Of a stretch of DNA of 64,000 nt, positions 1 through 64,000 are shown one piece after another. The stretch lies in the NCBI RefSeq assembly GCF_019967995.1, contig NZ_CP065377.1:1922001-1986000 (forward strand), read 5' to 3'. The notes below the pieces were generated by a model. The model had not been told where the DNA came from. It saw nothing but the letters and a program-made list of their open reading frames with translations, and made no database searches. Each line of letters begins with the position of its first letter. The stretch's first letter is position 1. This DNA comes from Faecalibacterium prausnitzii (GTDB lineage: Bacteria > Bacillota > Clostridia > Oscillospirales > Ruminococcaceae). Both the position numbers and the translations under genes were made by a program.

Positions 1-151
1 AGGTGACCTCGATGAGGTCGCCCGCCTTGACGGCCTGGCTGGCCTTGGCGACCTTGCCGTTGATGAGGATGCGGCCTGCATCGGCCACCTCGTTTGCCAC
101 GGTGCGGCGCTTGATGAGCCGCGAAACTTTCAGGTATTTGTCCAATCGCAT
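1..151 (-). CDS. rqcP: S4-domain RNA-binding protein, RqcP/YabO type (partial, C-terminus off the window)
   Basis: About 50 N-terminal residues are visible. They begin [16 protein letters not shown] and continue with the S4 fold pattern, including [13 protein letters not shown] and a following KAGDLIEV turn. Members of this small family (about 80-90 aa) bind 23S rRNA and tRNA on the obstructed 50S subunit and help RqcH add C-terminal alanine tails during ribosome quality control. The gene lies downstream of mazG and hup on the same strand, which resembles the mazG-yabO order of Bacillus. The start follows a GGAGG ribosome-binding site and lies just after a terminator hairpin, so it is probably read by partial read-through from hup. 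HSP15-type S4 proteins are an alternative, but context favours RqcP. Confidence 0.85.
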
Positions 152-171
152 GGGAAACCTCCATATAAAAA

Positions 172-198
172 GCCGCCGGGCCAAACGGTTCCGGCGGC
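172..198 (-). terminator. Intrinsic terminator after hup
   Basis: GCCGCCGG and CCGGCGGC arms form a perfect 8-bp stem that is followed on the minus strand by a TTTTTAT tract. It sits between hup and rqcP and should let hup be transcribed in excess of rqcP. Confidence 0.8.
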
Positions 199-211
199 AG
201 TGGGTTCTCTC

Positions 212-481
212 TTACAGGGTGTCCTTCAGAGCCTTGCCCGGCTTGAACACGATGCTGCGGGAAGCAGCGATGGTGATGGGCTCGCGGGTGCGGGGGTTGA
301 TGCCCTGACGCTCGGCGCGCTCACGGATCTCGAAGGTACCGAAGCCGGAGATGGTGATCTTCTCACCCTCTGCCATGGCCTTACCCAGTGCCTCGAATGC
401 AGCGTTGACAGCCAGCTCAGCGCTCTTCTTGCTCATTTCGGTGTTTGCCGCAACCTGTGCGATCAGATCAGTCTTGGTCAT
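212..481 (-). CDS. hup: HU-family DNA-binding protein
   Basis: This 89-residue histone-like protein begins MTKTDLIAQVAANTEMSK and has the full HU layout. Helical dimerisation residues come first (about 1-45), then the ISGFGTFEIRERAERQG beta segment, then the DNA-intercalating arm with the signature GINPRTREPITI (about 61-72). HU dimers bend and wrap DNA in the nucleoid and assist replication, recombination and repair. The length is exactly typical. The start has a GGAGGT ribosome-binding site. The gene lies 31 bp after mazG and is followed by a strong terminator, so it is the last efficiently expressed gene of the mazG transcript and may have its own uncharacterised promoter. Confidence 0.97.
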   Translation of the reverse strand: MTKTDLIAQVAANTEMSKKSAELAVNAAFEALGKAMAEGEKITISGFGTFEIRERAERQGINPRTREPITIAASRSIVFKPGKALKDTL

Positions 482-512
482 AATAGTAAAACCTCCACAA
501 AATTTGTACTCA

Positions 513-1259
513 TCATTTTCTATCTATCGGAGCAGGCGTTTCGGCCTGATACCCGTTCGCTCCCGCCTGTGGGGCCAGCAGCTCGTCCCGAAACCGCTTC
601 GAGGCAAAGGTCAGTGCTTCTTCGGCATCCACACCGGCCAGCCGGATGGCGTTGACCGCTGCGAACAGCAGCTCTCCCGCCCGTGCGGCGGCATCCTCCG
701 GTGCAGCGGCGTCCCAGTTCTGTTCTGCCGCCCGCAGGGCAGCAGCCGCGCATTCCTGGTCCACTGCACCGAGGCCATGGCCTGCGGCGCGCTTCTGCAG
801 TTTCTGAGCATACATCAAAGCAGGCAGGGTGGCCGGTACGGTGCCCAGCTCATCGGCCAGCGTCCGGCGTCCCTTTTCCTTATTTTTGAGCGCATCCCAG
901 CTGTTTATACCGGCATTTTCCGCCGCAGAGGAGGCAAAGATGTTCGGGTGACGGAACACCAGCTTCTCGCACACCTCACGGCAGACCTGTTCAAAATCGA
1001 ACCGGCCCCGCTCCTCCTCCATGACGGCATGGAAGGCTACCTGCATCAGCACATCGCCCAGCTCTTCCCGCAGCATCGCGGGGTCGTCGGCATCCAGGGC
1101 TTCCAGTGCCTCATACGTTTCCTCCAGAAAATTTTTCCGGATGGACTGGTGCGTCTGCACCTTGTCCCACGGACAGCCTGTTTCGGGGTCGCGCAGGATG
1201 CGGAGGATCTCGATGAGGTCCTCTGCCGTATAGTGCTCCCGCTCCGGCCAGTCCAGCAT
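513..1259 (-). CDS. mazG: Nucleoside triphosphate pyrophosphohydrolase MazG
   Basis: A 248-residue protein with the all-alpha MazG NTP-PPase fold. The EExxE-type metal-binding helix is visible as FLEETYEALEALD, followed by MLREELGDVLMQVAFH. GCPWDKVQTHQSIR near residue 30 is the hallmark N-terminal motif of the family. The enzyme hydrolyses (d)NTPs to NMP and pyrophosphate, clearing non-canonical nucleotides. In some bacteria MazG also lowers (p)ppGpp, which is relevant because a rel gene lies 5 kb away. The ATG at 1259 is chosen over the longer frame because AAGGGAG lies just upstream and homologues begin near MLDWPEREHY. A promoter lies at 1297-1325. Confidence 0.94.
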   Translation of the reverse strand: MLDWPEREHYTAEDLIEILRILRDPETGCPWDKVQTHQSIRKNFLEETYEALEALDADDPAMLREELGDVLMQVAFHAVMEEERGRFDFEQVCREVCEKLVFRHPNIFASSAAENAGINSWDALKNKEKGRRTLADELGTVPATLPALMYAQKLQKRAAGHGLGAVDQECAAAALRAAEQNWDAAAPEDAAARAGELLFAAVNAIRLAGVDAEEALTFASKRFRDELLAPQAGANGYQAETPAPIDRK

Positions 1260-1296
1260 GGGCAAACGCTCCCTTCTGCTCCAAAAGTAGGGCTTT

Positions 1297-1325
1297 ATTG
1301 TATCGCAGAATCCGCCATTTTTCAA
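1297..1325 (-). promoter_or_regulatory. Sigma-A type promoter for mazG-hup-rqcP
   Basis: On the minus strand TTGAAA is followed by 17 bp and TACAAT, about 30 bp upstream of the mazG ribosome-binding site. Confidence 0.65.
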
Positions 1326-1393
1326 GGGGACAAGCGCATTTTCCGGTTTTTCGCTCCAAATGTTTCCAGATTTTTCACACTTTGGTACAAAAA

Positions 1394-1422
1394 CGGGCGG
1401 TATCCCGCACGGACACCGCCCG
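1394..1422 (-). terminator. Intrinsic terminator after the zinc-ribbon gene
   Basis: CGGGCGGT and ACCGCCCG arms flank a short loop, followed on the minus strand by TTTTTG. It separates the zinc-ribbon gene from the mazG promoter. Confidence 0.8.
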
Positions 1423-1445
1423 CTCCGGGCTGTTTCAATTTCAGG

Positions 1446-1880
1446 TCACAGCTGCGCGCCGCACTTGTTGCAGAACAGTGCATCGTCCGAGACCGGAGCG
1501 CCGCACTGCGGGCAGGTCTTCTTTTCCTCCGCAGCAGGCTGTGCGTCGGTGGGGAACTCGATGGTCACGCTGTCCGCCGGTGCTTCGGGTTCCGGGGCAG
1601 CTTCCGCTGCGGGCGTCCCGATGCTCTCACGCAGAGCGGTCAGATCTTTTTCGATGGCATCGATCATCTCGATGTACTTATCCACAAGGGGCTGGTTCTC
1701 CTCGTTGCCCTTGGCCAGACTGTACACCAGCGCACCCAGCTGGCGCTGTGCGCGGGCGAGCTTGGTCTGCTCGTTCACGATCTTTGCCTGCGTCTTGCCG
1801 CGCTCGGCCAGATCCATTGCTGCGTTTTTGCCTTTTTCGGCATATTCCAGACCCATTTCCTTGATCTTGTTGAAATCCAT
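1446..1880 (-). CDS. Small zinc-ribbon protein with helical N-terminus
   Basis: A 144-residue soluble protein. The first 90 residues are predicted helix with coiled-coil character (DFNKIKEMGLEYAEKGKN, then KIVNEQTKLARAQRQ). A Pro/Ala/Glu-rich linker follows, and the C-terminus holds a zinc ribbon with CPQCG and CNKCG knuckles. Such proteins are common in clostridia and have no assigned function; zinc is presumably structural. The start at 1880 is supported by a GAGAGGTG ribosome-binding site. A near-consensus promoter and a strong terminator make it monocistronic. No signal peptide or membrane segment is present. I do not recognise a named family beyond the C-terminal ribbon. Confidence 0.85.
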   Translation of the reverse strand: MDFNKIKEMGLEYAEKGKNAAMDLAERGKTQAKIVNEQTKLARAQRQLGALVYSLAKGNEENQPLVDKYIEMIDAIEKDLTALRESIGTPAAEAAPEPEAPADSVTIEFPTDAQPAAEEKKTCPQCGAPVSDDALFCNKCGAQL

Positions 1881-1940
1881 AACAGACACCTCTCTCAGCG
1901 GAAGGGTACTTCCCCTCCTGTGCTTTCGGATGATGGTTTC

Positions 1941-1969
1941 ATTATAGCGCACTCCACCTCTGATTGCAA
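1941..1969 (-). promoter_or_regulatory. Strong sigma-A promoter for the zinc-ribbon gene
   Basis: Minus-strand TTGCAA, 17 bp, TATAAT. It gives a leader of about 55 nt before the start at 1880. Confidence 0.8.
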
Positions 1970-2051
1970 CGAATTTGCCGCAAGTTTTACAGTTTCGTGC
2001 GGATTTGGAAACAGATTTTTCGCATTTACACAAACTCCGGACAGCCCTTCG

Positions 2052-2990
2052 TCAGTTCGCCTCGCTGCCGTAGAACTCCCGCAGCATACTGTCGGCAGGC
2101 AGCAGGTCCAGCGGCAGGGGGGCCACATGCTCGAACCGGCGGGCCGTCTCGTCCCACAGCTCGGCATTGTGACCTTCCAGCACGAACTGGCGGCGCACCT
2201 TTTGCAGCAGCTGGGCGATGAGGCCCATCTCGTAGGTGAAGGAAGTGTCCAGCAGGAAGTCCGCCGTGGTCTTGAAGCCCTTGATATACCGGGTCTCGCC
2301 GTCCAGGACGCGGTCCCACATGGCAAGGGTCTTTTCGGGGCTGCGGCCGCGGGCGGCGGCATCGCGCAGGGTGCGGCGGCACAGGCGGATGTCCTGGGTG
2401 TTGATGACCCGGCGGCCGTCGATGCAGTATTCCTCCCGCAGACCGGCATAGATGCGGTAGACTTCCTCACCGGGCACAAGGCTGGTCAGCTCCGGGTTGA
2501 GAGCATGGATGCCCTCCACGATGCAGACGCCGCCCTGCAGGTCCACGGGTTCGGTCGCATCCGAGCGCTTCTCGCTGGTGAAATCGTAGATCGGCAGCAC
2601 GGTCTTTCCCGTCTCGCTCAGCTCGCGGAGGCACTGCCGGATGAGGGGCAGATCCATGGTGTCGGGGTTCTCGTAGTCCAGTGTACCGTCCGGCATCCGG
2701 GGGTAGAACTCCGCGCCCCGGAAGAAATTGTCCAGACTGACCACATGGGCAGGTGTGCCCTGCCGGATGAGTTCTTCGGCCAGCTTGTGGGCCGAGGTGG
2801 TCTTGCCGCTGGCCGACGGGCCGGTGAGCATGACGATCTTAGTGCCGGAAAAGCGGACTTTTTCGGCCGCGTAGCGGACCCGCTCGCGGTAGCTGCGCTC
2901 GCTCATCTCCGCCAGCGCTTCCGGGCTGCGGGCGGCAATGTTATAAAGGTCGATCTCCACCAGGCGTTTCGGGACCCAAATCGTGATCAT
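2052..2990 (-). CDS. Nucleoside kinase of the uridine kinase/phosphoribulokinase superfamily
   Basis: A 312-residue P-loop kinase. The Walker A is MLTGPSASGKTTSAHKL (about residues 49-65), and the DNFFRG motif and the VDLQGGVCIVEGIHAL segment match uridine-kinase substrate-binding elements. It lacks the N-terminal TGS/threonyl-tRNA-synthetase-like half present in many clostridial relatives and carries only a short N-terminal extension. Expected chemistry is ATP-dependent phosphorylation of a nucleoside (uridine or cytidine) or a related small substrate, but specificity cannot be read from sequence. The ATG at 2990 lies inside the end of hemZ, giving a 50-bp overlap in another frame and implying translational coupling. 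It is the last gene of the eleven-gene run. Confidence 0.85.
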   Translation of the reverse strand: MITIWVPKRLVEIDLYNIAARSPEALAEMSERSYRERVRYAAEKVRFSGTKIVMLTGPSASGKTTSAHKLAEELIRQGTPAHVVSLDNFFRGAEFYPRMPDGTLDYENPDTMDLPLIRQCLRELSETGKTVLPIYDFTSEKRSDATEPVDLQGGVCIVEGIHALNPELTSLVPGEEVYRIYAGLREEYCIDGRRVINTQDIRLCRRTLRDAAARGRSPEKTLAMWDRVLDGETRYIKGFKTTADFLLDTSFTYEMGLIAQLLQKVRRQFVLEGHNAELWDETARRFEHVAPLPLDLLPADSMLREFYGSEAN

Positions 2991-4416
2991 AAAAATCAGC
3001 CACTCCTTTTTTCCGTTCCAGAACCTCCGCAAAGCGCTGGATGTACTCGGTCGGATACTTAAAGTTGAAGATGCGCTGCATCCGTTTTCCGCCGTCGGCC
3101 ACCAGCTTGGTGCTGCCGCCCGCGCCTGCGGAAAGGATAGTCTGGACTTCCTCCATGATATAGATGTTGTAATATCCCTCGTGGCCCGGCTTGCACCAGC
3201 CCACGTTTTCCAGATTTTGCAGGGTGTTCTTCTGGCGGTAGAGGTAGTAGGGCCGATAGCCCGCCTCTGCCAGCAGATGGCAGCGTTCCAGCATGGCGGC
3301 CACATCGGCGTAGTCGTTCTCCTTCTGGTCCTCGATGACGATGCGGGAGGCCCGCTTGAGGGTCAGGGTGTGGACGGTGATGTTCTCCGGGTCGAGCGCG
3401 ATGGCCTGCCGCAGGCTGCGCTCAAAGCCCTCCACGGTGTCGCCGGGCAGGCCCGCGATGAGGTCCATGTTGATGTCGTCGTGGCCCGCCTTCCGGGCGT
3501 CGGCAAAGCAGTCCAGGATGTCCTGCGCCGAGTGCCGGCGGCCGATGCCGGCCAGCACCTCGTCCGAAAAGGTCTGGGGGTTGATGGAGATGCGGGTCGC
3601 CCCATACTCCTTGATGACGGCCAGCTTTTCGGCGTCGGTGCAGTCGGGGCGGCCTGCCTCCACCGTGTATTCCACGACGCGGGAAAGGTCAAAGCACTGC
3701 CGCACGGTGCCCATCAGCTGGCGGAGCTGGTCTGCCGAAAGGCTGGTGGGCGTGCCGCCGCCGATGTAGATACTGCACAGCTTCAGCCCGGCCTGCTCCG
3801 CCTGCGCCCGGATCTCCTCCACCTCGCGGCAAAGGCAGTCCACATAGGGCTGCACCAGCTTGCGGTCCCGGTCGAGATTGCAGCTGACGAAGCTGCAATA
3901 GCTGCACCGGGAGGGGCAGAACGGGATGCCGATGTACAGGCTGTAGGTCTTCGGCTCGCTGCCCAGGCGCAGGATCGGCTCCTGCAGATCGGCAATGGCT
4001 CTCGCCATCTGGTATTTCTGCTCCGAGCAGTCGAACCGGCCCAGGAAAAAGCGGTCGATCTCCGCTTCGCTCCAACCGGCAGCGCGCTTGTCGTGGATGA
4101 GTCGGACCGGGCGCACACCGGTCATCTTGCCCCAGGGCGGGCGGATGCCCGTCCAGCGGCGCAGCAGGTCATAGGTCAGGCTGGCAAGAGCAAAGGCTTC
4201 GGTCTCGCCGTCCGGCCCCGGCAGCGGGGCGGAGACGGCCTCCTGCCCGCCGTGCTCCCGCACCAGCGCCAGCAGACCGTTCGGCTTCCGCTCGGCCCAC
4301 ACGCAGTCCTCCCCGGCTTCAGGCGGAGTCAGGGTGAGCGGTGCCATTGGGTAAAACAGCCGGACCAGATGCTCGACCTCGTAGCCGGAAGCAAGCCCTG
4401 TGATATAGATCTTCAT
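2941..4416 (-). CDS. hemZ: Radical SAM coproporphyrinogen III dehydrogenase-like protein HemZ
   Basis: A 491-residue protein. An N-terminal domain of about 155 residues typical of HemZ precedes a radical SAM core. The cluster-binding cysteines are visible in GIPFCPSRCSYCSF (C167, C171, C174; CxxxCxxC). YIGGGTPTSL and the GLPGDT segment follow, as in the HemN family. HemZ/HemN enzymes convert coproporphyrinogen III to protoporphyrinogen without oxygen, but no other haem gene is present here and many clostridia keep hemZ without a full haem pathway, so the true substrate is uncertain. It starts 14 bp after the upstream hydrolase gene ends and overlaps the next gene by 50 bp. Confidence 0.9.
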   Translation of the reverse strand: MKIYITGLASGYEVEHLVRLFYPMAPLTLTPPEAGEDCVWAERKPNGLLALVREHGGQEAVSAPLPGPDGETEAFALASLTYDLLRRWTGIRPPWGKMTGVRPVRLIHDKRAAGWSEAEIDRFFLGRFDCSEQKYQMARAIADLQEPILRLGSEPKTYSLYIGIPFCPSRCSYCSFVSCNLDRDRKLVQPYVDCLCREVEEIRAQAEQAGLKLCSIYIGGGTPTSLSADQLRQLMGTVRQCFDLSRVVEYTVEAGRPDCTDAEKLAVIKEYGATRISINPQTFSDEVLAGIGRRHSAQDILDCFADARKAGHDDINMDLIAGLPGDTVEGFERSLRQAIALDPENITVHTLTLKRASRIVIEDQKENDYADVAAMLERCHLLAEAGYRPYYLYRQKNTLQNLENVGWCKPGHEGYYNIYIMEEVQTILSAGAGGSTKLVADGGKRMQRIFNFKYPTEYIQRFAEVLERKKGVADFYDHDLGPETPGGDRPL

Positions 4417-4430
4417 GTGTTCCTGCCTTT

Positions 4431-5036
4431 TTATGCGTTCCGCAGTGCGGCTTTGATATAGTAGTTGGTCTCCAGCTCCTCGCCATAGGTCGAGAAATCC
4501 CCGTGGCCGGGCAGGAGCTGGGTCTCTTTGGGGATGGGCAGGCCCGCGAACTTGCGCAGGCTCGCCTCCAGCTTGCGGTCGCTGCCGCCTTCGAGGTCGG
4601 TGCGGCCGATGCTACCCTGAAAGACCGTATCGCCCACAAAGAGATACTCGCTGCACAGCAGCACCACGCTGCCCTCGGTGTGGCCGGGGGTGTGCCATGC
4701 GGTGAAGGTCAGCTCATCCACCGAAAGGTTGGTCCCCTCTCCATAACCGAAATCGGCGCTCTTCAGGGGGAAGAGCTGGGTCCCGGCGCAGTCGGCGGCT
4801 TCGCACCAGATCTTTGCGCCCCACTCACGGCTCAGCACACCGGCGCTGCCCACATGGTCGTAGTGGCCGTGGGTGCACAGGATGTGCGTCAGCACGGCGC
4901 CGTGGTCCCGCAGGATCTTATCGTACTCCTGCACCTCGGCCGCCGGGTCGATGATGACCGCATGGCCTGCCTTGGTGAGCAGCAGAAAACTGTTGGTGTA
5001 AAACGGCGCAGAGCCGAGAAGATGAAATGCCTGCAT
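4431..5036 (-). CDS. Metallo-beta-lactamase fold hydrolase, glyoxalase II-like
   Basis: A 201-residue single-domain protein. The metal site THGHYDHVGS (HxHxDH) lies near residue 55, FTAWHTPGHTEGSVVLL provides the next histidine, and LPGHGDFS near the C-terminus the last. It has the compact length of the YcbL/glyoxalase II-like branch and lacks the substrate-binding helical domain of true GloB. The probable activity is hydrolysis of a thioester or related small molecule; the substrate is unknown. It sits 10 bp after dtd and 14 bp before hemZ in a packed operon, an arrangement (rel-dtd-hydrolase-hemZ) familiar from other Firmicutes. Confidence 0.92.
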   Translation of the reverse strand: MQAFHLLGSAPFYTNSFLLLTKAGHAVIIDPAAEVQEYDKILRDHGAVLTHILCTHGHYDHVGSAGVLSREWGAKIWCEAADCAGTQLFPLKSADFGYGEGTNLSVDELTFTAWHTPGHTEGSVVLLCSEYLFVGDTVFQGSIGRTDLEGGSDRKLEASLRKFAGLPIPKETQLLPGHGDFSTYGEELETNYYIKAALRNA

Positions 5037-5046
5037 GTTATCCCTC

Positions 5047-5508
5047 TCAATCCTTCTTTTTCCACTCGTCGGTGTCGATGACGATGGTGCAGGGCCCCTC
5101 GTTGACCAGAGCCACCTGCATATCCGCCCCGAACTCTCCGTGCCGGACCTCCCGGAGGCCCTGTTTGTTCATTTCAGCCAGAAACAGCTCGTAGGCGTCC
5201 ACTGCAAGCGGGGCTTTGGCTGCGTGGATGAAACTGGGCCGGAAGCCCTTTCGGGTGTCCCCATACAGGGTGAACTGGCTGACCACCAGCGCCGAATACC
5301 CAAGGTCTTTTGCGCTGAGGTTCAGCTTGTCGTTCTCATCCTTGAAGATGCGCAGGCCCGCGCACTTTTCGGCCAGTTTGGGCACGATGTCCAGCGAGTC
5401 GGTGTCGCGGACGCCCAGCAGGATGACAAGGCCAGGGCCGATGGCGCGGGGCTCGCCCCCATCGACCCGGACACTGGCCGACGAAACGGCCTGAATGACT
5501 GCACGCAT
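5047..5508 (-). CDS. dtd: D-aminoacyl-tRNA deacylase
   Basis: A 153-residue enzyme that hydrolyses D-aminoacyl-tRNAs, and glycine mischarged on tRNA-Ala, to free the tRNA. The start MRAVIQAVSSASVRVDG and the two active-site signatures SQFTLYGDTRKGFRP (about 77-92) and NEGPCTIVIDT near the C-terminus are intact. The length matches the family. It begins 3 bp after the rel stop codon; rel-dtd adjacency is a long-known conserved pair in Firmicutes. Confidence 0.97.
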   Translation of the reverse strand: MRAVIQAVSSASVRVDGGEPRAIGPGLVILLGVRDTDSLDIVPKLAEKCAGLRIFKDENDKLNLSAKDLGYSALVVSQFTLYGDTRKGFRPSFIHAAKAPLAVDAYELFLAEMNKQGLREVRHGEFGADMQVALVNEGPCTIVIDTDEWKKKD

Positions 5509-5511
5509 GGT

Positions 5512-7839
<2,328 letters not shown>

Positions 7840-9972
7840 TTACTCTTCCTCCAGACATTTCAAGATCGGTGCGTCGGCAAGATTCTTCTTGCCCTGTGCG
7901 GGCACCAGTGCCCAGAACTTTGCCCCGCCGCATTCCTGCACCGCGATGAGCCCCACCTGTTCGAGGGCGGTGAGCGCGACTAAGATTTTTCCGGTGTTCT
8001 GCTCCCCCAGCTTTGCGAACAGGGGCTGCAGATCCTCGGCGTGCCAGCGCCGGGCCTGCAGTTCACGGTACACTGTGATGATATCGCTCCGTTTGGGCAC
8101 CACGGCTGCTTTCTGTTCCGCCGTGAGCGGGGTGCCGCGCCGGAGCGCCTGCACCAGCGCCGTCTGCTCGGCGGCGGCATTGCCCAGCCCCGCCGGGTGC
8201 AGCTCCAGGATGCGGCCCGAAAGCTGTGCCCCGCGCGGCGCATCGTAGACCGAAAGGTTCAGCGCAACGTCCACGACATCGCCCATGGCATAGGGCAGCT
8301 GCTCCGGGTGCATCCCGAACCAGACGGCATACATGCTGGCGCTGCCCTGCCGCAGGCGCAGGCGGCAGTGCCTGCCCTCCGACACCGGGTAGATGCCGTC
8401 GATGACGGCCTTTTCCAGCACAAAAACGGGGGTGGGGTTCTCGGCTCCGTAGGGAGCCAGCTGTTCCAGCCGCCGGACCGACTCCACGGTGATGCGGTCC
8501 AGATGGATGGACAGGTCGCATTCCAGCGGCGGCGTGAGGAGCACGGGGCACTCCCGCGCGGCCCACTCGTTCAGGCGGCGGCGCAGCTCGTGCAGGTTCT
8601 CTTCCCGCACCGAGAGGCCCGCCGCCATGGCGTGGCCACCGAAGCGGAGCAGGATGTCCTCGCACGAGGCGATGCAGGCATGCAGGTTGAAGCCCTGCAC
8701 ACTGCGGCCGCTGCCCTTGCCCTCGCCGTGCTCATCCACCGAGACGACGATGACGGGGCGGCCGGTCTTTTCCACCAGCCGGGAGGCTACGATGCCGATG
8801 ACGCCGGGGTGCCAGTCCCGGCCCCAGATGAGGATGACCCGGTCTTCGAGGATGGCGGGTTCCGCATCCAGCTGCTCCTGCGCAGCCCGGACGATCTCCT
8901 GCTCGGTCTCCTGCCGAGCCACATTGATCTCGTTCAGCTTATGCGCCAGCTCCTCGGCGCGCTCCTCCTCCTCGCAGAGGACGAGCTGCAGCGCGGTGAC
9001 GGCGTTGTCCATCCGGCCCGCCGCGTTGATGCGGGGCGCGATGGCATAGCTGACGTTCTCGGCCGTGATGGGCCTGCCCGCCAGACCGACCTCTTCCAGC
9101 AGGGCCGAAAAGCCCGGCCGGTCGGTCTGCTGCAGCAGTTTCAGGCCCGCCTTGACGAGGGTGCGGTTCTCGCCTGTCAGCGGCATGACGTCCGCCACGG
9201 TGCCCACGGCGGCTAGGTCGCCGCAGTAGTCCAGCATCTCTTCCGGCGGGCAGCCGTCCAGCGCCGCACAGAGCTTGAAGGCCACCCCCGCGCCGCACAG
9301 GCCCTTGAAAGGGCTGTGATCGTCGGCGCGGCGGGGGTCCACGACGGCCACTGCGTGGGGCAGGGTATCGTGGGGCAGGTGGTGGTCCGTCACGATGAGG
9401 TCCACGCCCAGCGAAGCCGCAAAGTCGGCTTCTTCCAGCGCGGAGATGCCGTTGTCCACCGTGACGATGAGCTGACAGCCCTTGTCGTGGATGGACTGCA
9501 CGGCGTTTTTCGAAAGGCCGTAGCCGTCGCCCTCGCGGCTGGGCAGCATGCACTTGACATTTGCGCCCATTCCCTTGAGGTGCTGGTACAGCAGGGCCGT
9601 GGCCGTCACGCCGTCCACATCATAATCGCCGTAAACAACGATGGTCTGTTCTTTGTCGATGGCTTCGAGGATGCGGGCACAGGCTTTGTCCATGTCCGTC
9701 AGGAGCATGGGGTCGCTCAGCTCTTCCTCGCCCGCCAGCAGGGTCAGCGCCTCGGCGGGGTCGGTGATGCCGCGCGCAGCCAGGACACCCGCCAGCAGGC
9801 CCGCTTCCTTCTGTTGTACCGCCAGCGTGGCGGCGTATTTCTGCTCGCTCCAGGGTTCATCGTCCAGAGCGTTCTGCTCCAGTTCTTCGGTGTTCTGTTC
9901 CGCAATGGCGGCGGTCAGCTCCTTGAGGGCGGTGCGGTCAAATTCCTTTAAGGTCCATGCCCGGCAGGTCAT
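7840..9972 (-). CDS. recJ: Single-stranded-DNA 5'-3' exonuclease RecJ
   Basis: A 710-residue DHH-superfamily nuclease acting in recombination and base-excision repair. VVYGDYDVDGVTA (about 113-125) and VTDHHLPHD carry metal-binding aspartates and the DHH motif. The DHHA1 motif FGGHAMAAGLSV lies near residue 445, followed by the OB-fold. The last 100 residues form a winged-helix-like extension seen in clostridial RecJ. The start overlaps the upstream gene by 4 bp (ATGA), and the stop abuts the rel start, so recJ is translationally coupled on both sides. Confidence 0.96.
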   Translation of the reverse strand: MTCRAWTLKEFDRTALKELTAAIAEQNTEELEQNALDDEPWSEQKYAATLAVQQKEAGLLAGVLAARGITDPAEALTLLAGEEELSDPMLLTDMDKACARILEAIDKEQTIVVYGDYDVDGVTATALLYQHLKGMGANVKCMLPSREGDGYGLSKNAVQSIHDKGCQLIVTVDNGISALEEADFAASLGVDLIVTDHHLPHDTLPHAVAVVDPRRADDHSPFKGLCGAGVAFKLCAALDGCPPEEMLDYCGDLAAVGTVADVMPLTGENRTLVKAGLKLLQQTDRPGFSALLEEVGLAGRPITAENVSYAIAPRINAAGRMDNAVTALQLVLCEEEERAEELAHKLNEINVARQETEQEIVRAAQEQLDAEPAILEDRVILIWGRDWHPGVIGIVASRLVEKTGRPVIVVSVDEHGEGKGSGRSVQGFNLHACIASCEDILLRFGGHAMAAGLSVREENLHELRRRLNEWAARECPVLLTPPLECDLSIHLDRITVESVRRLEQLAPYGAENPTPVFVLEKAVIDGIYPVSEGRHCRLRLRQGSASMYAVWFGMHPEQLPYAMGDVVDVALNLSVYDAPRGAQLSGRILELHPAGLGNAAAEQTALVQALRRGTPLTAEQKAAVVPKRSDIITVYRELQARRWHAEDLQPLFAKLGEQNTGKILVALTALEQVGLIAVQECGGAKFWALVPAQGKKNLADAPILKCLEEE

Positions 9973-11315
9973 CGCAATCCCTCCCCGGTCAGGCCGTCGT
10001 TGGCCAGCATTCCCTGCAATGCCGCGATCTCGCTGGAGACATCCAGCGCCACATCGCTCAGCAGATTATCGTAGAGGTTGTCATACGCCTGATTGAGCGT
10101 ATGCAGGATGCCCGCGATGTCCCGGCGGATGCTCTCGGCATTATCGCCTTTCTGGCCCTGCACATCGTTGTAGGTGTGCAGGAGCTTGAGGGTGGTCGGG
10201 ATATAGTATTCCGCGAACCGCCGTGCTTTCGGCAGGCTTTCGGGGTGGGCTTCCAGCCAATCGCAGATGGCCTCGGTGGTCTTCTGCATGTGGGCCAGCT
10301 CCTCCACGCCCTGTGCGTCCTGCATGAGCTGCTGCTCCTGCGCCAGCACTTTGGCGAAGCGGCAGGTCGTTTCGAGGTTGAGCGGGGTCTCCTGGGGTTC
10401 CGCCTGCGGTTCGGCCTTGGGTTCCGGCTCTGCCTGCACGGCGGCTCTGGCCTCCTGCGCGGCGCGGTAATCCTCCGCCGTCAGATAGAGTGTTTCCGTT
10501 TTTTCATCCAGCCATCCGTTCAGCCAGCCTTTGCGGATGTATTTTTGCAGCTTCTTCAGCATTTTTTTCCGGTTCTGGTGGACGAGGTCGGCCAGCATCC
10601 GGACCGAAAGGCCCTTGTGGTAGTCGGTGGTATCCGCAAGATCGGCGAACTGCCCCAGCTGCTTTCCGGCTTTCACCCAGGCGGAACCGCAGGCCGTCAT
10701 CCAGCCAAAGCCCGCCGTGACAAGGGCCAGCACGCTGCTGACGATGCCCAGCGCGTTGTAGGCGGTGTTCATAACGTAGTCCGTGCCCGTCATCAGGATG
10801 CCGCCGCCCTCAGTAGCCGACACCACAACGTCAGCCGGCGAAATAATGCCCAACCCCATGAGGCAGCCCAGCGTCCCCAGCCCGAAGATCACCATGAAGG
10901 TGATGCCCACGGCCAGCAGGGCTGCACCGCCGTTCTGGCGCTTTTTGCCGTCTGCACGCAGCAGGTCTACGGGGGTCTGCTCCCCTTTCAGGCCAAAGAT
11001 CTGTCTGGCCCACTGGGGCATCCCGCCCGCGTTCCGGGGCCCGGTTTTCTGTGCCTCCTGCTGGGCTTTGTAATATTCGTTCCGGCTGTTCCGGAGGGCT
11101 TTTCCCGCTTCCGAGATGCCGAAGTTGGCCGCATGGACGGCTGCTTTTCCCACATCCCAGGCCCGGTCGCCGATCTCCATGCCCCGGCCCTCGAAGCCAT
11201 AGCGGAACGCATCGGACATGGTGTCGCCAAACTCACGCAGCTGGTCTTCCAGTTCCCGCTGCACCTGCTGGCCTTCGGTCTCCTTCATCCTATCGTTTTC
11301 ACGATCGTTCATCAA
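9969..11315 (-). CDS. XpaC-like membrane protein (5-bromo-4-chloroindolyl phosphate hydrolysis family)
   Basis: A 448-residue protein. The C-terminal 130 residues match the XpaC pattern, with YYIPTTLKLLHTYNDVQ and then DVALDVSSEIAALQGML near the end. The N-terminal half is soluble and charged. Two or three hydrophobic segments follow at about 135-210, a winged-helix-like stretch with a QNRKKMLKKLQKYIRKGW segment comes next, and then a Glu/Pro/Ala linker. The family is named for an old phosphatase screening phenotype; its real role is unknown, though relatives often neighbour TelA-type toxic-anion resistance genes, absent here. It overlaps recJ by 4 bp and starts 7 bp after the FAD protein gene. 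Function is unassigned. Confidence 0.8.
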   Translation of the reverse strand: MMNDRENDRMKETEGQQVQRELEDQLREFGDTMSDAFRYGFEGRGMEIGDRAWDVGKAAVHAANFGISEAGKALRNSRNEYYKAQQEAQKTGPRNAGGMPQWARQIFGLKGEQTPVDLLRADGKKRQNGGAALLAVGITFMVIFGLGTLGCLMGLGIISPADVVVSATEGGGILMTGTDYVMNTAYNALGIVSSVLALVTAGFGWMTACGSAWVKAGKQLGQFADLADTTDYHKGLSVRMLADLVHQNRKKMLKKLQKYIRKGWLNGWLDEKTETLYLTAEDYRAAQEARAAVQAEPEPKAEPQAEPQETPLNLETTCRFAKVLAQEQQLMQDAQGVEELAHMQKTTEAICDWLEAHPESLPKARRFAEYYIPTTLKLLHTYNDVQGQKGDNAESIRRDIAGILHTLNQAYDNLYDNLLSDVALDVSSEIAALQGMLANDGLTGEGLR

Positions 11316-11322
11316 AATCTTC

Positions 11323-12942
11323 TCACCCTTCTGCCGGACGATACCGGCCGATGATCGCGCGGGCGACCCGCAGGCCGTCCACGGCGGCGCTCATGATGCC
11401 GCCTGCATAGCCCGCGCCTTCTCCGCAGGGGTACAACCCTGCCAGCTGGGCCGATTCCAGATCTTCTTCCCGCTTCAGCCGCACCGGGCTGCTGGTGCGG
11501 GTCTCCAGACCGGTCAGGACCGCGTCCGGCGCGGTGTACCCGGCGATCTTGCGTTCATACGCCCGCAGACCGGCCCGCAGGGTCTCGGCCAGCTCCCCAG
11601 GCAGCAAAGCGCCCAGGTCTGCCGCCACGACGCCCCGGTCGTAGGTCGGCTCCACCGTGCCGATGTGCAGTTCTCCCCGGCCTTCAAGGAAACTCCGGAC
11701 GTTTTCCGCCGGGGCCGCATAGGCTCCTCCGGCGCGGCCCGCCTGATAGGCGTTGGCTTCCAGCTCCCGCTGGAATGCAATGGCCCGGCGCGGGTCATTG
11801 CCGAAATCCTCGGCTCCCACGCTGACCACCACCGCCGCGTTGGCGTTTTTGCCGCTGCGGGCGTGGTAGCTCATGCCGTTGGTCACCACCCGGCCCGCCT
11901 CGCTGGCCGAGGCCACCACCTGCCCGCCGGGACACATGCAGAAGGTGTAAACACACCGGCTGCCCACATGCTGGGACAGCTGGTATTCCCCGCGCGGCAG
12001 CGCCGGGTGGCCCGCCGCCTCGTGGTAAAGGCTCTTTTCGATCGCACTTTGCAGATGCTCCGCCCGGAAGCCCACGCTGAACGGCTTGCACTCCAGCACA
12101 AGGCCGCTGTCCATCAGCATTTCAAAGGTATCCCGCGCCGAGTGGCCGACCGCGAACACCAGCGCCTCGCACGGGAAGCTGCCCTGCGTGGTCTGAACGC
12201 CGACGAGCCTGCCGTCCTTCCGCACAAAGCCGGTCAGGGCCGTGTTGAAATGCACCTCGCCGCCCAGAGATTCGATCTCTTTCCGGATGGAGGTGATGAC
12301 GCCCCGGAGCAGGTCGGTGCCGACATGCGGCTTCTGCTTCCAGGCGATCTCCGCCGGGGCACCATGCTGCAAAAACACTTCGGTGACAAAGCCGCACAGC
12401 GCATCGCCGATGCGGGTGGTCAGCTTGCCGTCCGAAAAGGTGCCTGCACCGCCCTCGCCGAACTGGATGTTCGCGTTCTCGTTGAGCTCGCCGGTAGCGG
12501 AAAAATGCTCCACCGCCTTCACCCGCTCGTCCAGCGCCGGGCCGCGCTCCAGCACGATGGGCCGGTAGCCCTGCCGGGCCAGCAGCAGCGCCGCGAACAG
12601 CCCCGCCGGGCCAAGCCCGCAGACGATGGGCCGATGGGCCAGCGGATCGGTGCCGTTCCGGACGGAAAAATCGGTCCTGCTGCGGAGAGCAACGCAGGGC
12701 GAGGCCCCTGCAAATGCAGATTCCTCACCCTCGTCCTTGAGCGTTACCGCAACGGTATAGACCAGTCTGGGCTGGCCGTGGCGGGCATCCACCGACAGCT
12801 TTGCCACACCGAGATGGGCGGCTTTGCTGCGGGGGATGCGGGCCAGGTGCAGCGCTTTTTCAAAGGCCTGCGGCTCCCCGGCGGAAAGGGGGAGCCTGAT
12901 GTCTCTTACCAAAATCATACGATGATTGCTTTCTTTTTTCAT
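11323..12942 (-). CDS. NAD(P)/FAD-dependent dehydrogenase of the COG2509 type
   Basis: A 539-residue flavoprotein. A short N-terminal domain of about 90 residues precedes the dinucleotide-binding site PIVCGLGPAGLFAALLLARQ and its ERG end. NIQFGEGGAGTFSDGKL is the family's conserved FAD-contact stretch, and YCFHMCPGG-like CMCPGGQVV and GEGAGYAGGI lie in the second half. These proteins are widespread in clostridia and annotated only as uncharacterised FAD-dependent dehydrogenases. The ATG at 12942 is preferred over 12918 because a GCAGGGGG site precedes it. It lies 41 bp after cdaR and 7 bp before the XpaC-like gene. Confidence 0.9.
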   Translation of the reverse strand: MKKESNHRMILVRDIRLPLSAGEPQAFEKALHLARIPRSKAAHLGVAKLSVDARHGQPRLVYTVAVTLKDEGEESAFAGASPCVALRSRTDFSVRNGTDPLAHRPIVCGLGPAGLFAALLLARQGYRPIVLERGPALDERVKAVEHFSATGELNENANIQFGEGGAGTFSDGKLTTRIGDALCGFVTEVFLQHGAPAEIAWKQKPHVGTDLLRGVITSIRKEIESLGGEVHFNTALTGFVRKDGRLVGVQTTQGSFPCEALVFAVGHSARDTFEMLMDSGLVLECKPFSVGFRAEHLQSAIEKSLYHEAAGHPALPRGEYQLSQHVGSRCVYTFCMCPGGQVVASASEAGRVVTNGMSYHARSGKNANAAVVVSVGAEDFGNDPRRAIAFQRELEANAYQAGRAGGAYAAPAENVRSFLEGRGELHIGTVEPTYDRGVVAADLGALLPGELAETLRAGLRAYERKIAGYTAPDAVLTGLETRTSSPVRLKREEDLESAQLAGLYPCGEGAGYAGGIMSAAVDGLRVARAIIGRYRPAEG

Positions 12943-12983
12943 TGCAGCCCCCTGCCTATAGCATGGACGGAGCGGGCTGCGTT

Positions 12984-14285
12984 TTAGTTGCTCTCGATCT
13001 TGCACTGGATGACATAGCTGCCCAGCGCGAAAATTTTGCCGTTGGACGGCACATACAGTCTGCATGCGATGTTCTGCTGGCCGATGGCCACCGCGAAGTC
13101 GTCTGCGTCGATCTCAATGACGACCTGTTCCGGCGTCAGGGCCTCCATCGCGCCCGCCGGGCCGCAAAGGGTCACGTTCATCAGCCGCTCGGTCTCCACC
13201 GTCAGGGTATAGGTGGAGGGCAGGTTGACCACCTGCACACACGCGGCGGGCAGATTCAGGGTCTTGGTCTCCAGTTTGGAGGAATCGAAGCTGACGGTGA
13301 TCGTGGAGATGTTGTCCAGCAGGCGGATATCGCTGGGCAGCTCGATGGGCATTTCATAGACCTTGTTCAGTGAGAAGGTGGACAGGTCGATGGTGCCGAC
13401 GGACAGGGTGGACATCTTGTCGATCTGGCTGGCCGGGCCCGCCACGTTCAGGGTCTTCTTGCTCAGCGTGTAGGTCAGCACCGAGTCGTCAAAATCGCGC
13501 GGGGCGTTGATGAAGCTGACGCTGACGGGCAGCGTGGCCATCTTGTAGACCTGCAGCGTGACCTCCACGCTCGACTCTTCCAGCGTGGTGTACGCGAACT
13601 TGACTTCGCTGCCGCTGTTGGTGTAGAACCGCAGGGCGGTATCGAGGGTGACGGATTCCGTCAGCTCGCCGTTGTGGGTCACCTCGGCGGTGCAGGTGGT
13701 CACCTTGTCGATCTCGGTGCTGGGACCGGAGAGGGTCACGCTCTCCTTCGAAAGCTCCGTCCCATACAAAATATATCCATCGGCAATGGTCAGGTAGTTG
13801 GTGGTCACCGTGATGGGGACCGTCTTTTCCTCCACCACATCAAAGACCACGTCCACGCTGTTGTCGCCGCCCTCGATGGAGACGGTGACGCCGTTCAGCA
13901 GGCCGTTGACGCCCCGCACCTGCAGATGCAGGGTCTTCTCGCCGCTGTCGCGCACACCGGACCAGTCCGGGTAGACGACGAAATCGGATGCCGTGAGGCT
14001 GCCGATGGCGTAGCCGTCGCCGGAAACTTTCAGAGTGACGTATTTTTCCGGGGCGCTGACAATGCTCAGGCCGCGGGAGGTGTACGCGGCGGAGTCGTAG
14101 GTGAAATCCACCGGCACATTGGCGATGGTCTTGGTGGTGCCGGGCTGGACCACGATGGTGACGACCATCCAGGCCACGATGGCACCCACGACGGCCAGCA
14201 GCAACCGGATGCGGCGGTCGTCCAGGATGCTCTTGCTGTGCTGGATGGCAGGCTTTGTGCCGCTCTTGTTCGGCTCGTTGCTCAT
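12984..14285 (-). CDS. cdaR: YbbR-domain regulator of the diadenylate cyclase
   Basis: A 433-residue protein. A cytoplasmic N-terminus of about 28 residues leads into one transmembrane helix (LLLAVVGAIVAWMVVTIVV). Four successive extracellular YbbR repeats of about 85-90 residues follow, recognisable by recurring TLSGP/LNVAGPASQIDK/TLCGPAGAM elements. CdaR binds CdaA through the membrane and modulates c-di-AMP production. The 4-bp ATGA overlap with cdaA supports a coupled complex. The usual third partner, glmM, does not follow; an FAD dehydrogenase takes its place. Confidence 0.95.
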   Translation of the reverse strand: MSNEPNKSGTKPAIQHSKSILDDRRIRLLLAVVGAIVAWMVVTIVVQPGTTKTIANVPVDFTYDSAAYTSRGLSIVSAPEKYVTLKVSGDGYAIGSLTASDFVVYPDWSGVRDSGEKTLHLQVRGVNGLLNGVTVSIEGGDNSVDVVFDVVEEKTVPITVTTNYLTIADGYILYGTELSKESVTLSGPSTEIDKVTTCTAEVTHNGELTESVTLDTALRFYTNSGSEVKFAYTTLEESSVEVTLQVYKMATLPVSVSFINAPRDFDDSVLTYTLSKKTLNVAGPASQIDKMSTLSVGTIDLSTFSLNKVYEMPIELPSDIRLLDNISTITVSFDSSKLETKTLNLPAACVQVVNLPSTYTLTVETERLMNVTLCGPAGAMEALTPEQVVIEIDADDFAVAIGQQNIACRLYVPSNGKIFALGSYVIQCKIESN

Positions 14286-15181
14286 GACTGCTCGTCCTCC
14301 TCTTTCTGGTTCACCCAGCTCAGCAGGCGCTTGACTCTGCCCTTCCAGCTGTTGTCGGTCTTTTCGCTGGCGGTCTCCTTGGGGATCATCTCATCCACCA
14401 GACGGGTGTACAGGGTCTGGCGGTCAAAGTGGCGGATGAGGACGCCGTTCTTGGCCATGGAGATGATGCCCGTCTCTTCGCTGACGACGATGGCGATGGC
14501 GTCGGAGTTCTCCGCGATGCCCAGACAGGCGCGGTGGCGGGTGCCCATATCCTTGCCAAGGTCCAGGTTATTGGACAGCGGCAGTACACAGCCCGCTGCC
14601 TTGATGCGGCCGTTCTCGATGATGGCGGCACCGTCGTGCAGGGGGGTGCCCTCGTAGAAGATGGTGCCCAGCACTTCCAGGTTGACCGCGCTGTTCACCG
14701 GTGTGCCGGTGCGGACGATCTCAGAAAGATTGGTGCTGCGCTCCAGCACGATGAGCGCGCCGGTCTTGGTCTCGGAAAAGCGCTCGGCGGCGTCGCAGAT
14801 GGCAATGATGGCGCTGCGCCAGGCCCCCTTGAAGCTGGGGTCGTTGTAGCGGCCCTTCACATTGAAGAGCTTCGAGGCCCACTGGTCGGTCTGGCCCATC
14901 CGTTCCAACGCACGGCGGATCTCCGGCTGGAACAGCACGACCAGCGTCAGCAGGCCGACCTGCAGCAGCGAGTTGAGCAGCCATGTGACCGTGCGCATGT
15001 TGAGCACGTTCGCCACCAGATAGACGGCCAGCACCAGCAGGGCACCCTTGGCCAGCTGCCCGGCGCGGGTGCGGTTGATGATGCCCAGCAGCTGATAGAT
15101 CAGAAACGCGATGATGATGATATCCAGAAGGTCCGCCAGCTTGAACGTCTGGAAATTCGCGATGATCGAGTTCAGAGTCAT
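14282..15181 (-). CDS. cdaA: Membrane diadenylate cyclase CdaA (DacA)
   Basis: A 299-residue enzyme that joins two ATP into c-di-AMP. Three N-terminal transmembrane helices (about residues 15-90) precede the DAC domain. The catalytic signatures are intact: LHDGAAIIENGRI (DGA motif) and MGTRHRACLGIAE (RHR motif). The C-terminal tail is charged. c-di-AMP controls potassium and osmolyte uptake and wall homeostasis in Firmicutes. The cdaA-cdaR pair lies in the same run as rel, and gdpP and trkHA lie elsewhere in the window. It starts 15 bp after ispDF, so it should be co-transcribed with it. Confidence 0.97.
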   Translation of the reverse strand: MTLNSIIANFQTFKLADLLDIIIIAFLIYQLLGIINRTRAGQLAKGALLVLAVYLVANVLNMRTVTWLLNSLLQVGLLTLVVLFQPEIRRALERMGQTDQWASKLFNVKGRYNDPSFKGAWRSAIIAICDAAERFSETKTGALIVLERSTNLSEIVRTGTPVNSAVNLEVLGTIFYEGTPLHDGAAIIENGRIKAAGCVLPLSNNLDLGKDMGTRHRACLGIAENSDAIAIVVSEETGIISMAKNGVLIRHFDRQTLYTRLVDEMIPKETASEKTDNSWKGRVKRLLSWVNQKEEDEQS

Positions 15182-15196
15182 GAAAGTTTCTCCTGC

Positions 15197-16372
15197 TTAC
15201 AGCGTTTCGATCAGAGCCACCGCATGGACGGCGATGCCCAGCCCCTCGCCGGTAAAGCCCAGATGCTCTTCGGTGGTGGCCTTGACGCTCACGGCGTCCA
15301 GCGGCATCCCGAAGGCTTCGGCCAGTTTTTCGCGCATGGCGGGGATGTAGGGAGCCAGCTTCGGCTTCTGGCAGAGGATGGTGGAGTCGATGTTCTCGAC
15401 CTTCCAGCCGTTCTCCCGGACGATGCGGGCCACATGGCGGGCCAGCATCAGGCTGTCGGCTCCGGCATATTCGGGGTCGGTATCCGGGAAGTGCTTCCCG
15501 ATGTCGCCCAGAGCCGCTGCGCCCAGCACAGCGTCCATGACGGCGTGGGCCAGCACGTCGGCGTCGGAATGGCCCAGCAGGCCCTTCTCATACGGGATCT
15601 CCACACCGCCCAGGATCAGCTTGCGGCCCTCCACGAGACGATGAACATCATAACCATGACCAATGCGCATAGGTTCTCCTTCCTTCTGCTGCGGGCGGGG
15701 CAGGTCCTCCCGCGTGGTGATCTTCAGATTGGCGTAGTCGCCCTGGGTCAGCTGCACCGGGCGTCCGGTCAGCTCGAACAGGCTACAATCGTCGGTGACG
15801 AGGCGGGCCTTTTCTGCGTCCAGCTCTTCCAGCGCAGCCAGATAGGCGGCACGGTCGAAGCACTGGGGGGTCTGCACCGCATACAGTGTGCTGCGGTCGG
15901 GCGTTTCGGCCACCATGCAGGCCTCCGGCACGGTCTTGCCGTCGCCGCGCACAGCCCGCTTGACGGTGTCCTTCACCGGGACCGCCGGGGCCGCGGCCCC
16001 GCAGGCCGCTGCGGCGTAAACGGCCGCCTCGATGACGGCTTCGCTCACAAAGGGGCGGGCTGCATCGTGGACGGCCACAAGGTCGCCGTGCGCCGCCAGC
16101 ACACCGTTCTTCGCGCTCTCGGCGCGGGTGGCCCCGCCGGGCACGACCTGCACCGGCTTTGGGCAGGCCGCAGCCTGCTGCTCCAGAAAGGCGCGGTTCT
16201 TACCCGCCACCAGCACGATCTCATCCACCAGCGGGCACTCCGCAAAGGCGCGGATGCTCCGCTGGACTACGGTCTCCCCGCCCAGATCAAAGCTGAGTTT
16301 GTCGAACCCCATCCGGGTGGAGGAACCTGCGGCCACCAGGACCGCCGTCACACGTTTTTCCACTTCTGACAC
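15197..16372 (-). CDS. ispDF: Bifunctional IspD/IspF of the MEP isoprenoid pathway
   Basis: A 391-residue fusion. Residues 1-230 are the 2-C-methyl-D-erythritol 4-phosphate cytidylyltransferase, with [17 protein letters not shown] and the [12 protein letters not shown] segment. Residues 235-391 are MECDP synthase, beginning [12 protein letters not shown], with [13 protein letters not shown] and IGKHFPDTD metal and substrate sites. The two enzymes catalyse non-consecutive steps of IPP/DMAPP synthesis. The annotated start is GTG; a second in-frame GTG three codons later is equally possible. A strong ribosome-binding site lies directly before the IspF methionine, so free IspF may also be made. 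It heads the eleven-gene run. Confidence 0.95.
15671..15685 (-). promoter_or_regulatory. Internal ribosome-binding site before the IspF half of ispDF
   Basis: The minus strand reads AAGGAAGGAGAACCT and then the in-frame ATG at 15670 that begins the IspF domain. The spacing is about 5 nt after AAGGAG. Confidence 0.7.
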
Positions 16373-16428
16373 CTACCCTGTCTTCCGTTTTTCGTGCCTT
16401 CCAGAAAGCACAGAATGATACATTGAAT

Positions 16429-16457
16429 ATTATAGCGTATTGCCCGGCAAACTGCAA
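16429..16457 (-). promoter_or_regulatory. Sigma-A promoter at the head of the ispDF-to-kinase operon
   Basis: Minus-strand TTGCAG, 17 bp, TATAAT. The -35 box lies within a small hairpin (TGCCCGG/CCGGGCA, 16441-16468) downstream of the pgm terminator. Confidence 0.75.
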
Positions 16458-16478
16458 CTGCACCGGGCAATAAAAAAT

Positions 16479-16549
16479 GGAGCTGCCGCAAAACTCTTCG
16501 CATTCCGGCATTGCATCCGCAGTGCCGGAGGGAGTTCTGCAACAGCTCC
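16479..16549 (-). terminator. Intrinsic terminator after phosphoglucomutase
   Basis: Long hairpin with outer arms GGAGCTG and CAGCTCC, extended by GCAGAACTC/GAGTTTTGC pairing, followed on the minus strand by ATTTTTTATT. Confidence 0.8.
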
Positions 16550-16564
16550 AAAAATCGTTTGCTT

Positions 16565-18247
16565 TTACTTCAGGATCGGCTCAATGGCAGCAGCCAGAGC
16601 ATCCTTCTGGGCCTGTGCCTCGGCCAGGTCCTTGCCCAGGGTGGTGAAATAGGTCTTGATCTTCGGCTCGGTGCCGGAGGGACGGACCACGACGGTGGCA
16701 CCGTTCTCCAGCGTGTAGATCAGGACGTTTGCGGCGGGCAGGCCGGTCTCTTCGGGCTTCTTGTAGTCGGTGACCTTGACGACCTTGTGGCCGGCCAGCT
16801 CGGTCAGAGGCTCGTCGCGCAGCTTCTGCATGATGGAAGCCATCTTCTCCATGCCGGTCAGGCCGGGGAACTCGAAGCTGTCCACCTTGTTCAGGTAGCG
16901 GCCATACTGTGCGTAGATTTCCTCCAGACGCTGCTTGATGGAGGAACCGATGCTGCGGTAGTAAGCAGCCATCTCGCAGATGAGCATGGAGCCGATGACG
17001 GCATCCTTATCGCGGACGTAAGGGCCTGCCAGGTAGCCGTAGCTCTCCTCGAAGCCGAAGATGAAGCGGTCCACCTCACCGGCAGCTTCCAGGTTGGCGA
17101 TCTGGTCGCCGATCCACTTGAAGCCGGTCAGGACATTGCGCATCTCCACGCCGTAGTGCTTTGCCACCGCGTCAGCCAGCGGGGTGGAAACGATGGACTT
17201 GACGGCCACGGGGTTCTTGGGCATGGTGCCCTTCTCGATGCGGCCGGCGCAGATGTAATCCAGCAGCAGAACGCCCATTTCGTTGCCGGAGACCAGCTCA
17301 TAGCTGCCATCCGGGCACTTCATGGCGATGCCCACGCGGTCAGCATCGGGGTCGGTCGCCAGCATCAGGTCGGCGCCGGTCTCGGTGGCCAGGTTCAGGC
17401 CCAGCTTCAGGGCCTCGAAGATCTCCGGGTTGGGGTAGGAGCAGGTGGTGAAGTAGCCGTTGGGGTACTCCTGCTCCGGCACGATGGTGATATCGGTGAT
17501 GCCCATATCGTTCAGCACATGGGTCACAGGCACCAGACCGGAGCCGTTCAGCGGGCTGTACACCAGCTTCAGACCGGCCGTCTTGCACAGGCCGGGGCGG
17601 ACCTGACGTGCCTCGATGGCGTCGTACAGAGCCTTCTTGCAGTCATCGCCGACAAAGCGGATGAGGCCCTGCTCCACGCCCTCGGCGAAGGAGATGTACT
17701 TTGCGCCGGTCAGCACATCGGTCTTCTGGATCTCGTCGTAGACGATGGCGGCGGCGTCATCGGTCATCTGGCAGCCATCCGGGCCGTAGGCCTTGTAGCC
17801 GTTGTACTTGGCGGGGTTGTGGGATGCCGTGACCATGATACCGGCGTTGCACTCGTAGTAGCGGGTGGCAAAGCTCAGGGCCGGCACGGGCATCAGGGCA
17901 TCATAGATGCGCACCTTGATGCCGTTGGCTGCCAGAACACCGGCCGCCGTCTTTGCAAAGATGTCGCTCTTCAGGCGGCTGTCATAGCTGATGGCAACGG
18001 TCTGATTGCCGCCCTGGGTCTTGACCCAGTTGGCCAGACCCTGGGTGGCCTGACGGACGACATAAATGTTCATGCGATTGGTGCCAGCACCCAGAACGCC
18101 GCGCAGACCGGCGGTGCCGAACTTCAGGGCCACCGCAAAGCGGTCCTTGATCTCCTCGTCATTTCCCTCGATCCTGGCCAGTTCCGGCTTCAGGTCAGCG
18201 TCTTCCAGATCCGCTGCCAGCCAGCGCTTATACTCATCCAGATACAT
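16565..18247 (-). CDS. pgcA: Phosphoglucomutase/phosphomannomutase
   Basis: A 560-residue alpha-D-phosphohexomutase with four domains. The phosphoserine loop is VTASHNPAKYNGYKAYG (about 140-156), the metal loop is DPDADRVGIA (about 302-311), and the sugar-binding loop is FGFEESYGYL. VVRPSGTEPKIKTYF at the C-terminus is the phosphate-binding loop. Length and motifs match the Bacillus PgcA branch that interconverts glucose-6-phosphate and glucose-1-phosphate for wall and glycolipid precursors. The ATG at 18247 is supported by AAGGTAAGGTG. It has its own strong promoter and terminator. Confidence 0.95.
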   Translation of the reverse strand: MYLDEYKRWLAADLEDADLKPELARIEGNDEEIKDRFAVALKFGTAGLRGVLGAGTNRMNIYVVRQATQGLANWVKTQGGNQTVAISYDSRLKSDIFAKTAAGVLAANGIKVRIYDALMPVPALSFATRYYECNAGIMVTASHNPAKYNGYKAYGPDGCQMTDDAAAIVYDEIQKTDVLTGAKYISFAEGVEQGLIRFVGDDCKKALYDAIEARQVRPGLCKTAGLKLVYSPLNGSGLVPVTHVLNDMGITDITIVPEQEYPNGYFTTCSYPNPEIFEALKLGLNLATETGADLMLATDPDADRVGIAMKCPDGSYELVSGNEMGVLLLDYICAGRIEKGTMPKNPVAVKSIVSTPLADAVAKHYGVEMRNVLTGFKWIGDQIANLEAAGEVDRFIFGFEESYGYLAGPYVRDKDAVIGSMLICEMAAYYRSIGSSIKQRLEEIYAQYGRYLNKVDSFEFPGLTGMEKMASIMQKLRDEPLTELAGHKVVKVTDYKKPEETGLPAANVLIYTLENGATVVVRPSGTEPKIKTYFTTLGKDLAEAQAQKDALAAAIEPILK

Positions 18248-18307
18248 ATTACACACACCTTACCTTTATTGTTTTTGCCAAGGGGCAGTTTTTCCAAACC
18301 TACTTAT

Positions 18308-18336
18308 ACTATAAACGCTTGGCTCGTCTGTGTCAA
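18308..18336 (-). promoter_or_regulatory. Near-consensus sigma-A promoter for phosphoglucomutase
   Basis: Minus-strand TTGACA, 17 bp, TATAGT, giving a leader of about 50-55 nt. Confidence 0.85.
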
Positions 18337-18369
18337 TTCCATATTATGTAAGAAGTTTTGCCAAAGAAA

Positions 18370-18720
18370 TCATACAAATACCACAAATCGCTTCCCAAAA
18401 TCCGCATTTTGGGGCGTTTGCACCGTGTCCGGCGGCGTCAGCAGACAAAATGGCTGGTGCAGGTCGTCCAGAATTTCCAGCCACTGGCCGGGGCCGATGC
18501 CGTTTTCACACAGGTACCGCATCACCCGCATGGCCTGCGGAAAATTCTCCGCCGGGCACAGCACCCGGCTGACCGTGCAGCTCCCGCTCTGTTCCTGTGC
18601 CAGTTCCAGCACGATGCCCATCTCGGTGCGTCGGGCAGAGTAATACAGCGTGTGGGCATGCTGCAGCCCCTCCAGCTCCGAATAAGAGCGGACGTACTGA
18701 CAGAATTCCTTTACGATCAT
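18370..18720 (-). CDS. Small soluble protein of unknown function (DUF6514-like)
   Basis: A 116-residue protein beginning MIVKEFCQYVRSYSELEG, with an alpha/beta appearance and a TLYYSARRTEMGIVLEL core. It resembles small clostridial proteins in the DUF6514 group, an impression from sequence style rather than a search. No signal peptide, membrane segment or catalytic motif is seen. The start has an AGGGAGG site. It is divergent from the ComM gene, and a 5' gap of about 160 bp is shared between the two. Relatives are often found near comM-like or nucleotide genes, but no function can be inferred. Confidence 0.75.
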   Translation of the reverse strand: MIVKEFCQYVRSYSELEGLQHAHTLYYSARRTEMGIVLELAQEQSGSCTVSRVLCPAENFPQAMRVMRYLCENGIGPGQWLEILDDLHQPFCLLTPPDTVQTPQNADFGKRFVVFV

Positions 18721-18745
18721 GGTCTTTCCTCCCTCATTTCACACA

Positions 18746-18774
18746 TTGACATTATCAATACCCCAAACTATAAT
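18746..18774 (+). promoter_or_regulatory. Consensus-like sigma-A promoter for the ComM gene
   Basis: TTGACA, 17 bp, TATAAT. The leader of about 105 nt contains a hairpin (18845-18872; GGGAA/TTCCC with an inner CCACC/GGTGG stem) ending three bases before the GAGGAGG ribosome-binding site. Confidence 0.85.
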
Positions 18775-18885
18775 GAAAATCAAGATGATAATCTGTCGAA
18801 ATTCGAGTTCTGACGATTTCTTAGCCGTTTCTTTGCCAAAAATTGGGAACTTGCCACCATTCGGTGGTTCCCTGAGGAGGATCTT

Positions 18886-20430
18886 ATGTACTCTGTTCTG
18901 AGAAGTTACGGCCTGAATGGCCTGACCGGCTTTGCTGTGGCCGTCGAAGCCGACATCTCCGGCGGGCTGCCCGCATTTTCGCTGGTGGGCCTGCCGGATT
19001 CCGCCGTCCGCGAGAGCGGCGACCGTGTCCGTGCCGCCGTCAAGAATCTGGGCTTCAAGTGGCCGGACCGTCACATCACGGTCAACCTGGCCCCTGCCGA
19101 TGTCCGCAAGACCGGGCCGGTCTACGACCTGCCCCTGCTGCTGGCGGTGCTGACCGCCTCCGGCCAGCTGGAAACCCCGCCGCAGGATACCGCCTTCCTC
19201 GGCGAACTGGCGCTGGACGGTGCGCTCCGCCCGGTGTCCGGTGTGCTGCCCATGGCGCTGGCCGCTGCCGCCGACGGCGTCCGGGCCTTGTACGTCCCCG
19301 CCGAGAACGCCGCCGAAGCAGCCGAGGCGGGCGGCGACGCGATGAAGGTCTACCCGGCCCGCACCGCGCGGGAGGTGGTGGACGCGCTGCGCGGCCTCTC
19401 CCCCATCGCCCCCACAGTGTCCATCCCCTTCGACCCCGCCGAGAGCTGGAACAATGCCCCGGACCTGGCAGACGTCATGGGCCAGCCCCTCGCCCGCCGG
19501 GCCATGGTCATTGCCGCCGCAGGCGGGCACAACGTGCTTCTGATCGGCGCACCCGGCACTGGCAAATCCATGCTGGCCCGGCGTCTGCCCGGAATTCTGC
19601 CGCCGCTCAGCCGTGAAGAGGCTGTGGAGACGACCAAGATCTACTCCATCGCCGGGCAGCTGCCCAAAGGGCGCGGGCTCATCACCCATCGGCCCTTCCG
19701 CAGCCCGCACCACTCAGCCAGTGCCGCTTCTCTGGCTGGCGGCGGAGCGAACTTCCGCCCCGGCGAGTGCAGTCTGGCTGACTGCGGCGTCCTGTTTCTG
19801 GACGAGCTGCCGGAGTTTTCCCGCGAGAGCCTCGAAGTGCTCCGCCAGCCGCTGGAAGACGGCCAGATCACGGTCAGCCGCGCCGCAGGCAGCGCCACCT
19901 ACCCCAGCCGGTTCCAGCTGGTAGCCGCCATGAACCCCTGCAAGTGCGGCTACTACGGTCACCCCACCCGCGCCTGCACCTGCTCGCCCAGCGCGGTGCG
20001 GCAGTACCGCAGCCGGGTGTCCGGCCCGCTGCTCGACCGCATCGACCTCTGCGTCGAGATGGACCCCGTCGCCTTCGATGAGCTTCACGCCTCCTCCCCT
20101 GCCGAGAGCAGCGCCGCCCTGCGCCAGCAGGTGCTGAAGGCCCGCCAGATCCAATCCTGGCGTTATGCCGCCCCCGGCTTCGAGGGCGTCCGCTGCAACG
20201 CCCAGCTCACGGCCGGGCAGGTGCGCCGGATCTGCCGGATGACCCCCGGTGCCGAGCAGCTCCTCCGCGCTTCTTACGACGCGCTGGGCCTCTCTGCCCG
20301 CGCCCATGACCGCATCCTCCGGGTGGCCCGCACCGTCGCCGACCTGGCCGGAAAGCAGCTCCTCGACGAAGATTCTGTGCTGGAAGCCTTGCAGTACCGC
20401 GCACAGGAAAAAGTCGATCTGACGTTCTGA
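18886..20430 (+). CDS. comM: YifB/ComM family Mg-chelatase-like AAA+ ATPase
   Basis: A 514-residue protein. An N-terminal Lon-protease-like ChlI domain (about 1-165; GLPDSAVRESGDRVRAA) is followed by the AAA+ Mg-chelatase domain. Walker A is GAPGTGKSMLARRLP, Walker B is LFLDELPEF, and the zinc-binding NPCKCGYYGHPTRACTCSP segment lies near residue 350. A C-terminal helical domain ends the protein. ComM/YifB hexamers act as branch-migration helicases that help integrate incoming DNA during natural transformation. The ATG follows GAGGAGG. It stands alone between a promoter and a bidirectional terminator. Confidence 0.95.
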   Translation: MYSVLRSYGLNGLTGFAVAVEADISGGLPAFSLVGLPDSAVRESGDRVRAAVKNLGFKWPDRHITVNLAPADVRKTGPVYDLPLLLAVLTASGQLETPPQDTAFLGELALDGALRPVSGVLPMALAAAADGVRALYVPAENAAEAAEAGGDAMKVYPARTAREVVDALRGLSPIAPTVSIPFDPAESWNNAPDLADVMGQPLARRAMVIAAAGGHNVLLIGAPGTGKSMLARRLPGILPPLSREEAVETTKIYSIAGQLPKGRGLITHRPFRSPHHSASAASLAGGGANFRPGECSLADCGVLFLDELPEFSRESLEVLRQPLEDGQITVSRAAGSATYPSRFQLVAAMNPCKCGYYGHPTRACTCSPSAVRQYRSRVSGPLLDRIDLCVEMDPVAFDELHASSPAESSAALRQQVLKARQIQSWRYAAPGFEGVRCNAQLTAGQVRRICRMTPGAEQLLRASYDALGLSARAHDRILRVARTVADLAGKQLLDEDSVLEALQYRAQEKVDLTF

Positions 20431-20454
20431 ACGTTGCTGCATTTGCTGCATATA

Positions 20455-20490
20455 AAAAGGACTGCCACTCCAATGGGTGACAGTCCTTTT
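20455..20490. terminator. Bidirectional terminator between comM and the toxin gene
   Basis: AAAAGGACTG and CAGTCCTTTT are perfect 10-bp arms, with T-rich tracts on both strands. Confidence 0.85.
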
Positions 20491-20497
20491 GCTTTTC

Positions 20498-20746
20498 TTA
20501 CTTGTAAATATCGCCGCGATTTCCCGCATCGGTCACACGGACTGTGATGATTTCTTCTTCCACGGTATACAGAATGCGGTAGTCACCGACACGCAGTCGG
20601 TAGAATCCTTCTGAACCCGCCATCGGCTTGATATCCCCTGCAAATGGAAGCTGTGCAAGTGCCTGCATGATTCGCTTTTGCTGTGCAGGCTGTTGTTTGC
20701 GAATAAACTTTGCCGCCCACTTTTCCACTACGATGTGATACTTCAT
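20498..20746 (-). CDS. RelE/ParE-family toxin
   Basis: An 82-residue basic protein. MKYHIVVEKWAAKFIRKQQ, then a PMAGSEGFYRLRVGDYRILYTV core and a final DAGNRGDIYK match RelE toxins, ribosome-dependent mRNA interferases. The arginines and tyrosine of GFYRLRVGDYRI and the C-terminal RGDIY correspond to conserved positions. It overlaps the upstream antitoxin by 4 bp (ATGA), typical of type II pairs. It ends at a bidirectional terminator. Plasmid-stabilisation or chromosomal stress roles cannot be separated from sequence. Confidence 0.9.
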   Translation of the reverse strand: MKYHIVVEKWAAKFIRKQQPAQQKRIMQALAQLPFAGDIKPMAGSEGFYRLRVGDYRILYTVEEEIITVRVTDAGNRGDIYK

Positions 20747-20970
20747 AGTGCGATCCCCAGTTCCTGTGCAAGCTCTTCCAGCGGAACCGCATCATGCTTG
20801 TGCGGGTCAGGATTCTCCTGGTAGTTTTTCAGGAGCTGCTCACAGTAGGCATCGTCCGCCTGGTCTGTTGTCTCATCTGCCATCAGTCCCTGCACATAGG
20901 CCAGCACATAGGCCAGCTTATAATCCGGCAATGCCGCCGTCAGTTCATTCAGTTGTTCCCGAACGCTCAT
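20743..20970 (-). CDS. Antitoxin partner of the RelE-type toxin
   Basis: A 75-residue acidic protein beginning MSVREQLNELTAALPDYKL, mostly predicted helix, with a Pro/Glu-rich C-terminus suited to wrapping the toxin. It does not look like a ribbon-helix-helix RelB/DinJ, so the DNA-binding part, if any, is of another type. The ATG at 20970 is preferred over an upstream one because AGAGGTG precedes it at good spacing. Its promoter abuts the trkH stop codon. Confidence 0.82.
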   Translation of the reverse strand: MSVREQLNELTAALPDYKLAYVLAYVQGLMADETTDQADDAYCEQLLKNYQENPDPHKHDAVPLEELAQELGIAL

Positions 20971-20990
20971 GAAAATCACCTCTTTGCTTC

Positions 20991-21019
20991 AGTATATCAC
21001 GGTTCCGCGTCGATTTCAA
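20991..21019 (-). promoter_or_regulatory. Promoter of the toxin-antitoxin operon
   Basis: Minus-strand TTGAAA, 17 bp, TATACT. The -35 box begins immediately after the trkH stop codon (21020-21022). Confidence 0.75.
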
Positions 21020-22462
21020 TCAGAATCTCCTCCACGTATCGGGCAGAAAGAACACCAGCATCGGGAAGATCTCCAGACGGCCGGCGAGCATATCGAAGAT
21101 CATGACGAGCTTGGCGGGGTTGGAATAGCTGCCAAAGTTCATCATGGGGCCGACCTGATTCAGGCCGGGGCCGATGTTGTTCAGGGTGGCGGCAATGGCC
21201 GTGAAGTTCGTCACCATGTCGAAGCCGTCCAGACTGATGAGCAGGAAGGACGCTGCAAAGATGAAGATGTACGCTGCCACATAGACGTTCGTTGCACGAA
21301 TGGTCTCGTGGTTGAGCAGCTTGCCGTCCATCCGAACCGGGGCCACCACCTGCGGGTGAAGAGCCTGCTTGAGTTCCTTTTTCAGGGTCTTGCCCAGGAT
21401 CAGGATGCGGCTGACCTTCATGCCGCCGCCCGTGCTGCCCGCACAGGCACCCACAAACATCAGCATGACCAGGATCTCTTTCGAGAGGGTGGGCCACAGG
21501 TCAAAATCGCAACTGGAAAAACCGGTGGTCGTGATGATGGAGCCCACCTGGAACGCCGCCTGCCGCAGCGCCTCGCCGAGGCTGTTGTACATGCTGTAAA
21601 TGTTGCAGGTGATGATGCCGACCGCCACAGCGATGATGAGGAAATAGGCGCGCACCTCTTCGCTGGCGGCCGCGCGGCGGAACCGGCGCATCAGCAGCAG
21701 GAAGTAGGCGTTGAAGTTGACGCCGAACAGGATCATGAAGATGGTCACGACCCACTGGATGTAGGGCGAAAAACTGCCGAAGCTGTCGTTCCGAAAGCCA
21801 AAACCGCCGGTGCCCGCTGTGCCAAAGGCTGTGAGCAGAGACTCAAACACCGGCATCCCGCCGAACAGCAGGAACACGAACTCGATGACGGTCAGGCCAA
21901 AATAAATGCCGTAGAGGATCTTTGCTGTGGACTGCACCTTCGGCACCAGCTTATCCACCTGGGGGCCGGGGCTTTCGGCTTTCATCAGGTTGACGTGAGA
22001 GCCGCCGGTCAGCGGCAGCAGGGACAGCAGAAAGACCAGAACGCCCATGCCGCCCACCCAGTGGGTGAAGCTGCGCCAGAACAGGATGCCCTTGGGCAGG
22101 TCTTCCACGCCGGGCAGGATGGACGCGCCGGTGGTCGTGAAACCGGACACCGTCTCGAACAGGGCATCCACCGGGTTCGGGATGCAGCCGGTCAGGACAA
22201 AGGGCACCGCGCCCACCACACTGATGAGCAGCCAGCAGAGCGCCGTGGTGGCAAAGCCCTCGCGCATATAGAAGATCTGGCTTTTGGTCTTGATGCGGTG
22301 GAGCAGTGCCCCCAGCACCGCGCTGAGCGCCGCTGTGAACAGGAAGACGCCCATCACGAACCACTCGCCATAGCACAGGCTGGCCGCAGCGGGCAGCAGC
22401 AGCAGAGCGCCCTCCGTCAGCAGGATGTAGCTCAGCAGCCGCAAAACGATCGCATAATTCAT
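21020..22462 (-). CDS. trkH: Potassium uptake channel subunit TrkH
   Basis: A 480-residue membrane protein with about ten hydrophobic segments arranged as four M1-P-M2 units. The selectivity-filter loops are visible as TVSGFTTTGASIL, FGTAGTGGFGFRN, SIITTTGFSSCDF and LNNIGPGLNQVGP. The GACAGSTGGGMKV gate segment is also present. It forms the membrane channel regulated by TrkA. It lies 12 bp downstream of trkA in the same transcript. c-di-AMP acts on this system in many Firmicutes through TrkA. Confidence 0.96.
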   Translation of the reverse strand: MNYAIVLRLLSYILLTEGALLLLPAAASLCYGEWFVMGVFLFTAALSAVLGALLHRIKTKSQIFYMREGFATTALCWLLISVVGAVPFVLTGCIPNPVDALFETVSGFTTTGASILPGVEDLPKGILFWRSFTHWVGGMGVLVFLLSLLPLTGGSHVNLMKAESPGPQVDKLVPKVQSTAKILYGIYFGLTVIEFVFLLFGGMPVFESLLTAFGTAGTGGFGFRNDSFGSFSPYIQWVVTIFMILFGVNFNAYFLLLMRRFRRAAASEEVRAYFLIIAVAVGIITCNIYSMYNSLGEALRQAAFQVGSIITTTGFSSCDFDLWPTLSKEILVMLMFVGACAGSTGGGMKVSRILILGKTLKKELKQALHPQVVAPVRMDGKLLNHETIRATNVYVAAYIFIFAASFLLISLDGFDMVTNFTAIAATLNNIGPGLNQVGPMMNFGSYSNPAKLVMIFDMLAGRLEIFPMLVFFLPDTWRRF

Positions 22463-22474
22463 GCCGCGCCTCCG

Positions 22475-23833
22475 TCAGTCTTCCACGATGTCCCGCAGGT
22501 CGTGCAGGCCGTGTTCCAGCGTGACCACGATGACGTTGTCGCCCACCTGGATCTGGTCGCCGCCGCGGGGGATCTTGATCTCATTGCCGCGGGTGATGCA
22601 GCACAGCAGGGTGTTCTTTTTGAGGTGCAGGCGGCTCAGGGGCACCCCCGTGGCCCGGCTCTCCTCATGGACCGTAAATTCCAGCGCTTCCACGCGGTCG
22701 TCCAGGATGCGGTAGAGCGTCTTGATGTTGCTGCCCGCCTCGTTCTGCAAGGCGCGGACGTACTGGACGATGTAGTCGCAGGTCATGTACTTGGGGTAGA
22801 CGATGCTGCCCAGGTCCAGCCCGGCCAGAATGTCGTCAAATTCCAGGCGGTTGATCTTGGTGACCAGCTTGCCGTTGGAATGCTTTTTGGCAAACAGGGT
22901 CAGCAGAACGTTCTCCTCGTCGATGTTGGTCAGGGCCACGAACGCCTCGGTGGATTCCAGCCCCTCCGAGAGCAGGAACTCCCGGTTCGAGCCGTCCTCG
23001 CACAGGATCTGTGCTTCGGGCAGGGACTCGGCCAGCACATTGCAGCGCTCCGGGTCCCGCTCCACGATGCGGACGCGGACATGGTTTTCCAGCAGCTCCT
23101 GGCTCAGATAGAAGCCAATGGCACCGCCGCCCACGATCATGGCATTGCGCACCGGGCGCACCGCCAGATGGATGCGCTGGAAGAACGCGTGCGCCTTCTC
23201 CTGCGTGGCCAGGAAGGTGACCTGGTCGCCGGTCTGCAGCACAAAGTTGCCGTTGGGGATGATGACATCGCCCGCGCGCTCCACGGCGCAGACGAGGATA
23301 TCGCTCTTCAGGCGGGTGGGGATCTCATGGATGGCCACGCCGTCGAGCTCCTGCGCATCGGTCAGAGTGAACTTGATGAGCCGGACGCGCCCGTCCGCAA
23401 AGGTGTCGATCTTGCTGGCGCCGGGGAAGCGCAGCAGGTGCGAGATCTCACGCGCTGCCGCCATTTCCGGGTTGATGATGGCCGAGATGCCGATCTGCTT
23501 CTTGATGAAGTCCAGCTCGTGGCTGTACGACGGGTTGCGCACACGGGCGATGGCGTGGCAGTGGCCCGCCTTCTTCGCGAACATGCAGCACAGCAGGTTC
23601 AGCTCATCCGAGCCGGTGACCGCGATAAACACGTCGGCTTCTTCAATTCCGGCTTCGGACAGGGTGTTGATGGAGGAGCCATTGCCCACAATGCCCATCA
23701 CGTCGTAGGACTCGCTCAGGTGCTCCACGCGGGCCTTGTTCGTGTCGATGACCGTTACGTTGTGGCTCTCCTCGCTGAGCTGCCGCGCCAGCGCTGTGCC
23801 GACCTTGCCGCCGCCCACCAGAATGATCTTCAT
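22475..23833 (-). CDS. trkA: Trk potassium transport gating protein TrkA
   Basis: A 452-residue cytosolic protein with two tandem RCK units. The N-terminal unit starts MKIILVGGGKVGTALARQLSEE, and the second is marked by NAMIVGGGAIGFYLSQELLE near residue 235. Each NAD-binding Rossmann domain is followed by an RCK-C/TrkA-C domain (about 135-220 and 370-450). It binds TrkH and gates it with NAD(H)/ATP, and RCK-C domains are a known c-di-AMP binding fold. With cdaA, cdaR and gdpP nearby, ligand control is plausible. It is the first gene of the trkA-trkH operon. Confidence 0.96.
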   Translation of the reverse strand: MKIILVGGGKVGTALARQLSEESHNVTVIDTNKARVEHLSESYDVMGIVGNGSSINTLSEAGIEEADVFIAVTGSDELNLLCCMFAKKAGHCHAIARVRNPSYSHELDFIKKQIGISAIINPEMAAAREISHLLRFPGASKIDTFADGRVRLIKFTLTDAQELDGVAIHEIPTRLKSDILVCAVERAGDVIIPNGNFVLQTGDQVTFLATQEKAHAFFQRIHLAVRPVRNAMIVGGGAIGFYLSQELLENHVRVRIVERDPERCNVLAESLPEAQILCEDGSNREFLLSEGLESTEAFVALTNIDEENVLLTLFAKKHSNGKLVTKINRLEFDDILAGLDLGSIVYPKYMTCDYIVQYVRALQNEAGSNIKTLYRILDDRVEALEFTVHEESRATGVPLSRLHLKKNTLLCCITRGNEIKIPRGGDQIQVGDNVIVVTLEHGLHDLRDIVED

Positions 23834-23898
23834 AGTCGAAAATTCCTTTCCTTTTCTTCCCCTGTGGGAAGTGTATTGCCAAATGAAAATACAGATTT

Positions 23899-23927
23899 AG
23901 TATAGCACAGTTCAACGGATAGTTCCA
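23899..23927 (-). promoter_or_regulatory. Promoter for trkA-trkH
   Basis: Minus-strand TGGAAC, 17 bp, TATACT. The -35 box is poor. No c-di-AMP (ydaO) riboswitch signature is seen in the leader of about 60 nt. Confidence 0.5.
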
Positions 23928-23963
23928 CTGTTTATGCGGTTTTCTGAGGTTTCCCAACCGTTC

Positions 23964-23992
23964 TTGCATTTTGTGTGGAAATGTGGTATAGT
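23964..23992 (+). promoter_or_regulatory. Promoter toward the MFS transporter
   Basis: TTGCAT, 17 bp, TATAGT. Transcription would start near 24000 and pass through a leader of about 340 nt containing a possible 14-codon frame and a palindromic repeat. Confidence 0.7.
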
Positions 23993-24028
23993 CGATTCAA
24001 CGATTTACTGGAAGGAGGGCGCACCTGA

Positions 24029-24073
24029 ATGGTCGGAACTGCTGCACGGTTTACTCAAAATCCCGCGTCGTAG
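24029..24073 (+). CDS. Possible leader peptide (14 aa)
   Basis: ATG at 24029 follows GGAAGGAGGG at usable spacing and opens a 14-codon frame, MVGTAARFTQNPAS. The flanks GGGCGCAC (24017-24024) and GTGCGCCC (about 24094-24101) could pair around it. Nothing else supports translation. Confidence 0.3.
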   Translation: MVGTAARFTQNPAS

Positions 24074-24134
24074 ATTCAGCGTTTCCGGCTCGAAGTGCGC
24101 CCATTTTTAGGGGATATCCCTCTCCGTGTTTTGA

Positions 24135-24273
24135 TACAACCTCTCCGTCAATGCTTCGCATTGCCACCTCTCCTTGTAGGAGAGGCCTTGGCAGTCCACA
24201 CCGCGTGTCCGGTTTCGCCAGAGGCTCTCCTACCAGGAGAGCTGTCGAGCGTGCGCGAGACTGAGAGGTTGTA
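24135..24273. repeat. Palindromic intergenic repeat, copy 1 (MITE/REP-like)
   Basis: A 139-bp unit bounded by perfect 11-bp inverted repeats TACAACCTCTC and GAGAGGTTGTA. Inside are nested palindromes: CAATGCTTCGCATTG, CCTCTCC...GGAGAGG and GCTCTCC...GGAGAGC. Its left half aligns closely with the reverse complement of the copy at 30859-31010. It lies in the MFS leader. Confidence 0.8.
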
Positions 24274-24340
24274 CGAAGGATCATCCAAAAGGCGCACTTT
24301 CTATTTTGAAATCGATTTGTTCAATAGAAAGGGTGTTCCC

Positions 24341-25534
24341 ATGAACCATCCGCTCAACCTGAAAAGACAGCTCCGTTGTATTTATCTTTCCGATTTCTTC
24401 TCCGGCCTGCGCATCACGGATGCGGTCTGGGTGGCCCTGCTGGCCGCGCGGGGCTTCTCACTGCTGGAGATCGGTCTTGCCAAAAGCATCTATTATACGG
24501 TCAGTCTGCTGGCCGAGATTCCCAGCGGGATGGCCGCTGACCTGTTCGGCCGTAAGCGCGCCCTCGTCTTGGGCGGTGTCCTGGTCGTGGCCTACAACGT
24601 ATTGATAGCCTTTGCCCCGAACCTGTTTGTCATCTGCCTTGCTATGGCGTTGAACGCACTGTCCAACGCCCTGTTCTCCGGCACCAGTTCTGCACTGACC
24701 TACGACAGCTTGAAGCAAGCGGGCCGCGAACAAGATTACATTCAAGTGTCGGCCAATGAGTACCAGATCACAAATGTTACCAATGCCCTCGGTTCACTGA
24801 CCAGTCTTCTGCACAAATTTCTGGGCTTTTCCGGATTTTATCTTCTGAGCGCCGCTTTTGAGAGTATTTCTGCCCTTGCCATCACACGTTTAGAGGAACC
24901 CCTCGTCACCGAAACGCAGGCCAGCCGGAAGCAGCATCCTCTGCGGGAGCTGCCCGCCCAATTTGCTCAGCTGATCCAGGACAGCCTGCGGGTCCTCCGT
25001 TCCTGCCCGTCAGTCGGGAGACTCATTCTGTCCAGCGCCGTCATCAGCGGCTCCAACTATCTGAGCATCATGTTCTTTCAACAGCGTCTGGTAGAACTGG
25101 GATATCCCACTTCGCTGCTGTTTCTTCCGTTACTGCTCAGCAATCTGGCTGCTATGCTGGGTACGGAATGGGGTCGTCGAATCCACCTGCACAGTTTCCG
25201 GCGGTTTTATACCCTCTGTGCCCTGCTCTGCGGCATCGGATGCCTCTGCGTGGGTGCCGCGCCTGCACTGGTGGGCATTTTGGGTTGTATGCTGGCCGAA
25301 GGCGTATTGGGTGCCTGGCTCCTGCACGAGAACCGACTGTTGAACGATGCCATCCCCAGTGACCAGCGGGCCACGCTCATCAGCATGGACAACATAGCCT
25401 ACAGTCTGCTGATGATTCCCGCCAGCCCGCTCGTGGGTGCGATCGGGGACATTTTCGGGCAGGCCGGGGCCGGACTCGTTCTTCTGGGGCTTGCCGTTGC
25501 CCTCAGTGGGCTGATCGTACAAAAGCAGAACTGA
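24341..25534 (+). CDS. MFS transporter
   Basis: A 397-residue membrane protein with about twelve hydrophobic segments. It begins MNHPLNLKRQLRCIYLSDFFSGL. The loop 2-3 motif of the major facilitator family is clear (GMAADLFGRKRALVLGG; G-x-x-x-D-x-x-G-R-x-R). A central loop with ETQASRKQHPLRELP separates the two halves. It resembles efflux carriers of the DHA class without a substrate clue. The ATG at 24341 is preferred to upstream frames running through the repeat because AAAGGG precedes it. It is a lone plus-strand gene between minus-strand operons, which hints at later acquisition. Confidence 0.85.
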   Translation: MNHPLNLKRQLRCIYLSDFFSGLRITDAVWVALLAARGFSLLEIGLAKSIYYTVSLLAEIPSGMAADLFGRKRALVLGGVLVVAYNVLIAFAPNLFVICLAMALNALSNALFSGTSSALTYDSLKQAGREQDYIQVSANEYQITNVTNALGSLTSLLHKFLGFSGFYLLSAAFESISALAITRLEEPLVTETQASRKQHPLRELPAQFAQLIQDSLRVLRSCPSVGRLILSSAVISGSNYLSIMFFQQRLVELGYPTSLLFLPLLLSNLAAMLGTEWGRRIHLHSFRRFYTLCALLCGIGCLCVGAAPALVGILGCMLAEGVLGAWLLHENRLLNDAIPSDQRATLISMDNIAYSLLMIPASPLVGAIGDIFGQAGAGLVLLGLAVALSGLIVQKQN

Positions 25535-25536
25535 CA

Positions 25537-25574
25537 CAAAAGGCAGAGCCGAAAAATCCCGGCCCTGCCTTTTG
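25537..25574. terminator. Bidirectional terminator between the MFS gene and pdp
   Basis: CAAAAGGCAG and CTGCCTTTTG are perfect 10-bp arms serving the convergent genes on both sides. Confidence 0.85.
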
Positions 25575-25583
25575 TTTGATCTC

Positions 25584-26903
25584 TTAATACCGTTCCACAC
25601 CATCTTTGGTGACGAGGGCATACACCAGCGGGGCCTCTTCGGACTTTTCGGTGCCGTAGACAAGGCCGCTGCGGTACTCCTCGGCGGCGGCAGCGAACTT
25701 GTCCGCTGCGCCGTAGAAGGTCGCCAGGCTCTCGCCCTTGTGGACGTAGTCGCCGCGCTTTTTGTGCAGGACGATGCCGGCGGCAAAATCCAGCGGGTCG
25801 CCCTTTTTCTGGCGGCCTGCACCCAGCAGCACACTGGCCGAGCCGATCTTCTCGGCGTCGTTGGCCGTGATGTAGCCATCCTGTTCGGCCAGCAGCTCAT
25901 AGCGGGCAGTGGGCTTCTCGAACCGGTCGTAATCGTCCAGCACACGGATGTCGCCGCCCTGAGCCGCGAACATCTCCTTGCACTTGGCAAAGGCGGAGCC
26001 GTCCGCGATGACTGCTTCGGCCATGGCGCGGCACTCTGTCGGTGTGCCCTTACCGGCCAGCACCAGCATGTTGGCGGCCAGCTGCAGGCAGACCTCGGTG
26101 AGGTCCGCCGGGCCTTTGCCTTTGAGGACGTCCATGCTCTCCATCACTTCGAGGCTGTTGCCGATGTTGTGGCCCAGCGGGGTATCCATGTCGGTGATCA
26201 TCGCGGCCACGCGGCGGCCATGGTGGGTGCCGATGGAGACCATCAGCTTGGCCAGCTCGATGCTCTGGTCCACGGTCTTCATGAAGGCACCGGTGCCGGT
26301 GGTGACGTCCAGCAGGATGGCATCCGAGCCGGACGCCAGCTTTTTGGACATGATGGACGACGCGATGAGCGGGATGCAGCTGACGGTGGCCGTCACATCC
26401 CGCAGGGCGTACATCTTTTTATCGGCGACCGCGATGCCCTCGCTCTGGCCGATGACCGACAGGCCGATCTTGTTCACCTGCGCAAAGAAGTCCTCCTGCG
26501 AGAGGGCCGTCCGGGTGCCGGGCACACTCTCCATCTTGTCGATGGTGCCGCCGGTGTGGCCCAGGCCGCGGCCGCTCATCTTGGCGATCTTGACGCCGCA
26601 GGCCGCCACCACCGGCGCGATGACCAGCGTGGTCTTGTCGCCCACGCCGCCGGTGGAGTGCTTGTCCACCTTGATGCCGGGGATGGGCGAAAGGTCTACC
26701 ATCACGCCGCTGTGGGCCATCACATCGGTCAGCTCGGCGGTCTCTTCGTCGGTCATGCCGCGCAGGTAGACGGCCATCATCCAGGCGGCCATCTGGTAGT
26801 CGGCCACTTCCCCGCTGACGAAGCCGTTGACGATGGCTTCCAGCTCCTCACGGGTGTGGATGCCGCCGTCGCGCTTTTTGGCGATCAGATCATAAATGCG
26901 CAT
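25584..26903 (-). CDS. pdp: Pyrimidine-nucleoside phosphorylase
   Basis: A 439-residue enzyme that phosphorolyses uridine, thymidine or deoxyuridine to the base and (deoxy)ribose-1-phosphate. It has an N-terminal helical domain and the phosphate-binding signature VDKHSTGGVGDKTTLV (about 80-95). SGRGLGHTGGTIDKME and the C-terminal barrel-sandwich domain (LGAGRQKKGDPLDFAAG) complete the family layout. Pdp and DeoA differ mainly in specificity; pdp fits Firmicutes. The ATG at 26903 has a GGAGTG site. It follows the nucleoside importer but has its own promoter behind a terminator. Confidence 0.95.
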   Translation of the reverse strand: MRIYDLIAKKRDGGIHTREELEAIVNGFVSGEVADYQMAAWMMAVYLRGMTDEETAELTDVMAHSGVMVDLSPIPGIKVDKHSTGGVGDKTTLVIAPVVAACGVKIAKMSGRGLGHTGGTIDKMESVPGTRTALSQEDFFAQVNKIGLSVIGQSEGIAVADKKMYALRDVTATVSCIPLIASSIMSKKLASGSDAILLDVTTGTGAFMKTVDQSIELAKLMVSIGTHHGRRVAAMITDMDTPLGHNIGNSLEVMESMDVLKGKGPADLTEVCLQLAANMLVLAGKGTPTECRAMAEAVIADGSAFAKCKEMFAAQGGDIRVLDDYDRFEKPTARYELLAEQDGYITANDAEKIGSASVLLGAGRQKKGDPLDFAAGIVLHKKRGDYVHKGESLATFYGAADKFAAAAEEYRSGLVYGTEKSEEAPLVYALVTKDGVERY

Positions 26904-26934
26904 AGAGTCACACTCCTCGAATATTCTTGTCTCA

Positions 26935-26962
26935 AGTATATCAAATCCTGCCGCAAAATCAA
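26935..26962 (-). promoter_or_regulatory. Promoter for pdp
   Basis: Minus-strand TTGATT, 16 bp, TATACT, directly downstream of the importer terminator. Confidence 0.6.
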
Positions 26963-26990
26963 GCTGCATTTGTTCGTTTTCCATGAAAAC

Positions 26991-27020
26991 GGGCGCAGCC
27001 GCCCGAAAGCAGCTGCGCCC
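26991..27020 (-). terminator. Intrinsic terminator after the nucleoside importer operon
   Basis: GGGCGCAGC and GGCTGCGCCC arms around a short loop, followed on the minus strand by GTTTTC. Confidence 0.7.
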
Positions 27021-27046
27021 TGTGGAACTGTTGCGATGCGAACGGA

Positions 27047-27964
27047 TCAGCGGGAGCCCTTGTCGTAGGGGATGCCCTCGGCCTTGGGGGCCATGCTGTT
27101 CTTCGACGTGAACGCCAGAATGATCATCGAGGCGATGAACGGCATCATGTTGTAGATGTTGCTGGACCAGTGGAACTGGGCCAGGAAGGTGGAGTCGGCG
27201 ATGTTGGCCAGGCTCTTGAACACTGCAAAGAACATGGCAGCGGCGCAGATGTTGAACGGCTTCCACTGGCCGAAGATCATAACGGCCAGGGCCAGGAAGC
27301 CTGCACCGGCCACACCGACCTCGAAGTTCCAGGTCTGGACGGGCGGCACGATGTAGGCCATGCCGCCGATGGCGCCCAGCGCACCGGAGATGAGCACACC
27401 GGCATACCGCATCTTGTAGACGTTGATGCCCACCGAGTCGGCTGCCTGGGGGTGCTCACCGCAGGCCCGCAGACGCAGGCCGAAGCGGGTCTTGTACAGC
27501 ACGACATAGCTGATGATGAGCAGCACGATGCCCAGCGGGACAAAGATGCTCAGCTCCAGCCCGCCGATGCTGAACAGGAAGGGCTTGTTGGAATAATTCA
27601 GCTTGGCGCTGCCGCTGTCGCTGAAATACTTGGCGATGACCACCGCGATGGCCGTCGCCAGCAGGTTCAGGGCCGTGCCGCCGATGGTCTGATCCGCTTT
27701 CAGGTTGATGGAAGCGAACGCCAGCAGCAGGCTGTACACCACGCCCGCCAGCGCAGCCACCAGCACCGAGATGAGCACGGTAAGGAACGGCGACAGACCG
27801 GCCGGAAGCATGGTCAGGGTGAGCACACCCGCCACGCCGCCGATGACCATGATGCCTTCCAGCGCGATGTTGATGATGCCGGAGTGCTCACTGAACATGC
27901 CGCCCAGCGCCACCAGCATCAGAACGATGCCATACAGCAGAGTATATTTGATCAAAAGCAGCAT
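27047..27964 (-). CDS. nupQ: Nucleoside ABC transporter permease (NupQ/YufQ type)
   Basis: A 305-residue inner-membrane permease with about eight to nine hydrophobic segments. ALGGMFSEHSGIINIALEGIM near residue 20 is the characteristic start of the BmpA-associated nucleoside permeases (COG1079). GVNVYKMRYAGVLISG-like INVYKMRYAGVLIS lies in the coupling region. It pairs with the upstream permease to form the channel. One base separates it from the upstream permease stop. A terminator follows. Confidence 0.93.
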   Translation of the reverse strand: MLLLIKYTLLYGIVLMLVALGGMFSEHSGIINIALEGIMVIGGVAGVLTLTMLPAGLSPFLTVLISVLVAALAGVVYSLLLAFASINLKADQTIGGTALNLLATAIAVVIAKYFSDSGSAKLNYSNKPFLFSIGGLELSIFVPLGIVLLIISYVVLYKTRFGLRLRACGEHPQAADSVGINVYKMRYAGVLISGALGAIGGMAYIVPPVQTWNFEVGVAGAGFLALAVMIFGQWKPFNICAAAMFFAVFKSLANIADSTFLAQFHWSSNIYNMMPFIASMIILAFTSKNSMAPKAEGIPYDKGSR

Positions 27965-27965
27965 C

Positions 27966-29135
27966 TTACTTGCCCTCCTTCTTCGCGTTGGCCTTTTCCG
28001 CCGGGGCAGGCTCTGCGTTCACGTTGGTCTTGTCCGCGTTCTTGAACAGCAGCTTCTGGATCTTGCCGCGGAAGAGCATGGAGAATGCGCACAGATAGAT
28101 GATGATACCACTGATGAGGTCTGCGATCTCAGTGGGGTAATACTTGGTGGAAAGGAAGGTGCCGCCCACCGAGATGTGGGAGATGAAGATGGCCGAGAAG
28201 ATAGTGCCGATGGGGTTGGAGCTTGCCAGCAGGGCAACGGAAATGCCGTTGAAGCCCATGGCGGGCAGGCTGGTGGAGTTCAGCGGGTTCCACTGGCCCA
28301 CGTTGGACAGATAGAACAGGCCCGCACCAAAACCGGCCAGTGCACCGGCAATGGCCATGGAGAGGATGATGTTCTTCTTCTCGTTGATGCCGGCATAGCG
28401 GGCAGCGCTCTTGTTCAGGCCGACGGCCTTCAGCTCATAGCCGAAGGTGGTCTTGTTCAGCACCACCCAGACCAGGACCGCCACGACCGCCGCCAGGAAG
28501 ATGGCGATGGTGGTGCTGTTGGTCTGGAACAGCTTGTTCAGGCCGAAATCCGGGATGATGGACTGCGCAAAATCTGCATTCTTGCCCAGGTTCAGGGTGC
28601 GCGTGTTGCGCACATCGTACATGGGGCCGGTGCCGTTCTGGTAGACCAGTTCATTGACGAGGTAGAGGCCGATCCAGTTGAACATGATGGAGGTGATGAC
28701 CTCGTTGATGTTGAAATAGGCCTTGAAGAAGCCGGGGATCGCGCCCCAGAGGCCGCCCAGAACCGCCGCAACCAGCAGGCAGACGAACCAGGGCAGCTTG
28801 AGCATGATGGCGCAGTAGAGGGCACCGTAAGCGCCCAGCGTATACTGACCGGCTGCACCGATGTTGAACAGGCCGGTCTTGAAGGCAAAGCCGACCGAAA
28901 GGCCGGTCATAATGAGGGGTGCCGCATTGGCCAGCTCCTTGCCGACGCCGTAGGGGGCATCGTAGAAGCCGCCCTTGACGATGCGGACGAAACCGTCGCC
29001 CCAGGCGTGGGCCGGGTTGATGGCCAGCAGCACCAGGAAACCGACGGCCATGCCGATCACGATGCACAGCAGCGCGGCCAGAACGCTCGTGATGGAGCTG
29101 TTCAGATTGCTGCGGGAAAGTTTTTTGTTTTTCAT
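27966..29135 (-). CDS. nupP: Nucleoside ABC transporter permease (NupP/YufP type)
   Basis: A 389-residue permease with about ten hydrophobic segments. It carries the COG4603 traits: FKTGLFNIGAAGQYTLGAYGA near residue 80 and YAGINEKKNIILSMAIAGALAG in the coupling loop. A charged C-terminal tail ends in KANAKKEGK. It forms the heterodimeric channel with the next permease for import of nucleosides such as guanosine, cytidine or uridine. It starts 3 bp after the ATPase gene. Confidence 0.93.
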   Translation of the reverse strand: MKNKKLSRSNLNSSITSVLAALLCIVIGMAVGFLVLLAINPAHAWGDGFVRIVKGGFYDAPYGVGKELANAAPLIMTGLSVGFAFKTGLFNIGAAGQYTLGAYGALYCAIMLKLPWFVCLLVAAVLGGLWGAIPGFFKAYFNINEVITSIMFNWIGLYLVNELVYQNGTGPMYDVRNTRTLNLGKNADFAQSIIPDFGLNKLFQTNSTTIAIFLAAVVAVLVWVVLNKTTFGYELKAVGLNKSAARYAGINEKKNIILSMAIAGALAGFGAGLFYLSNVGQWNPLNSTSLPAMGFNGISVALLASSNPIGTIFSAIFISHISVGGTFLSTKYYPTEIADLISGIIIYLCAFSMLFRGKIQKLLFKNADKTNVNAEPAPAEKANAKKEGK

Positions 29136-29138
29136 CTG

Positions 29139-30677
29139 TTAATTGCTCTCCTTTCCCTGCTTGCGCGCGCCTGCCATATACAGGCCCAGTTCCTGCACGG
29201 TGGTGGTCTTGGGATTGAATTCGCCCACGACCTCGCCCTCGTACATGACAAGGATACGGTCGGACAGGTTCATGACCTCGTCCAGTTCCAAACTGACCAG
29301 AAGCACGGCCTTGCCCTTATCGCGCTGGGCCACGATCTGGCGGTGGATGTATTCGATGGCACCGACGTCCAGGCCACGGGTGGGCTGCACGGCCACCAGC
29401 AGCTTGGGGTCTTTGTCGATCTCGCGGGCGATGATGGCCTTCTGCTGGTTGCCGCCGGACATGCTGCGCACGATGGTGGCACTTCCCTGACCGCTGCGCA
29501 CGTCGTACTGCTCGATCAGCCGGTCGGAATACTCCCGCACCTTCTCGCTGCGGATGAAGCCGTTCTTCTGGAACTCCGGCTGCCAGTAGCGCTGCAGCAC
29601 GATGTTGTTTTCCAGACTGTAATCCAGCACCAGACCATGCTTGTGGCGGTCTTCGGGGATGTGGCTCATGCCGTCCTTCGAGCGCTCGCGGATGGAGGCA
29701 TTGGTGATGTCCTTGCCGTCCAGCGTGACCTTGCCGGAGTTGAACTTTTCCAGACCGGTCAGGCCGTAGACGAATTCGGTCTGGCCGTTGCCCTCGATGC
29801 CTGCCAGACAGACGATCTCACCGGCGTGCACCTGGAAGGAGACGTTCTTGACGGAATCCTTCTTGTGCTGGGCGTTGTGCATGGTGACATTCTCCACGTC
29901 CAGCACGACCTTGCCGGGGGCTGCGGGCTTTTTTTCGACCTGAAGCTGGACATCGCGGCCGACCATCATGCGAGAAAGCTCTTCCTTGGTGGTATCCTTG
30001 ATGTCCACGGTGCCCATATACTTGCCCTTGCGCAGAACGCTGCAGCGGTCTGCAACGGCCATGATCTCGTTCAGCTTGTGGGTGATGAAGAGGATGGACT
30101 TGCCCTCTTTCTTGAACCCGCGCATGATCTCCATCAGCTCGTCGATCTCCTGCGGGGTCAGAACTGCGGTGGGCTCATCAAAGATCAGGATCTCGTTGTC
30201 GCGGTAGAGCATCTTCAGGATCTCCACGCGCTGCTGCATACCGACCGAGATGTCGCTGATGAGGGCATCCGGGTCCACGCGCAGGCCGTACTTCTCGCTC
30301 AGGGCCATGACCTTCCTGCGGGCCTCCGCCTTCTGCAAAAAGCCCAGCTTGTTGGGCTCCACACCCAGGATGATGTTGTCCAGAACGCTGAAGCACTCCA
30401 CCAGCTTGAAGTGCTGGTGCACCATGCCGATGCCCAGTGCATTGGCATCGTTGGGGTTGCGGATGGCGACCTCCTTGCCGTTTTTGAGGATCTTACCCTG
30501 TTCCGGCTGGTACAGGCCAAACAGAACGCTCATCAGCGTACTCTTGCCCGCGCCGTTCTCGCCCAACAGAGCGTGTACCTCGCCTTTGCGCAGTTGCAGG
30601 GTGATGTCGTCGTTTGCCTTGATACCGGGGAATTCCTTGGTAATGTGGAGCATCTCGATCACAAAATCCTCTGCCAA
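29139..30677 (-). CDS. nupO: Nucleoside ABC transporter ATPase with two ABC cassettes (NupO/YufO type)
   Basis: A 512-residue protein with two fused ATPase domains. The first has Walker A GENGAGKSTLMS, signature ISVGMQQRVEILK and Walker B ILIFDEPTAVL. The second has a degenerate Walker A (CLAGIEGNGQTEFV) and signature MSGGNQQKAIIARE, as is usual for sugar/nucleoside ATPases of this type. The most likely start is a TTG at 30677, about 10 nt after AAAGGAG; upstream GTG codons lack a usable site. It is separated from the lipoprotein gene by 349 bp holding a palindromic repeat and a weak promoter. Confidence 0.93.
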   Translation of the reverse strand: MAEDFVIEMLHITKEFPGIKANDDITLQLRKGEVHALLGENGAGKSTLMSVLFGLYQPEQGKILKNGKEVAIRNPNDANALGIGMVHQHFKLVECFSVLDNIILGVEPNKLGFLQKAEARRKVMALSEKYGLRVDPDALISDISVGMQQRVEILKMLYRDNEILIFDEPTAVLTPQEIDELMEIMRGFKKEGKSILFITHKLNEIMAVADRCSVLRKGKYMGTVDIKDTTKEELSRMMVGRDVQLQVEKKPAAPGKVVLDVENVTMHNAQHKKDSVKNVSFQVHAGEIVCLAGIEGNGQTEFVYGLTGLEKFNSGKVTLDGKDITNASIRERSKDGMSHIPEDRHKHGLVLDYSLENNIVLQRYWQPEFQKNGFIRSEKVREYSDRLIEQYDVRSGQGSATIVRSMSGGNQQKAIIAREIDKDPKLLVAVQPTRGLDVGAIEYIHRQIVAQRDKGKAVLLVSLELDEVMNLSDRILVMYEGEVVGEFNPKTTTVQELGLYMAGARKQGKESN

Positions 30678-30729
30678 TCTGCTCACTCTCCTTTCGTGCC
30701 GGTTCGACACCTATACTATTCTGTCTCTC

Positions 30730-30758
30730 ATTATACCGTATTTTTGCCGGTTTGCACA
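30730..30758 (-). promoter_or_regulatory. Candidate internal promoter before the nucleoside ATPase gene
   Basis: Minus-strand TATAAT with a poor -35 (TGTGCA) at 17 bp. It may boost transcription of the ATPase and permeases downstream of the repeat. Confidence 0.4.
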
Positions 30759-30858
30759 CTTCTTTTTGAATTTTTAAGGATTTGCCCTACAAAAAGTATG
30801 ACTTTTGTGCAATCTGACCAGTTTTCTGCGAGGCGTTTTTCTCCAGAAATTGCAAAAA

Positions 30859-31010
30859 GAGGCTGCTACACCCACTCCCTTCGTCACAGCTCCGCCGCGT
30901 CTGCTCCCTCTGGGAGGGAGCCTGAACGTGACGGCCCGCAATCAAAGCCTCCCTCATTGAGGGAGGTGGCATTGCACAAGCAATGCCGGAAAGAGTGATG
31001 CAGCAGCCTC
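30859..31010. repeat. Palindromic intergenic repeat, copy 2, inside the nucleoside importer operon
   Basis: A 152-bp unit with imperfect 12-bp inverted ends GAGGCTGCTACA and TGCAGCAGCCTC (11 of 12). It has nested hairpins CTCCCTCTGGGAGGGAG and CCTCCCTCATTGAGGGAGG, and GCATTGCACAAGCAATGC. Read on the minus strand it shares GCAATGCCACCTC and surrounding structure with copy 1 at 24135. It lies 16 bp after the lipoprotein stop codon. Confidence 0.8.
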
Positions 31011-31026
31011 GCAGACTACAGAAAAA

Positions 31027-32199
31027 TTACTGGATGTAGGTGACGGTGGTGAACTCGCTGACGGTGGGCTTGGTTGCGTCGTCGGAGCTGTTGTCCACGG
31101 TGATCTCGCCGGAAGCGATCTTGGCCTTGACTGCCTCGTACTCATCCTTGGTGAAGGACTCGAAGTTCCAGCTGTCGTCATCGGTGGGCAGGCCGATGTA
31201 ATCGCCATCTTCCAGACCGAAGTTGCCGTTGGTGGCAGCGATCTCGCTCCACTCGCCGCCCTCGATGTCGGTCAGAGCAGTCTCGACCGCAGCGGACAGG
31301 CCCTTCATGGCGGAGGTGATGAACGGGTTGTAAGCATAGGTGCCATCTGCCACGCCGTTTGCGCCGATGTAGTTCTGGTCAACGTCAACGCCGATGACAT
31401 AGCCGTTGTTCTTCAGAGCAGCCTCAACCGCAGAGGTGTAGATGCCGCCGCCGCAGGCGAAGACGACCTGCGTACCGTTGGAGTACCAGCCCTCCATACG
31501 GGAGGTGATGTTGGCATCGCCGTAGAACTGGCCGCCGTAGAAGTAGTTGATCTCGACGTTCTGTCCCAGCTCCTGTGCGGCAGCGTCAGCGCCCTGCACG
31601 AAGCCATAGCCATAACGGATGACAGCGGGAACTGCCATGCCGCCCAGGAAGCCCAGCTTGTTCTTGCCGTCCTTGGTGATGGCATAGCCTGCCAGATAGC
31701 CTGCCTGCTCCTCCTTGAAGGTGATGCAGTAGCAGTTTGCGGGGATGGCATCGGTGCCGATGTCGCCCTGGGTGACATCAATAGCGATGAACTTGACATC
31801 GGGATACTGCTCAGCAGCCCATGCCAGAGAAGCACCGTACAGATAGCCGACGCAGACGATGACCTCAGCGCCGTCGTTGACAGCCTGGCGGATCATGGTC
31901 TCGCGGTCCTCATCGGAAGCGTCTGCTTCGGGGATGTAGTACTGGCAGTCATCGCCCATGTAACCGGAAACAGCGGTCCAGCAAGCCTGGTTGAAGCTCT
32001 CGTCATCGATCGTGCCGGTATCGCAGGTCAGAGCGACCTTCGTGATCTTGCCAGCAGCCTCAGAGCCAGCAGATGCTGCGGAAGAAGCAGCAGAAGAAGC
32101 GGTGCTGGTGGAAGAGGAAGAACCACCACAGGCAGTCAGAGCGGCAGCAGCGGCAGCGGCGCCAGCCACAGCCAGGAAGTTACGACGAGAAATCATCAT
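31027..32199 (-). CDS. nupN: BMP-family nucleoside-binding lipoprotein (NupN/BmpA type)
   Basis: A 390-residue secreted substrate-binding protein. The signal peptide starts MMISRRNFLAVAG and ends at the lipobox LTAC, followed by a Ser/Ala/Thr linker. The mature domain shows BMP (PF02608) traits: CDTGTIDDESFNQACW near its start, GAEVIVCVGYLYG, and VIGVDVDQNYIGAN in the second lobe. It captures nucleosides outside the membrane and feeds the NupOPQ channel. The ATG at 32199 is set by AAAGGAGAG. A good promoter and an inverted repeat over its transcription start lie upstream. Confidence 0.94.
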   Translation of the reverse strand: MMISRRNFLAVAGAAAAAAALTACGGSSSSTSTASSAASSAASAGSEAAGKITKVALTCDTGTIDDESFNQACWTAVSGYMGDDCQYYIPEADASDEDRETMIRQAVNDGAEVIVCVGYLYGASLAWAAEQYPDVKFIAIDVTQGDIGTDAIPANCYCITFKEEQAGYLAGYAITKDGKNKLGFLGGMAVPAVIRYGYGFVQGADAAAQELGQNVEINYFYGGQFYGDANITSRMEGWYSNGTQVVFACGGGIYTSAVEAALKNNGYVIGVDVDQNYIGANGVADGTYAYNPFITSAMKGLSAAVETALTDIEGGEWSEIAATNGNFGLEDGDYIGLPTDDDSWNFESFTKDEYEAVKAKIASGEITVDNSSDDATKPTVSEFTTVTYIQ

Positions 32200-32248
32200 A
32201 GTGAAAACTCTCCTTTTATGTGATTTGAAAACTTGCGTTTTACGTTCC

Positions 32249-32270
32249 AAATGTGCACACTGGCACATTT
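32249..32270. promoter_or_regulatory. Operator-like inverted repeat at the transcription start of the nucleoside importer
   Basis: AAATGTGC, 6 bp, GCACATTT: a perfect 8-bp dyad starting about 3 nt after the predicted transcription start (near 32273). It could be a repressor site or an RNA hairpin at the 5' end. Confidence 0.55.
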
Positions 32271-32279
32271 ACTGAACCA

Positions 32280-32308
32280 AGTATAGCCGGGATCTGTGAC
32301 GAAAGCAA
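32280..32308 (-). promoter_or_regulatory. Promoter of the nucleoside importer operon
   Basis: Minus-strand TTGCTT, 17 bp, TATACT. Confidence 0.7.
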
Positions 32309-32407
32309 GGAATTTCCGATTACAAAATATTTACAGATTTTTTGTAAAATTCGCGTAAAAGTCTTGCTTTTTGTCCAATTTTGCGCTTTTCTGCCCGGTC
32401 TGCGGCC

Positions 32408-32857
32408 TCATTCCTCCACCGCTTTGTTGCCCGCCACGTTGGACGGCCCGAAGCCGAAGGGCAGCAGTTCGTCCATGCTGCGCTCGATGAAATCATCCGG
32501 CGTCCTGGCCATGATGACGTTCAGCTCCGGCCCGCCGAACTCGAACAGCGCCTGACGGCAGACCCCGCAGGGCGACGTGATCTGTTTGTTCACCTCGCCC
32601 CGGCGGGCCCCCACGACGGCAATGTCGGTGAACCGGGTCACGCCCTCACTCACCGCCTTGAACAGCGCCGTGCGTTCGGCGCAACTGGTCGGGGTAAAGG
32701 CGGCGTTCTCCACATTGCAGCCGGTGAAGACACGGCCGTCCTCCGCCCGCAGCGCCGCGCCGACCAGAAAGTCCGAATAGGGCGCATAGGCTCCCTCGCG
32801 GGCCTTCAGTGCCATCCGGATCAGCTCCTTCTTTTCTTCCAGCGTCAGATTCGTCAT
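32408..32857 (-). CDS. cdd: Cytidine deaminase
   Basis: A 149-residue zinc enzyme that converts cytidine and deoxycytidine to (deoxy)uridine. The active site is TSCAERTALFKA (catalytic Glu in C-A-E) plus SPCGVCRQALFE, the three-cysteine zinc set of tetrameric cytidine deaminases. CNVENAAF is the substrate-binding segment. The length is slightly above the usual 130-136 residues because of a C-terminal tail. It lies 16 bp after a GNAT gene and shares its promoter. Its product feeds Pdp. Confidence 0.96.
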   Translation of the reverse strand: MTNLTLEEKKELIRMALKAREGAYAPYSDFLVGAALRAEDGRVFTGCNVENAAFTPTSCAERTALFKAVSEGVTRFTDIAVVGARRGEVNKQITSPCGVCRQALFEFGGPELNVIMARTPDDFIERSMDELLPFGFGPSNVAGNKAVEE

Positions 32858-32873
32858 GGTGTAGTCCTCCTTT

Positions 32874-33332
32874 TTATCTCAGCGGATAAACAAACATTTC
32901 TGCATCCTTCTGCACAAATCCTATTGAGCGGAACATTGCCTGGGACTGTGCATTGAACGAATAGATCTCCGCAAAGCACTCCGGGTAGCCCTTTTCCCGT
33001 GCCAGCTCCAAGATCTTTCCTACCACAGCCCGCCCGATGTGCCGGTTCTGGTATGCCTTGCAGACCACAATGGCAATTTCTCCGCTGGCCTGTAAACAAA
33101 CATCGCCGCAGAGGGTTCCTTCGCACTCGATGTAAAACAGGTCGCCATGGGTGTTCAGATACTCATACATGTTTTTCAAAATGGACAAATCATAAATGCG
33201 GTTTTGATTGTCCACCTGGTGACATAGCTCTGCATCCTGATACCACGGAAGCGTAGTCTCGTAGGCTGGGTAATAGGGAACGAGGCGGAGCGATGGGGTG
33301 ATGGGAATAGTTTTCCTTCCCTGCTTTTCCAT
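32874..33332 (-). CDS. GNAT-family N-acetyltransferase
   Basis: A 152-residue acetyltransferase. The acetyl-CoA site is visible as VVCKAYQNRHIGRAVVGKIL (motif A, Q/RxxGxG/A-like Q-N-R-H-I-G-R-A), followed by FAEIYSFNAQSQAMFRSIGF, the family's motif B. The substrate cannot be predicted. It is the first gene of a two-gene unit with cdd. Base composition is lower in GC than its neighbours (many AAA, TTT and CAT codons), so it may be a later arrival. Its own promoter is clear. Confidence 0.88.
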   Translation of the reverse strand: MEKQGRKTIPITPSLRLVPYYPAYETTLPWYQDAELCHQVDNQNRIYDLSILKNMYEYLNTHGDLFYIECEGTLCGDVCLQASGEIAIVVCKAYQNRHIGRAVVGKILELAREKGYPECFAEIYSFNAQSQAMFRSIGFVQKDAEMFVYPLR

Positions 33333-33361
33333 TGTCCTTCCTCCTTTTTCATATCAATTAA

Positions 33362-33390
33362 AGTATACCCCATTCCTTCTTTTCCCGCAA
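33362..33390 (-). promoter_or_regulatory. Promoter for the GNAT-cdd unit
   Basis: Minus-strand TTGCGG, 17 bp, TATACT; it lies next to the orphan antitoxin remnant. Confidence 0.7.
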
Positions 33391-33401
33391 GCGTTCCGAT
33401 T

Positions 33402-33560
33402 TTTGCAAAGAAAGTCTCGCGCGAGCACCGCATTCCGTTTGAGGTCTCTGCTGACCCGTTCTACGCAGAGAGCAACATCAATCACCTGCGTCAGATCGTG
33501 CACGATATTGATACCGGAAAAGCCAAGCTGACCGAACATGACCTGATCGAGGTAGATTAA
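33402..33560 (+). pseudogene. Remnant of a RelB/DinJ-type antitoxin (C-terminal half only)
   Basis: A 52-codon open stretch on the plus strand without a start codon. It reads FAKKVSREHRIPFEVSADPF, then YAESNINHLRQIVHDIDTG and a final LTEHDLIEVD before TAA. This is the typical C-terminal toxin-wrapping tail of RelB/DinJ antitoxins. The ribbon-helix-helix N-terminus and any RelE/YafQ toxin are gone; the adjacent sequence on the left belongs to the GNAT promoter and on the right is a terminator. It looks like a decayed toxin-antitoxin locus, distinct from the intact pair at 20498-20970. Confidence 0.75.
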
Positions 33561-33596
33561 ATGAGACTGCTTCGGGCATTATGATGACACCTGAAA

Positions 33597-33633
33597 AGAG
33601 GGGGCAGCTGCCGTGTGGCAACCGTCCCCCTCT
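33597..33633. terminator. Bidirectional terminator between the antitoxin remnant and deoD
   Basis: AGAGGGGG and CCCCCTCT arms with a T-rich tract on the plus side (CTTTCTTTTC) and a weaker one on the minus side. Confidence 0.7.
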
Positions 33634-33650
33634 TTCTTTTCAACCCATAA

Positions 33651-34370
33651 TCAGTATTCTGCCCCCAGAGCGACCTTCATCATATTGGTGAAGCTGGTCT
33701 GGCGCTGCTCGGCGGTGGTGATCTCCGGCGAAACGAAGCTGTCGGAGATGGTCAGCAGGCAGGCGGCATTCTTGCCCAGGACCTGGGCATTGGCAAACAG
33801 AGCGAAGCTCTCCATCTCGACGCAGAGGCAGCCGCGCTCATCCCGCAGCTTCTCCCAGTAGGTAGGCTTTTCCTCGGAGGGCTGACGGTAGAAGACATCC
33901 GAAGAGTGGACGTTTCCCTCGATGAGAGAGATGCCCTGCCTGGTCGCCGAAGCGCGGAGCTTGTCGTTCAGGGTCTGGCTGGGCAGGGTGATGTCCCCCT
34001 CGAAGCCGCTCTGGACGCGGGCATAGTTGGACTCGCTGACCGCACCGGTGGCCAGCACGACGTCGAACAGCTTGGCCTTGTCGGTGTAGCTGCCCGCCGA
34101 GCCGATGCGGATGATGTTGTCCACATCGTAGAACTTGAACAGCTCGTAGGAGTAGATGCCGATGGAGGGCATTCCCATGCCGCTGCCCATCACGCTGATG
34201 GGGCGGCCCTCATAGGTACCGGTAAAACCCAGCATCCCGCGGACGCCGGTCACCTGGCGGACATCCTGCAGGAAGGTGTCTGCAATGAATTTTGCGCGCA
34301 GGGGGTCACCGGGCATCAGAACAGTTTTTGCGAAGTCGCCTTTTTCGGCGCTGATGTGGGGAGTTGCCAT
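33651..34370 (-). CDS. deoD: Purine-nucleoside phosphorylase, DeoD (hexameric) type
   Basis: A 239-residue enzyme that cleaves inosine, guanosine, adenosine and their deoxy forms with phosphate. It starts MATPHISAEKGDFAKTVLMPGDPLRAKF, with the phosphate-binding GDP and the SGMGMPSIGIYSYEL signature. IRIGSAGSY and CVEMESFAL (nucleoside-binding Glu-Met-Glu) and the catalytic Asp in TISDSFVS are present. The product ribose-1-phosphate is the substrate of DeoB, encoded 8 kb away. It lies 77 bp after the M23 gene without an obvious promoter of its own. Confidence 0.96.
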   Translation of the reverse strand: MATPHISAEKGDFAKTVLMPGDPLRAKFIADTFLQDVRQVTGVRGMLGFTGTYEGRPISVMGSGMGMPSIGIYSYELFKFYDVDNIIRIGSAGSYTDKAKLFDVVLATGAVSESNYARVQSGFEGDITLPSQTLNDKLRASATRQGISLIEGNVHSSDVFYRQPSEEKPTYWEKLRDERGCLCVEMESFALFANAQVLGKNAACLLTISDSFVSPEITTAEQRQTSFTNMMKVALGAEY

Positions 34371-34447
34371 AGTAATCGTCTCCTTTTCCTTGGTTATGTT
34401 AGAATGAACCTCTCAGGCGTCACGCAGCAGAACGCGAGGTTTTTTCC

Positions 34448-36337
34448 TTATCTTTTGCCGGGGAAGAAGTTCTGCGGTGCCAGATACGAGCCGCTGCGGC
34501 GGATCTCGAAGTGGCAGTGGTTGCCGCTGGAACGCCCGGTGCTGCCCACGTAACCGATGAGCTGGCCCTGACGGACGCTCTGGCCTGCACGGACGGTCAG
34601 CGACAGGCAGTGGGCATAGACGGTGGTGTAGCCGCCGGAGTGGCTGATGATGACCGAGTAGCCATAGTTCGTGCCGGCACCGGCCTTGTTGTAGCCCGCC
34701 TTGGTCACGGTGCCGCCTGCCGACGCATAGATGGGCGTACCGGCCGGTGCGCAGATGTCCACGCCCTTGTGGCCGCTGCCGTACCAGCGCGAGCAGTTAC
34801 GGTAGTTGGGCACCGGCCAGATGAACTGGCCGCTGCCGGTGATGTAGGCGGTCTTGTTCGTCACCTTCTTGGTGCCGACGACCACCTTCTTGGGCACGGC
34901 TTCCTTGAGGGTCTGGGTGGAAACGACGGTCTGTTCCAACAGGGTGCCGTTCGTGTCGTAGACGTTTTGCAGCGTCACAAGACGCAGACCGTTCTCACCC
35001 TCCTGCAAGGTTTTGGTCGTGCCCTTGGTATATTCGTTCGACTGGGTGGTCTCGGTGGTGAAGGGGATCTCCTCCTGCCGGGTCTCCATCTTGGTGATGC
35101 GCACTTCCAGCGTCGCTTCCTCTTTGGTCACGATGAGGGTGTCGCCCTCCTGGATGTTGGAGCCTTCGGTCAGAGCTGCGCCCTTGAAATTCGGATTCAG
35201 TGCACACAGCTCGCGGAAGGTCAGGTCGTTCTTCTGGGCGATGGACCACAGGGTGTCGCCAGTCTGGACCGTGTAGGTCTTCTCCTGCTGGCGGACGCCG
35301 GAGATCATATCCTCGATGGAATTGTCGTCCTCGAAGCTGTCGTTGAAATAGATGCCGTCTTCGAGCAGAACGGTCTTGCTGAAGCCGACGGTGACGTTTC
35401 CGTCGTCCTTGTACTCTTCCTCGTAGGGGGCCAGCAGGTTGTTCAGGTAGCTGCGCAGGGCGTCGCCGTCTGCGCACACGGCCGTCAGCTCACCGTTCAG
35501 GTAGAGAGCCGTGCCCTCGCTGATCTCGTCGCTGGCGCTCTTCAGGATGGCGTCGGCGGTCTCGCTCTCGTCCATGACCTGATGCGCCACCGAGATGGTA
35601 TAGCTCGGCTCGATGGTCCAGTCGGTCTTGTCCGTACCGGCGTAATTGATACGCTCCATCACGTCCTCACGGGCAAGGTTGAAGACTTCTTCGTTGGCCA
35701 CATAGCCGACGGTCTTCCCGTTGACCTGCACCGCCAAGGCATAGGGCTGCTGGATGGTGCGGTCATACACCGTCACGAACACCGCCAGCATACACACCGG
35801 CAGGATGTACATGGCCATCCGGGGCAGCAGCCGAAGGTTGCGCCGGATGCCGCTGGTAAGATAATGGACGCTGGCTTTGACGGCCGCGCCGAAGCCTTTC
35901 TCCTTCCGGACCGCGCGGGCATGCACCAGCAGTGCCCCCGTGCCCCGGAAAAAGAGGATCACCGGGCCGAACAGGTCCCGGAACATCTGGGCAGCGCCGG
36001 GGAACGCCAGCGCGGCCAGCTCATGGAACACATTGCGGATGCCGTGCTCCAGCCACCGTGCGACGGCAGAGATATTCCGGCCCGTGCGCACCACAGCATA
36101 TTCGGCGGCAAAGCCCAACGCATACAGGGTCTCGCCCACCCGCAGCACCAAAGCGCTCCCCCGCAGCTTCTGCGAAAGGTCATTCATGCGGCGCTGTGTC
36201 TTCCGGCGGAAGCGGTGTTTCCGCAGCAGCCGGCTGCACTGGAGCTGTGCCCAGAGGGACCGCAGCGTCCGCTTGTGCTTCACCGGCGGTGCTGACGGAG
36301 CCTCCTGCATCGGCTCCTTTGTCTTTTCATCAATCAA
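34448..36337 (-). CDS. Membrane-anchored M23 peptidase with LysM and G5 domains
   Basis: A 629-residue envelope protein. A long basic N-terminal region of about 190 residues precedes one membrane helix (RMAMYILPVCMLAVFVTVY). A LysM domain follows (YTVQTGDTLWSIAQKN; about 355-400), then a G5 domain with EEIPFTTET, and a C-terminal M23 domain. M23 metal ligands are GHKGVDICAPAG (H...D) and GNHCHFEIRR (HxH). The probable activity is endopeptidase trimming of peptidoglycan cross-links. The start is a TTG at 36337 behind AGGAAGGAG; the longer frame would begin at a TTG without a site. It has its own promoter. Confidence 0.92.
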   Translation of the reverse strand: MIDEKTKEPMQEAPSAPPVKHKRTLRSLWAQLQCSRLLRKHRFRRKTQRRMNDLSQKLRGSALVLRVGETLYALGFAAEYAVVRTGRNISAVARWLEHGIRNVFHELAALAFPGAAQMFRDLFGPVILFFRGTGALLVHARAVRKEKGFGAAVKASVHYLTSGIRRNLRLLPRMAMYILPVCMLAVFVTVYDRTIQQPYALAVQVNGKTVGYVANEEVFNLAREDVMERINYAGTDKTDWTIEPSYTISVAHQVMDESETADAILKSASDEISEGTALYLNGELTAVCADGDALRSYLNNLLAPYEEEYKDDGNVTVGFSKTVLLEDGIYFNDSFEDDNSIEDMISGVRQQEKTYTVQTGDTLWSIAQKNDLTFRELCALNPNFKGAALTEGSNIQEGDTLIVTKEEATLEVRITKMETRQEEIPFTTETTQSNEYTKGTTKTLQEGENGLRLVTLQNVYDTNGTLLEQTVVSTQTLKEAVPKKVVVGTKKVTNKTAYITGSGQFIWPVPNYRNCSRWYGSGHKGVDICAPAGTPIYASAGGTVTKAGYNKAGAGTNYGYSVIISHSGGYTTVYAHCLSLTVRAGQSVRQGQLIGYVGSTGRSSGNHCHFEIRRSGSYLAPQNFFPGKR

Positions 36338-36389
36338 AAGGGGTTGCTCCTTCCTGACTGTAAGGATCAAAAATCACAAATTCATTTCA

Positions 36390-36417
36390 ATTATACACGC
36401 CGTCCGCGCTGAAACAA
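36390..36417 (-). promoter_or_regulatory. Promoter for the M23 peptidase gene
   Basis: Minus-strand TTGTTT, 16 bp, TATAAT. Confidence 0.6.
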
Positions 36418-36467
36418 GGTTCCTCACAAAAATTGGGCAGACCTTTCACGGACTTTTCACTTAGTTT

Positions 36468-37394
36468 TCATATTTCCAGGGGGTCTTCCCCGAAAAGTGC
36501 CCGCAGATCGGGCGGGAGCGGGCTTTTCACGGTGACGGCCCGGCTCTGTTCCAGAGGCGGTGCCGTGATGCGGATGCCCTCCGGCGTCATCTCGTATTCC
36601 GGCACCCGGAAGCGCTGCTCTGCACAGTGCAGCGCCTGCCGCCCGATCCGCTCCCGGCTCCCGCCGTAGAGGTCATCTCCGGCCAGCGGGTGGCCGATGG
36701 AGGCAAAGTGGACCCGGATCTGGTGCGTCCGCCCCGTCACCGGGACACAGGCGGCCAGACTGAGACCGTGTTCTGCTCTTATTATGGTATACTCCGTCCG
36801 GCTGGGCTTGCCGTCCGGCGTCACGCACCGGCCGATGATGCTCTCGGCCTGACGGCCGATGGGGGCGTCGATGACGCCTTTACCGAGGGGCAGTTCGCCC
36901 TCCACGACGGCATAGTAGAGCTTTTCGACGTTCCGGGCCAGCAGCGGAGCGGCGTAGCCATTCTTTGCGGCCAGCACAAGGCCGCTGGTGTCCTTGTCGA
37001 TCCGGTTCACCGGGCGGAAGACCGGGCTCTCGCCCCGCGCCTCCATCCGGGCCGCATAGCCGTTGGCCAGCGTATCCAGCGGATAGTTCAGCGTGGGATG
37101 CACAGCCAGGTGCGGCGGCTTGTCCAGCACGATGGCGAACGCATCCTCATAGACGGCCTGCACCGGGATCTCCGGCTGCGGGGCCACACCGGCCCCGTCA
37201 GCAGGCAGTTCGAACCAAATGTCCTGCCCGGCTTCGACCCGGCGGTTCGCCAGGACGGGCTGTCCACCAGCCCAGAAGCCGCTGCCGTGGAACTTGACCG
37301 CGCGGGCCAGCTCGGTGGAGACGGCACACCGGCGCAGAAAATTGCGCAGCAGCGCGCCGTCCGCTTCGGGCGGCACCGGAAAGATCAGTTTCAT
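36468..37394 (-). CDS. RluA-family pseudouridine synthase
   Basis: A 308-residue RNA-modifying enzyme. An S4-like N-terminal part leads into the catalytic domain with PVNRIDKDTSGLVLAAKN (about 129-146), in which the Asp of RID is the nucleophile. YYAVVEGELP and VTGRTHQIRVHFASIGHPLAGD are the other RluA motifs. It isomerises uridines in 23S rRNA or tRNA; the position cannot be assigned. It stands divergent from the RNase P RNA gene, and the two promoters share a -35 box. Confidence 0.93.
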   Translation of the reverse strand: MKLIFPVPPEADGALLRNFLRRCAVSTELARAVKFHGSGFWAGGQPVLANRRVEAGQDIWFELPADGAGVAPQPEIPVQAVYEDAFAIVLDKPPHLAVHPTLNYPLDTLANGYAARMEARGESPVFRPVNRIDKDTSGLVLAAKNGYAAPLLARNVEKLYYAVVEGELPLGKGVIDAPIGRQAESIIGRCVTPDGKPSRTEYTIIRAEHGLSLAACVPVTGRTHQIRVHFASIGHPLAGDDLYGGSRERIGRQALHCAEQRFRVPEYEMTPEGIRITAPPLEQSRAVTVKSPLPPDLRALFGEDPLEI

Positions 37395-37436
37395 CCCTGC
37401 GCCACCTCCCCGAAAACTTTACGCCATATATGAATT

Positions 37437-37465
37437 ATTATAACAAATTTTGCCTCCACTTGCAA
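37437..37465 (-). promoter_or_regulatory. Promoter for the RluA-family gene (shares its -35 with rnpB)
   Basis: Minus-strand TTGCAA, 17 bp, TATAAT. The six bases of the -35 box (37460-37465) are palindromic and also serve the rnpB promoter. Confidence 0.75.
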
Positions 37466-37488
37466 TTCTTGTTTTTTTATGGTATCAT
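37460..37488 (+). promoter_or_regulatory. Promoter for rnpB (shares its -35 with the divergent gene)
   Basis: Plus-strand TTGCAA (37460-37465), 17 bp, TATCAT (37483-37488), about 7 nt before the mapped P1 helix of the RNA. Confidence 0.75.
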
Positions 37489-37495
37489 GAGGAAC

Positions 37496-37841
37496 GGAAA
37501 ACGAGTGGAACATACGGCGGCGGGGCGGCTTTGACCGCCCTGAGGAAAGTCCGGGCCTCACAGAGCACGGTAACTGCTAACGGCAGCCGAGGGTGACCTC
37601 AGGGAAAGTGCAACAGAAAGGAAACCGCCGCAGCGATGCGGTAAGGATGAAAGGGCGAGGTAAGAGCTCACCAGCGCATGGGTGACCATGCGGCTTTGTA
37701 AACCCTACCGGAAGCAACACCTATATGGGACGGATAGCGCTGCTCGCGTGTCCCGATGGTGGCATGAGCCTGCCAGCAATGGCAGGTCGAGACAGATCGT
37801 CGTTTAATACAGAACCCGGCTTACGGTCCATCTCGTTTTCC
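37496..37841 (+). ncRNA. rnpB: RNase P RNA
   Basis: The catalytic RNA that removes 5' leaders from pre-tRNAs. Conserved core sequences are present: GAGGAAAGTCCGGGC (CR-I region, about 37540), ACAGAAAGGAAACCG, GTAAGGATGAAAGGG, and GTTTAATACAGAACCCGGCTT near the 3' end. The 5' and 3' ends pair as helix P1 (GGAAAACGAG at 37496 with CTCGTTTTCC ending at 37841). The size of about 346 nt suits a bacterial RNase P RNA. A promoter precedes it and a strong terminator follows. Confidence 0.97.
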
Positions 37842-37857
37842 ATGTTTGGTTTTGTCT

Positions 37858-37892
37858 GAGCTGCTGCGGAGGCCCCGCAGCGGCTCTTTTTG
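37858..37892 (+). terminator. Terminator of rnpB
   Basis: GAGCTGCTGCGG and CCGCAGCGGCTC form a 12-bp stem with one G-U pair, followed by TTTTTG. Confidence 0.9.
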
Positions 37893-37923
37893 TTTGTTCC
37901 CGCAATTTTTACCACTCTGTGAC

Positions 37924-37952
37924 TTTCCGTTTTGGCCGGAGTGTGGTATACT
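37924..37952 (+). promoter_or_regulatory. Promoter for nadE
   Basis: TATACT at 37947 with a weak -35 (TTTCCG) at 17 bp. The leader of about 60 nt carries a CCACGGCG/CGCCGTGG hairpin and a second small one, AGGAT/ATCCT, over the only Shine-Dalgarno-like bases. Confidence 0.5.
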
Positions 37953-38019
37953 ATGTGCACCACGGCGACTCATCTGTCCGCCGTGGTCAAACACAACAGA
38001 CAGGATGTGAAATCCTCCG

Positions 38020-39948
38020 ATGAAAGATGGTTTTTTGAAAGCAGCCGCTCTCTCGCCCGCACTGCGGGTGGCAGACTGCGCCTATAACACCGCGCAGATC
38101 CTTCAGGAGCTGCGCACCGCCTCCGCACGCGGCGTGAAGCTGGCTGTATTCCCGGAATTCTGCCTCACCGGCTACACCTGCGGCGACCTGTTTTTGCAGC
38201 GTACGCTGCAGCAGGGCGCGCTGACCGGCCTGCAGACGCTTCTGGACGCCAGCCGGGAGCTGGACGTCGTGGCGCTGGTGGGCCTGCCGCTGCTGGTGCG
38301 GGGCAAGCTGTACAACTGCGCCGCCGTGCTCTGCCGCGGTCGGCTGCTGGGCCTTGTTCCTAAGACGTACCTGCCCAATTACGGCGAGTTTTACGAAAAG
38401 CGCCAGTTCACCCCCGGCTCCACCGAGGTCGAGACCCTCACAGTCTGCGGCCAGCAGGTGCCCTTTGGCACCTCGCTGCTCTTCCGCTGCCGCGAGATGC
38501 CCAGCTTCGTGCTGGGCGTGGAGCTTTGCGAAGACCTGTGGAGTGCGCTCCCGCCTTCCACCTTCCACGCGCTGGCCGGAGCCACCGTCATTGCGAACCT
38601 CTCCGCCAGCGATGAGACGGTCGGCAAGGCGGAGTACCGCCGGGCGCTGGTGGCCAACCAGTCCGCCCGCCTGCTCTGCGGCTACCTGTATGCCTCCGCC
38701 GGGCACGGTGAGAGCACCCAGGACATGGTGTTCGCAGGCCACGACCTCATTGCGGAAAACGGCACCCTGCTGGCTGAAACGGCTCCCTTTGCAGGCGGTC
38801 ACGCCGAGACGGAGCTGGACTGCCAGCGGATGGAATCCGAGCGGGCCCGCAACACCAGCTTCGAGCCTTCCACGGACGGCTATCAGACCGTGGACTTCAG
38901 CCTGACGCTGACCAACACCTCCCTGACCCGCTTCGTGGACCCGACCCCCTTTGTGCCCGGCGACCCGCAGCGCCGCGCTGAGCGCTGCGAGCTCATCCTG
39001 AAGATGCAGGCCGACGGTCTGGCCAAGCGGCTGGAACATGCCCACGCCAAAACGGCCGTCATCGGCATCTCCGGCGGGCTGGACAGCTGCCTTGCCCTTC
39101 TGGTGGCCGTCCGCGCCATGAAGCAGCTCCGCCGCCCCACCACCGATGTGCTGGCCGTGACCATGCCCTGCTTCGGCACCACCCGGCGCACCCGCAGCAA
39201 CGCGGAGATCCTGTGCGAGGAGCTGCATGTTTCCTTCTCCGAGATCGACATTGCCAACACGGTCCACAGCCACTTTGCCGACATCGGCCAGGACGAGAGC
39301 GTGCTGGACGTCACCTTCGAGAACGGTCAGGCCCGCGTCCGCACACTGGAGCTGATGGACACCGCCAACCGCACCGGCGGCCTCGTAGTGGGCACCGGCG
39401 ACCTCTCGGAGCTGGCGCTGGGCTGGGCCACCTACAACGGCGACCACATGAGCATGTACGGCGTGAATGCCGGGGTGCCCAAAACGCTGGTGCGCCACCT
39501 CGTCCGGTACGAAGCCGACATCGCCGCCACCGATGCGCTCCGGACCGTGCTGCTGGACATCCTCGACACTCCCGTCTCCCCCGAACTGCTGCCCGCAAAG
39601 GACGGCGAGATCGCGCAGAAGACGGAAGACCTGGTCGGCCCGTATGAGCTGCACGACTTTTATCTCTATTATGTGCTGCGCTTCGGCTTCGGCCCGGCCA
39701 AGATCTTCCGGCTGGCCAAAGCTGCCTTTGCAGGCCGGGCCGAATACCCGGACGAAGTGCTGTACAAATGGCTGCGCAACTTCTACTGGCGGTTCTTTGC
39801 CCAGCAGTTCAAGCGCAGCTGCCTGCCCGACGGCCCCAAGATCGGCAGCGTGACCCTCTCGCCCCGCGGCGACTGGCGGATGCCCAGCGATGCGGCGGCA
39901 GCGCTCTGGCTGGCCGAACTCGAACAACTGTTTCCGCACAAAGGATGA
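38020..39948 (+). CDS. nadE: Glutamine-hydrolysing NAD(+) synthase
   Basis: A 642-residue two-domain enzyme that amidates nicotinate adenine dinucleotide using glutamine. The N-terminal nitrilase-fold glutaminase carries the Glu-Lys-Cys triad in VFPEFCLTGY, VPKTYLPNYGEFYE and GVELCEDLW. The C-terminal synthetase (about 340 on) has the PP-loop IGISGGLDSCLALL and TGDLSELALGWATYNGDHM. The length is standard for the fused form. The ATG at 38020 is the first in-frame start after a stop codon; the ribosome-binding site is weak. It heads a three-gene plus-strand unit. Confidence 0.95.
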   Translation: MKDGFLKAAALSPALRVADCAYNTAQILQELRTASARGVKLAVFPEFCLTGYTCGDLFLQRTLQQGALTGLQTLLDASRELDVVALVGLPLLVRGKLYNCAAVLCRGRLLGLVPKTYLPNYGEFYEKRQFTPGSTEVETLTVCGQQVPFGTSLLFRCREMPSFVLGVELCEDLWSALPPSTFHALAGATVIANLSASDETVGKAEYRRALVANQSARLLCGYLYASAGHGESTQDMVFAGHDLIAENGTLLAETAPFAGGHAETELDCQRMESERARNTSFEPSTDGYQTVDFSLTLTNTSLTRFVDPTPFVPGDPQRRAERCELILKMQADGLAKRLEHAHAKTAVIGISGGLDSCLALLVAVRAMKQLRRPTTDVLAVTMPCFGTTRRTRSNAEILCEELHVSFSEIDIANTVHSHFADIGQDESVLDVTFENGQARVRTLELMDTANRTGGLVVGTGDLSELALGWATYNGDHMSMYGVNAGVPKTLVRHLVRYEADIAATDALRTVLLDILDTPVSPELLPAKDGEIAQKTEDLVGPYELHDFYLYYVLRFGFGPAKIFRLAKAAFAGRAEYPDEVLYKWLRNFYWRFFAQQFKRSCLPDGPKIGSVTLSPRGDWRMPSDAAAALWLAELEQLFPHKG

Positions 39949-39951
39949 CCC

Positions 39952-40308
39952 ATGAAACAACATTCCAAGCTTTTCGTCAACCTGATCTTTGTTCTGGCCG
40001 TGCTGGCCATTGCGGGCGTTCTGTTCGCCCTGCGGGCCGCACACGCCACCGGCAGCGCCCTGGAAGCCGAGCTCATTTACGGCGACGCCAACACGGTGCA
40101 GAAGTTTTCTCTGGACAACGACGCCACCTATGATGTGGACACCGGTTACTACACCGTCCACATCGAGGTAAAGGACGGGGCCGCCCGCTTTGTGGATTCG
40201 CCCTGCCCGGACCACATCTGCGAAAGTTTCGGTTGGCTTTCGGCGGAAGATCAGACCGCCACCTGCCTGCCCGCCCGCGCCGTGCTGACCATCGCGCCGC
40301 TGTCCTGA
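39952..40308 (+). CDS. NusG domain II-containing exported/membrane-anchored protein
   Basis: A 118-residue protein. One N-terminal membrane helix (LFVNLIFVLAVLAIAGVLFAL) leads into an extracytoplasmic NusG domain II (PF07009-type). ARFVDSPCPDHICESFGWLS and a later CLPARAVLTI show the paired cysteines of the family. Such proteins often neighbour ApbE or Rnf genes in Firmicutes; here the neighbours are nadE (3 bp upstream) and an LCP gene. Function is unknown. Confidence 0.85.
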   Translation: MKQHSKLFVNLIFVLAVLAIAGVLFALRAAHATGSALEAELIYGDANTVQKFSLDNDATYDVDTGYYTVHIEVKDGAARFVDSPCPDHICESFGWLSAEDQTATCLPARAVLTIAPLS

Positions 40309-40333
40309 GGGCACAGTCAAAAGGAGAATTTCC

Positions 40334-42025
40334 ATGTTCGATGAAAAAGACACCACCCGGCACATCCACCGAGGTGCACGGAAGGACCCGGACCGCACCG
40401 TTGAGGTGGACAGCTCCGCATTTTTTGCGCCGGAGACTGCCCGGCCGGTGACGCCGCCGCCCTCCAAAAAGCCGCCCCGGCAGAACAGCTCCCCGGTCCG
40501 GCCGCCCCAAAAGCCTGGCAAAAAGAAAGGCTCCGGCTCGAAATTCGGGTCGTTCCTGCTGGTCTTGCAGGCCATTCTCAGCGTGGCAGCCTTCGTGCAG
40601 CTCTGCCGCACCCAGATGCTTCCCGCGCTCTACCTCGTCATCATTGCAGCGCTGCTGGCCCTGTTCTGGCTGCTGGTCAAGCGCTGCCAGGAGTACAGGA
40701 CCCCCGGCAGAGTCTCCCGCGTCTTCTCGGTCTTCCTGTGCGCGGCGCTGGCCCTCGGCTGCGTCTGGGCGCAGCAGGGCCTTGCCGCGCTGGGCAGCGT
40801 GACCTCCGGTCTGCTCACCGGCGCTGAGGCGAATAAGATCACCAAGGAGCCGTTCGTCATCTACCTCAGCGGCGTGGACAACCGCGGCGAGCTGACCGAA
40901 AAGGCCCGCAGCGATGTGAACATCCTGGCCGTGGTCAACCCCGCCACCAAGCGGGTGGCTCTCATCAATACCCCGCGCGACTACTACGTCGATCTGGCGG
41001 GCACCAGCAGTAAGGACAAGCTGACCCACGCCGGTCTGTACGGCGTGGAGACCAGCATGGCCACCCTGGGCAACCTCTACGGCGTGAATGTGGAGCACTA
41101 CATCCGCATCAATTTTGCGGGCTTCATCAGCATCATCGACGCGGTAGGCGGTGTGGATGTCTACTCCGACCAAGCGTTCACCTCAGTGGGCAGCCCCGGT
41201 TACTATGACCCCACCACCTTTGCCGAGGGCTGGAACCATCTGGACGGCAAGAGCGCACTGGCCTTTGCCCGCGAGCGCCACGCCTTCGCTTCCGGCGACA
41301 TCCAGCGCGGCATCAACCAGATGAAGGTCATCGACGCCATGGCGAACAAGCTCAAGTCCCCCACCGTCCTGATGAGCTTTTCCAAGCTGATGGACGCCGT
41401 GTCGGACTGCTTCGTCACCAGCCTGTCGCAGGAGCAGATCTCCGCGCTGGTCCGGATGCAGCTGAGCGACCTCGCCAACTGGGATATCCAGAGCTACTCC
41501 GTCACCGGTTCCAGCGGCAAGAGCTCCCAGTGCTACTCCGCCAAGGGGCAGAGCCTCTACGTCATGAAACCGGACGAAAGCTCGGTGGCACAGGCCAAGG
41601 AGCTGATCGCCTCCGTGCTGGGCGGTGAGGGCACGGTCAGCGACACCCAGCAGACTCCGGAGAAGACCGAAGTCCACACGCCGACGGCAGACCCCAACGC
41701 CGCTGTTTCCGTGCCGGAGACCCCGGCGGACAGCGTCGTCCTGGACGAGCCTGCGGAGAGCATCCCGGAGGAGATCCCTGCTAGCAGCGAGCAGCCCGCA
41801 GAGGCTCCGGCTGAGGCCCCTGCCGAAACCCCGGCCGGCAGCGAACCGTCTGCCTCCACCGAAGTGCCCGCCGAGGAGCCTCCTGCCGAGAGCAGCAGCT
41901 CCTCCGAAGCACCGTCCATCTCCCTGCCCACGCAGGAGCAGGTCGAGCAGGCCGCCTCCTCGCTCCATCAGGCGGCGTCCACCGTTCTGGATGCCCTGTT
42001 CGGTTCCAGCAGCTCCGCAGAATAA
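40334..42025 (+). CDS. LytR-CpsA-Psr (LCP) family cell-wall glycopolymer ligase
   Basis: A 563-residue membrane protein. A basic, Pro-rich cytosolic N-terminus of about 75 residues precedes three predicted membrane helices (about 76-150). The extracellular LCP domain follows (about 170-400). Its ligand residues are visible in KARSDVNILAVVN and NTPRDYYVDL, and ALAFARERHAFASGD carries the conserved arginines. LCP enzymes transfer glycopolymers from lipid carriers to peptidoglycan. The last 120 residues are Pro/Ala/Glu/Ser-rich and disordered-looking, probably a wall-spanning tail. The ATG follows AAAAGGAG. Confidence 0.93.
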   Translation: MFDEKDTTRHIHRGARKDPDRTVEVDSSAFFAPETARPVTPPPSKKPPRQNSSPVRPPQKPGKKKGSGSKFGSFLLVLQAILSVAAFVQLCRTQMLPALYLVIIAALLALFWLLVKRCQEYRTPGRVSRVFSVFLCAALALGCVWAQQGLAALGSVTSGLLTGAEANKITKEPFVIYLSGVDNRGELTEKARSDVNILAVVNPATKRVALINTPRDYYVDLAGTSSKDKLTHAGLYGVETSMATLGNLYGVNVEHYIRINFAGFISIIDAVGGVDVYSDQAFTSVGSPGYYDPTTFAEGWNHLDGKSALAFARERHAFASGDIQRGINQMKVIDAMANKLKSPTVLMSFSKLMDAVSDCFVTSLSQEQISALVRMQLSDLANWDIQSYSVTGSSGKSSQCYSAKGQSLYVMKPDESSVAQAKELIASVLGGEGTVSDTQQTPEKTEVHTPTADPNAAVSVPETPADSVVLDEPAESIPEEIPASSEQPAEAPAEAPAETPAGSEPSASTEVPAEEPPAESSSSSEAPSISLPTQEQVEQAASSLHQAASTVLDALFGSSSSAE

Positions 42026-42038
42026 GACCCAGTTACAA

Positions 42039-42071
42039 AAAAAGTCCCGACCAGACCGGTCGGGACTTTTT
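42039..42071. terminator. Bidirectional terminator between the LCP gene and the lipoprotein gene
   Basis: AAAAAGTCCCGACC and GGTCGGGACTTTTT are nearly perfect 14-bp arms. Confidence 0.9.
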
Positions 42072-42092
42072 CTTGTTTCATGTTGGAGCGGA

Positions 42093-42569
42093 TTATTCAG
42101 CGGACTCCAGCTCGAAGGTCTTGACGGAGGCGGTGCCGTTGCGGCCAGCCTTGTCGGCGCGCAGATACTGGCGGGTGGTCTCGCCGTTTGCGGTCACGTC
42201 TGCCACATACACGGTGTTCTCCTCAGCCTCGATGGGGAACTCCTCAACCATGCCCTTCATGGGCAGGGCGCTCAGGTCGTCGTATGCGCCGTTCAGCTTC
42301 CACAGCTTCATGGTGTCGCCGTTGGAGAGGGTGAACTCGCCGTAGCAGTCGGCATCGTAGGTCTTGCCGTTCACTTCGAGGGACTCGGTGCTGACCACGC
42401 TGGCGGCGGCAGCCTCGCTGGATGCGGCCTCCGAAGCAGCCACAGAAGAGGCAGCCTCGCTGGATGCAGCAGAGGAAGCGGTGGAAGATGCGGTGCTGGA
42501 GCAGCCGGTCACAGCAAAAGCCAGAACAGCGGCGGCCACTGCCAGACCCATTGCACGATTCAGTTTCAT
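42093..42569 (-). CDS. Small lipoprotein of unknown function
   Basis: A 158-residue exported protein. Its signal peptide MKLNRAMGLAVAAAVLAFAVTGC ends in a lipobox (VTGC), followed by a Ser/Ala/Glu-rich linker of about 40 residues with repeated SSEAAS units. The mature domain of about 95 residues is beta-rich (KTYDADCYGEFTLSNGDTMK) and has no catalytic motif. No family is recognised. The ATG has an AAGGAG site. It is monocistronic, with a promoter just past the deoB stop codon and a bidirectional terminator. Confidence 0.85.
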   Translation of the reverse strand: MKLNRAMGLAVAAAVLAFAVTGCSSTASSTASSAASSEAASSVAASEAASSEAAAASVVSTESLEVNGKTYDADCYGEFTLSNGDTMKLWKLNGAYDDLSALPMKGMVEEFPIEAEENTVYVADVTANGETTRQYLRADKAGRNGTASVKTFELESAE

Positions 42570-42657
42570 TGTATGATCTCCTTTGTTTGAACCAATCCTT
42601 TTTCTGTCCGGAAGCAGGAGCGATTCTGCTCTTCCTTCACGAACAGGCACAGGGCCT

Positions 42658-42686
42658 AGTCTACCACAACCTCAACCATACTTCAA
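42658..42686 (-). promoter_or_regulatory. Promoter for the small lipoprotein gene
   Basis: Minus-strand TTGAAG, 17 bp, TAGACT, 35 bp after the deoB stop codon. Confidence 0.55.
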
Positions 42687-42721
42687 GCACCTTTGGCGCT
42701 TTTGTTTTCAACCTGTGACTT

Positions 42722-43900
42722 TTACTTCCGGATCTTCTCCCATACGCTCTGGCCATCCAGGGTCGAAGCGTCTACACCAAGGTACTCGCAGACGGTGTGG
42801 GCGATGGTGCCGAAGCAGAGCTTCGTGCCCAGGTCCACGCCGGGCTTGACGCCCTTGCCGCAGATGAGGTACGGCACATACTCGCGGGTGTGGTCGGTGG
42901 TTTTGGTATAGGACGGGTCGCAGCCGTGGTCTGCCGTGATCATCAGCAGGTCGCCCTCCCGCATACCGGGGATGAAGTCAGCCAGGAACGCATCGAACTC
43001 GGTGGCAGCGGCGGCATAGCCCGCCACGTCGCGGCGGTGGCCGTAGAGCATATCAAAATCGACGAGGTTCACAAAGGCCAGGCCCTCAAAATCGCGGGTC
43101 TGCAAGGCTTTGGTGAAGGCGATGCCGTTGGTGTTGCCTGTGGTCTTGATCTTCTCGGTCACGCCCTCGCCATCAAAGATATCGAAGATTTTGCCCACGG
43201 CGATGACGTCCCTGCCTGCGTCCTTCAGCAGGTCGAGCATGGTGGCGCGGGGCGGCTTCAGGCTCAGGTCGTGGCGGTTGGTGGTGCGGTAGAAGGTCTC
43301 CGCCGTGCTGCCCAGGAAGGGGCGGGCGATGACGCGGCCCACGCCGTATTCGCCGTTCAGCATCGCGCGGGCGATCTCACAGTAACGGTACAGTTCGTGC
43401 ACCGGCACCAGCTCCTCGTGCGCGGCCACCTGAAAGACGCTGTCGGCGCTGGTGTAAACGATGAGGGCATCCTCCCGCATGGCCTGCTCGCCATAGTCCC
43501 GGAGCACCTGTGTGCCGGAATAGGGCTTGTTGCAGAGCACCTTGTGGCCGGTCTTTTCCTCGAACGCATGGATGAGCTCCTCCGGGAAGCCGTTCGGGAA
43601 GGTGGGCAGCGGTTTCGGGCTGACCACACCGGCGATCTCCCAATGGCCGATGGTGGTATCCTTGCCCATGCTCTGCTCCTGCAGGCGGGCAAAGGCCCCC
43701 GCCGGGGCAGCAGTCTTCTCCCCTGCCGTCACACCGTCGATGTTGAACAGGCCGAGCTTCTGCAGATTGGGGCAGTGAAAGTTCGGGTGCTTTGCAATGG
43801 CACCGAGGGTATTGGTGCCCGCGTCGCCAAAGGCGGCTGCATCCGGCTCTGCGCCGATGCCAAAGCTGTCCAGAACGATCAGAAATACACGTTTTTCCAT
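42722..43900 (-). CDS. deoB: Phosphopentomutase
   Basis: A 392-residue alkaline-phosphatase-superfamily enzyme that converts (deoxy)ribose-1-phosphate to the 5-phosphate. FLIVLDSFGIGAEPDAAAFGD opens the protein and supplies the first metal ligand. MGKDTTIGHWEIAG contains the phosphorylated threonine, and LLMITADHGCDPSYTKTDH-like ITADHGCDPSYT and TDHTREYVPYL supply the other metal ligands. The ATG at 43900 is chosen over 43915 because GGAG precedes it at 9 nt. It has its own strong promoter. Confidence 0.96.
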   Translation of the reverse strand: MEKRVFLIVLDSFGIGAEPDAAAFGDAGTNTLGAIAKHPNFHCPNLQKLGLFNIDGVTAGEKTAAPAGAFARLQEQSMGKDTTIGHWEIAGVVSPKPLPTFPNGFPEELIHAFEEKTGHKVLCNKPYSGTQVLRDYGEQAMREDALIVYTSADSVFQVAAHEELVPVHELYRYCEIARAMLNGEYGVGRVIARPFLGSTAETFYRTTNRHDLSLKPPRATMLDLLKDAGRDVIAVGKIFDIFDGEGVTEKIKTTGNTNGIAFTKALQTRDFEGLAFVNLVDFDMLYGHRRDVAGYAAAATEFDAFLADFIPGMREGDLLMITADHGCDPSYTKTTDHTREYVPYLICGKGVKPGVDLGTKLCFGTIAHTVCEYLGVDASTLDGQSVWEKIRK

Positions 43901-43963
43901 AGTTTTGTTCTCCATTTCGTTTCCAGAGCGTCCCACCCGAAAGTGAGACTTTTTCTGGTTCCA

Positions 43964-43992
43964 TTATAAGCAGTTCCGCTCCCGGATGCAAG
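43964..43992 (-). promoter_or_regulatory. Strong sigma-A promoter for deoB
   Basis: Minus-strand TTGCAT, 17 bp, TATAAT. Confidence 0.8.
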
Positions 43993-44051
43993 GGCTTTCC
44001 GGATGCAGGCATTCCTTACGAAATTTTAACCAATTCTTTGCCAACTCCCTC

Positions 44052-44080
44052 TTGCCCTATTGTATCCAAGTGTTTATAAT
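44052..44080 (+). promoter_or_regulatory. Promoter for pyk-luxS
   Basis: TTGCCC, 17 bp, TATAAT. The leader of about 135 nt contains a hairpin around GGCAGGC/GCCTGCC (44130-44157) and a second around GCAGCC/GGCTGC. Neither is followed by a T-tract. Confidence 0.75.
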
Positions 44081-44222
44081 ATAGTATGGTATGGTTTTGA
44101 GAACGACCATATTGGCGTCTTTCGCCGCGGCAGGCCCCGAATGCCGGAGCCTGCCAAATGCAGCCGATCGGGCTGCTGCGTTAAGATAGAGAGTAGAATA
44201 GAGAAAGTTCGAGGTAATCAAC

Positions 44223-45980
44223 ATGAGAAAAACGAAGATCATCTGCACCCTTGGCCCCTCCACCGACAAAGGGGATGTCCTGCGCGAGCTGATCGCCAAC
44301 GGCATGAACGTGGCCCGCTTTAACTTTTCCCACGGCTCCTATGAGGAGCACGGCGGCCGTCTGGCCAATCTGAAGGCACTGCGCGAGGAGCTGGGCAAGC
44401 CCGTTGCCGCCCTGCTGGACACCAAGGGCCCTGAGATCCGCTTGAAGGAGTTCAAGAACGGCGTCGAGATGCTGGAAGCCGGCCAGACCTTCACCCTGAC
44501 CACCCGCGAGGTGGAGGGCACCAAGGAGATCTGCTCCGTCACCTACAAGGACCTGCCCCACGATGTGCACGAGGGCGGCACCATCATGCTGGACGACGGC
44601 CTCATCATGCTGCGCATCGAGAAGGTCACCGACACCGACATCACCTGCACTGTGCTGAACAGCGGCAAGATCAAGACCAAGAAGGGCGTCAATGTGCCCG
44701 GCGTCCATCTGTCCATGCCGTACCTGAGCCAGAAGGACCGCGAGGACATCATCTTCGGCATCCAGAACGGCTTCGACTTCATCGCAGCCTCCTTCGTGCG
44801 CACCGCACAGGACGTCTACGACATCCGCAACCTGCTGAACGAGTACGACTCCAACATCCGCATCATCGCCAAGATCGAGAACCGTGAGGGCGTCAACAAC
44901 ATCGACAGCATCCTGTCCGCTGCCGACGCCGTCATGGTCGCCCGCGGCGACCTGGGCGTTGAGATCGACTTCACCGAGCTGCCCGGCATCCAGAAGAACA
45001 TCATCGACCGCTCCTTCTCCTTCGGCAAACCCATCGTCACCGCCACCCAGATGCTGGACAGCATGATGGTCAACCCCCGCCCCACCCGCGCCGAGATCTC
45101 CGACGTGGCAAACGCCATCTATGACGGCACCTCTGCCATCATGCTCTCCGGCGAGACCGCTGCGGGCGCTTACCCCGTCGAGGCCCTGAAGACCATGTCC
45201 GCCATCGCCGAGCGCACCGAGAACGAGCCCCACTACCGCGACGAGCGCTTCAAGGATGCTGCCCACGGCCAGATCAGCGTCAGCGATGCCACCGCACACG
45301 CTGCCTGCCTGACCGCACGGGACGTCAACGCTGCCGCAATCGTCACCGTGTCCGAGTCCGGCAACACCGCCCGCCTGCTGAGCAAGTACCGCCCCACCCA
45401 GCCCATCATCGCCTGCGTCATGGACGAGCAGGTCCAGCGTCAGCTCTCCCTGAGCTGGGGCATCACCTCCCTGCTGATGGGCCCCGCCAAGAGCACCGAC
45501 GAGCTGATCGAGATGTCCACCGCTCTGGCCCAGAAGAACGGCTACCTGCACAACGGTGAGCTGGCCGTCGTCACCGCCGGTGTTCCCGTGGGCGTTTCCG
45601 GCACCACCAACATGATCAAGATCCACATGGTCGGCAACTGCCTGTCCACCGGTGTGGGCGTCGGCCGCGAGAACGCCGACCTGACCAGCGCTTCCGGCAA
45701 GGCCTGCGTCTGCCGTACGCTGGACGAGGTCCGTGCCAAGTTCAAGCCCGGCATGGTGCTGGTCGTGCCCTCCACCAGCAACGAGATGCTGGAGTACGTC
45801 CGCGATGCTGCCGCTCTGGTGGTCGAGGAGGCTGGCCTGAACAGCCACGCCGCCATTGCCGGCAAGGCCCTGCTCAAGCCCACCATCGTGGGTGCCCTGG
45901 GTGCCTGCAGCCACATCCGCGACGGTCTGGACATCGCAGTGGACTGCGCCCACGGCAGCGTCCAGCGCCTGCAGGCCTGA
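44223..45980 (+). CDS. pyk: Pyruvate kinase with C-terminal PEP-utilising domain
   Basis: A 585-residue glycolytic enzyme transferring phosphate from PEP to ADP. The barrel domain begins MRKTKIICTLGPSTDKG, with VARFNFSHGSYEEHGG and LLDTKGPEIR. The catalytic lysine lies in IIAKIENREGVNNID, and MVARGDLGVEI follows. The C-terminal third adds the PEP-utiliser mobile domain (LVVEEAGLNSHAAIAGKAL, with the His-containing swivel) found in Bacillus-type Pyk. Codon use is strongly biased to C-ending codons, typical of highly expressed genes. luxS follows 12 bp later. Confidence 0.97.
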   Translation: MRKTKIICTLGPSTDKGDVLRELIANGMNVARFNFSHGSYEEHGGRLANLKALREELGKPVAALLDTKGPEIRLKEFKNGVEMLEAGQTFTLTTREVEGTKEICSVTYKDLPHDVHEGGTIMLDDGLIMLRIEKVTDTDITCTVLNSGKIKTKKGVNVPGVHLSMPYLSQKDREDIIFGIQNGFDFIAASFVRTAQDVYDIRNLLNEYDSNIRIIAKIENREGVNNIDSILSAADAVMVARGDLGVEIDFTELPGIQKNIIDRSFSFGKPIVTATQMLDSMMVNPRPTRAEISDVANAIYDGTSAIMLSGETAAGAYPVEALKTMSAIAERTENEPHYRDERFKDAAHGQISVSDATAHAACLTARDVNAAAIVTVSESGNTARLLSKYRPTQPIIACVMDEQVQRQLSLSWGITSLLMGPAKSTDELIEMSTALAQKNGYLHNGELAVVTAGVPVGVSGTTNMIKIHMVGNCLSTGVGVGRENADLTSASGKACVCRTLDEVRAKFKPGMVLVVPSTSNEMLEYVRDAAALVVEEAGLNSHAAIAGKALLKPTIVGALGACSHIRDGLDIAVDCAHGSVQRLQA

Positions 45981-45992
45981 GAGGTGCACGAG

Positions 45993-46445
45993 ATGGAACG
46001 GATCGCAAGTTTCTGCGTGGACCACACCAAACTGGACCGCGGCATGTACCTGAGCCGTCAGGACGGCGATGTGCTCACCTGGGACATCCGGATGAAGAAG
46101 CCGAACCACGGCGATTATCTCTCCACCGGGGCCGCCCACACGCTGGAGCACCTGTTCGCTACCTATGCACGGAACAGCGCTTTCCGGGACGGCGTCATCT
46201 ACGTCGGCCCCATGGGCTGCCGCACCGGCTTCTATCTGCTCACGCGCGGCCTTACCCCTGCCGAAGCGCTGAAGCTGACGGTGGAGTCCTTCCGCTTCAT
46301 GGCGGCCTTTGAGGGCGCTGTCCCCGGTGCCAGCGAAGTGGAATGCGGCAACTACCGCGACATGGACCTGCCCGCCGCCAGAGCCGAGGCAGCCGCCATG
46401 CTCCCTGTTCTGGAAGCGCTGACCGCTGACCAGCTGCACTACTAA
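45993..46445 (+). CDS. luxS: S-ribosylhomocysteine lyase LuxS
   Basis: A 150-residue metal enzyme that cleaves S-ribosylhomocysteine to homocysteine and DPD, the AI-2 precursor. The metal site is HTLEHLFATY (HxxEH) plus the cysteine in SEVECGNYRDMDL; MGCRTGFYLL carries the catalytic cysteine. The ATG at 45993 is preferred over GTG at 45984 because GAGAGGTG lies about 7 nt ahead. No pfs (nucleosidase) gene accompanies it in the window. It is co-transcribed with pyk, an unusual coupling of AI-2 recycling to a glycolytic gene. Confidence 0.96.
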   Translation: MERIASFCVDHTKLDRGMYLSRQDGDVLTWDIRMKKPNHGDYLSTGAAHTLEHLFATYARNSAFRDGVIYVGPMGCRTGFYLLTRGLTPAEALKLTVESFRFMAAFEGAVPGASEVECGNYRDMDLPAARAEAAAMLPVLEALTADQLHY

Positions 46446-46462
46446 TTTCAATCAAACCAACG

Positions 46463-46496
46463 ACCGGGAAGTCTCTCACCAAAGAGGCTTCCCGGT
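46463..46496 (+). terminator. Terminator after luxS
   Basis: ACCGGGAAG and CTTCCCGGT arms around an inner AGTCTCT/AAGAGGC stem, followed by TTTTT. Its left arm (AACGACCGGGAAGTCTCT) recurs exactly at 48714. Confidence 0.85.
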
Positions 46497-46511
46497 TTTT
46501 TGATAAAAAGA

Positions 46512-46540
46512 TGGATTTTTATGTACAAATCCTTTATAAT
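46512..46540 (+). promoter_or_regulatory. Candidate promoter for the glycosyltransferase pair
   Basis: TATAAT at 46535 with a poor -35 (TGGATT) at 17 bp. Confidence 0.4.
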
Positions 46541-46621
46541 GATTTTAGTCTAATTCCCCTTTTTTACGGAGATCCCGATCCTGCGAGGGGCTGACAAGAT
46601 CACATTGCGGAGGTTCAGGAT

Positions 46622-47641
46622 ATGGCAGAATACATTTTGCTGATCGACAGTAACTATGAGGAGGCCGAGGGCTTTGTGCGCGGGCTGGAAGAAGCGACCG
46701 CTTCCCCCTGGGAAGTCGAGCTTTATCCCAACAACAAGACCTACGGTCTGCACCGCTACCTCAAGTTTTTCACGGTGGCGCTCCATGTGGTCACCCACCC
46801 GGCCCGGTATTCCGGCAAGACCCTGCTCTGCTGGCAGCAGTTCTACGGCATCGCCATCGCGTTTTTCTTCCGGTTGTTTCACCTCAAAAAGCGGTTCCGG
46901 CTCGTCATCATGACCTTTATCTACAAGCCGCGGTCCGGTTTTGCCGGGAGGCTGTTCGAGCGCTTTGTGCGGTACGCCGTCACTTCCGACGCAGTGGACC
47001 GCATCCTGCTGACCACCCGCGCCGAGGCCCCGCGCTACGCCGAGACCTTCGGTCTGCCCCTTTCCCGATTCGGTTTTGCCCACTGCGGCTCGATCCCGCA
47101 CGACCCCGCCGCCTACGACGACCCGGCACTGAAAGCGCAGGGCTACTATTTTGCCACCGGCCGCAGCAACCGCGACTATGACTTCCTCATCCGGGCGTTC
47201 CGGGGCCGCCCGGAAACGCTCTGCATCGCCTGCGATGTTCTCGCCCCCTGCCCGGAACCCAACATCCAGGTCGAACAGAACCTGTTCGGCGAGGCCATGC
47301 TGCGCCGGATGCGGAACGCCAGAGCCGTTCTCTTCGCCTTTGAAAACGACCAGGTCGCCTCCGGGCAGCTGACCTTCCTCACGGCCATGGATCTCGGTGT
47401 ACCCGTCATCGTGACCCAGACACAGGGCCTGACAGACGACTATCTCACCGATGGCGTCACCGGCCTTGTGGTGCCCAAGGAGGAAGCGGCTCTGCACGAA
47501 GCGATGGACCGGCTGGCCGCAGACCCTGCCTTTGCCGCCCGGCTCAGCGCCAACGCAGAGCAGGCGTTCCGCACCCGGTTCACCTATTACCATGCCGGCA
47601 AAGAAGTCGGCGCACAAGTTTCCGAAAGCGAGGTGGTCTGA
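46622..47641 (+). CDS. Glycosyltransferase, GT-B fold (GT4-like)
   Basis: A 339-residue protein starting MAEYILLIDSNYEEAEGF. The N-terminal half contains a hydrophobic, membrane-associating stretch (QQFYGIAIAFFFRLFHL). The C-terminal half has the GT-B nucleotide-sugar features YYFATGRSNRDYDFLIRAF, a QVASGQLTFLTAMDLGVPVI motif and the usual E-x7-E-like GVTGLVVPKEEAALHEAM end. Donor and acceptor are unknown. The glf gene at 58057 makes UDP-galactofuranose available, but linkage to this gene is speculative. Its stop codon abuts the next start (TGAATG). Confidence 0.85.
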   Translation: MAEYILLIDSNYEEAEGFVRGLEEATASPWEVELYPNNKTYGLHRYLKFFTVALHVVTHPARYSGKTLLCWQQFYGIAIAFFFRLFHLKKRFRLVIMTFIYKPRSGFAGRLFERFVRYAVTSDAVDRILLTTRAEAPRYAETFGLPLSRFGFAHCGSIPHDPAAYDDPALKAQGYYFATGRSNRDYDFLIRAFRGRPETLCIACDVLAPCPEPNIQVEQNLFGEAMLRRMRNARAVLFAFENDQVASGQLTFLTAMDLGVPVIVTQTQGLTDDYLTDGVTGLVVPKEEAALHEAMDRLAADPAFAARLSANAEQAFRTRFTYYHAGKEVGAQVSESEVV

Positions 47642-48649
47642 ATGCCCTGCATCAGCGTGATCGTCCCGACCTACAATGTTCTGCCCTATCTGGACCGCAG
47701 CATGACGTCCCTGCTGGGGCAGACCCACCGGGACCTTGATATCCTTCTCATCGACGATGGCGCCACCGACGGCTGCGCCGCCCGCTGCGACGCCTATGCC
47801 CGGCAGGACCCGCGCGTCCGGGTCGTCCACCAGCCCAACGGCGGCCTCAGTGCAGCCCGCAACACCGGGCTGGACCATGCAGTCGGCGATTTTGTCGCCT
47901 TCCTTGACCCGGATGACTACGCCGACCCCCACATGCTGGAACGGCTTCTGACCACGCTCACCCAGGCACAGGCCGACACCTGCTTCTGCCGCTATTACGA
48001 TGTCTCCGCCGACGGCAGCGTCCGCCTTGCCCCGGAGGACTATGCGCGTTCCCTCTACACCGGTGCTGAGATCGACCAGCTTCTTCTCGGCATGGTCGGC
48101 TCCCGGCCGCACCATCCCCACGACGTGGAGATCGGAATGTCGGTCTGGAAGGGGCTCTACTCCCTGCCCATCCTCCGGGCGCACCACATCCGGTTCCTCT
48201 CCGAGCGGGAGTACCTGTCCGAAGATCTGCTGTTCCATCTGGACTATCTTGCCCACGCCGGGGCGGTCGCCATCGTACCGGAGCCTCTCTATTATTACTG
48301 CCAGAACCCTGCCTCCCTCACCGGTGTATACCGGGCCGACCGCTTTGCGCGGGAAAAGCGGTTCTACGAGAAGGTCTCGGCAGAGCTTGCCCTGCGCTTC
48401 CCGCCCGAAGTCTACCGTTCGCGGCTCGACAAGGCCTTTTTAGGCCGGGTCCGCCGCTGCATCGCGCAGGAGGCCGCACACAACAAAAACAGCCTGCGGA
48501 ACATCGCGGCCATCTGCCGGGATCCTCTTGTGCAGGCGGTTCTCCGGGAGCTGGATGAGAGCCAGCTGCCCCGGCTCAAGCGGGTGCTCCACTGGGCTAT
48601 CCAGCACCATTGTGCGCTCTTTTTGTATGGGACATTCCGGCTCAGATAA
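47642..48649 (+). CDS. Glycosyltransferase family 2 (GT-A fold)
   Basis: A 335-residue transferase with the GT2 start ISVIVPTYNVLPYLDRSM and LLIDDGATDGCAARC. GGLSAARNTGLDHAVGDFVAF precedes the metal-binding DxD-like LDPDDY (about residues 96-101). The second half includes a WKGLYSLPILRAHHIRF segment of acceptor-type GT2 enzymes. It probably adds a sugar to a surface polysaccharide. It is translationally linked to the preceding glycosyltransferase. Its last eight bases (48642-48649) overlap a duplicated HAD-hydrolase tail on the other strand. Confidence 0.92.
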   Translation: MPCISVIVPTYNVLPYLDRSMTSLLGQTHRDLDILLIDDGATDGCAARCDAYARQDPRVRVVHQPNGGLSAARNTGLDHAVGDFVAFLDPDDYADPHMLERLLTTLTQAQADTCFCRYYDVSADGSVRLAPEDYARSLYTGAEIDQLLLGMVGSRPHHPHDVEIGMSVWKGLYSLPILRAHHIRFLSEREYLSEDLLFHLDYLAHAGAVAIVPEPLYYYCQNPASLTGVYRADRFAREKRFYEKVSAELALRFPPEVYRSRLDKAFLGRVRRCIAQEAAHNKNSLRNIAAICRDPLVQAVLRELDESQLPRLKRVLHWAIQHHCALFLYGTFRLR

Positions 48650-48702
48650 GCCCCAGCGCCGCAAATTCCCGCGCGATACCGTCGTCGGTGACGGCGGGGC
48701 AG
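48642..48702 (-). pseudogene. Duplicated 3' tail of the HAD hydrolase gene
   Basis: These 61 bp match the last 61 bp of the HAD gene (48966-49026) with about four mismatches and no gaps, in the same orientation. The minus strand still reads CPAVTDDGIAREFAALGLI and stop. No start or upstream domain remains. The two copies flank 48703-48965 as direct repeats. Confidence 0.85.
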
Positions 48703-48713
48703 AGATGTAGCGC

Positions 48714-48755
48714 AACGACCGGGAAGTCTCTTTCCAACGAGGCTCCCCGGTCGTT
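48714..48755 (+). terminator. Terminator after the glycosyltransferase pair
   Basis: AACGACCGGG and CCCCGGTCGTT arms, then TTTTCTTTTT. The left arm repeats 18 bases of the luxS terminator. Confidence 0.85.
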
Positions 48756-48770
48756 TTTCTTTTTGATCTT

Positions 48771-48935
48771 CTAATTTTTTCTCCGGAACTGTCCGGTGAG
48801 TACCCTTGCGCCTTGGATCAACGCTTCTCGTTCGGTGTCCCAATGCTTCAGGACCTGTTCCAGATGAAGCGTCAAAAGAGACGCTTCGTAGTAATTTTCC
48901 GTGTGGCCACACCGAACATTTTCCCACGCCCACAT
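48771..48935 (-). CDS. Possible small protein (54 aa) between HAD tail copies
   Basis: A 54-codon frame starting MWAWENVRCGHTENYYEASL and ending GQFRRKN. It is in the same frame as the HAD gene and begins 30 bp after its stop. The composition (Trp, His, Glu, Leu-rich amphipathic LLTLHLEQVLKHW) looks protein-like. No clear Shine-Dalgarno precedes the ATG. It may be a genuine small gene or the degraded end of an inserted gene; the family is not recognised. Confidence 0.35.
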   Translation of the reverse strand: MWAWENVRCGHTENYYEASLLTLHLEQVLKHWDTEREALIQGARVLTGQFRRKN

Positions 48936-48965
48936 GCTGTCCGGTTCAAATTCATTGGTTTGTCC

Positions 48966-49811
48966 TCAGATCAGCCCCAGCGCTGCAAATTCCCGCGCAA
49001 TGCCGTCGTCGGTGACGGCGGGGCAGATGCGATCACAGCGTTTTTTCAGGTTGTCTGAGCCGTTGGCCATGCAGACGCTGATGCCGACAACGTCCGTCAT
49101 CTGCAAGTCGTTGTCGCTGTCGCCAAAGCCGATGGTATCGGCCAGCGAGCAGCCCAGATGATTGCAAATGGCCCGGATGCCGCTGCCCTTGTTGAATTTG
49201 CGGTTGATGAGTTCTCCGTTCACGATGCCGCCGCCCTCGTCGCCAAGGCGGGATTCGCAGAAGACGAACTGGTCTTCATACTGCCGCTTTACCTCCGTCA
49301 GGCAGGCTTCGTTGGGCGCAATGAAAACGATCTTGTAGACCGGCTCGCCGTGGTATTCCTCGATGGGGCGGATGGTCATCCCGAACTCCATCATCTTCCG
49401 CCAGCGCTCGGCCTCGCTGTTGGTCTGGCCCGGCTTTTTGGGAAAGAGGTTGGCGAACCGCTCGATCATTTTGATGCCGCCATACGTATCGTCCCGCACT
49501 TCCAGTGTGCACTCGGCCCCGCATGATTGCAGCGCCGCCCGCAGGCCGCGCACCTGCTCCGGCTCCATGGGGAGGTCCACCAGGACCTTTCCCTCACAGC
49601 CCACATAGCCGCCTGCCGAGCAGACGAAGCCGTCGAACCCGTAGTGGAAGAGCGGTGCGGTCATCCGGAGGTTCCGCCCGGTGCATAGAAAGAGCTTGTG
49701 CCCGTTGGCGCGGGCGCGGCGGAGAGCCTCCACCGCACTGTCCGGCACGGTCATCTCACCCGGCGGCAGCAGGGTGCCGTCGATATCCAGAAAGATCAGT
49801 TTTTGTTTCAT
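48966..49811 (-). CDS. Cof-type HAD-IIB hydrolase
   Basis: A 281-residue phosphatase. Motif I is FLDIDGTLL (nucleophile Asp at 9), motif II is LCTGR, the cap domain occupies about 85-190, motif III is KFNKGSGI and motif IV is IGFGDSDNDLQM. Cof-type enzymes dephosphorylate sugar phosphates, nucleotides or cofactors; specificity is not readable. It overlaps the HEPN-like gene by 4 bp (ATGA), and its last 61 bp occur again at 48642-48702. Confidence 0.95.
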   Translation of the reverse strand: MKQKLIFLDIDGTLLPPGEMTVPDSAVEALRRARANGHKLFLCTGRNLRMTAPLFHYGFDGFVCSAGGYVGCEGKVLVDLPMEPEQVRGLRAALQSCGAECTLEVRDDTYGGIKMIERFANLFPKKPGQTNSEAERWRKMMEFGMTIRPIEEYHGEPVYKIVFIAPNEACLTEVKRQYEDQFVFCESRLGDEGGGIVNGELINRKFNKGSGIRAICNHLGCSLADTIGFGDSDNDLQMTDVVGISVCMANGSDNLKKRCDRICPAVTDDGIAREFAALGLI

Positions 49812-50620
49812 TTTCCCATCCCCATCCAGCGGAAGAGCAGGCCCAGCACCAGCATAGCCAGCAGCAGGCCCAGCACCGCGTAATTCGTGCGGGGCGTCCG
49901 GCTGCGTCTGCCGCCCCCCTGTTTGCGATTCGTCGTGTTTTTGCGGGCCGTGCCGTTCCGGCCGCCCGAAGTGCGGCCCGCGCTGCCGGAACGCGGTCTG
50001 CGGTTGGCCGCAGTGCCCGAACCCGACCCGTTCCGCTGGCTGGCGTTCCGGGCTTTTCCGGTGCTGCGCGTCTCCTGCCCCTCCGGCTGCGATGCCCTGG
50101 CGACGGGTTTTCTTGCCCCGCAGCGGTCCAGAAATACCTCCGCCTGCCGGTAATACTGCTCCAGCTCACTGGTGCGCAGGGCTGTGCCCGCATAGCCCTC
50201 TTCCAGCGCCTCCACGGCCTCGTTGAAGAGGATGGCCGCCTGGGTCCCGGCGGTGCGGTCCGATGCGTGTGCGGCCTCGTTGCGGGCCGTGCGCACCGCG
50301 TTGCAGGCGCGGCGGGCAGCACCGGGGTGTTCGGTATTGCCCAGCAGGTCCAGCGGATGGGCGGCGTCCTTTTCGGGGTCCAGCAGCACCCGCATACACA
50401 GGGTGGTGTCCAACTGGCTCCAGCTCGTCCTGCCCGAAAGGTCGGGCATCCGCTCGTAATACTCCGGGCTCTCCTGCTGGCGCTGGGCGATGTGTTCCAG
50501 CAGGGCGTTCAGGCTGTGGGCACCGGGCTTTCGCTCCCAGTGCCAGCGCAGCAGCTTGCGGCTGATCTCGTCGCAGGCTGTTTTGATCTCAAATGCCACT
50601 TGCAGTGTTTCGTCTGGCAT
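49808..50620 (-). CDS. HEPN-like (Swt1-type) domain protein with C-terminal membrane anchor
   Basis: A 270-residue protein. The N-terminal 165 residues are helical, with a SWSQLDTTLCMRVLLDPEKD segment and the sequence VRTARNEAAHASDR (about 109-122), which provides an R-x4-H HEPN signature (R113, H118). This fits the Swt1-like HEPN group. A strongly basic Arg/Gly/Ser/Thr-rich linker follows (about 175-245), then a C-terminal membrane helix (YAVLGLLLAMLVLGLLF). HEPN domains are often ribonucleases, but others only bind nucleotides or partners. The ATG follows GGGAGG. A terminator separates it from the upstream gene; it is coupled to the HAD hydrolase. Confidence 0.7.
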   Translation of the reverse strand: MPDETLQVAFEIKTACDEISRKLLRWHWERKPGAHSLNALLEHIAQRQQESPEYYERMPDLSGRTSWSQLDTTLCMRVLLDPEKDAAHPLDLLGNTEHPGAARRACNAVRTARNEAAHASDRTAGTQAAILFNEAVEALEEGYAGTALRTSELEQYYRQAEVFLDRCGARKPVARASQPEGQETRSTGKARNASQRNGSGSGTAANRRPRSGSAGRTSGGRNGTARKNTTNRKQGGGRRSRTPRTNYAVLGLLLAMLVLGLLFRWMGMGK

Positions 50621-50645
50621 AGTATCCTCCCTTGAGAAAACCAAA

Positions 50646-50674
50646 AACGGAGGAAGCGTTGGGCCTCCTCCGTT
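50646..50674 (-). terminator. Terminator between the zinc-ribbon repeat protein and the HEPN-like gene
   Basis: AACGGAGGA and TCCTCCGTT arms; T-tracts lie on both sides, so it may act in both directions. Confidence 0.75.
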
Positions 50675-50680
50675 CGTTTT

Positions 50681-51805
50681 TTACATCATGAACTGATAGT
50701 ACACAAAGCCCCACAGCGCGATGCCGGCGCAGAGGATGGCCGTGAGCGGCGGCACCCAGCGGATGAGCGTTTCGGCCACGCCGTCGCGGGGCTCGGTCTG
50801 CTCTTCCTCTTCGGCATCCTCCGGCTCCGCCGGGCGAACGGTCTCCCGCCCTCTGGCCGGGATGACGCGGGTCCCCTCGTCGTCCGCATGGGCCGGGCTG
50901 GTTTTGCCGGGAAATGCCGCACGGGTGGAAGCATCCAGCACACGGGTGCTCTCTGCATCCGGCGCGTTCTCCAGCGGCGGCGCAAAGGAAGCAGGCCTGT
51001 CCACTTCCTCAGCCGAAGGCCGCAGGGTCGTGCGCGGCGGCATCACGCGGGTGGCCTCCGCATCCGGTTCTGTCCGGGGCGGCACACTGCCCACGATGCG
51101 GGTCGGCTCTTCCGGCGGGACCGGGGCAGCGCCCACAACGCGGGTGCGCTCGTCCGGCTCCGTCTGCACAGGCCGCACCGGCTCGGCGGCGGGCACAGGC
51201 TCCTTCTTTTCCGGCTGCAACAGGGTGTTCAATGCGTTTTGCAGCAGGATGCGGTCGCAGCCGCACTCGGTGCAGTAAACGGTGTCTTCTTCCTTCGGGT
51301 GGAAGGAACCGCAGGCGCAGTACCAACCGTTCTCGAAGACCTGGGGCATATACTTGAGGCCCTGACGGTTCATCCGGGCTTCCAGCGCCTTTTGCAGCTC
51401 CGGACTCAGGCGGCGCGGGGCGGGCAGGCGGACGCGCTTGATGGCGTCCAGATGCACGACCTTTTTGCCGCTGTAAACATTTCGGAGAGACACATCCACG
51501 CTGGTGATGGCCTTCTGGGTCACGAACACCGCATCGTCCATGCCGAAGCTCTCGCCGGGCTTGACCTCGATGTCGCGGTACTCGAACTGGTCCTCACAGA
51601 GGATGACGCCATCCACGCCCTTGCACTTGAAATGGATCTCCAGTGCGGTCAGGGTCACGCGGGAAATGTTCTTAAAGGTCAGGCAGACCGCATGGTCGCC
51701 GCTGGCCTCGCCCTTGAGCAGCTCCACGCAGACGAACTGCACCGGGCTGCCGGGAGTGTAGTAATTCGCTCTTGTCCGTGCGACCGGATCAAAATTTTCC
51801 TCCAC
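50681..51805 (-). CDS. Membrane-anchored zinc-ribbon protein with five E-x-T-R-[VI] motifs
   Basis: A 374-residue protein of unrecognised family. Residues 1-135 form a beta-rich domain (FVCVELLKGEASGDHAVCLTF). A zinc ribbon follows with C163/C165 and C178/C181 (WYCACGSF and YCTECGCD). Residues 200-345 are acidic, Pro-rich and disordered-looking, and hold five copies of E-x-T-R-[VI] with a hydrophobic residue next (threonines 221, 235, 252, 287 and 312). One membrane helix ends the protein (about 350-370). It lies 21 bp after ftsH and so probably shares the rplI-ftsH transcript. The motif suits phosphothreonine docking to FHA domains; this is inference. Confidence 0.8.
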   Translation of the reverse strand: MEENFDPVARTRANYYTPGSPVQFVCVELLKGEASGDHAVCLTFKNISRVTLTALEIHFKCKGVDGVILCEDQFEYRDIEVKPGESFGMDDAVFVTQKAITSVDVSLRNVYSGKKVVHLDAIKRVRLPAPRRLSPELQKALEARMNRQGLKYMPQVFENGWYCACGSFHPKEEDTVYCTECGCDRILLQNALNTLLQPEKKEPVPAAEPVRPVQTEPDERTRVVGAAPVPPEEPTRIVGSVPPRTEPDAEATRVMPPRTTLRPSAEEVDRPASFAPPLENAPDAESTRVLDASTRAAFPGKTSPAHADDEGTRVIPARGRETVRPAEPEDAEEEEQTEPRDGVAETLIRWVPPLTAILCAGIALWGFVYYQFMM

Positions 51806-51826
51806 AACACTCGCTCCCTTCGTGGT

Positions 51827-53962
51827 TTATTCTTCGCTCGTCGGAGCATCCTGCTCCGGGATGAATGCTTCACCGAGCTGGGCATTCTCGGCCTGCTCGG
51901 CAGGTTCTGCCGGTTCGGCCGGCTCAGCAGGCTCCACCGGGGCCGTCTCGACCGGAGCCGATGCCTCCGCCTTGGGTTCGTCCCCGTCACGCGGGGACAG
52001 CTTGCCGCCCGCCATCACGGTATTGAACTCCTGCTCGTTGAGCTTTTCACGCTCCATCAGGGCCTGTGCCAGTGCATGCAGCTGGTCGATGTGCTCGGTC
52101 AGGGTGCGGCGGCAGGTCTCGTAGGCCTCGTCGATGATATCGCGCATCTCGCTGTCGATCTCGGCGGCAGTCGTCTCGCTGTAGCCTTTGCCCTGGCCGA
52201 AGTCGCGGCCCAGGAAGGTCTCCTCCTGCGAGGTGCCGTAGACCACCGGGCCAAGCCGCTCGGAGAAGCCGTACTTGGTGATCATCTGGCGGGCGATGTT
52301 GGTGGCCTGCTGCAGGTCGTTGGAGGCACCGGTGGAGATGTCCTCCAAAATCAGCTGCTCAGCCACACGGCCGCCCAGGCTGGACACGATGTCCTCGAAC
52401 ATTTCGCCCTTGGTCACGTAGCTGCGGTCCTTTTCGGGCAGATACATGGTGTAGCCGCCTGCCTGACCGCGCGGGATGATGGTGATCTCATGCACACGGG
52501 GGTGGTGCTTGCAGTAGAAACCCGCCACCGCGTGGCCTGCCTCGTGGTAGGCCGTGAGCTTTTTCTCTTCGGGGGTCACGACGCGGCTCTTCTTTTCAGG
52601 GCCTGCCATGACCTTCATGGATGCCTCCTCGATATCCTCCATCGTAATGGCCTTGCGGCTCCGGCGGGCTGCCAGCAGCGCGGCCTCGTTGACGAGGTTT
52701 TCGAGGTCTGCACCGGCAAAACCGGCGGTGCGCTGGGCAATGACCTTCAGCGACACATCCGGGGCCAGAGGCTTGTTCTTGGTGTGGACCTTCAGGATCT
52801 CTTCACGGCCCTTGACGTCCGGCAGGCCGACATAGACCTGACGGTCGAAGCGGCCGGGGCGGAGCAGCGCCTTATCAAGGATGTCGGCACGGTTGGTAGC
52901 CGCCATTACGATGACGCCGTCGTTGGCCTCAAAACCGTCCATCTCGACCAGCAGCTGATTCAGGGTCTGCTCGCGTTCATCGTGGCCGCCGCCCAGGCCG
53001 GCGCCGCGCTGGCGGCCGACCGCGTCGATCTCGTCGATGAAGATGATGCAGGGCATGGTCTTCTTGGCCTTGTCGAACAGGTCGCGCACGCGGGAAGCGC
53101 CGACGCCGACGTACATCTCCACGAAATCCGAGCCGGAGATGGAGTAGAACGGCACACCGGCCTCACCGGCACAGGCGCGGGCCAGCAGGGTCTTGCCGGT
53201 ACCCGGAGGGCCCACGAGCAGGACGCCGTGGGGGATGCGGGCACCGAGGGAGTTGAACTTGTCCGGGCTCTTGAGGAACTCGACGACTTCCTTCAGCTCT
53301 TCCTTCTCCTCGTCCTCACCGGCCACATCAGCGAAGGTCGCGGTCTTCTTGTTCTCATGCTCATCCTTGACCTTGGCTTTGCCGACGTTCATGATGCCGC
53401 CGCCACCGGCACCGCCCCGCATCATGGAGAAGAGCAGGAAACCGGTGCAGCCCAGCATCCCCAGATAGAACAGGATCTCCATCCAGGGGATGGTCTCCTT
53501 GAGGGTGGTGTAGTCGTAGGTCATCGGTGCGTCGGGGTTCGCCGCATCGTAGGAAGCGATATATTTGTCCACGTTCTCAATGAAAACGTAGGCATAGGGC
53601 AGTTTGTAACGGACGGTCACAGTGCCGTCGTCGTTCTTCACCGCGCCGACGGAAGCCGCCGAGGAGGGGGAGAACATCCCGCTGAGCAGGCCGCCGGCAG
53701 CCTGCGTGGTGCCGGCCGCGGACGAGGTGTCCGGCAGGGCCAGGTCACCCTCCTTCAGCGTCAGGGTGATGATGCTGGTGTTCCGGTCCAGCGTGAAGTC
53801 CGTGACCTGATTGTGCTCAAAGTAATGCACCACGGTGGAGTAGCTCATGGTCGAGCCGCTCGTGCTGCTGCCGCTGGTGCCCAGCACCGACCAGATCATC
53901 AGCACAGCCGCCAGAGCCAGCGCCAGGATCAGGGGGTTAAAGCGAGGTCGTTTCGGTTGCAA
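51827..53962 (-). CDS. ftsH: ATP-dependent zinc metalloprotease FtsH
   Basis: A 711-residue membrane AAA+ protease. Two membrane helices (about 10-28 and 150-170) flank an extracytoplasmic domain. The AAA domain has Walker [15 protein letters not shown], Walker [12 protein letters not shown] and the second region of homology [20 protein letters not shown]. The zinc protease site is [11 protein letters not shown] (HEAGH). The C-terminal tail is long, acidic and contains repeated [10 protein letters not shown]. It degrades unstable membrane and cytosolic proteins. hpt lies directly upstream, as in Bacillus. Confidence 0.97.
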
Positions 53963-53990
53963 AAGGGATCAACTCCAGTTCTATTCTTAC

Positions 53991-54539
53991 TTATTTTTCG
54001 TAGACAGCGGGCTTGAGCACGCCGACATAGGGCAGATTGCGGTATTTCTCATCGTAGTCCAGGCCATAGCCCACCACGAACTCGTCCGGCACCTGATAGC
54101 CCTCGTAGTCGGGCTGGATGTCGGCCTTGCGGCGGCTGGGCTTGTCGAGGATGGTGCAGATCTTCACGGAGTTCGGATTGCGCATCTTGAGCATCGGCAC
54201 CAGGTTGGACAGGGTGACGCCGGTGTCGAGGATATCCTCCACGATCAGCACATCCTTGCCGGAGAGGTCGCCGTCCAGATCCTTGATGATCTTGACCAGG
54301 CCGCTGGAGGTGGTGTTGCTGCCGCCGTAGCTGGACACCACCATGAAGTCGATGCTGCACGGGATGCTCACCGCCCGCATCAGGTCGGCCATGAAGACCA
54401 CCGAGCCCTTCAGGATGGAGACGAGGACGAGGTTTTTGCCCTCGTAGTCTTTGCTGATCTGGGCGCCCAGTTCCGCGACCTTGGCCTTCAGCTGTTCTTC
54501 GCTGACCAGAACTTTCTCGATATCGTCGTGCATACTCAT
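53991..54539 (-). CDS. hpt: Hypoxanthine phosphoribosyltransferase
   Basis: A 182-residue purine salvage enzyme joining hypoxanthine or guanine to PRPP. The PRPP loop is [14 protein letters not shown] (about 100-113), and [14 protein letters not shown] and the C-terminal [20 protein letters not shown] are conserved. The tilS-hpt-ftsH order is a standard Firmicutes arrangement. The start overlaps tilS by 4 bp (ATGA). Hypoxanthine released by DeoD can be recovered here. Confidence 0.97.
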
Positions 54540-55990
54540 TGTTGTTCCTCCATTTTTTGCGCTTCCATCTGCAAGACGTTTTCACTGTCCGCCGTGGGAG
54601 CCAGCCCGTCGGCAAAGCCTGCACCGCAGACCCACACGACCTCGCTCCCCGCCGCAAGCAGCGGCAGACGGTCTCGTTCTTCGGGCGGGATGCCCGCTTC
54701 GTTCATCCATTTGCGCAGCTCTTTGCGGATGCCGCGTCCCGCCGGGCGGAACGTATCCCCCGGCTGGCGGCAGCGCAGCGTGAGCGCAGAATATAACATT
54801 ATTATTCTAGCATAATCTGCCTGATTTTTTAAGTCTTTTTTATGAACACCCTGTGTTTTTTCTTGAAAACCGCCCGGAATCTGCCGGGCGGCGAGCATCC
54901 AGCCCCCCGGAAGGGCGATCTCCAGCGGTCCTGCCGGGTCAAACGGCAGCGGGAGCACCGCAGCCGCCGGGTCCTCCGGAGCTGCCGCGGTGGGCATTTC
55001 CTCCATCCAGAGCACTCCGCCGCCCGCACAGAAGCGGACGCTTCCGGTCAGCTGGACGGCCCCGCTCCCCTGCTCCACCAGCGCGCAGAGCAGGCGGATG
55101 TATTTTTCCTCCGCGTCCCGCACCGGGGCCACCAGACTGTGCAGGGCAGCTTCCAGGATCAGCGGGTCGGCCTCCTGCAGCCCTTCCAGCCCCCAGACGG
55201 GCCGGCCGCTCTGCAGCGCATACCGTGCCCCCGCCGGGAGGGCGGGCGGCAGCAGGACTTCCGCGTCTTCCAGCAGCTCTTCCGCCCGCTGTGCAAAGTA
55301 GGCATCCGCGCGGGCGGCCTTTTCGCAGAAGCGGGCGAAATTTTCCTCCGCCGCCTCGTTCACCGAGCGCAGGGCCGGCAGCGCCGCGTGGCGCAGCCGG
55401 TTGCGGGCGTAGGCATCGGAGGCGTTCGTCTCGTCCGTCACCCAGCGTTGGCCGCATGCCGTGCAGACCTGCTCGGTCTCCGCGCGGGTCAGGCAGAGCA
55501 GCGGGCGGCAGAAACCAGGGCGGCTGGGCCGGATGCCCGCTGCGCCGTGGAGACCGGCCCCCCGCGCCAGCCGGAACAGCAGCGTCTCGGTCTGGTCAGT
55601 AGCAGTATGGGCGGTGGCGACCGCATCTATCCCACCGGCCCGCAGAGCATCGAAGCAGGCATAGCGGAGCTTCCGCGCCCAGTCCTCCCCCGGATGCGCC
55701 GGAACGGCAGCACCCACGTCAGCCGGATGGAACACGCGCAGCGGCACATTCAGCCGGGCGCATTCGGCGCGGACAAAGGCTTCGTCCCGGTCGGCGGGCT
55801 CTCCCCGCAGGCCGTGGTTCACATGGCAGGCCGTCAGCTCGTAGCCGAACACCGGCTGGATCCGCAGCAGCAGCCGAAGCAGCGCCATGCTGTCAGCCCC
55901 GCCCGAAACGGCGGCGCACAGCCGCTGCCCCGGCGCGAACAGCTTGTTTTCCTGCGCGAAGGCGCGCACTTTTTCCACGATCTCGTTCAT
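54536..55990 (-). CDS. tilS: tRNA(Ile)-lysidine synthase
   Basis: A 484-residue enzyme that converts C34 of the CAU anticodon of one tRNA-Ile to lysidine, needed to read AUA. The PP-loop is [17 protein letters not shown] (about 25-41), with HVNHGLRG and [31 protein letters not shown] and the C-terminal TilS domain ([15 protein letters not shown]) complete the family pattern. The ATG at 55990 overlaps the dnaB stop codon by one base (TGATG). Codons are GC-rich throughout. Confidence 0.95.
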
Positions 55991-57390
55991 CAGCGTTTGA
56001 AATCCACATCCATAAAGCGGGTATGTGCGCCATCCCAGCCCAGCGGCACCGTGCTGGTCTCGCCGTGGCGGTTCTTGGCCACGATGCACTCGGCGGTGTC
56101 GGCGTCCACCTCGCCGCCGTCGGGATTCTGGCTGGCGTAATAGGAATCGCGGTAGAGGAACAGGACGCAGTCGGCATCCTGCTCGATGGAACCGGAGTCA
56201 CGCAGGTCAGACAGCTGCGGCCGGTGGCTGGAATTGTTGCCCTGCTTTTCCACCGCACGGGACAGCTGCGACAGCGCGATGATGGGCACGTTCATCTCTT
56301 TGGCCATGATCTTGAGGTTCCGGGTGATGGAGCTGATCTCCTGCACACGGTTCTCGGTGCGCTGGCCGGTGGTCATCAGCTGCAGATAGTCGATGACGAT
56401 GAGCCCGACGTTCGGGCGGGTGGGGTCCTGATTGACCCGGCGGATCTTCGCCTTCATCTCGGTGATGGTGATGCCGGACGTGTCGTCCATATAGATGGGC
56501 GCATCGTGGAGCTTCTCGGTCGCCATGGCCAGATACTCCCAGTCCTCGGCGCGGAGGGCACCGGTGCGGAACGCCTGGCTGTCGATGCCCGCTTCCGCCG
56601 AGAGGATGCGGTTGGTCAGCTGCTCCTTGGTCATTTCGAGGCTGAAGATGGCCACCGGTACCTTCTGCTGCATGGCCACGCGGGTGGCGATGTTCAGTGC
56701 AAAGCTGGTCTTGCCCATGCCGGGGCGGGCAGCCAGGATGACGAGGTCGCCGCGGCCCAGGCCGGTCAGGACGGTATCCAGCAGGCGGAACCCGGTGGGG
56801 ATGCCCTTGTATTTGTCGGCATCGGGGCCGCTGATCTTCTGCAGGTTGGTCAGTGTTTCCACCATGCTGGAAGAAAGCGGCGTCAGTGCGCTGGAATCCC
56901 GCCCGGAGCGGATTTCGTAGATGCGCTGTTCGGCGTTTTCCAGCAGCAGGTCCGCGTCCGGTTCATCGCCCGCATCCTGCAAGATATCCTTCGCCACCCC
57001 CATCAGCTGGCGGACCAGATATTTTTCCTGCACGATCTGGGCATAGGCCTTGACGTTTGAGATGCTGGGCACCGTCTCGGCCAGACCGGTCAGGTAGACT
57101 TTTGCCTCGTCCGCGCTGGGGAAGACGCCGTCCGAGATGACTGCGTCCAGCAGGGTGACGAAGTCGATGGTCTGGTCGCTCGTGAAGAGCCGCAGCATCT
57201 CGGAATAGATCTGTGCATTCTGGCGGGTGTAGAACATCTCCGGCCGGATGATTTCGACCAGGTCGGTCAGGGTATCCGGCTTGAGCAGCACCGCGCCCAG
57301 CACACTCTGTTCGGCCTGCATGTTGTAGGGCAGGTTGATGCCCACGCTCTCCAGATTCAGTTCATTGGTATAATGTCGTTCGTTCGGCAT
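55990..57390 (-). CDS. dnaB: Replicative DNA helicase
   Basis: A 466-residue hexameric helicase that unwinds DNA at the replication fork. The N-terminal helical domain (NMQAEQSVLGAVLLKPDTL; about 22-130) binds primase. The RecA-like domain has Walker A LAARPGMGKTSFAL (about 213-226), FSLEMTKEQL and Walker B VIDYLQLM. LSQLSRAVE and LSDLRDSGSIEQDADCV are conserved. It follows rplI, as in many Firmicutes, but a hairpin terminator between them must be read through or attenuates transcription. Confidence 0.97.
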   Translation of the reverse strand: MPNERHYTNELNLESVGINLPYNMQAEQSVLGAVLLKPDTLTDLVEIIRPEMFYTRQNAQIYSEMLRLFTSDQTIDFVTLLDAVISDGVFPSADEAKVYLTGLAETVPSISNVKAYAQIVQEKYLVRQLMGVAKDILQDAGDEPDADLLLENAEQRIYEIRSGRDSSALTPLSSSMVETLTNLQKISGPDADKYKGIPTGFRLLDTVLTGLGRGDLVILAARPGMGKTSFALNIATRVAMQQKVPVAIFSLEMTKEQLTNRILSAEAGIDSQAFRTGALRAEDWEYLAMATEKLHDAPIYMDDTSGITITEMKAKIRRVNQDPTRPNVGLIVIDYLQLMTTGQRTENRVQEISSITRNLKIMAKEMNVPIIALSQLSRAVEKQGNNSSHRPQLSDLRDSGSIEQDADCVLFLYRDSYYASQNPDGGEVDADTAECIVAKNRHGETSTVPLGWDGAHTRFMDVDFKR

Positions 57391-57420
57391 GGTATCGTTT
57401 TCCTCTCAGAAACCCAAAAA

Positions 57421-57444
57421 GCGCCCCCTGCACTGAGGGGGCGC
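57421..57444 (-). terminator. Terminator/attenuator between rplI and dnaB
   Basis: GCGCCCCCT and AGGGGGCGC form a perfect 9-bp stem with a minus-strand TTTTTGGGTTT tract. It should keep dnaB expression below that of rplI. Confidence 0.8.
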
Positions 57445-57461
57445 TGACAGGCATTTTGGAA

Positions 57462-57917
57462 TCAGGCCTGCTCCACTTCCACCATGATCTTGAAGGAAGC
57501 CACGACACCGACATGCAGACGCACCTTGGCGTTGAACACGCCTGCGTCCTTGATGTCCTTGGTCTCCAGCTCGATCTTCTTCTTGTCGATGGGAGCACCG
57601 GCCAGCTGGGTCAGAGCCTCGGCAACTTCCTTGCCGGTGACCTTGCCGTGCAGGCGGCCGGATGCGCCGCCCTTGGCCTTGATGGTCACGGTCTTGCCGT
57701 TGATCTTCGCCGCCAGAGCCTGGGCAGCAGCCACCGTCTCGGCCTCGTGGAAATCCGCAGCAGCCTCCTTGCCGCGTGCGATATTCACCGCGCTGGCGTC
57801 GGCCACAGCGGCCAGTTTGCGCGGGAACAGAAAGTTGCGGGCGTAGCCGTCGGAGACCTCATGGATCTCGTCCTTCTTGCCAATGCCTTTGACGTCCTGC
57901 TTCAGAATCACTTTCAT
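57462..57917 (-). CDS. rplI: Ribosomal protein L9
   Basis: A 151-residue large-subunit protein. [18 protein letters not shown] opens the N-terminal domain, followed by the L9 signature [16 protein letters not shown] (about 26-41). A connecting helix and the C-terminal domain ([16 protein letters not shown]) follow. The ATG at 57917 has GAGGG about 9 nt upstream; an in-frame start five codons earlier is less likely. It leads the rplI-dnaB-tilS-hpt-ftsH operon behind a strong promoter. Confidence 0.97.
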
Positions 57918-57970
57918 GATAGTATCCCTCACTTCTCACCGGAAAAACCGGTGCCGTTCTTGTAAGTTCT

Positions 57971-57999
57971 AGTATACAGCAATTGACCGCTTCCGTCAA
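57971..57999 (-). promoter_or_regulatory. Strong sigma-A promoter for rplI and the dnaB-ftsH genes
   Basis: Minus-strand TTGACG, 17 bp, TATACT. The leader of about 45 nt includes a CACCGG/CCGGTG hairpin just before the ribosome-binding site. Confidence 0.8.
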
Positions 58000-58056
58000 C
58001 TTGATATCCGACCGCATCGCCGGGTGCTTTTCCCTCATACAGCCGGGAACCTGCTG

Positions 58057-59160
58057 TTATGCCAGTTCGTTTTTCGCCACCGACAGTGCCACCTCGATGA
58101 CCTTGTCCATATCGTAGTACTTGTACTCGCCCAGACGGCCGCCGAAGATGACCCCCGGCTCGGCATCGGCCAATTTCTTGTATGCAGCGTAGAGCGCACC
58201 GTTCTTCTCGTCGTTGACGGGGTAGTACGGCTCATCGCCTTTCTTCCACTCGGCGCTGTACTCGCGGCTGATGACCGTTTTGGGCTGGGTGCCGAACTCA
58301 AAGTGCTTATGCTCGATGATGCGGGTGTAGGGGGTCTCGGCGTCGGTGTAGTTCACGACGGCGTTGCCCTGATAGTTGTCGGTGTCCAGCACCTCGGTCT
58401 CGAACCGGACGCTGCGATACTGCAATGCGCCCAGCTGGTAGCCGAAGTAGGCATCGACGGGGCCGGTGTAGACGACCTTCTCCGCCAGCTTGTCCAGAGA
58501 CGCCTTCTCGGCCAGATAGTCCACGTTCAGGCGGACTTCCACGCCGTCCAGCATCTTTTCCACCAGAGCGGTATAGCCGCCGTTGGGGATGCCCTGATAC
58601 AGCGCGTTGAAATAGTTGTTGTCGTAGGTAAAGCGGACGGGCAGGCGCTTGATGATGAACGCAGGCAGCTCGGTACAGGGGCGGCCCCACTGCTTGCCGG
58701 TGTAGCCCTTGACCAGCTTCTCGTAGATGTCGGTGCCCACCAGACTGATGGCCTGCTCTTCCAGATTCTTCGGCTCGGTGATGCCTGCTTCGGCCTTCTG
58801 CTGCTCGATCTTGGCCCTGGCCTCAGCCGGCGTGACCACGCCCCACATCTTGTTGAAGGTGTTCATGTTGAAGGGCATGTTGTAGATCTCGCCGTGGTAG
58901 TTGGCCACCGGGCTGTTGGTGTAGCGGTTGAACTCCGCAAACTGGTTCACATACTGCCACACGGCCTTGTTGTTGGTGTGGAAGATATGGGCGCCGTAGC
59001 GGTGCACGTTGATGCCCTCCACCGGCTCGGTGTAGATGTTGCCTGCGATATGGCCGCGCTTGTCGATGACGAGGCAGCGCTTGCCGGCCTTCTTCGCCTC
59101 GTGGGCAAACACCGCGCCGTACAGACCGGCACCCACGATGAGATAATCATACTGCTTCAT
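58057..59160 (-). CDS. glf: UDP-galactopyranose mutase
   Basis: A 367-residue flavoenzyme that interconverts UDP-galactopyranose and UDP-galactofuranose, the donor for galactofuranose-containing surface glycans. The FAD site YDYLIVGAGLYGAVFAHEA and LVIDKRGHIAGN, then YGAHIFHTNNKAVWQYV, are diagnostic. NMPFNMNTFNKMWG and the C-terminal GGRLGEYKYYDMDKVI complete the pattern. It starts 18 bp after gdpP, placing a surface-sugar gene inside a group (rnj-gdpP-rplI-dnaB) that is otherwise informational. Confidence 0.97.
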   Translation of the reverse strand: MKQYDYLIVGAGLYGAVFAHEAKKAGKRCLVIDKRGHIAGNIYTEPVEGINVHRYGAHIFHTNNKAVWQYVNQFAEFNRYTNSPVANYHGEIYNMPFNMNTFNKMWGVVTPAEARAKIEQQKAEAGITEPKNLEEQAISLVGTDIYEKLVKGYTGKQWGRPCTELPAFIIKRLPVRFTYDNNYFNALYQGIPNGGYTALVEKMLDGVEVRLNVDYLAEKASLDKLAEKVVYTGPVDAYFGYQLGALQYRSVRFETEVLDTDNYQGNAVVNYTDAETPYTRIIEHKHFEFGTQPKTVISREYSAEWKKGDEPYYPVNDEKNGALYAAYKKLADAEPGVIFGGRLGEYKYYDMDKVIEVALSVAKNELA

Positions 59161-59178
59161 GGGAAGATTCCCCTTTCC

Positions 59179-61161
59179 TCATTTTTTCGTATCCGGGGCG
59201 CTCTTTTTCTGCGACTCCCGGTACTGGTCGATGGCGGTCTGGATGCGCGCCCGCGCCGCCTCCGGGGTGATGTGCTTGAGCTGGGCCGCCGCCATGGTCT
59301 GGTGGCCGCCGCCGCCCAGCGACTCCATGATGACCTGCACATTCACAGCCCCCAGACTGCGGGCCGAGACGTTCACGCCCGTGCCCACCTGAACGGCCAC
59401 GAAGCTGGCATCGACGCCCTGAATGGTCAGCAGGTCGTTCGCAGCCTGCGCCACGGCCACGCGGGCCTCCGGGGCGACCTCGCCGCCCACCGAGATGGCA
59501 CAGCCTTTGTACATCTGGGCGGCTTCCACCAGCGCGGCCTTGGCGTTGTATTCCACCATCGTCACATCGAACAGCTGGCGGACCCGCTCGGTCTCCGCGC
59601 CATAGCGGCGGAGGGCCGCAGCGGCCTCAAAGGTGCGCACACCGGTGTGCAGGGTAAAGTCGCGGGTGTCCAGCATGATGCCGGAGAGCAGGCCCTCGGC
59701 CTCGACCCGGTTGGGCTTGTCGTCGCGGGTGCCGACGTACTGCAGCAGCTCCGTGACCAGCTCACTGGCCGAGGACGAATACGGCTCGTGGCAGACCAGA
59801 GCCGGGTTCTCGATGAAGCCGACGCCCTTGCGGTGGTGGTCGATGATGGCCACCTTGCCGCATTTTTCCAAAATCTCCTTGCTCTCCACGAGGCCAGTCT
59901 GGTATGTATCCACCACGATGCAGAGCGTTTTTTTCGAGACGATGGGCAGCGCCCCCTTGGGGTCGATGAAATCATCCTCCTGCCCGGCCCGGACCAAGGC
60001 GTCGATGAGGGAGCCTGCCAGCGTGGCGTCTCGGCGGACGGCGATGACGGCGGGCACATCGCAGATCTTGCAGATGCGCAGCACACCCTCTGCCGCACCG
60101 ATGGCGTCGAGGTCGCTCATCCGGTGGCCCATGATGACCACATGGTCGGCCTCCTTGATGAGCTTGACCAGCTGGTCGGCCACGATGCGGCTGCGGACCT
60201 TGCTCCGCTTTTCCACGCCGTGGCTGACGCCGCCGTAGAAGGTGAAGCCGTCCGGCGTCATCTCGGCGGCCTGGTCGCCGCCGCGGCCCTGCGCCATATC
60301 CAGCGCCTGCACCGCCATATCCTGCGCCTCCCGCAGGGTCTTGGCCCCGCGGCCGATGCCGATGGAGATGGACAGGTTCACGCTGGGGTCGAGGGCGCGG
60401 ATCTTATCCAGCACATCATAGCCGCGCTTTGCGTACTGCTCCAGATGGCGCTCTTCCACCACGGCGATATACCGGCCGCTGGCCACCCGGCGCAGAAAGC
60501 CGGTGCCCCGCCCGATCAGATCCTCCAGCACACGGTTGATGCCCTCCAGCAGGCGGGCGCGCTCGCTGTCCAGCATATCGCTGAAGACATCGTCGTAGCC
60601 ATCCACCAGAAAGACCATGTAGCCGGGGCGGCTGGCCTTGTACTCGGCCTCCACCCGGCGCAGCGCGGTCTCTTCGTTGAAGATCAGGAGCGTGACGCTC
60701 TCGCTCTGGCCCGGCACCGTGGAGCTGTGGATGCTCCACACGCCGTCGGCCAGGTTGAGCTGCTGGCCGTCCGCCGTGCGGCAGAGCTGCAGGTCCAGGC
60801 CGGGCAGCAGCTTCTGCGCCCGGCTGGCCAGACGGTCTTCGCCGCCCAGCAGCCGCTGGCGGAACGCCGTGTTGTACCACAGCACCGTCTCGCCGGAGAG
60901 CACCGCCGCCGGCTGAGACAGGGATTCCAGACTGTACTGGGTCTTGGAGTTTTCAAAGCTCCCGCCCGTTACCCAGCGCGCAAGCCAGCTGCGCAGCCGG
61001 TAACGGAAAAGCCCCATCCCGATGCCCCACAGCACCACCAGCACCACCAGCACCGGCCAGCCCGCCGGGCGCTGGACGAGCAGCACCAGAAACAGCAGGC
61101 CGCACAGAACGGCCAGCGCGCCGGTCAGTATCTCAAGCGTCCATCTCGGTTTTCGTTTCAT
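59179..61161 (-). CDS. gdpP: c-di-AMP phosphodiesterase GdpP
   Basis: A 660-residue membrane enzyme that hydrolyses c-di-AMP to pApA. Two N-terminal helices (about 10-50) are followed by a PAS-like region and a degenerate GGDEF domain (VNLSISIGIGRGAKTLREAQ). The DHH phosphodiesterase domain has VIMGHRMSDLDAIGAAEG and VAIIDHHRKGV, and the DHHA1 end is LGGGGHQTMAAAQL. Catalytic Asp and His residues are present. The ATG at 61161 follows AGGAGG. With cdaA/cdaR at 12984-15181, both arms of c-di-AMP turnover are in the window. It is co-transcribed with rnj. Confidence 0.96.
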   Translation of the reverse strand: MKRKPRWTLEILTGALAVLCGLLFLVLLVQRPAGWPVLVVLVVLWGIGMGLFRYRLRSWLARWVTGGSFENSKTQYSLESLSQPAAVLSGETVLWYNTAFRQRLLGGEDRLASRAQKLLPGLDLQLCRTADGQQLNLADGVWSIHSSTVPGQSESVTLLIFNEETALRRVEAEYKASRPGYMVFLVDGYDDVFSDMLDSERARLLEGINRVLEDLIGRGTGFLRRVASGRYIAVVEERHLEQYAKRGYDVLDKIRALDPSVNLSISIGIGRGAKTLREAQDMAVQALDMAQGRGGDQAAEMTPDGFTFYGGVSHGVEKRSKVRSRIVADQLVKLIKEADHVVIMGHRMSDLDAIGAAEGVLRICKICDVPAVIAVRRDATLAGSLIDALVRAGQEDDFIDPKGALPIVSKKTLCIVVDTYQTGLVESKEILEKCGKVAIIDHHRKGVGFIENPALVCHEPYSSSASELVTELLQYVGTRDDKPNRVEAEGLLSGIMLDTRDFTLHTGVRTFEAAAALRRYGAETERVRQLFDVTMVEYNAKAALVEAAQMYKGCAISVGGEVAPEARVAVAQAANDLLTIQGVDASFVAVQVGTGVNVSARSLGAVNVQVIMESLGGGGHQTMAAAQLKHITPEAARARIQTAIDQYRESQKKSAPDTKK

Positions 61162-61206
61162 CAAATCTTCTGCCTCCTGATCTGCCGCCGCGTCGGGCGG
61201 CCTCTA

Positions 61207-63006
61207 TCAGACCTCCATCAGGATGGGGAGGATCATCGGGCTGCGCTTGGTGCGGCGGTAGATATAGCTGCTCAGCGCCTCGCGCACACGAGTCTTAACG
61301 CTGTTCCAGTCGCGGACGTGTTCGTCCACGCAGCGGTCCAGCGCGTTTTCTACGATGCTCTGGGCACCGTCCATCAGGCTCTCGTTCTCACGCACGTAGA
61401 CGAAGCCGCGGCTCACGAGATCGGGGCCGGCCAGCACCTTGCCGGTCTTGCTGTCCACGGTGGCCACGATGATGACGAGGCCGTCCTCCGACAGGTGCTT
61501 GCGGTCCCGCAGGACCACATTTCCCACGTCGCCCACGCCGAGGCCGTCCACCATGACGGCACCGGCCGTGACCGGTTCGCCCAGCTTGATCTCATCCCTG
61601 GTCAGGATAACGTTGGAGCCGTTTTCTGCGATGAGGATGTTGCTGGTGGGGATGCCGAGGCTTGCGGCGGTGAGGGCATGCTTTTTCAGCTGCTTATACT
61701 CGCCGTGCACCGGCAGGAAATACTTGGGCCGGGTCAGGGTGAGCATCAGCTTCTGCTCCTCCTGGCAGGCGTGGCCGGAGACGTGGACATCATACATGCT
61801 CTCGTAGATGACCTCTGCGCCCAGCAGCAGCAGACCGTTGACGATCTTGGTCACGCTCTTCTCGTTGCCGGGGATGGGGTTGGCGGAGATGATGATAAAG
61901 TCGCCGGGGCCGACGCGGACCTGACGGTGGCTGCATGAAGCCATGCGGGAAAGGGCGCTCAGCGGCTCTCCCTGGCTGCCGGTGGTGATGAGGACCACCT
62001 GTTCCGGCGGGTACTGGTTCAGCTCTTCCACGCTGATGAGGGTGCCCTCCGGGATGTGCATATACCCCAGCTCCTGCGCCATGGCCGTGTTGTTGACCAT
62101 GCTGCGGCCGCTGAATGCCACCTTGCGGCCATCTTCCACGGCCAGGTCGATGATCTGCTGGACGCGGTAGATGTTGGATGCGAAGGTCGCAATGATGATG
62201 CGCTTGTTCCGGGCGCGGGCAAACAGGCTGCGCACACCAGCGGCGACCTTCTGTTCGGTGGCCGTAAAGCCCGGACGCTCGGCATTGGTGGAGTCGCTCA
62301 GCAGGGCCAGAACGCCCTTCTGGCCGTACTCGGACAGGGTGGTCAGGTCGGTGACGCCGCAGGCCAGCGGGGTGTAGTCGATCTTGAAGTCACCGGTCTG
62401 GATGATGGTGCCTGCCGGGCTGTCGATGGCAAAGGCCACCGCATCCGGGATGGAGTGGTTCACATGGATGGGTTCCACCGTAAAGCAGCCCAACTTGAGC
62501 TTCTGTTTGGGGGTGATCTCCACGAACTTGGTCTTGCCTGCCAGGCCGAACTCTTCCAGCTTGTTCCGGATGAGGCCGCAGGTCAGGCGGGTGCCGTAGA
62601 TGGGCAGATCGAACTTTTGCAGCAGATAGGGGATGCTGCCGATGTGGTCTTCGTGGCCGTGGGTGATGAGCAGGCCCTTGATCTTCTCCTTATTCTGCAC
62701 CACGAAGGTGAAATCCGGGATGACCAGATCCACGCCGTACATGTCGCTGTCCGGGAAGACGAGGCCGCAGTCCACGATGATCATATCGCCGCAGCACTCA
62801 TAGACCGTCATATTCTTGCCCACTTCGCCCAGGCCGCCCAGCGGGTAGATGTGGATGGGCACAGCGGCCTCCTTGGGCTGCTGCGGGCGGCGGGGCCGCC
62901 GCTGATAATAGGGGCGGCGGGTGCGGGGCCGCTTTTCGCCGGTGGATTCCGTGTTTCTGTTCTGAGCCTGTGCCATGGTCTGGCTCTGTTCCTTTGCCTG
63001 TGCCAT
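61207..63006 (-). CDS. rnj: Ribonuclease J
   Basis: A 599-residue beta-CASP ribonuclease with 5'-3' exonuclease and endonuclease activity in mRNA decay and rRNA maturation. A basic N-terminal extension of about 45 residues (KRPRTRRPYYQRRPRRPQQ) precedes the metallo-beta-lactamase core. Zinc ligands are LLITHGHEDHIGS (HxHxDH) and VNHSIPDAV, and TGDFKIDYTP carries the next Asp. The beta-CASP domain and C-terminal tail follow. The ATG at 63006 is set by GGAGGTACGA. A near-consensus promoter lies 265 bp upstream, leaving a long leader. Confidence 0.96.
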   Translation of the reverse strand: MAQAKEQSQTMAQAQNRNTESTGEKRPRTRRPYYQRRPRRPQQPKEAAVPIHIYPLGGLGEVGKNMTVYECCGDMIIVDCGLVFPDSDMYGVDLVIPDFTFVVQNKEKIKGLLITHGHEDHIGSIPYLLQKFDLPIYGTRLTCGLIRNKLEEFGLAGKTKFVEITPKQKLKLGCFTVEPIHVNHSIPDAVAFAIDSPAGTIIQTGDFKIDYTPLACGVTDLTTLSEYGQKGVLALLSDSTNAERPGFTATEQKVAAGVRSLFARARNKRIIIATFASNIYRVQQIIDLAVEDGRKVAFSGRSMVNNTAMAQELGYMHIPEGTLISVEELNQYPPEQVVLITTGSQGEPLSALSRMASCSHRQVRVGPGDFIIISANPIPGNEKSVTKIVNGLLLLGAEVIYESMYDVHVSGHACQEEQKLMLTLTRPKYFLPVHGEYKQLKKHALTAASLGIPTSNILIAENGSNVILTRDEIKLGEPVTAGAVMVDGLGVGDVGNVVLRDRKHLSEDGLVIIVATVDSKTGKVLAGPDLVSRGFVYVRENESLMDGAQSIVENALDRCVDEHVRDWNSVKTRVREALSSYIYRRTKRSPMILPILMEV

Positions 63007-63264
63007 TCGTACCTCCAAAAATCAATCACAAAACGCAGGCTCGCCCGTTCTGCGGGCGGCCTGTCCTCACAAAGAAGCGGGCAAGCTCTGCCGCTTCCAT
63101 CAAACCATCGTATAGAATTTATCGTTTCAGCGCTGTTTCACGAGCGCAGAGTCGGGTCTGCGCAGCACATTGCAACCTGTCAGTCCATCTGTTCGATGCG
63201 ACCGCGGCGCAGCCGTGCAGCCCCTGAGCGCACCCCTCCGGTGCACCCCTATACGCATTTTGTT
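63007..63264 (-). other. Long structured 5' leader of rnj
   Basis: About 258 nt between the predicted transcription start and the rnj ATG, GC-rich and without a convincing reading frame. A hairpin GGCCGCCCG/CGGGCGAGCC lies about 25 nt before the ribosome-binding site, and GTGCACCGGAGGGGTGCGC forms another near the 5' end. No known riboswitch pattern is recognised. Confidence 0.5.
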
Positions 63265-63270
63265 ACAAAC

Positions 63271-63299
63271 AGTATAGTATTTCTCACCCTTTTTGTCAA
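63271..63299 (-). promoter_or_regulatory. Near-consensus sigma-A promoter for rnj-gdpP-glf
   Basis: Minus-strand TTGACA, 17 bp, TATACT. Confidence 0.85.
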
Positions 63300-63342
63300 T
63301 TCCAAGGTTGGGCTGTGCGGCAGCAAATTATGCGTCCCCCTC

Positions 63343-63372
63343 TTGACAGAAACGGAAAAATGGCTCTAAATA
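63343..63372 (+). promoter_or_regulatory. Promoter for rnhA
   Basis: TTGACA, 18 bp, TAAATA, about 25 bp before the ribosome-binding region of rnhA; divergent from the rnj promoter. Confidence 0.7.
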
Positions 63373-63405
63373 GAAGCATCTACAACAACACACCGGGAGA
63401 ACCAC

Positions 63406-63870
63406 ATGAAACAAGTTGAAGTTTACACCGACGGCGCATGCAGCGGCAACCCCGGCCCCGGCGGCTGGGGGGCGGTGCTGCGCTACCGTTTCAACGGCAA
63501 GGTCTACGAGAAGGAGCTCAGCGGCGGCGACGCTTCCACCACCAACAACCGGATGGAGCTGACGGCCTTCATCGAGGCGCTGCGCCAGTTGAAAGAGCCC
63601 TGCGAGGTGCGCCTGTGCTCCGACAGCCAGTACGTCATCAACGGGCTGGAAAAAGGCTGGGCCAAAGGCTGGAAGCGCCGGGGCTGGAAAAAATCCGACG
63701 GCTCCCCTGCCCTGAACCCGGACCTGTGGGAACAGGCGCTGGAGCAGGAGGCCCGCCACAAGATCACCTATGTCTGGGTCAAGGGCCACGCAGGCCACCC
63801 GGAGAATGAGCGCTGCGACCAGCTGGCCGTGGCACAAAGTCAGGCACACGGAGGGAGACAGGGACGATGA
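63406..63870 (+). CDS. rnhA: Ribonuclease HI
   Basis: A 154-residue nuclease that degrades RNA in RNA-DNA hybrids. [22 protein letters not shown] supplies the first Asp, [13 protein letters not shown] the Glu, [12 protein letters not shown] the second Asp and [11 protein letters not shown] the last Asp, so the DEDD site is intact. The basic protrusion [14 protein letters not shown], typical of E. coli-type enzymes, is present. The last ten residues (QAHGGRQGR) extend past the usual end and overlap the next start by 4 bp. Confidence 0.97.
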
Positions 63871-64000
63871 GCGATACGTTTTTGCCCGGCAGCGGGTTCG
63901 ACACCTACGAAGAACAGGATAAGGTCCTGGTGGGCCTGTGCGGCGGCAGAGGCTGCCGGGCCGCCGTCCGCATCCTGCAGCAGCAGGGCTTTGCCGTGGC
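63867..64000 (+). CDS. Start of a PP-loop-like protein with a degenerate motif (partial)
   Basis: Forty-four codons are visible, coupled to rnhA by an ATGA overlap. After a 19-residue lead the sequence reads [21 protein letters not shown], which has the spacing and hydrophobic pattern of the N-type ATP pyrophosphatase start seen in MnmA (V-G-L-S-G-G-V-D-S-x-x-A-A). The SGGVDS loop is replaced by CGGRGC. Either a paralogue has lost adenylation activity or the resemblance is accidental; the rest lies outside the window. Confidence 0.5.

Follow-up and report, generated by a model that had tools for sequence, protein, structure and literature searches.

Along the disordered linker of a membrane protein encoded behind ftsH, a short threonine motif recurs five times, which raises the question of whether these threonines are phosphorylated and what would read them. 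The gene lies in a 64,000-nucleotide stretch of the Faecalibacterium prausnitzii genome (hereafter the window), and its product, referred to here as the scaffold, had been predicted to be a docking platform for a Ser/Thr kinase and FHA proteins. Many Firmicutes use PASTA kinases, and the array bears on the way in which bacteria lacking FHA domains read the signal of such a kinase. As set out below, the protein probably serves as a platform for phosphorylation or docking.

The scaffold protein and its locus

The coordinates originally given for the gene are correct, and its strand, which had been left unstated, is minus (Table 1). The protein had no match in Pfam, NCBIfam or PADLOC searches. 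A zinc ribbon and a membrane helix, both part of the original prediction, were borne out: the pattern CxCG...CxECG spans C163 to C181, with cysteines that do not vary in alignments A1 (21 rows) and A3 (30 rows), and the helix occupies residues 342-373. The linker is likewise disordered as proposed, with AlphaFold2 pLDDT values of ∼85-96 across the N-terminal beta-sandwich and of <50 nearly throughout residues 206-341. As a tail-anchored protein, the scaffold would face the cytoplasm. A Foldseek search returned nothing at E <= 0.001, and among the matches listed the weaker ones share only the common Ig-like arrangement, with FHA absent, an absence that excludes nothing; a PDB sequence search with alignment A3 gave no match.

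Table 1. Positions of the scaffold, its parts and the upstream genes, numbered along the window.
Feature	Coordinates	Strand	Remarks
Scaffold gene	51805..50681	-	374 aa, GTG start
N-terminal Ig-like beta-sandwich, residues 1-128	51422..51805	-	
Zinc ribbon, residues 161-184	51254..51325	-	C163, C165, C178, C181
Disordered acidic linker with motif array, residues 199-341	50783..51211	-	pLDDT
Motif 1, E-R-T221-R-V-V	51134..51151	-	
Motif 2, E-P-T235-R-I-V	51092..51109	-	
Motif 3, E-A-T252-R-V-M	51041..51058	-	
Motif 4, E-S-T287-R-V-L	50936..50953	-	
Motif 5, E-G-T312-R-V-I	50861..50878	-	
C-terminal hydrophobic helix (predicted tail anchor), residues 342-373	50687..50782	-	prediction, alignment
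ftsH (AAA + M41)	51827..53962	-	Pfam PF01434, PF00004; 21 bp upstream of scaffold
Genes we take to be hpt and tilS	53991..55990	-	part of conserved run dnaB-tilS-hpt-ftsH-scaffold

The scaffold is present in 30 of 247 sampled genomes, representing 13 of the 126 genera of Ruminococcaceae. Its position behind ftsH, noted originally for the window, holds across genera: of 32 loci examined in Faecalibacterium and elsewhere in the family, 29 have ftsH immediately before the scaffold (all but L096, L097, and L098), mostly within the full run dnaB-tilS-hpt-ftsH-scaffold. Downstream of the acidic-linker scaffold lies a gene (49808-50644, minus strand) whose product has a basic, Arg-rich linker and a C-terminal hydrophobic stretch. 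Thirteen of the 14 Faecalibacterium loci (all but L100) have this gene, and it was not found at the remaining 18 loci. Its product contains an RNEAAH stretch and a weak, below-cut-off match to DUF4145 (E 0.068), which we take as hints of a HEPN domain.

Conservation and confinement of the threonine motif

The five E-x-T-R-[VI]-hydrophobic motifs occur exactly as described, at T221, T235, T252, T287, and T312. Shuffling the linker 2000 times gave a mean of 0.006 strict motifs and a maximum of one. Across 53 non-redundant homologous linkers, taken out of 151 (delimitation failed for 12 of the 163 scaffold sequences, which were left out), the strict motif occurs 126 times, compared with 0.11 in composition-keeping shuffles, and the wider T-R-hydrophobic pattern occurs 184 times, compared with 11.0. 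The corresponding S-R-hydrophobic pattern occurs four times against 7.2 in shuffles, and there is no sign of Ser substituting for Thr. The five copies differ in their x residue, in their Arg and Val/Ile codons and in their spacing (14, 17, 35, and 25 residues), and therefore do not represent a fresh tandem repeat of DNA. In 33 copies from eight scaffold genes (window 50861-51151 and L042-L049), the Arg codons are CGC (17), CGT (10), and CGG (6), and the Val/Ile codons vary too; the Thr codon is ACC in all 33, a codon used for 12 of 22 other linker threonines and for 72 of 95 elsewhere in these genes.

The original prediction had proposed weighing conservation of the motif against the linker background, and this comparison, run here, shows Thr and Arg retained in a fast-changing linker, with no replacement by Ser. 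Homologues of the scaffold numbered 1236 at E <= 0.001. Each of the 77 proteins inspected carries three to 10 copies, every one with Arg at +1 (77 out of a set of 121, the others being P0003-P0046, which are >=97% identical). In A1, the N-terminal domain, zinc ribbon and transmembrane segment are nearly constant and linker blocks come and go, while the motif cores stay: residues E233-R236 of motif 2, as well as T312 and R313 of motif 5, are identical in 21/21 rows, and P234 and T235 are identical in 30/30 rows of A3. By eye, the acidic residue at -2 in A1 is at times Asp and rarely another residue. Among the 53 non-redundant linkers, at least three strict copies occur only in the F. prausnitzii-like clade, the remainder having none or one. 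Inspection by eye found the forms GGTRAFE, QETRLFT, and GATR in chicken-associated Faecalibacterium metagenome-assembled genomes, approximately two copies (e.g., DxPTRM, EEPTR) in most other genera, and DGTRMF or no motif in a few deep members.

Outside the scaffold, the motif is nearly absent. In the genome that holds the window (hereafter the host genome), a DNA pattern covering E-x-T-R-[VIM]-x, and also the form with Ser in place of Arg, has 27 matches, compared with 22 in the reversed control; five of the 27 fall in the scaffold gene, and the other 22 are single matches that form no second cluster. Some of these singles sit in long frames, one of which presumably encodes MurG. The narrower pattern [DE][EQ]PTR[VIM] has 21 matches in 16 of the 30 scaffold-positive genomes (13 in the reversed control), and 20 of the 21 lie within the scaffold. 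The sole other carrier is a membrane protein of G058 with an acidic N-terminal stretch (L174, around 1501), which contains EEPTRVM and KQPTKAF and looks P-type-ATPase-like by eye. The array is absent from the FHA loci of relatives (L030-L041), and among the loci examined, many with partial genes, clustered T-R motifs outside scaffolds were seen only in the kinase of G251. A conserved, multi-copy array of this kind, its motif nearly restricted to one protein of a gut commensal, offers a bait for the missing reader.

PASTA kinases and their juxtamembrane segments

The kinase postulated in the original prediction has a candidate: beside a PP2C gene, the host genome encodes a PrkC-type kinase that has three PASTA domains, and a kinase is present in all 30 scaffold-positive genomes. 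The activation loop of the host PrkC (L001 412-2298, minus strand), SRAENQLSGGKAMGS, is without Thr. Its juxtamembrane segment, PDEIPEKVV, has Glu in the place of the motif Thr. The host genome additionally encodes a zinc-ribbon PASTA kinase-like protein (L002 601-2298, minus strand) in which HRD is changed to HRG. The HRD aspartate is replaced (HRG, HYG, HQG) in 16 of 21 such proteins (L137-L156 and L002), the other five being unreadable by the patterns used; the protein is likely a pseudokinase and is a candidate partner of the scaffold.

Kinases of the family often carry a comparable site in cis. The 120 kinases listed as closest to the G182 kinase include 119 readable ones, of which at least 63 show the pattern [PA]-T-[RK]-hydrophobic in the juxtamembrane segment (48 found by script, plus 15 with DEPTRCMPA, which lay outside the script's expression), mostly of the form [DES]xPTR[YFC][IVM]. 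A loose form, T-[RKHQI]-[YFILVMC]-[FIVYM], occurs in ∼32 of 54 readable scaffold-negative kinases (33 were scored, that of L214 falsely) vs. four of 22 scaffold-positive ones, a difference for which the Fisher p of 9e-4, uncorrected for phylogeny, is descriptive, the expression having been picked after viewing the segments. The strict PTR-x-hydrophobic form shows no such difference (4/52 vs. 3/22), and the imbalance therefore rests on the looser pattern. The scaffold-positive kinases come from 22 of 23 loci that could be read, in 22 of the 30 genomes; the scaffold-negative kinases comprise 54 of 64 readable with the loose pattern and 52 with the strict one, from 69 genomes chosen out of the 217 with no scaffold match, most of them taken as negative because they are not among the 30 positives. 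In the L236 kinase, the scripted hit is at the wrong site and GSTRYF lies further on.

The four scaffold-positive genomes with the loose kinase motif are G182, G251, G071, and G086. Six of the other scaffold-positive genera that were read have P-[ESAD]-[RK] at the kinase site and three have no recognizable site; in Faecalibacterium, two of the four kinases show PEK there, one PAK, and one PAG. In G182 and G251, which belong to one genus, PrkC has the sequence [DE]EPTRCM...[GD]RTRVTG beside its membrane helix, and the scaffold frames, of 215 aa, end just after the zinc ribbon, with neither linker nor transmembrane segment. Their congener G071 retains the scaffold linker and transmembrane segment (QQTRVL); instead of the pair, one DPTRYI is present in its kinase. 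The contrast of G182 and G251 with G071 constitutes a natural experiment, the kinase rather than the scaffold being the carrier of the motif in the former two; the gene for the short scaffold may be in decay, and a single event may underlie the uneven occurrence of the motif in kinase and scaffold. In g63 (L080, L135), Thr motifs occur in both proteins.

C. difficile PrkC (PMC9674922) and pneumococcal StkP (PMC12077195) are reported to be phosphorylated on threonines of the juxtamembrane segment, and PknB recruits the FHA protein FhaA through its juxtamembrane domain (PMC6180346). In C. difficile the enriched phosphothreonine motif is GxT (PMC9674922), and the seven juxtamembrane phosphothreonines of StkP misfit its own predicted substrate motif (PMC12077195); sites lost on PknA depletion have acidic residues at -1 and -3 to -6 and a hydrophobic one at +3. 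These preferences fit the scaffold motif loosely.

Possible roles of the array

Our preferred reading, to which we assign a probability of roughly one half, is that the scaffold is a multi-copy, tethered version of the PASTA-kinase juxtamembrane Thr site, phosphorylated by PrkC, reset by PP2C, and gathering or releasing a partner near FtsH. The scaffold would have taken over and multiplied the membrane-proximal Thr site that the family's kinases often carry in cis. PrkC would phosphorylate the array threonines and PP2C would reverse this modification; once phosphorylated, the array would then gather or release a partner at the membrane (most other genera have about two copies, the F. prausnitzii-like clade at least three). 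This would take place next to FtsH, the protease encoded just upstream, and any effect on FtsH might connect that protease to an envelope-sensing kinase. Counted against this reading are the loose fit of published site preferences, the host kinase, with no activation-loop Thr and with Glu at the juxtamembrane place, the occurrence of motifs in both proteins of g63, the possibility that the G182/G251 scaffold is decaying, and an imbalance that was measured with an after-the-fact expression, is uncorrected for phylogeny and may go back to one event.

Among the best-matching titles of a literature search, none concerned the scaffold protein, its motif or the Faecalibacterium phosphoproteome. The scaffold resembles the PASTA-kinase phosphosites of PknB/FhaA, StkP, and C. 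difficile PrkC in placing Thr in a segment beside a transmembrane helix, and shares with the family's own kinases a similar [DE]xTR-hydrophobic juxtamembrane pattern, but it is a tail-anchored protein distinct from the kinase, it carries several copies of the motif, and no FHA partner was found. GarA/OdhI is a kinase switch capable of self-binding, and its E-T-T-S motif lies in a disordered stretch apart from the folded domain (PMC5448819). The scaffold motifs are similarly placed; GarA, however, is an FHA protein, whereas the scaffold is membrane-tethered and its N-terminal domain is predicted to be Ig-like. CwlM, a PASTA-kinase substrate of envelope control (PMC6180346), and ReoM, which acts on ClpCP (PMC7286690), invite comparison with a scaffold that may be a kinase substrate linked to the envelope and to proteolysis. 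Unlike CwlM and ReoM/IreB, the scaffold has an FtsH rather than a ClpCP neighborhood and a multi-copy array, and no sequence relation was seen.

Multisite phosphorylation may also act with no reader at all, the array being a charge switch that alters linker extension or membrane proximity. This doubtful reading accommodates the acidic linker and the drift in copy number and spacing, but a charge switch needs neither constant Arg and hydrophobic residues nor the exclusion of Ser. It is unlikely that a partner such as FtsH or the zinc-ribbon PASTA kinase-like protein docks on, or recognizes, the motifs regardless of phosphorylation: the place of ftsH directly upstream at most loci and the loss of the HRD aspartate in the readable kinase-like proteins agree with such docking, which leaves the choice of Thr over Ser and the likeness to kinase juxtamembrane segments unexplained.

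A bolder and unlikely proposal is that the reader is part of the scaffold itself: its Ig-like domain or its zinc ribbon would bind the motif within one chain or on a second one (and, in G182/G251, on the kinase), leading to clustering or self-inhibition. Such self-reading would explain why the motif is so rare in other proteins, why no FHA domain is needed, and why a linker-less scaffold coexists with a motif-bearing kinase. Against it, Ig-like domains are, to our knowledge, not established as phosphothreonine readers, and the AlphaFold2 linker, with its low pLDDT, shows no sign of a docked motif, albeit in a model that cannot represent phosphate. A precedent is GarA, whose FHA domain binds its own phosphothreonine (PMC5448819). 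In a broader version, also unlikely, the Thr array and the kinase juxtamembrane segment would be exchangeable carriers of one FHA-free docking code, possibly read by the Ig-like/zinc-ribbon part of the scaffold, which would then be an unrecognized phosphothreonine reader tied to the ftsH run. Of the options left, reading of the motifs by the scaffold's own N-terminal part is the boldest, and the structure model lends it no support.

Docking of FHA proteins on the phosphorylated motifs, as originally envisaged, is now very unlikely. FHA ligands have an acidic residue at -2, a hydrophobic one at +3 and a strict requirement for Thr, all of which the motif matches, and FHA domains were detected in 14 of the 30 scaffold-positive genomes. 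They were not found in the other 16, nor in 10 of the 23 well-complete scaffold-positive genomes, nor in G182 or G251, the two genomes with the kinase motif pair, and only five of 24 same-genus relatives had a match, leaving 19 with none. Given this patchiness, FHA cannot be the general reader. The host genome, a single contig that is 99.98% complete, contained no FHA domain in a profile search even at E <= 10, although a very divergent one could escape; the same search was positive in six to eight of 14 control genomes. FHA is thus unlikely to read the motif in the host, and of the kinase and FHA partners sought in this genome, only the kinase was recovered. Two candidates were rejected: a below-cut-off match to the FHA-like PF16697 (E 0.186) covers profile positions 7-42 only, and three host matches to the FHA-FtsW fusion of G017 start at query residue 232 or later, i.e., in its later part only. 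The same-genus genome G005 has five FHA matches in ∼10 kb (L031, L039-L041), beside a gene that is PP2C-like by eye; this group is an accessory cluster.

That the constant Arg is itself the modified residue, a phosphoarginine mark for ClpCP, is hardly credible: the +1 Arg of motif 2 scarcely varies, which speaks for the idea, but Thr is equally invariant. Elsewhere in the host genome, a CRISPR array (L023 1-3017; G000:C1:2384606-2387622) comprises 44 repeats of ∼33 nt, spaced 66-70 nt.
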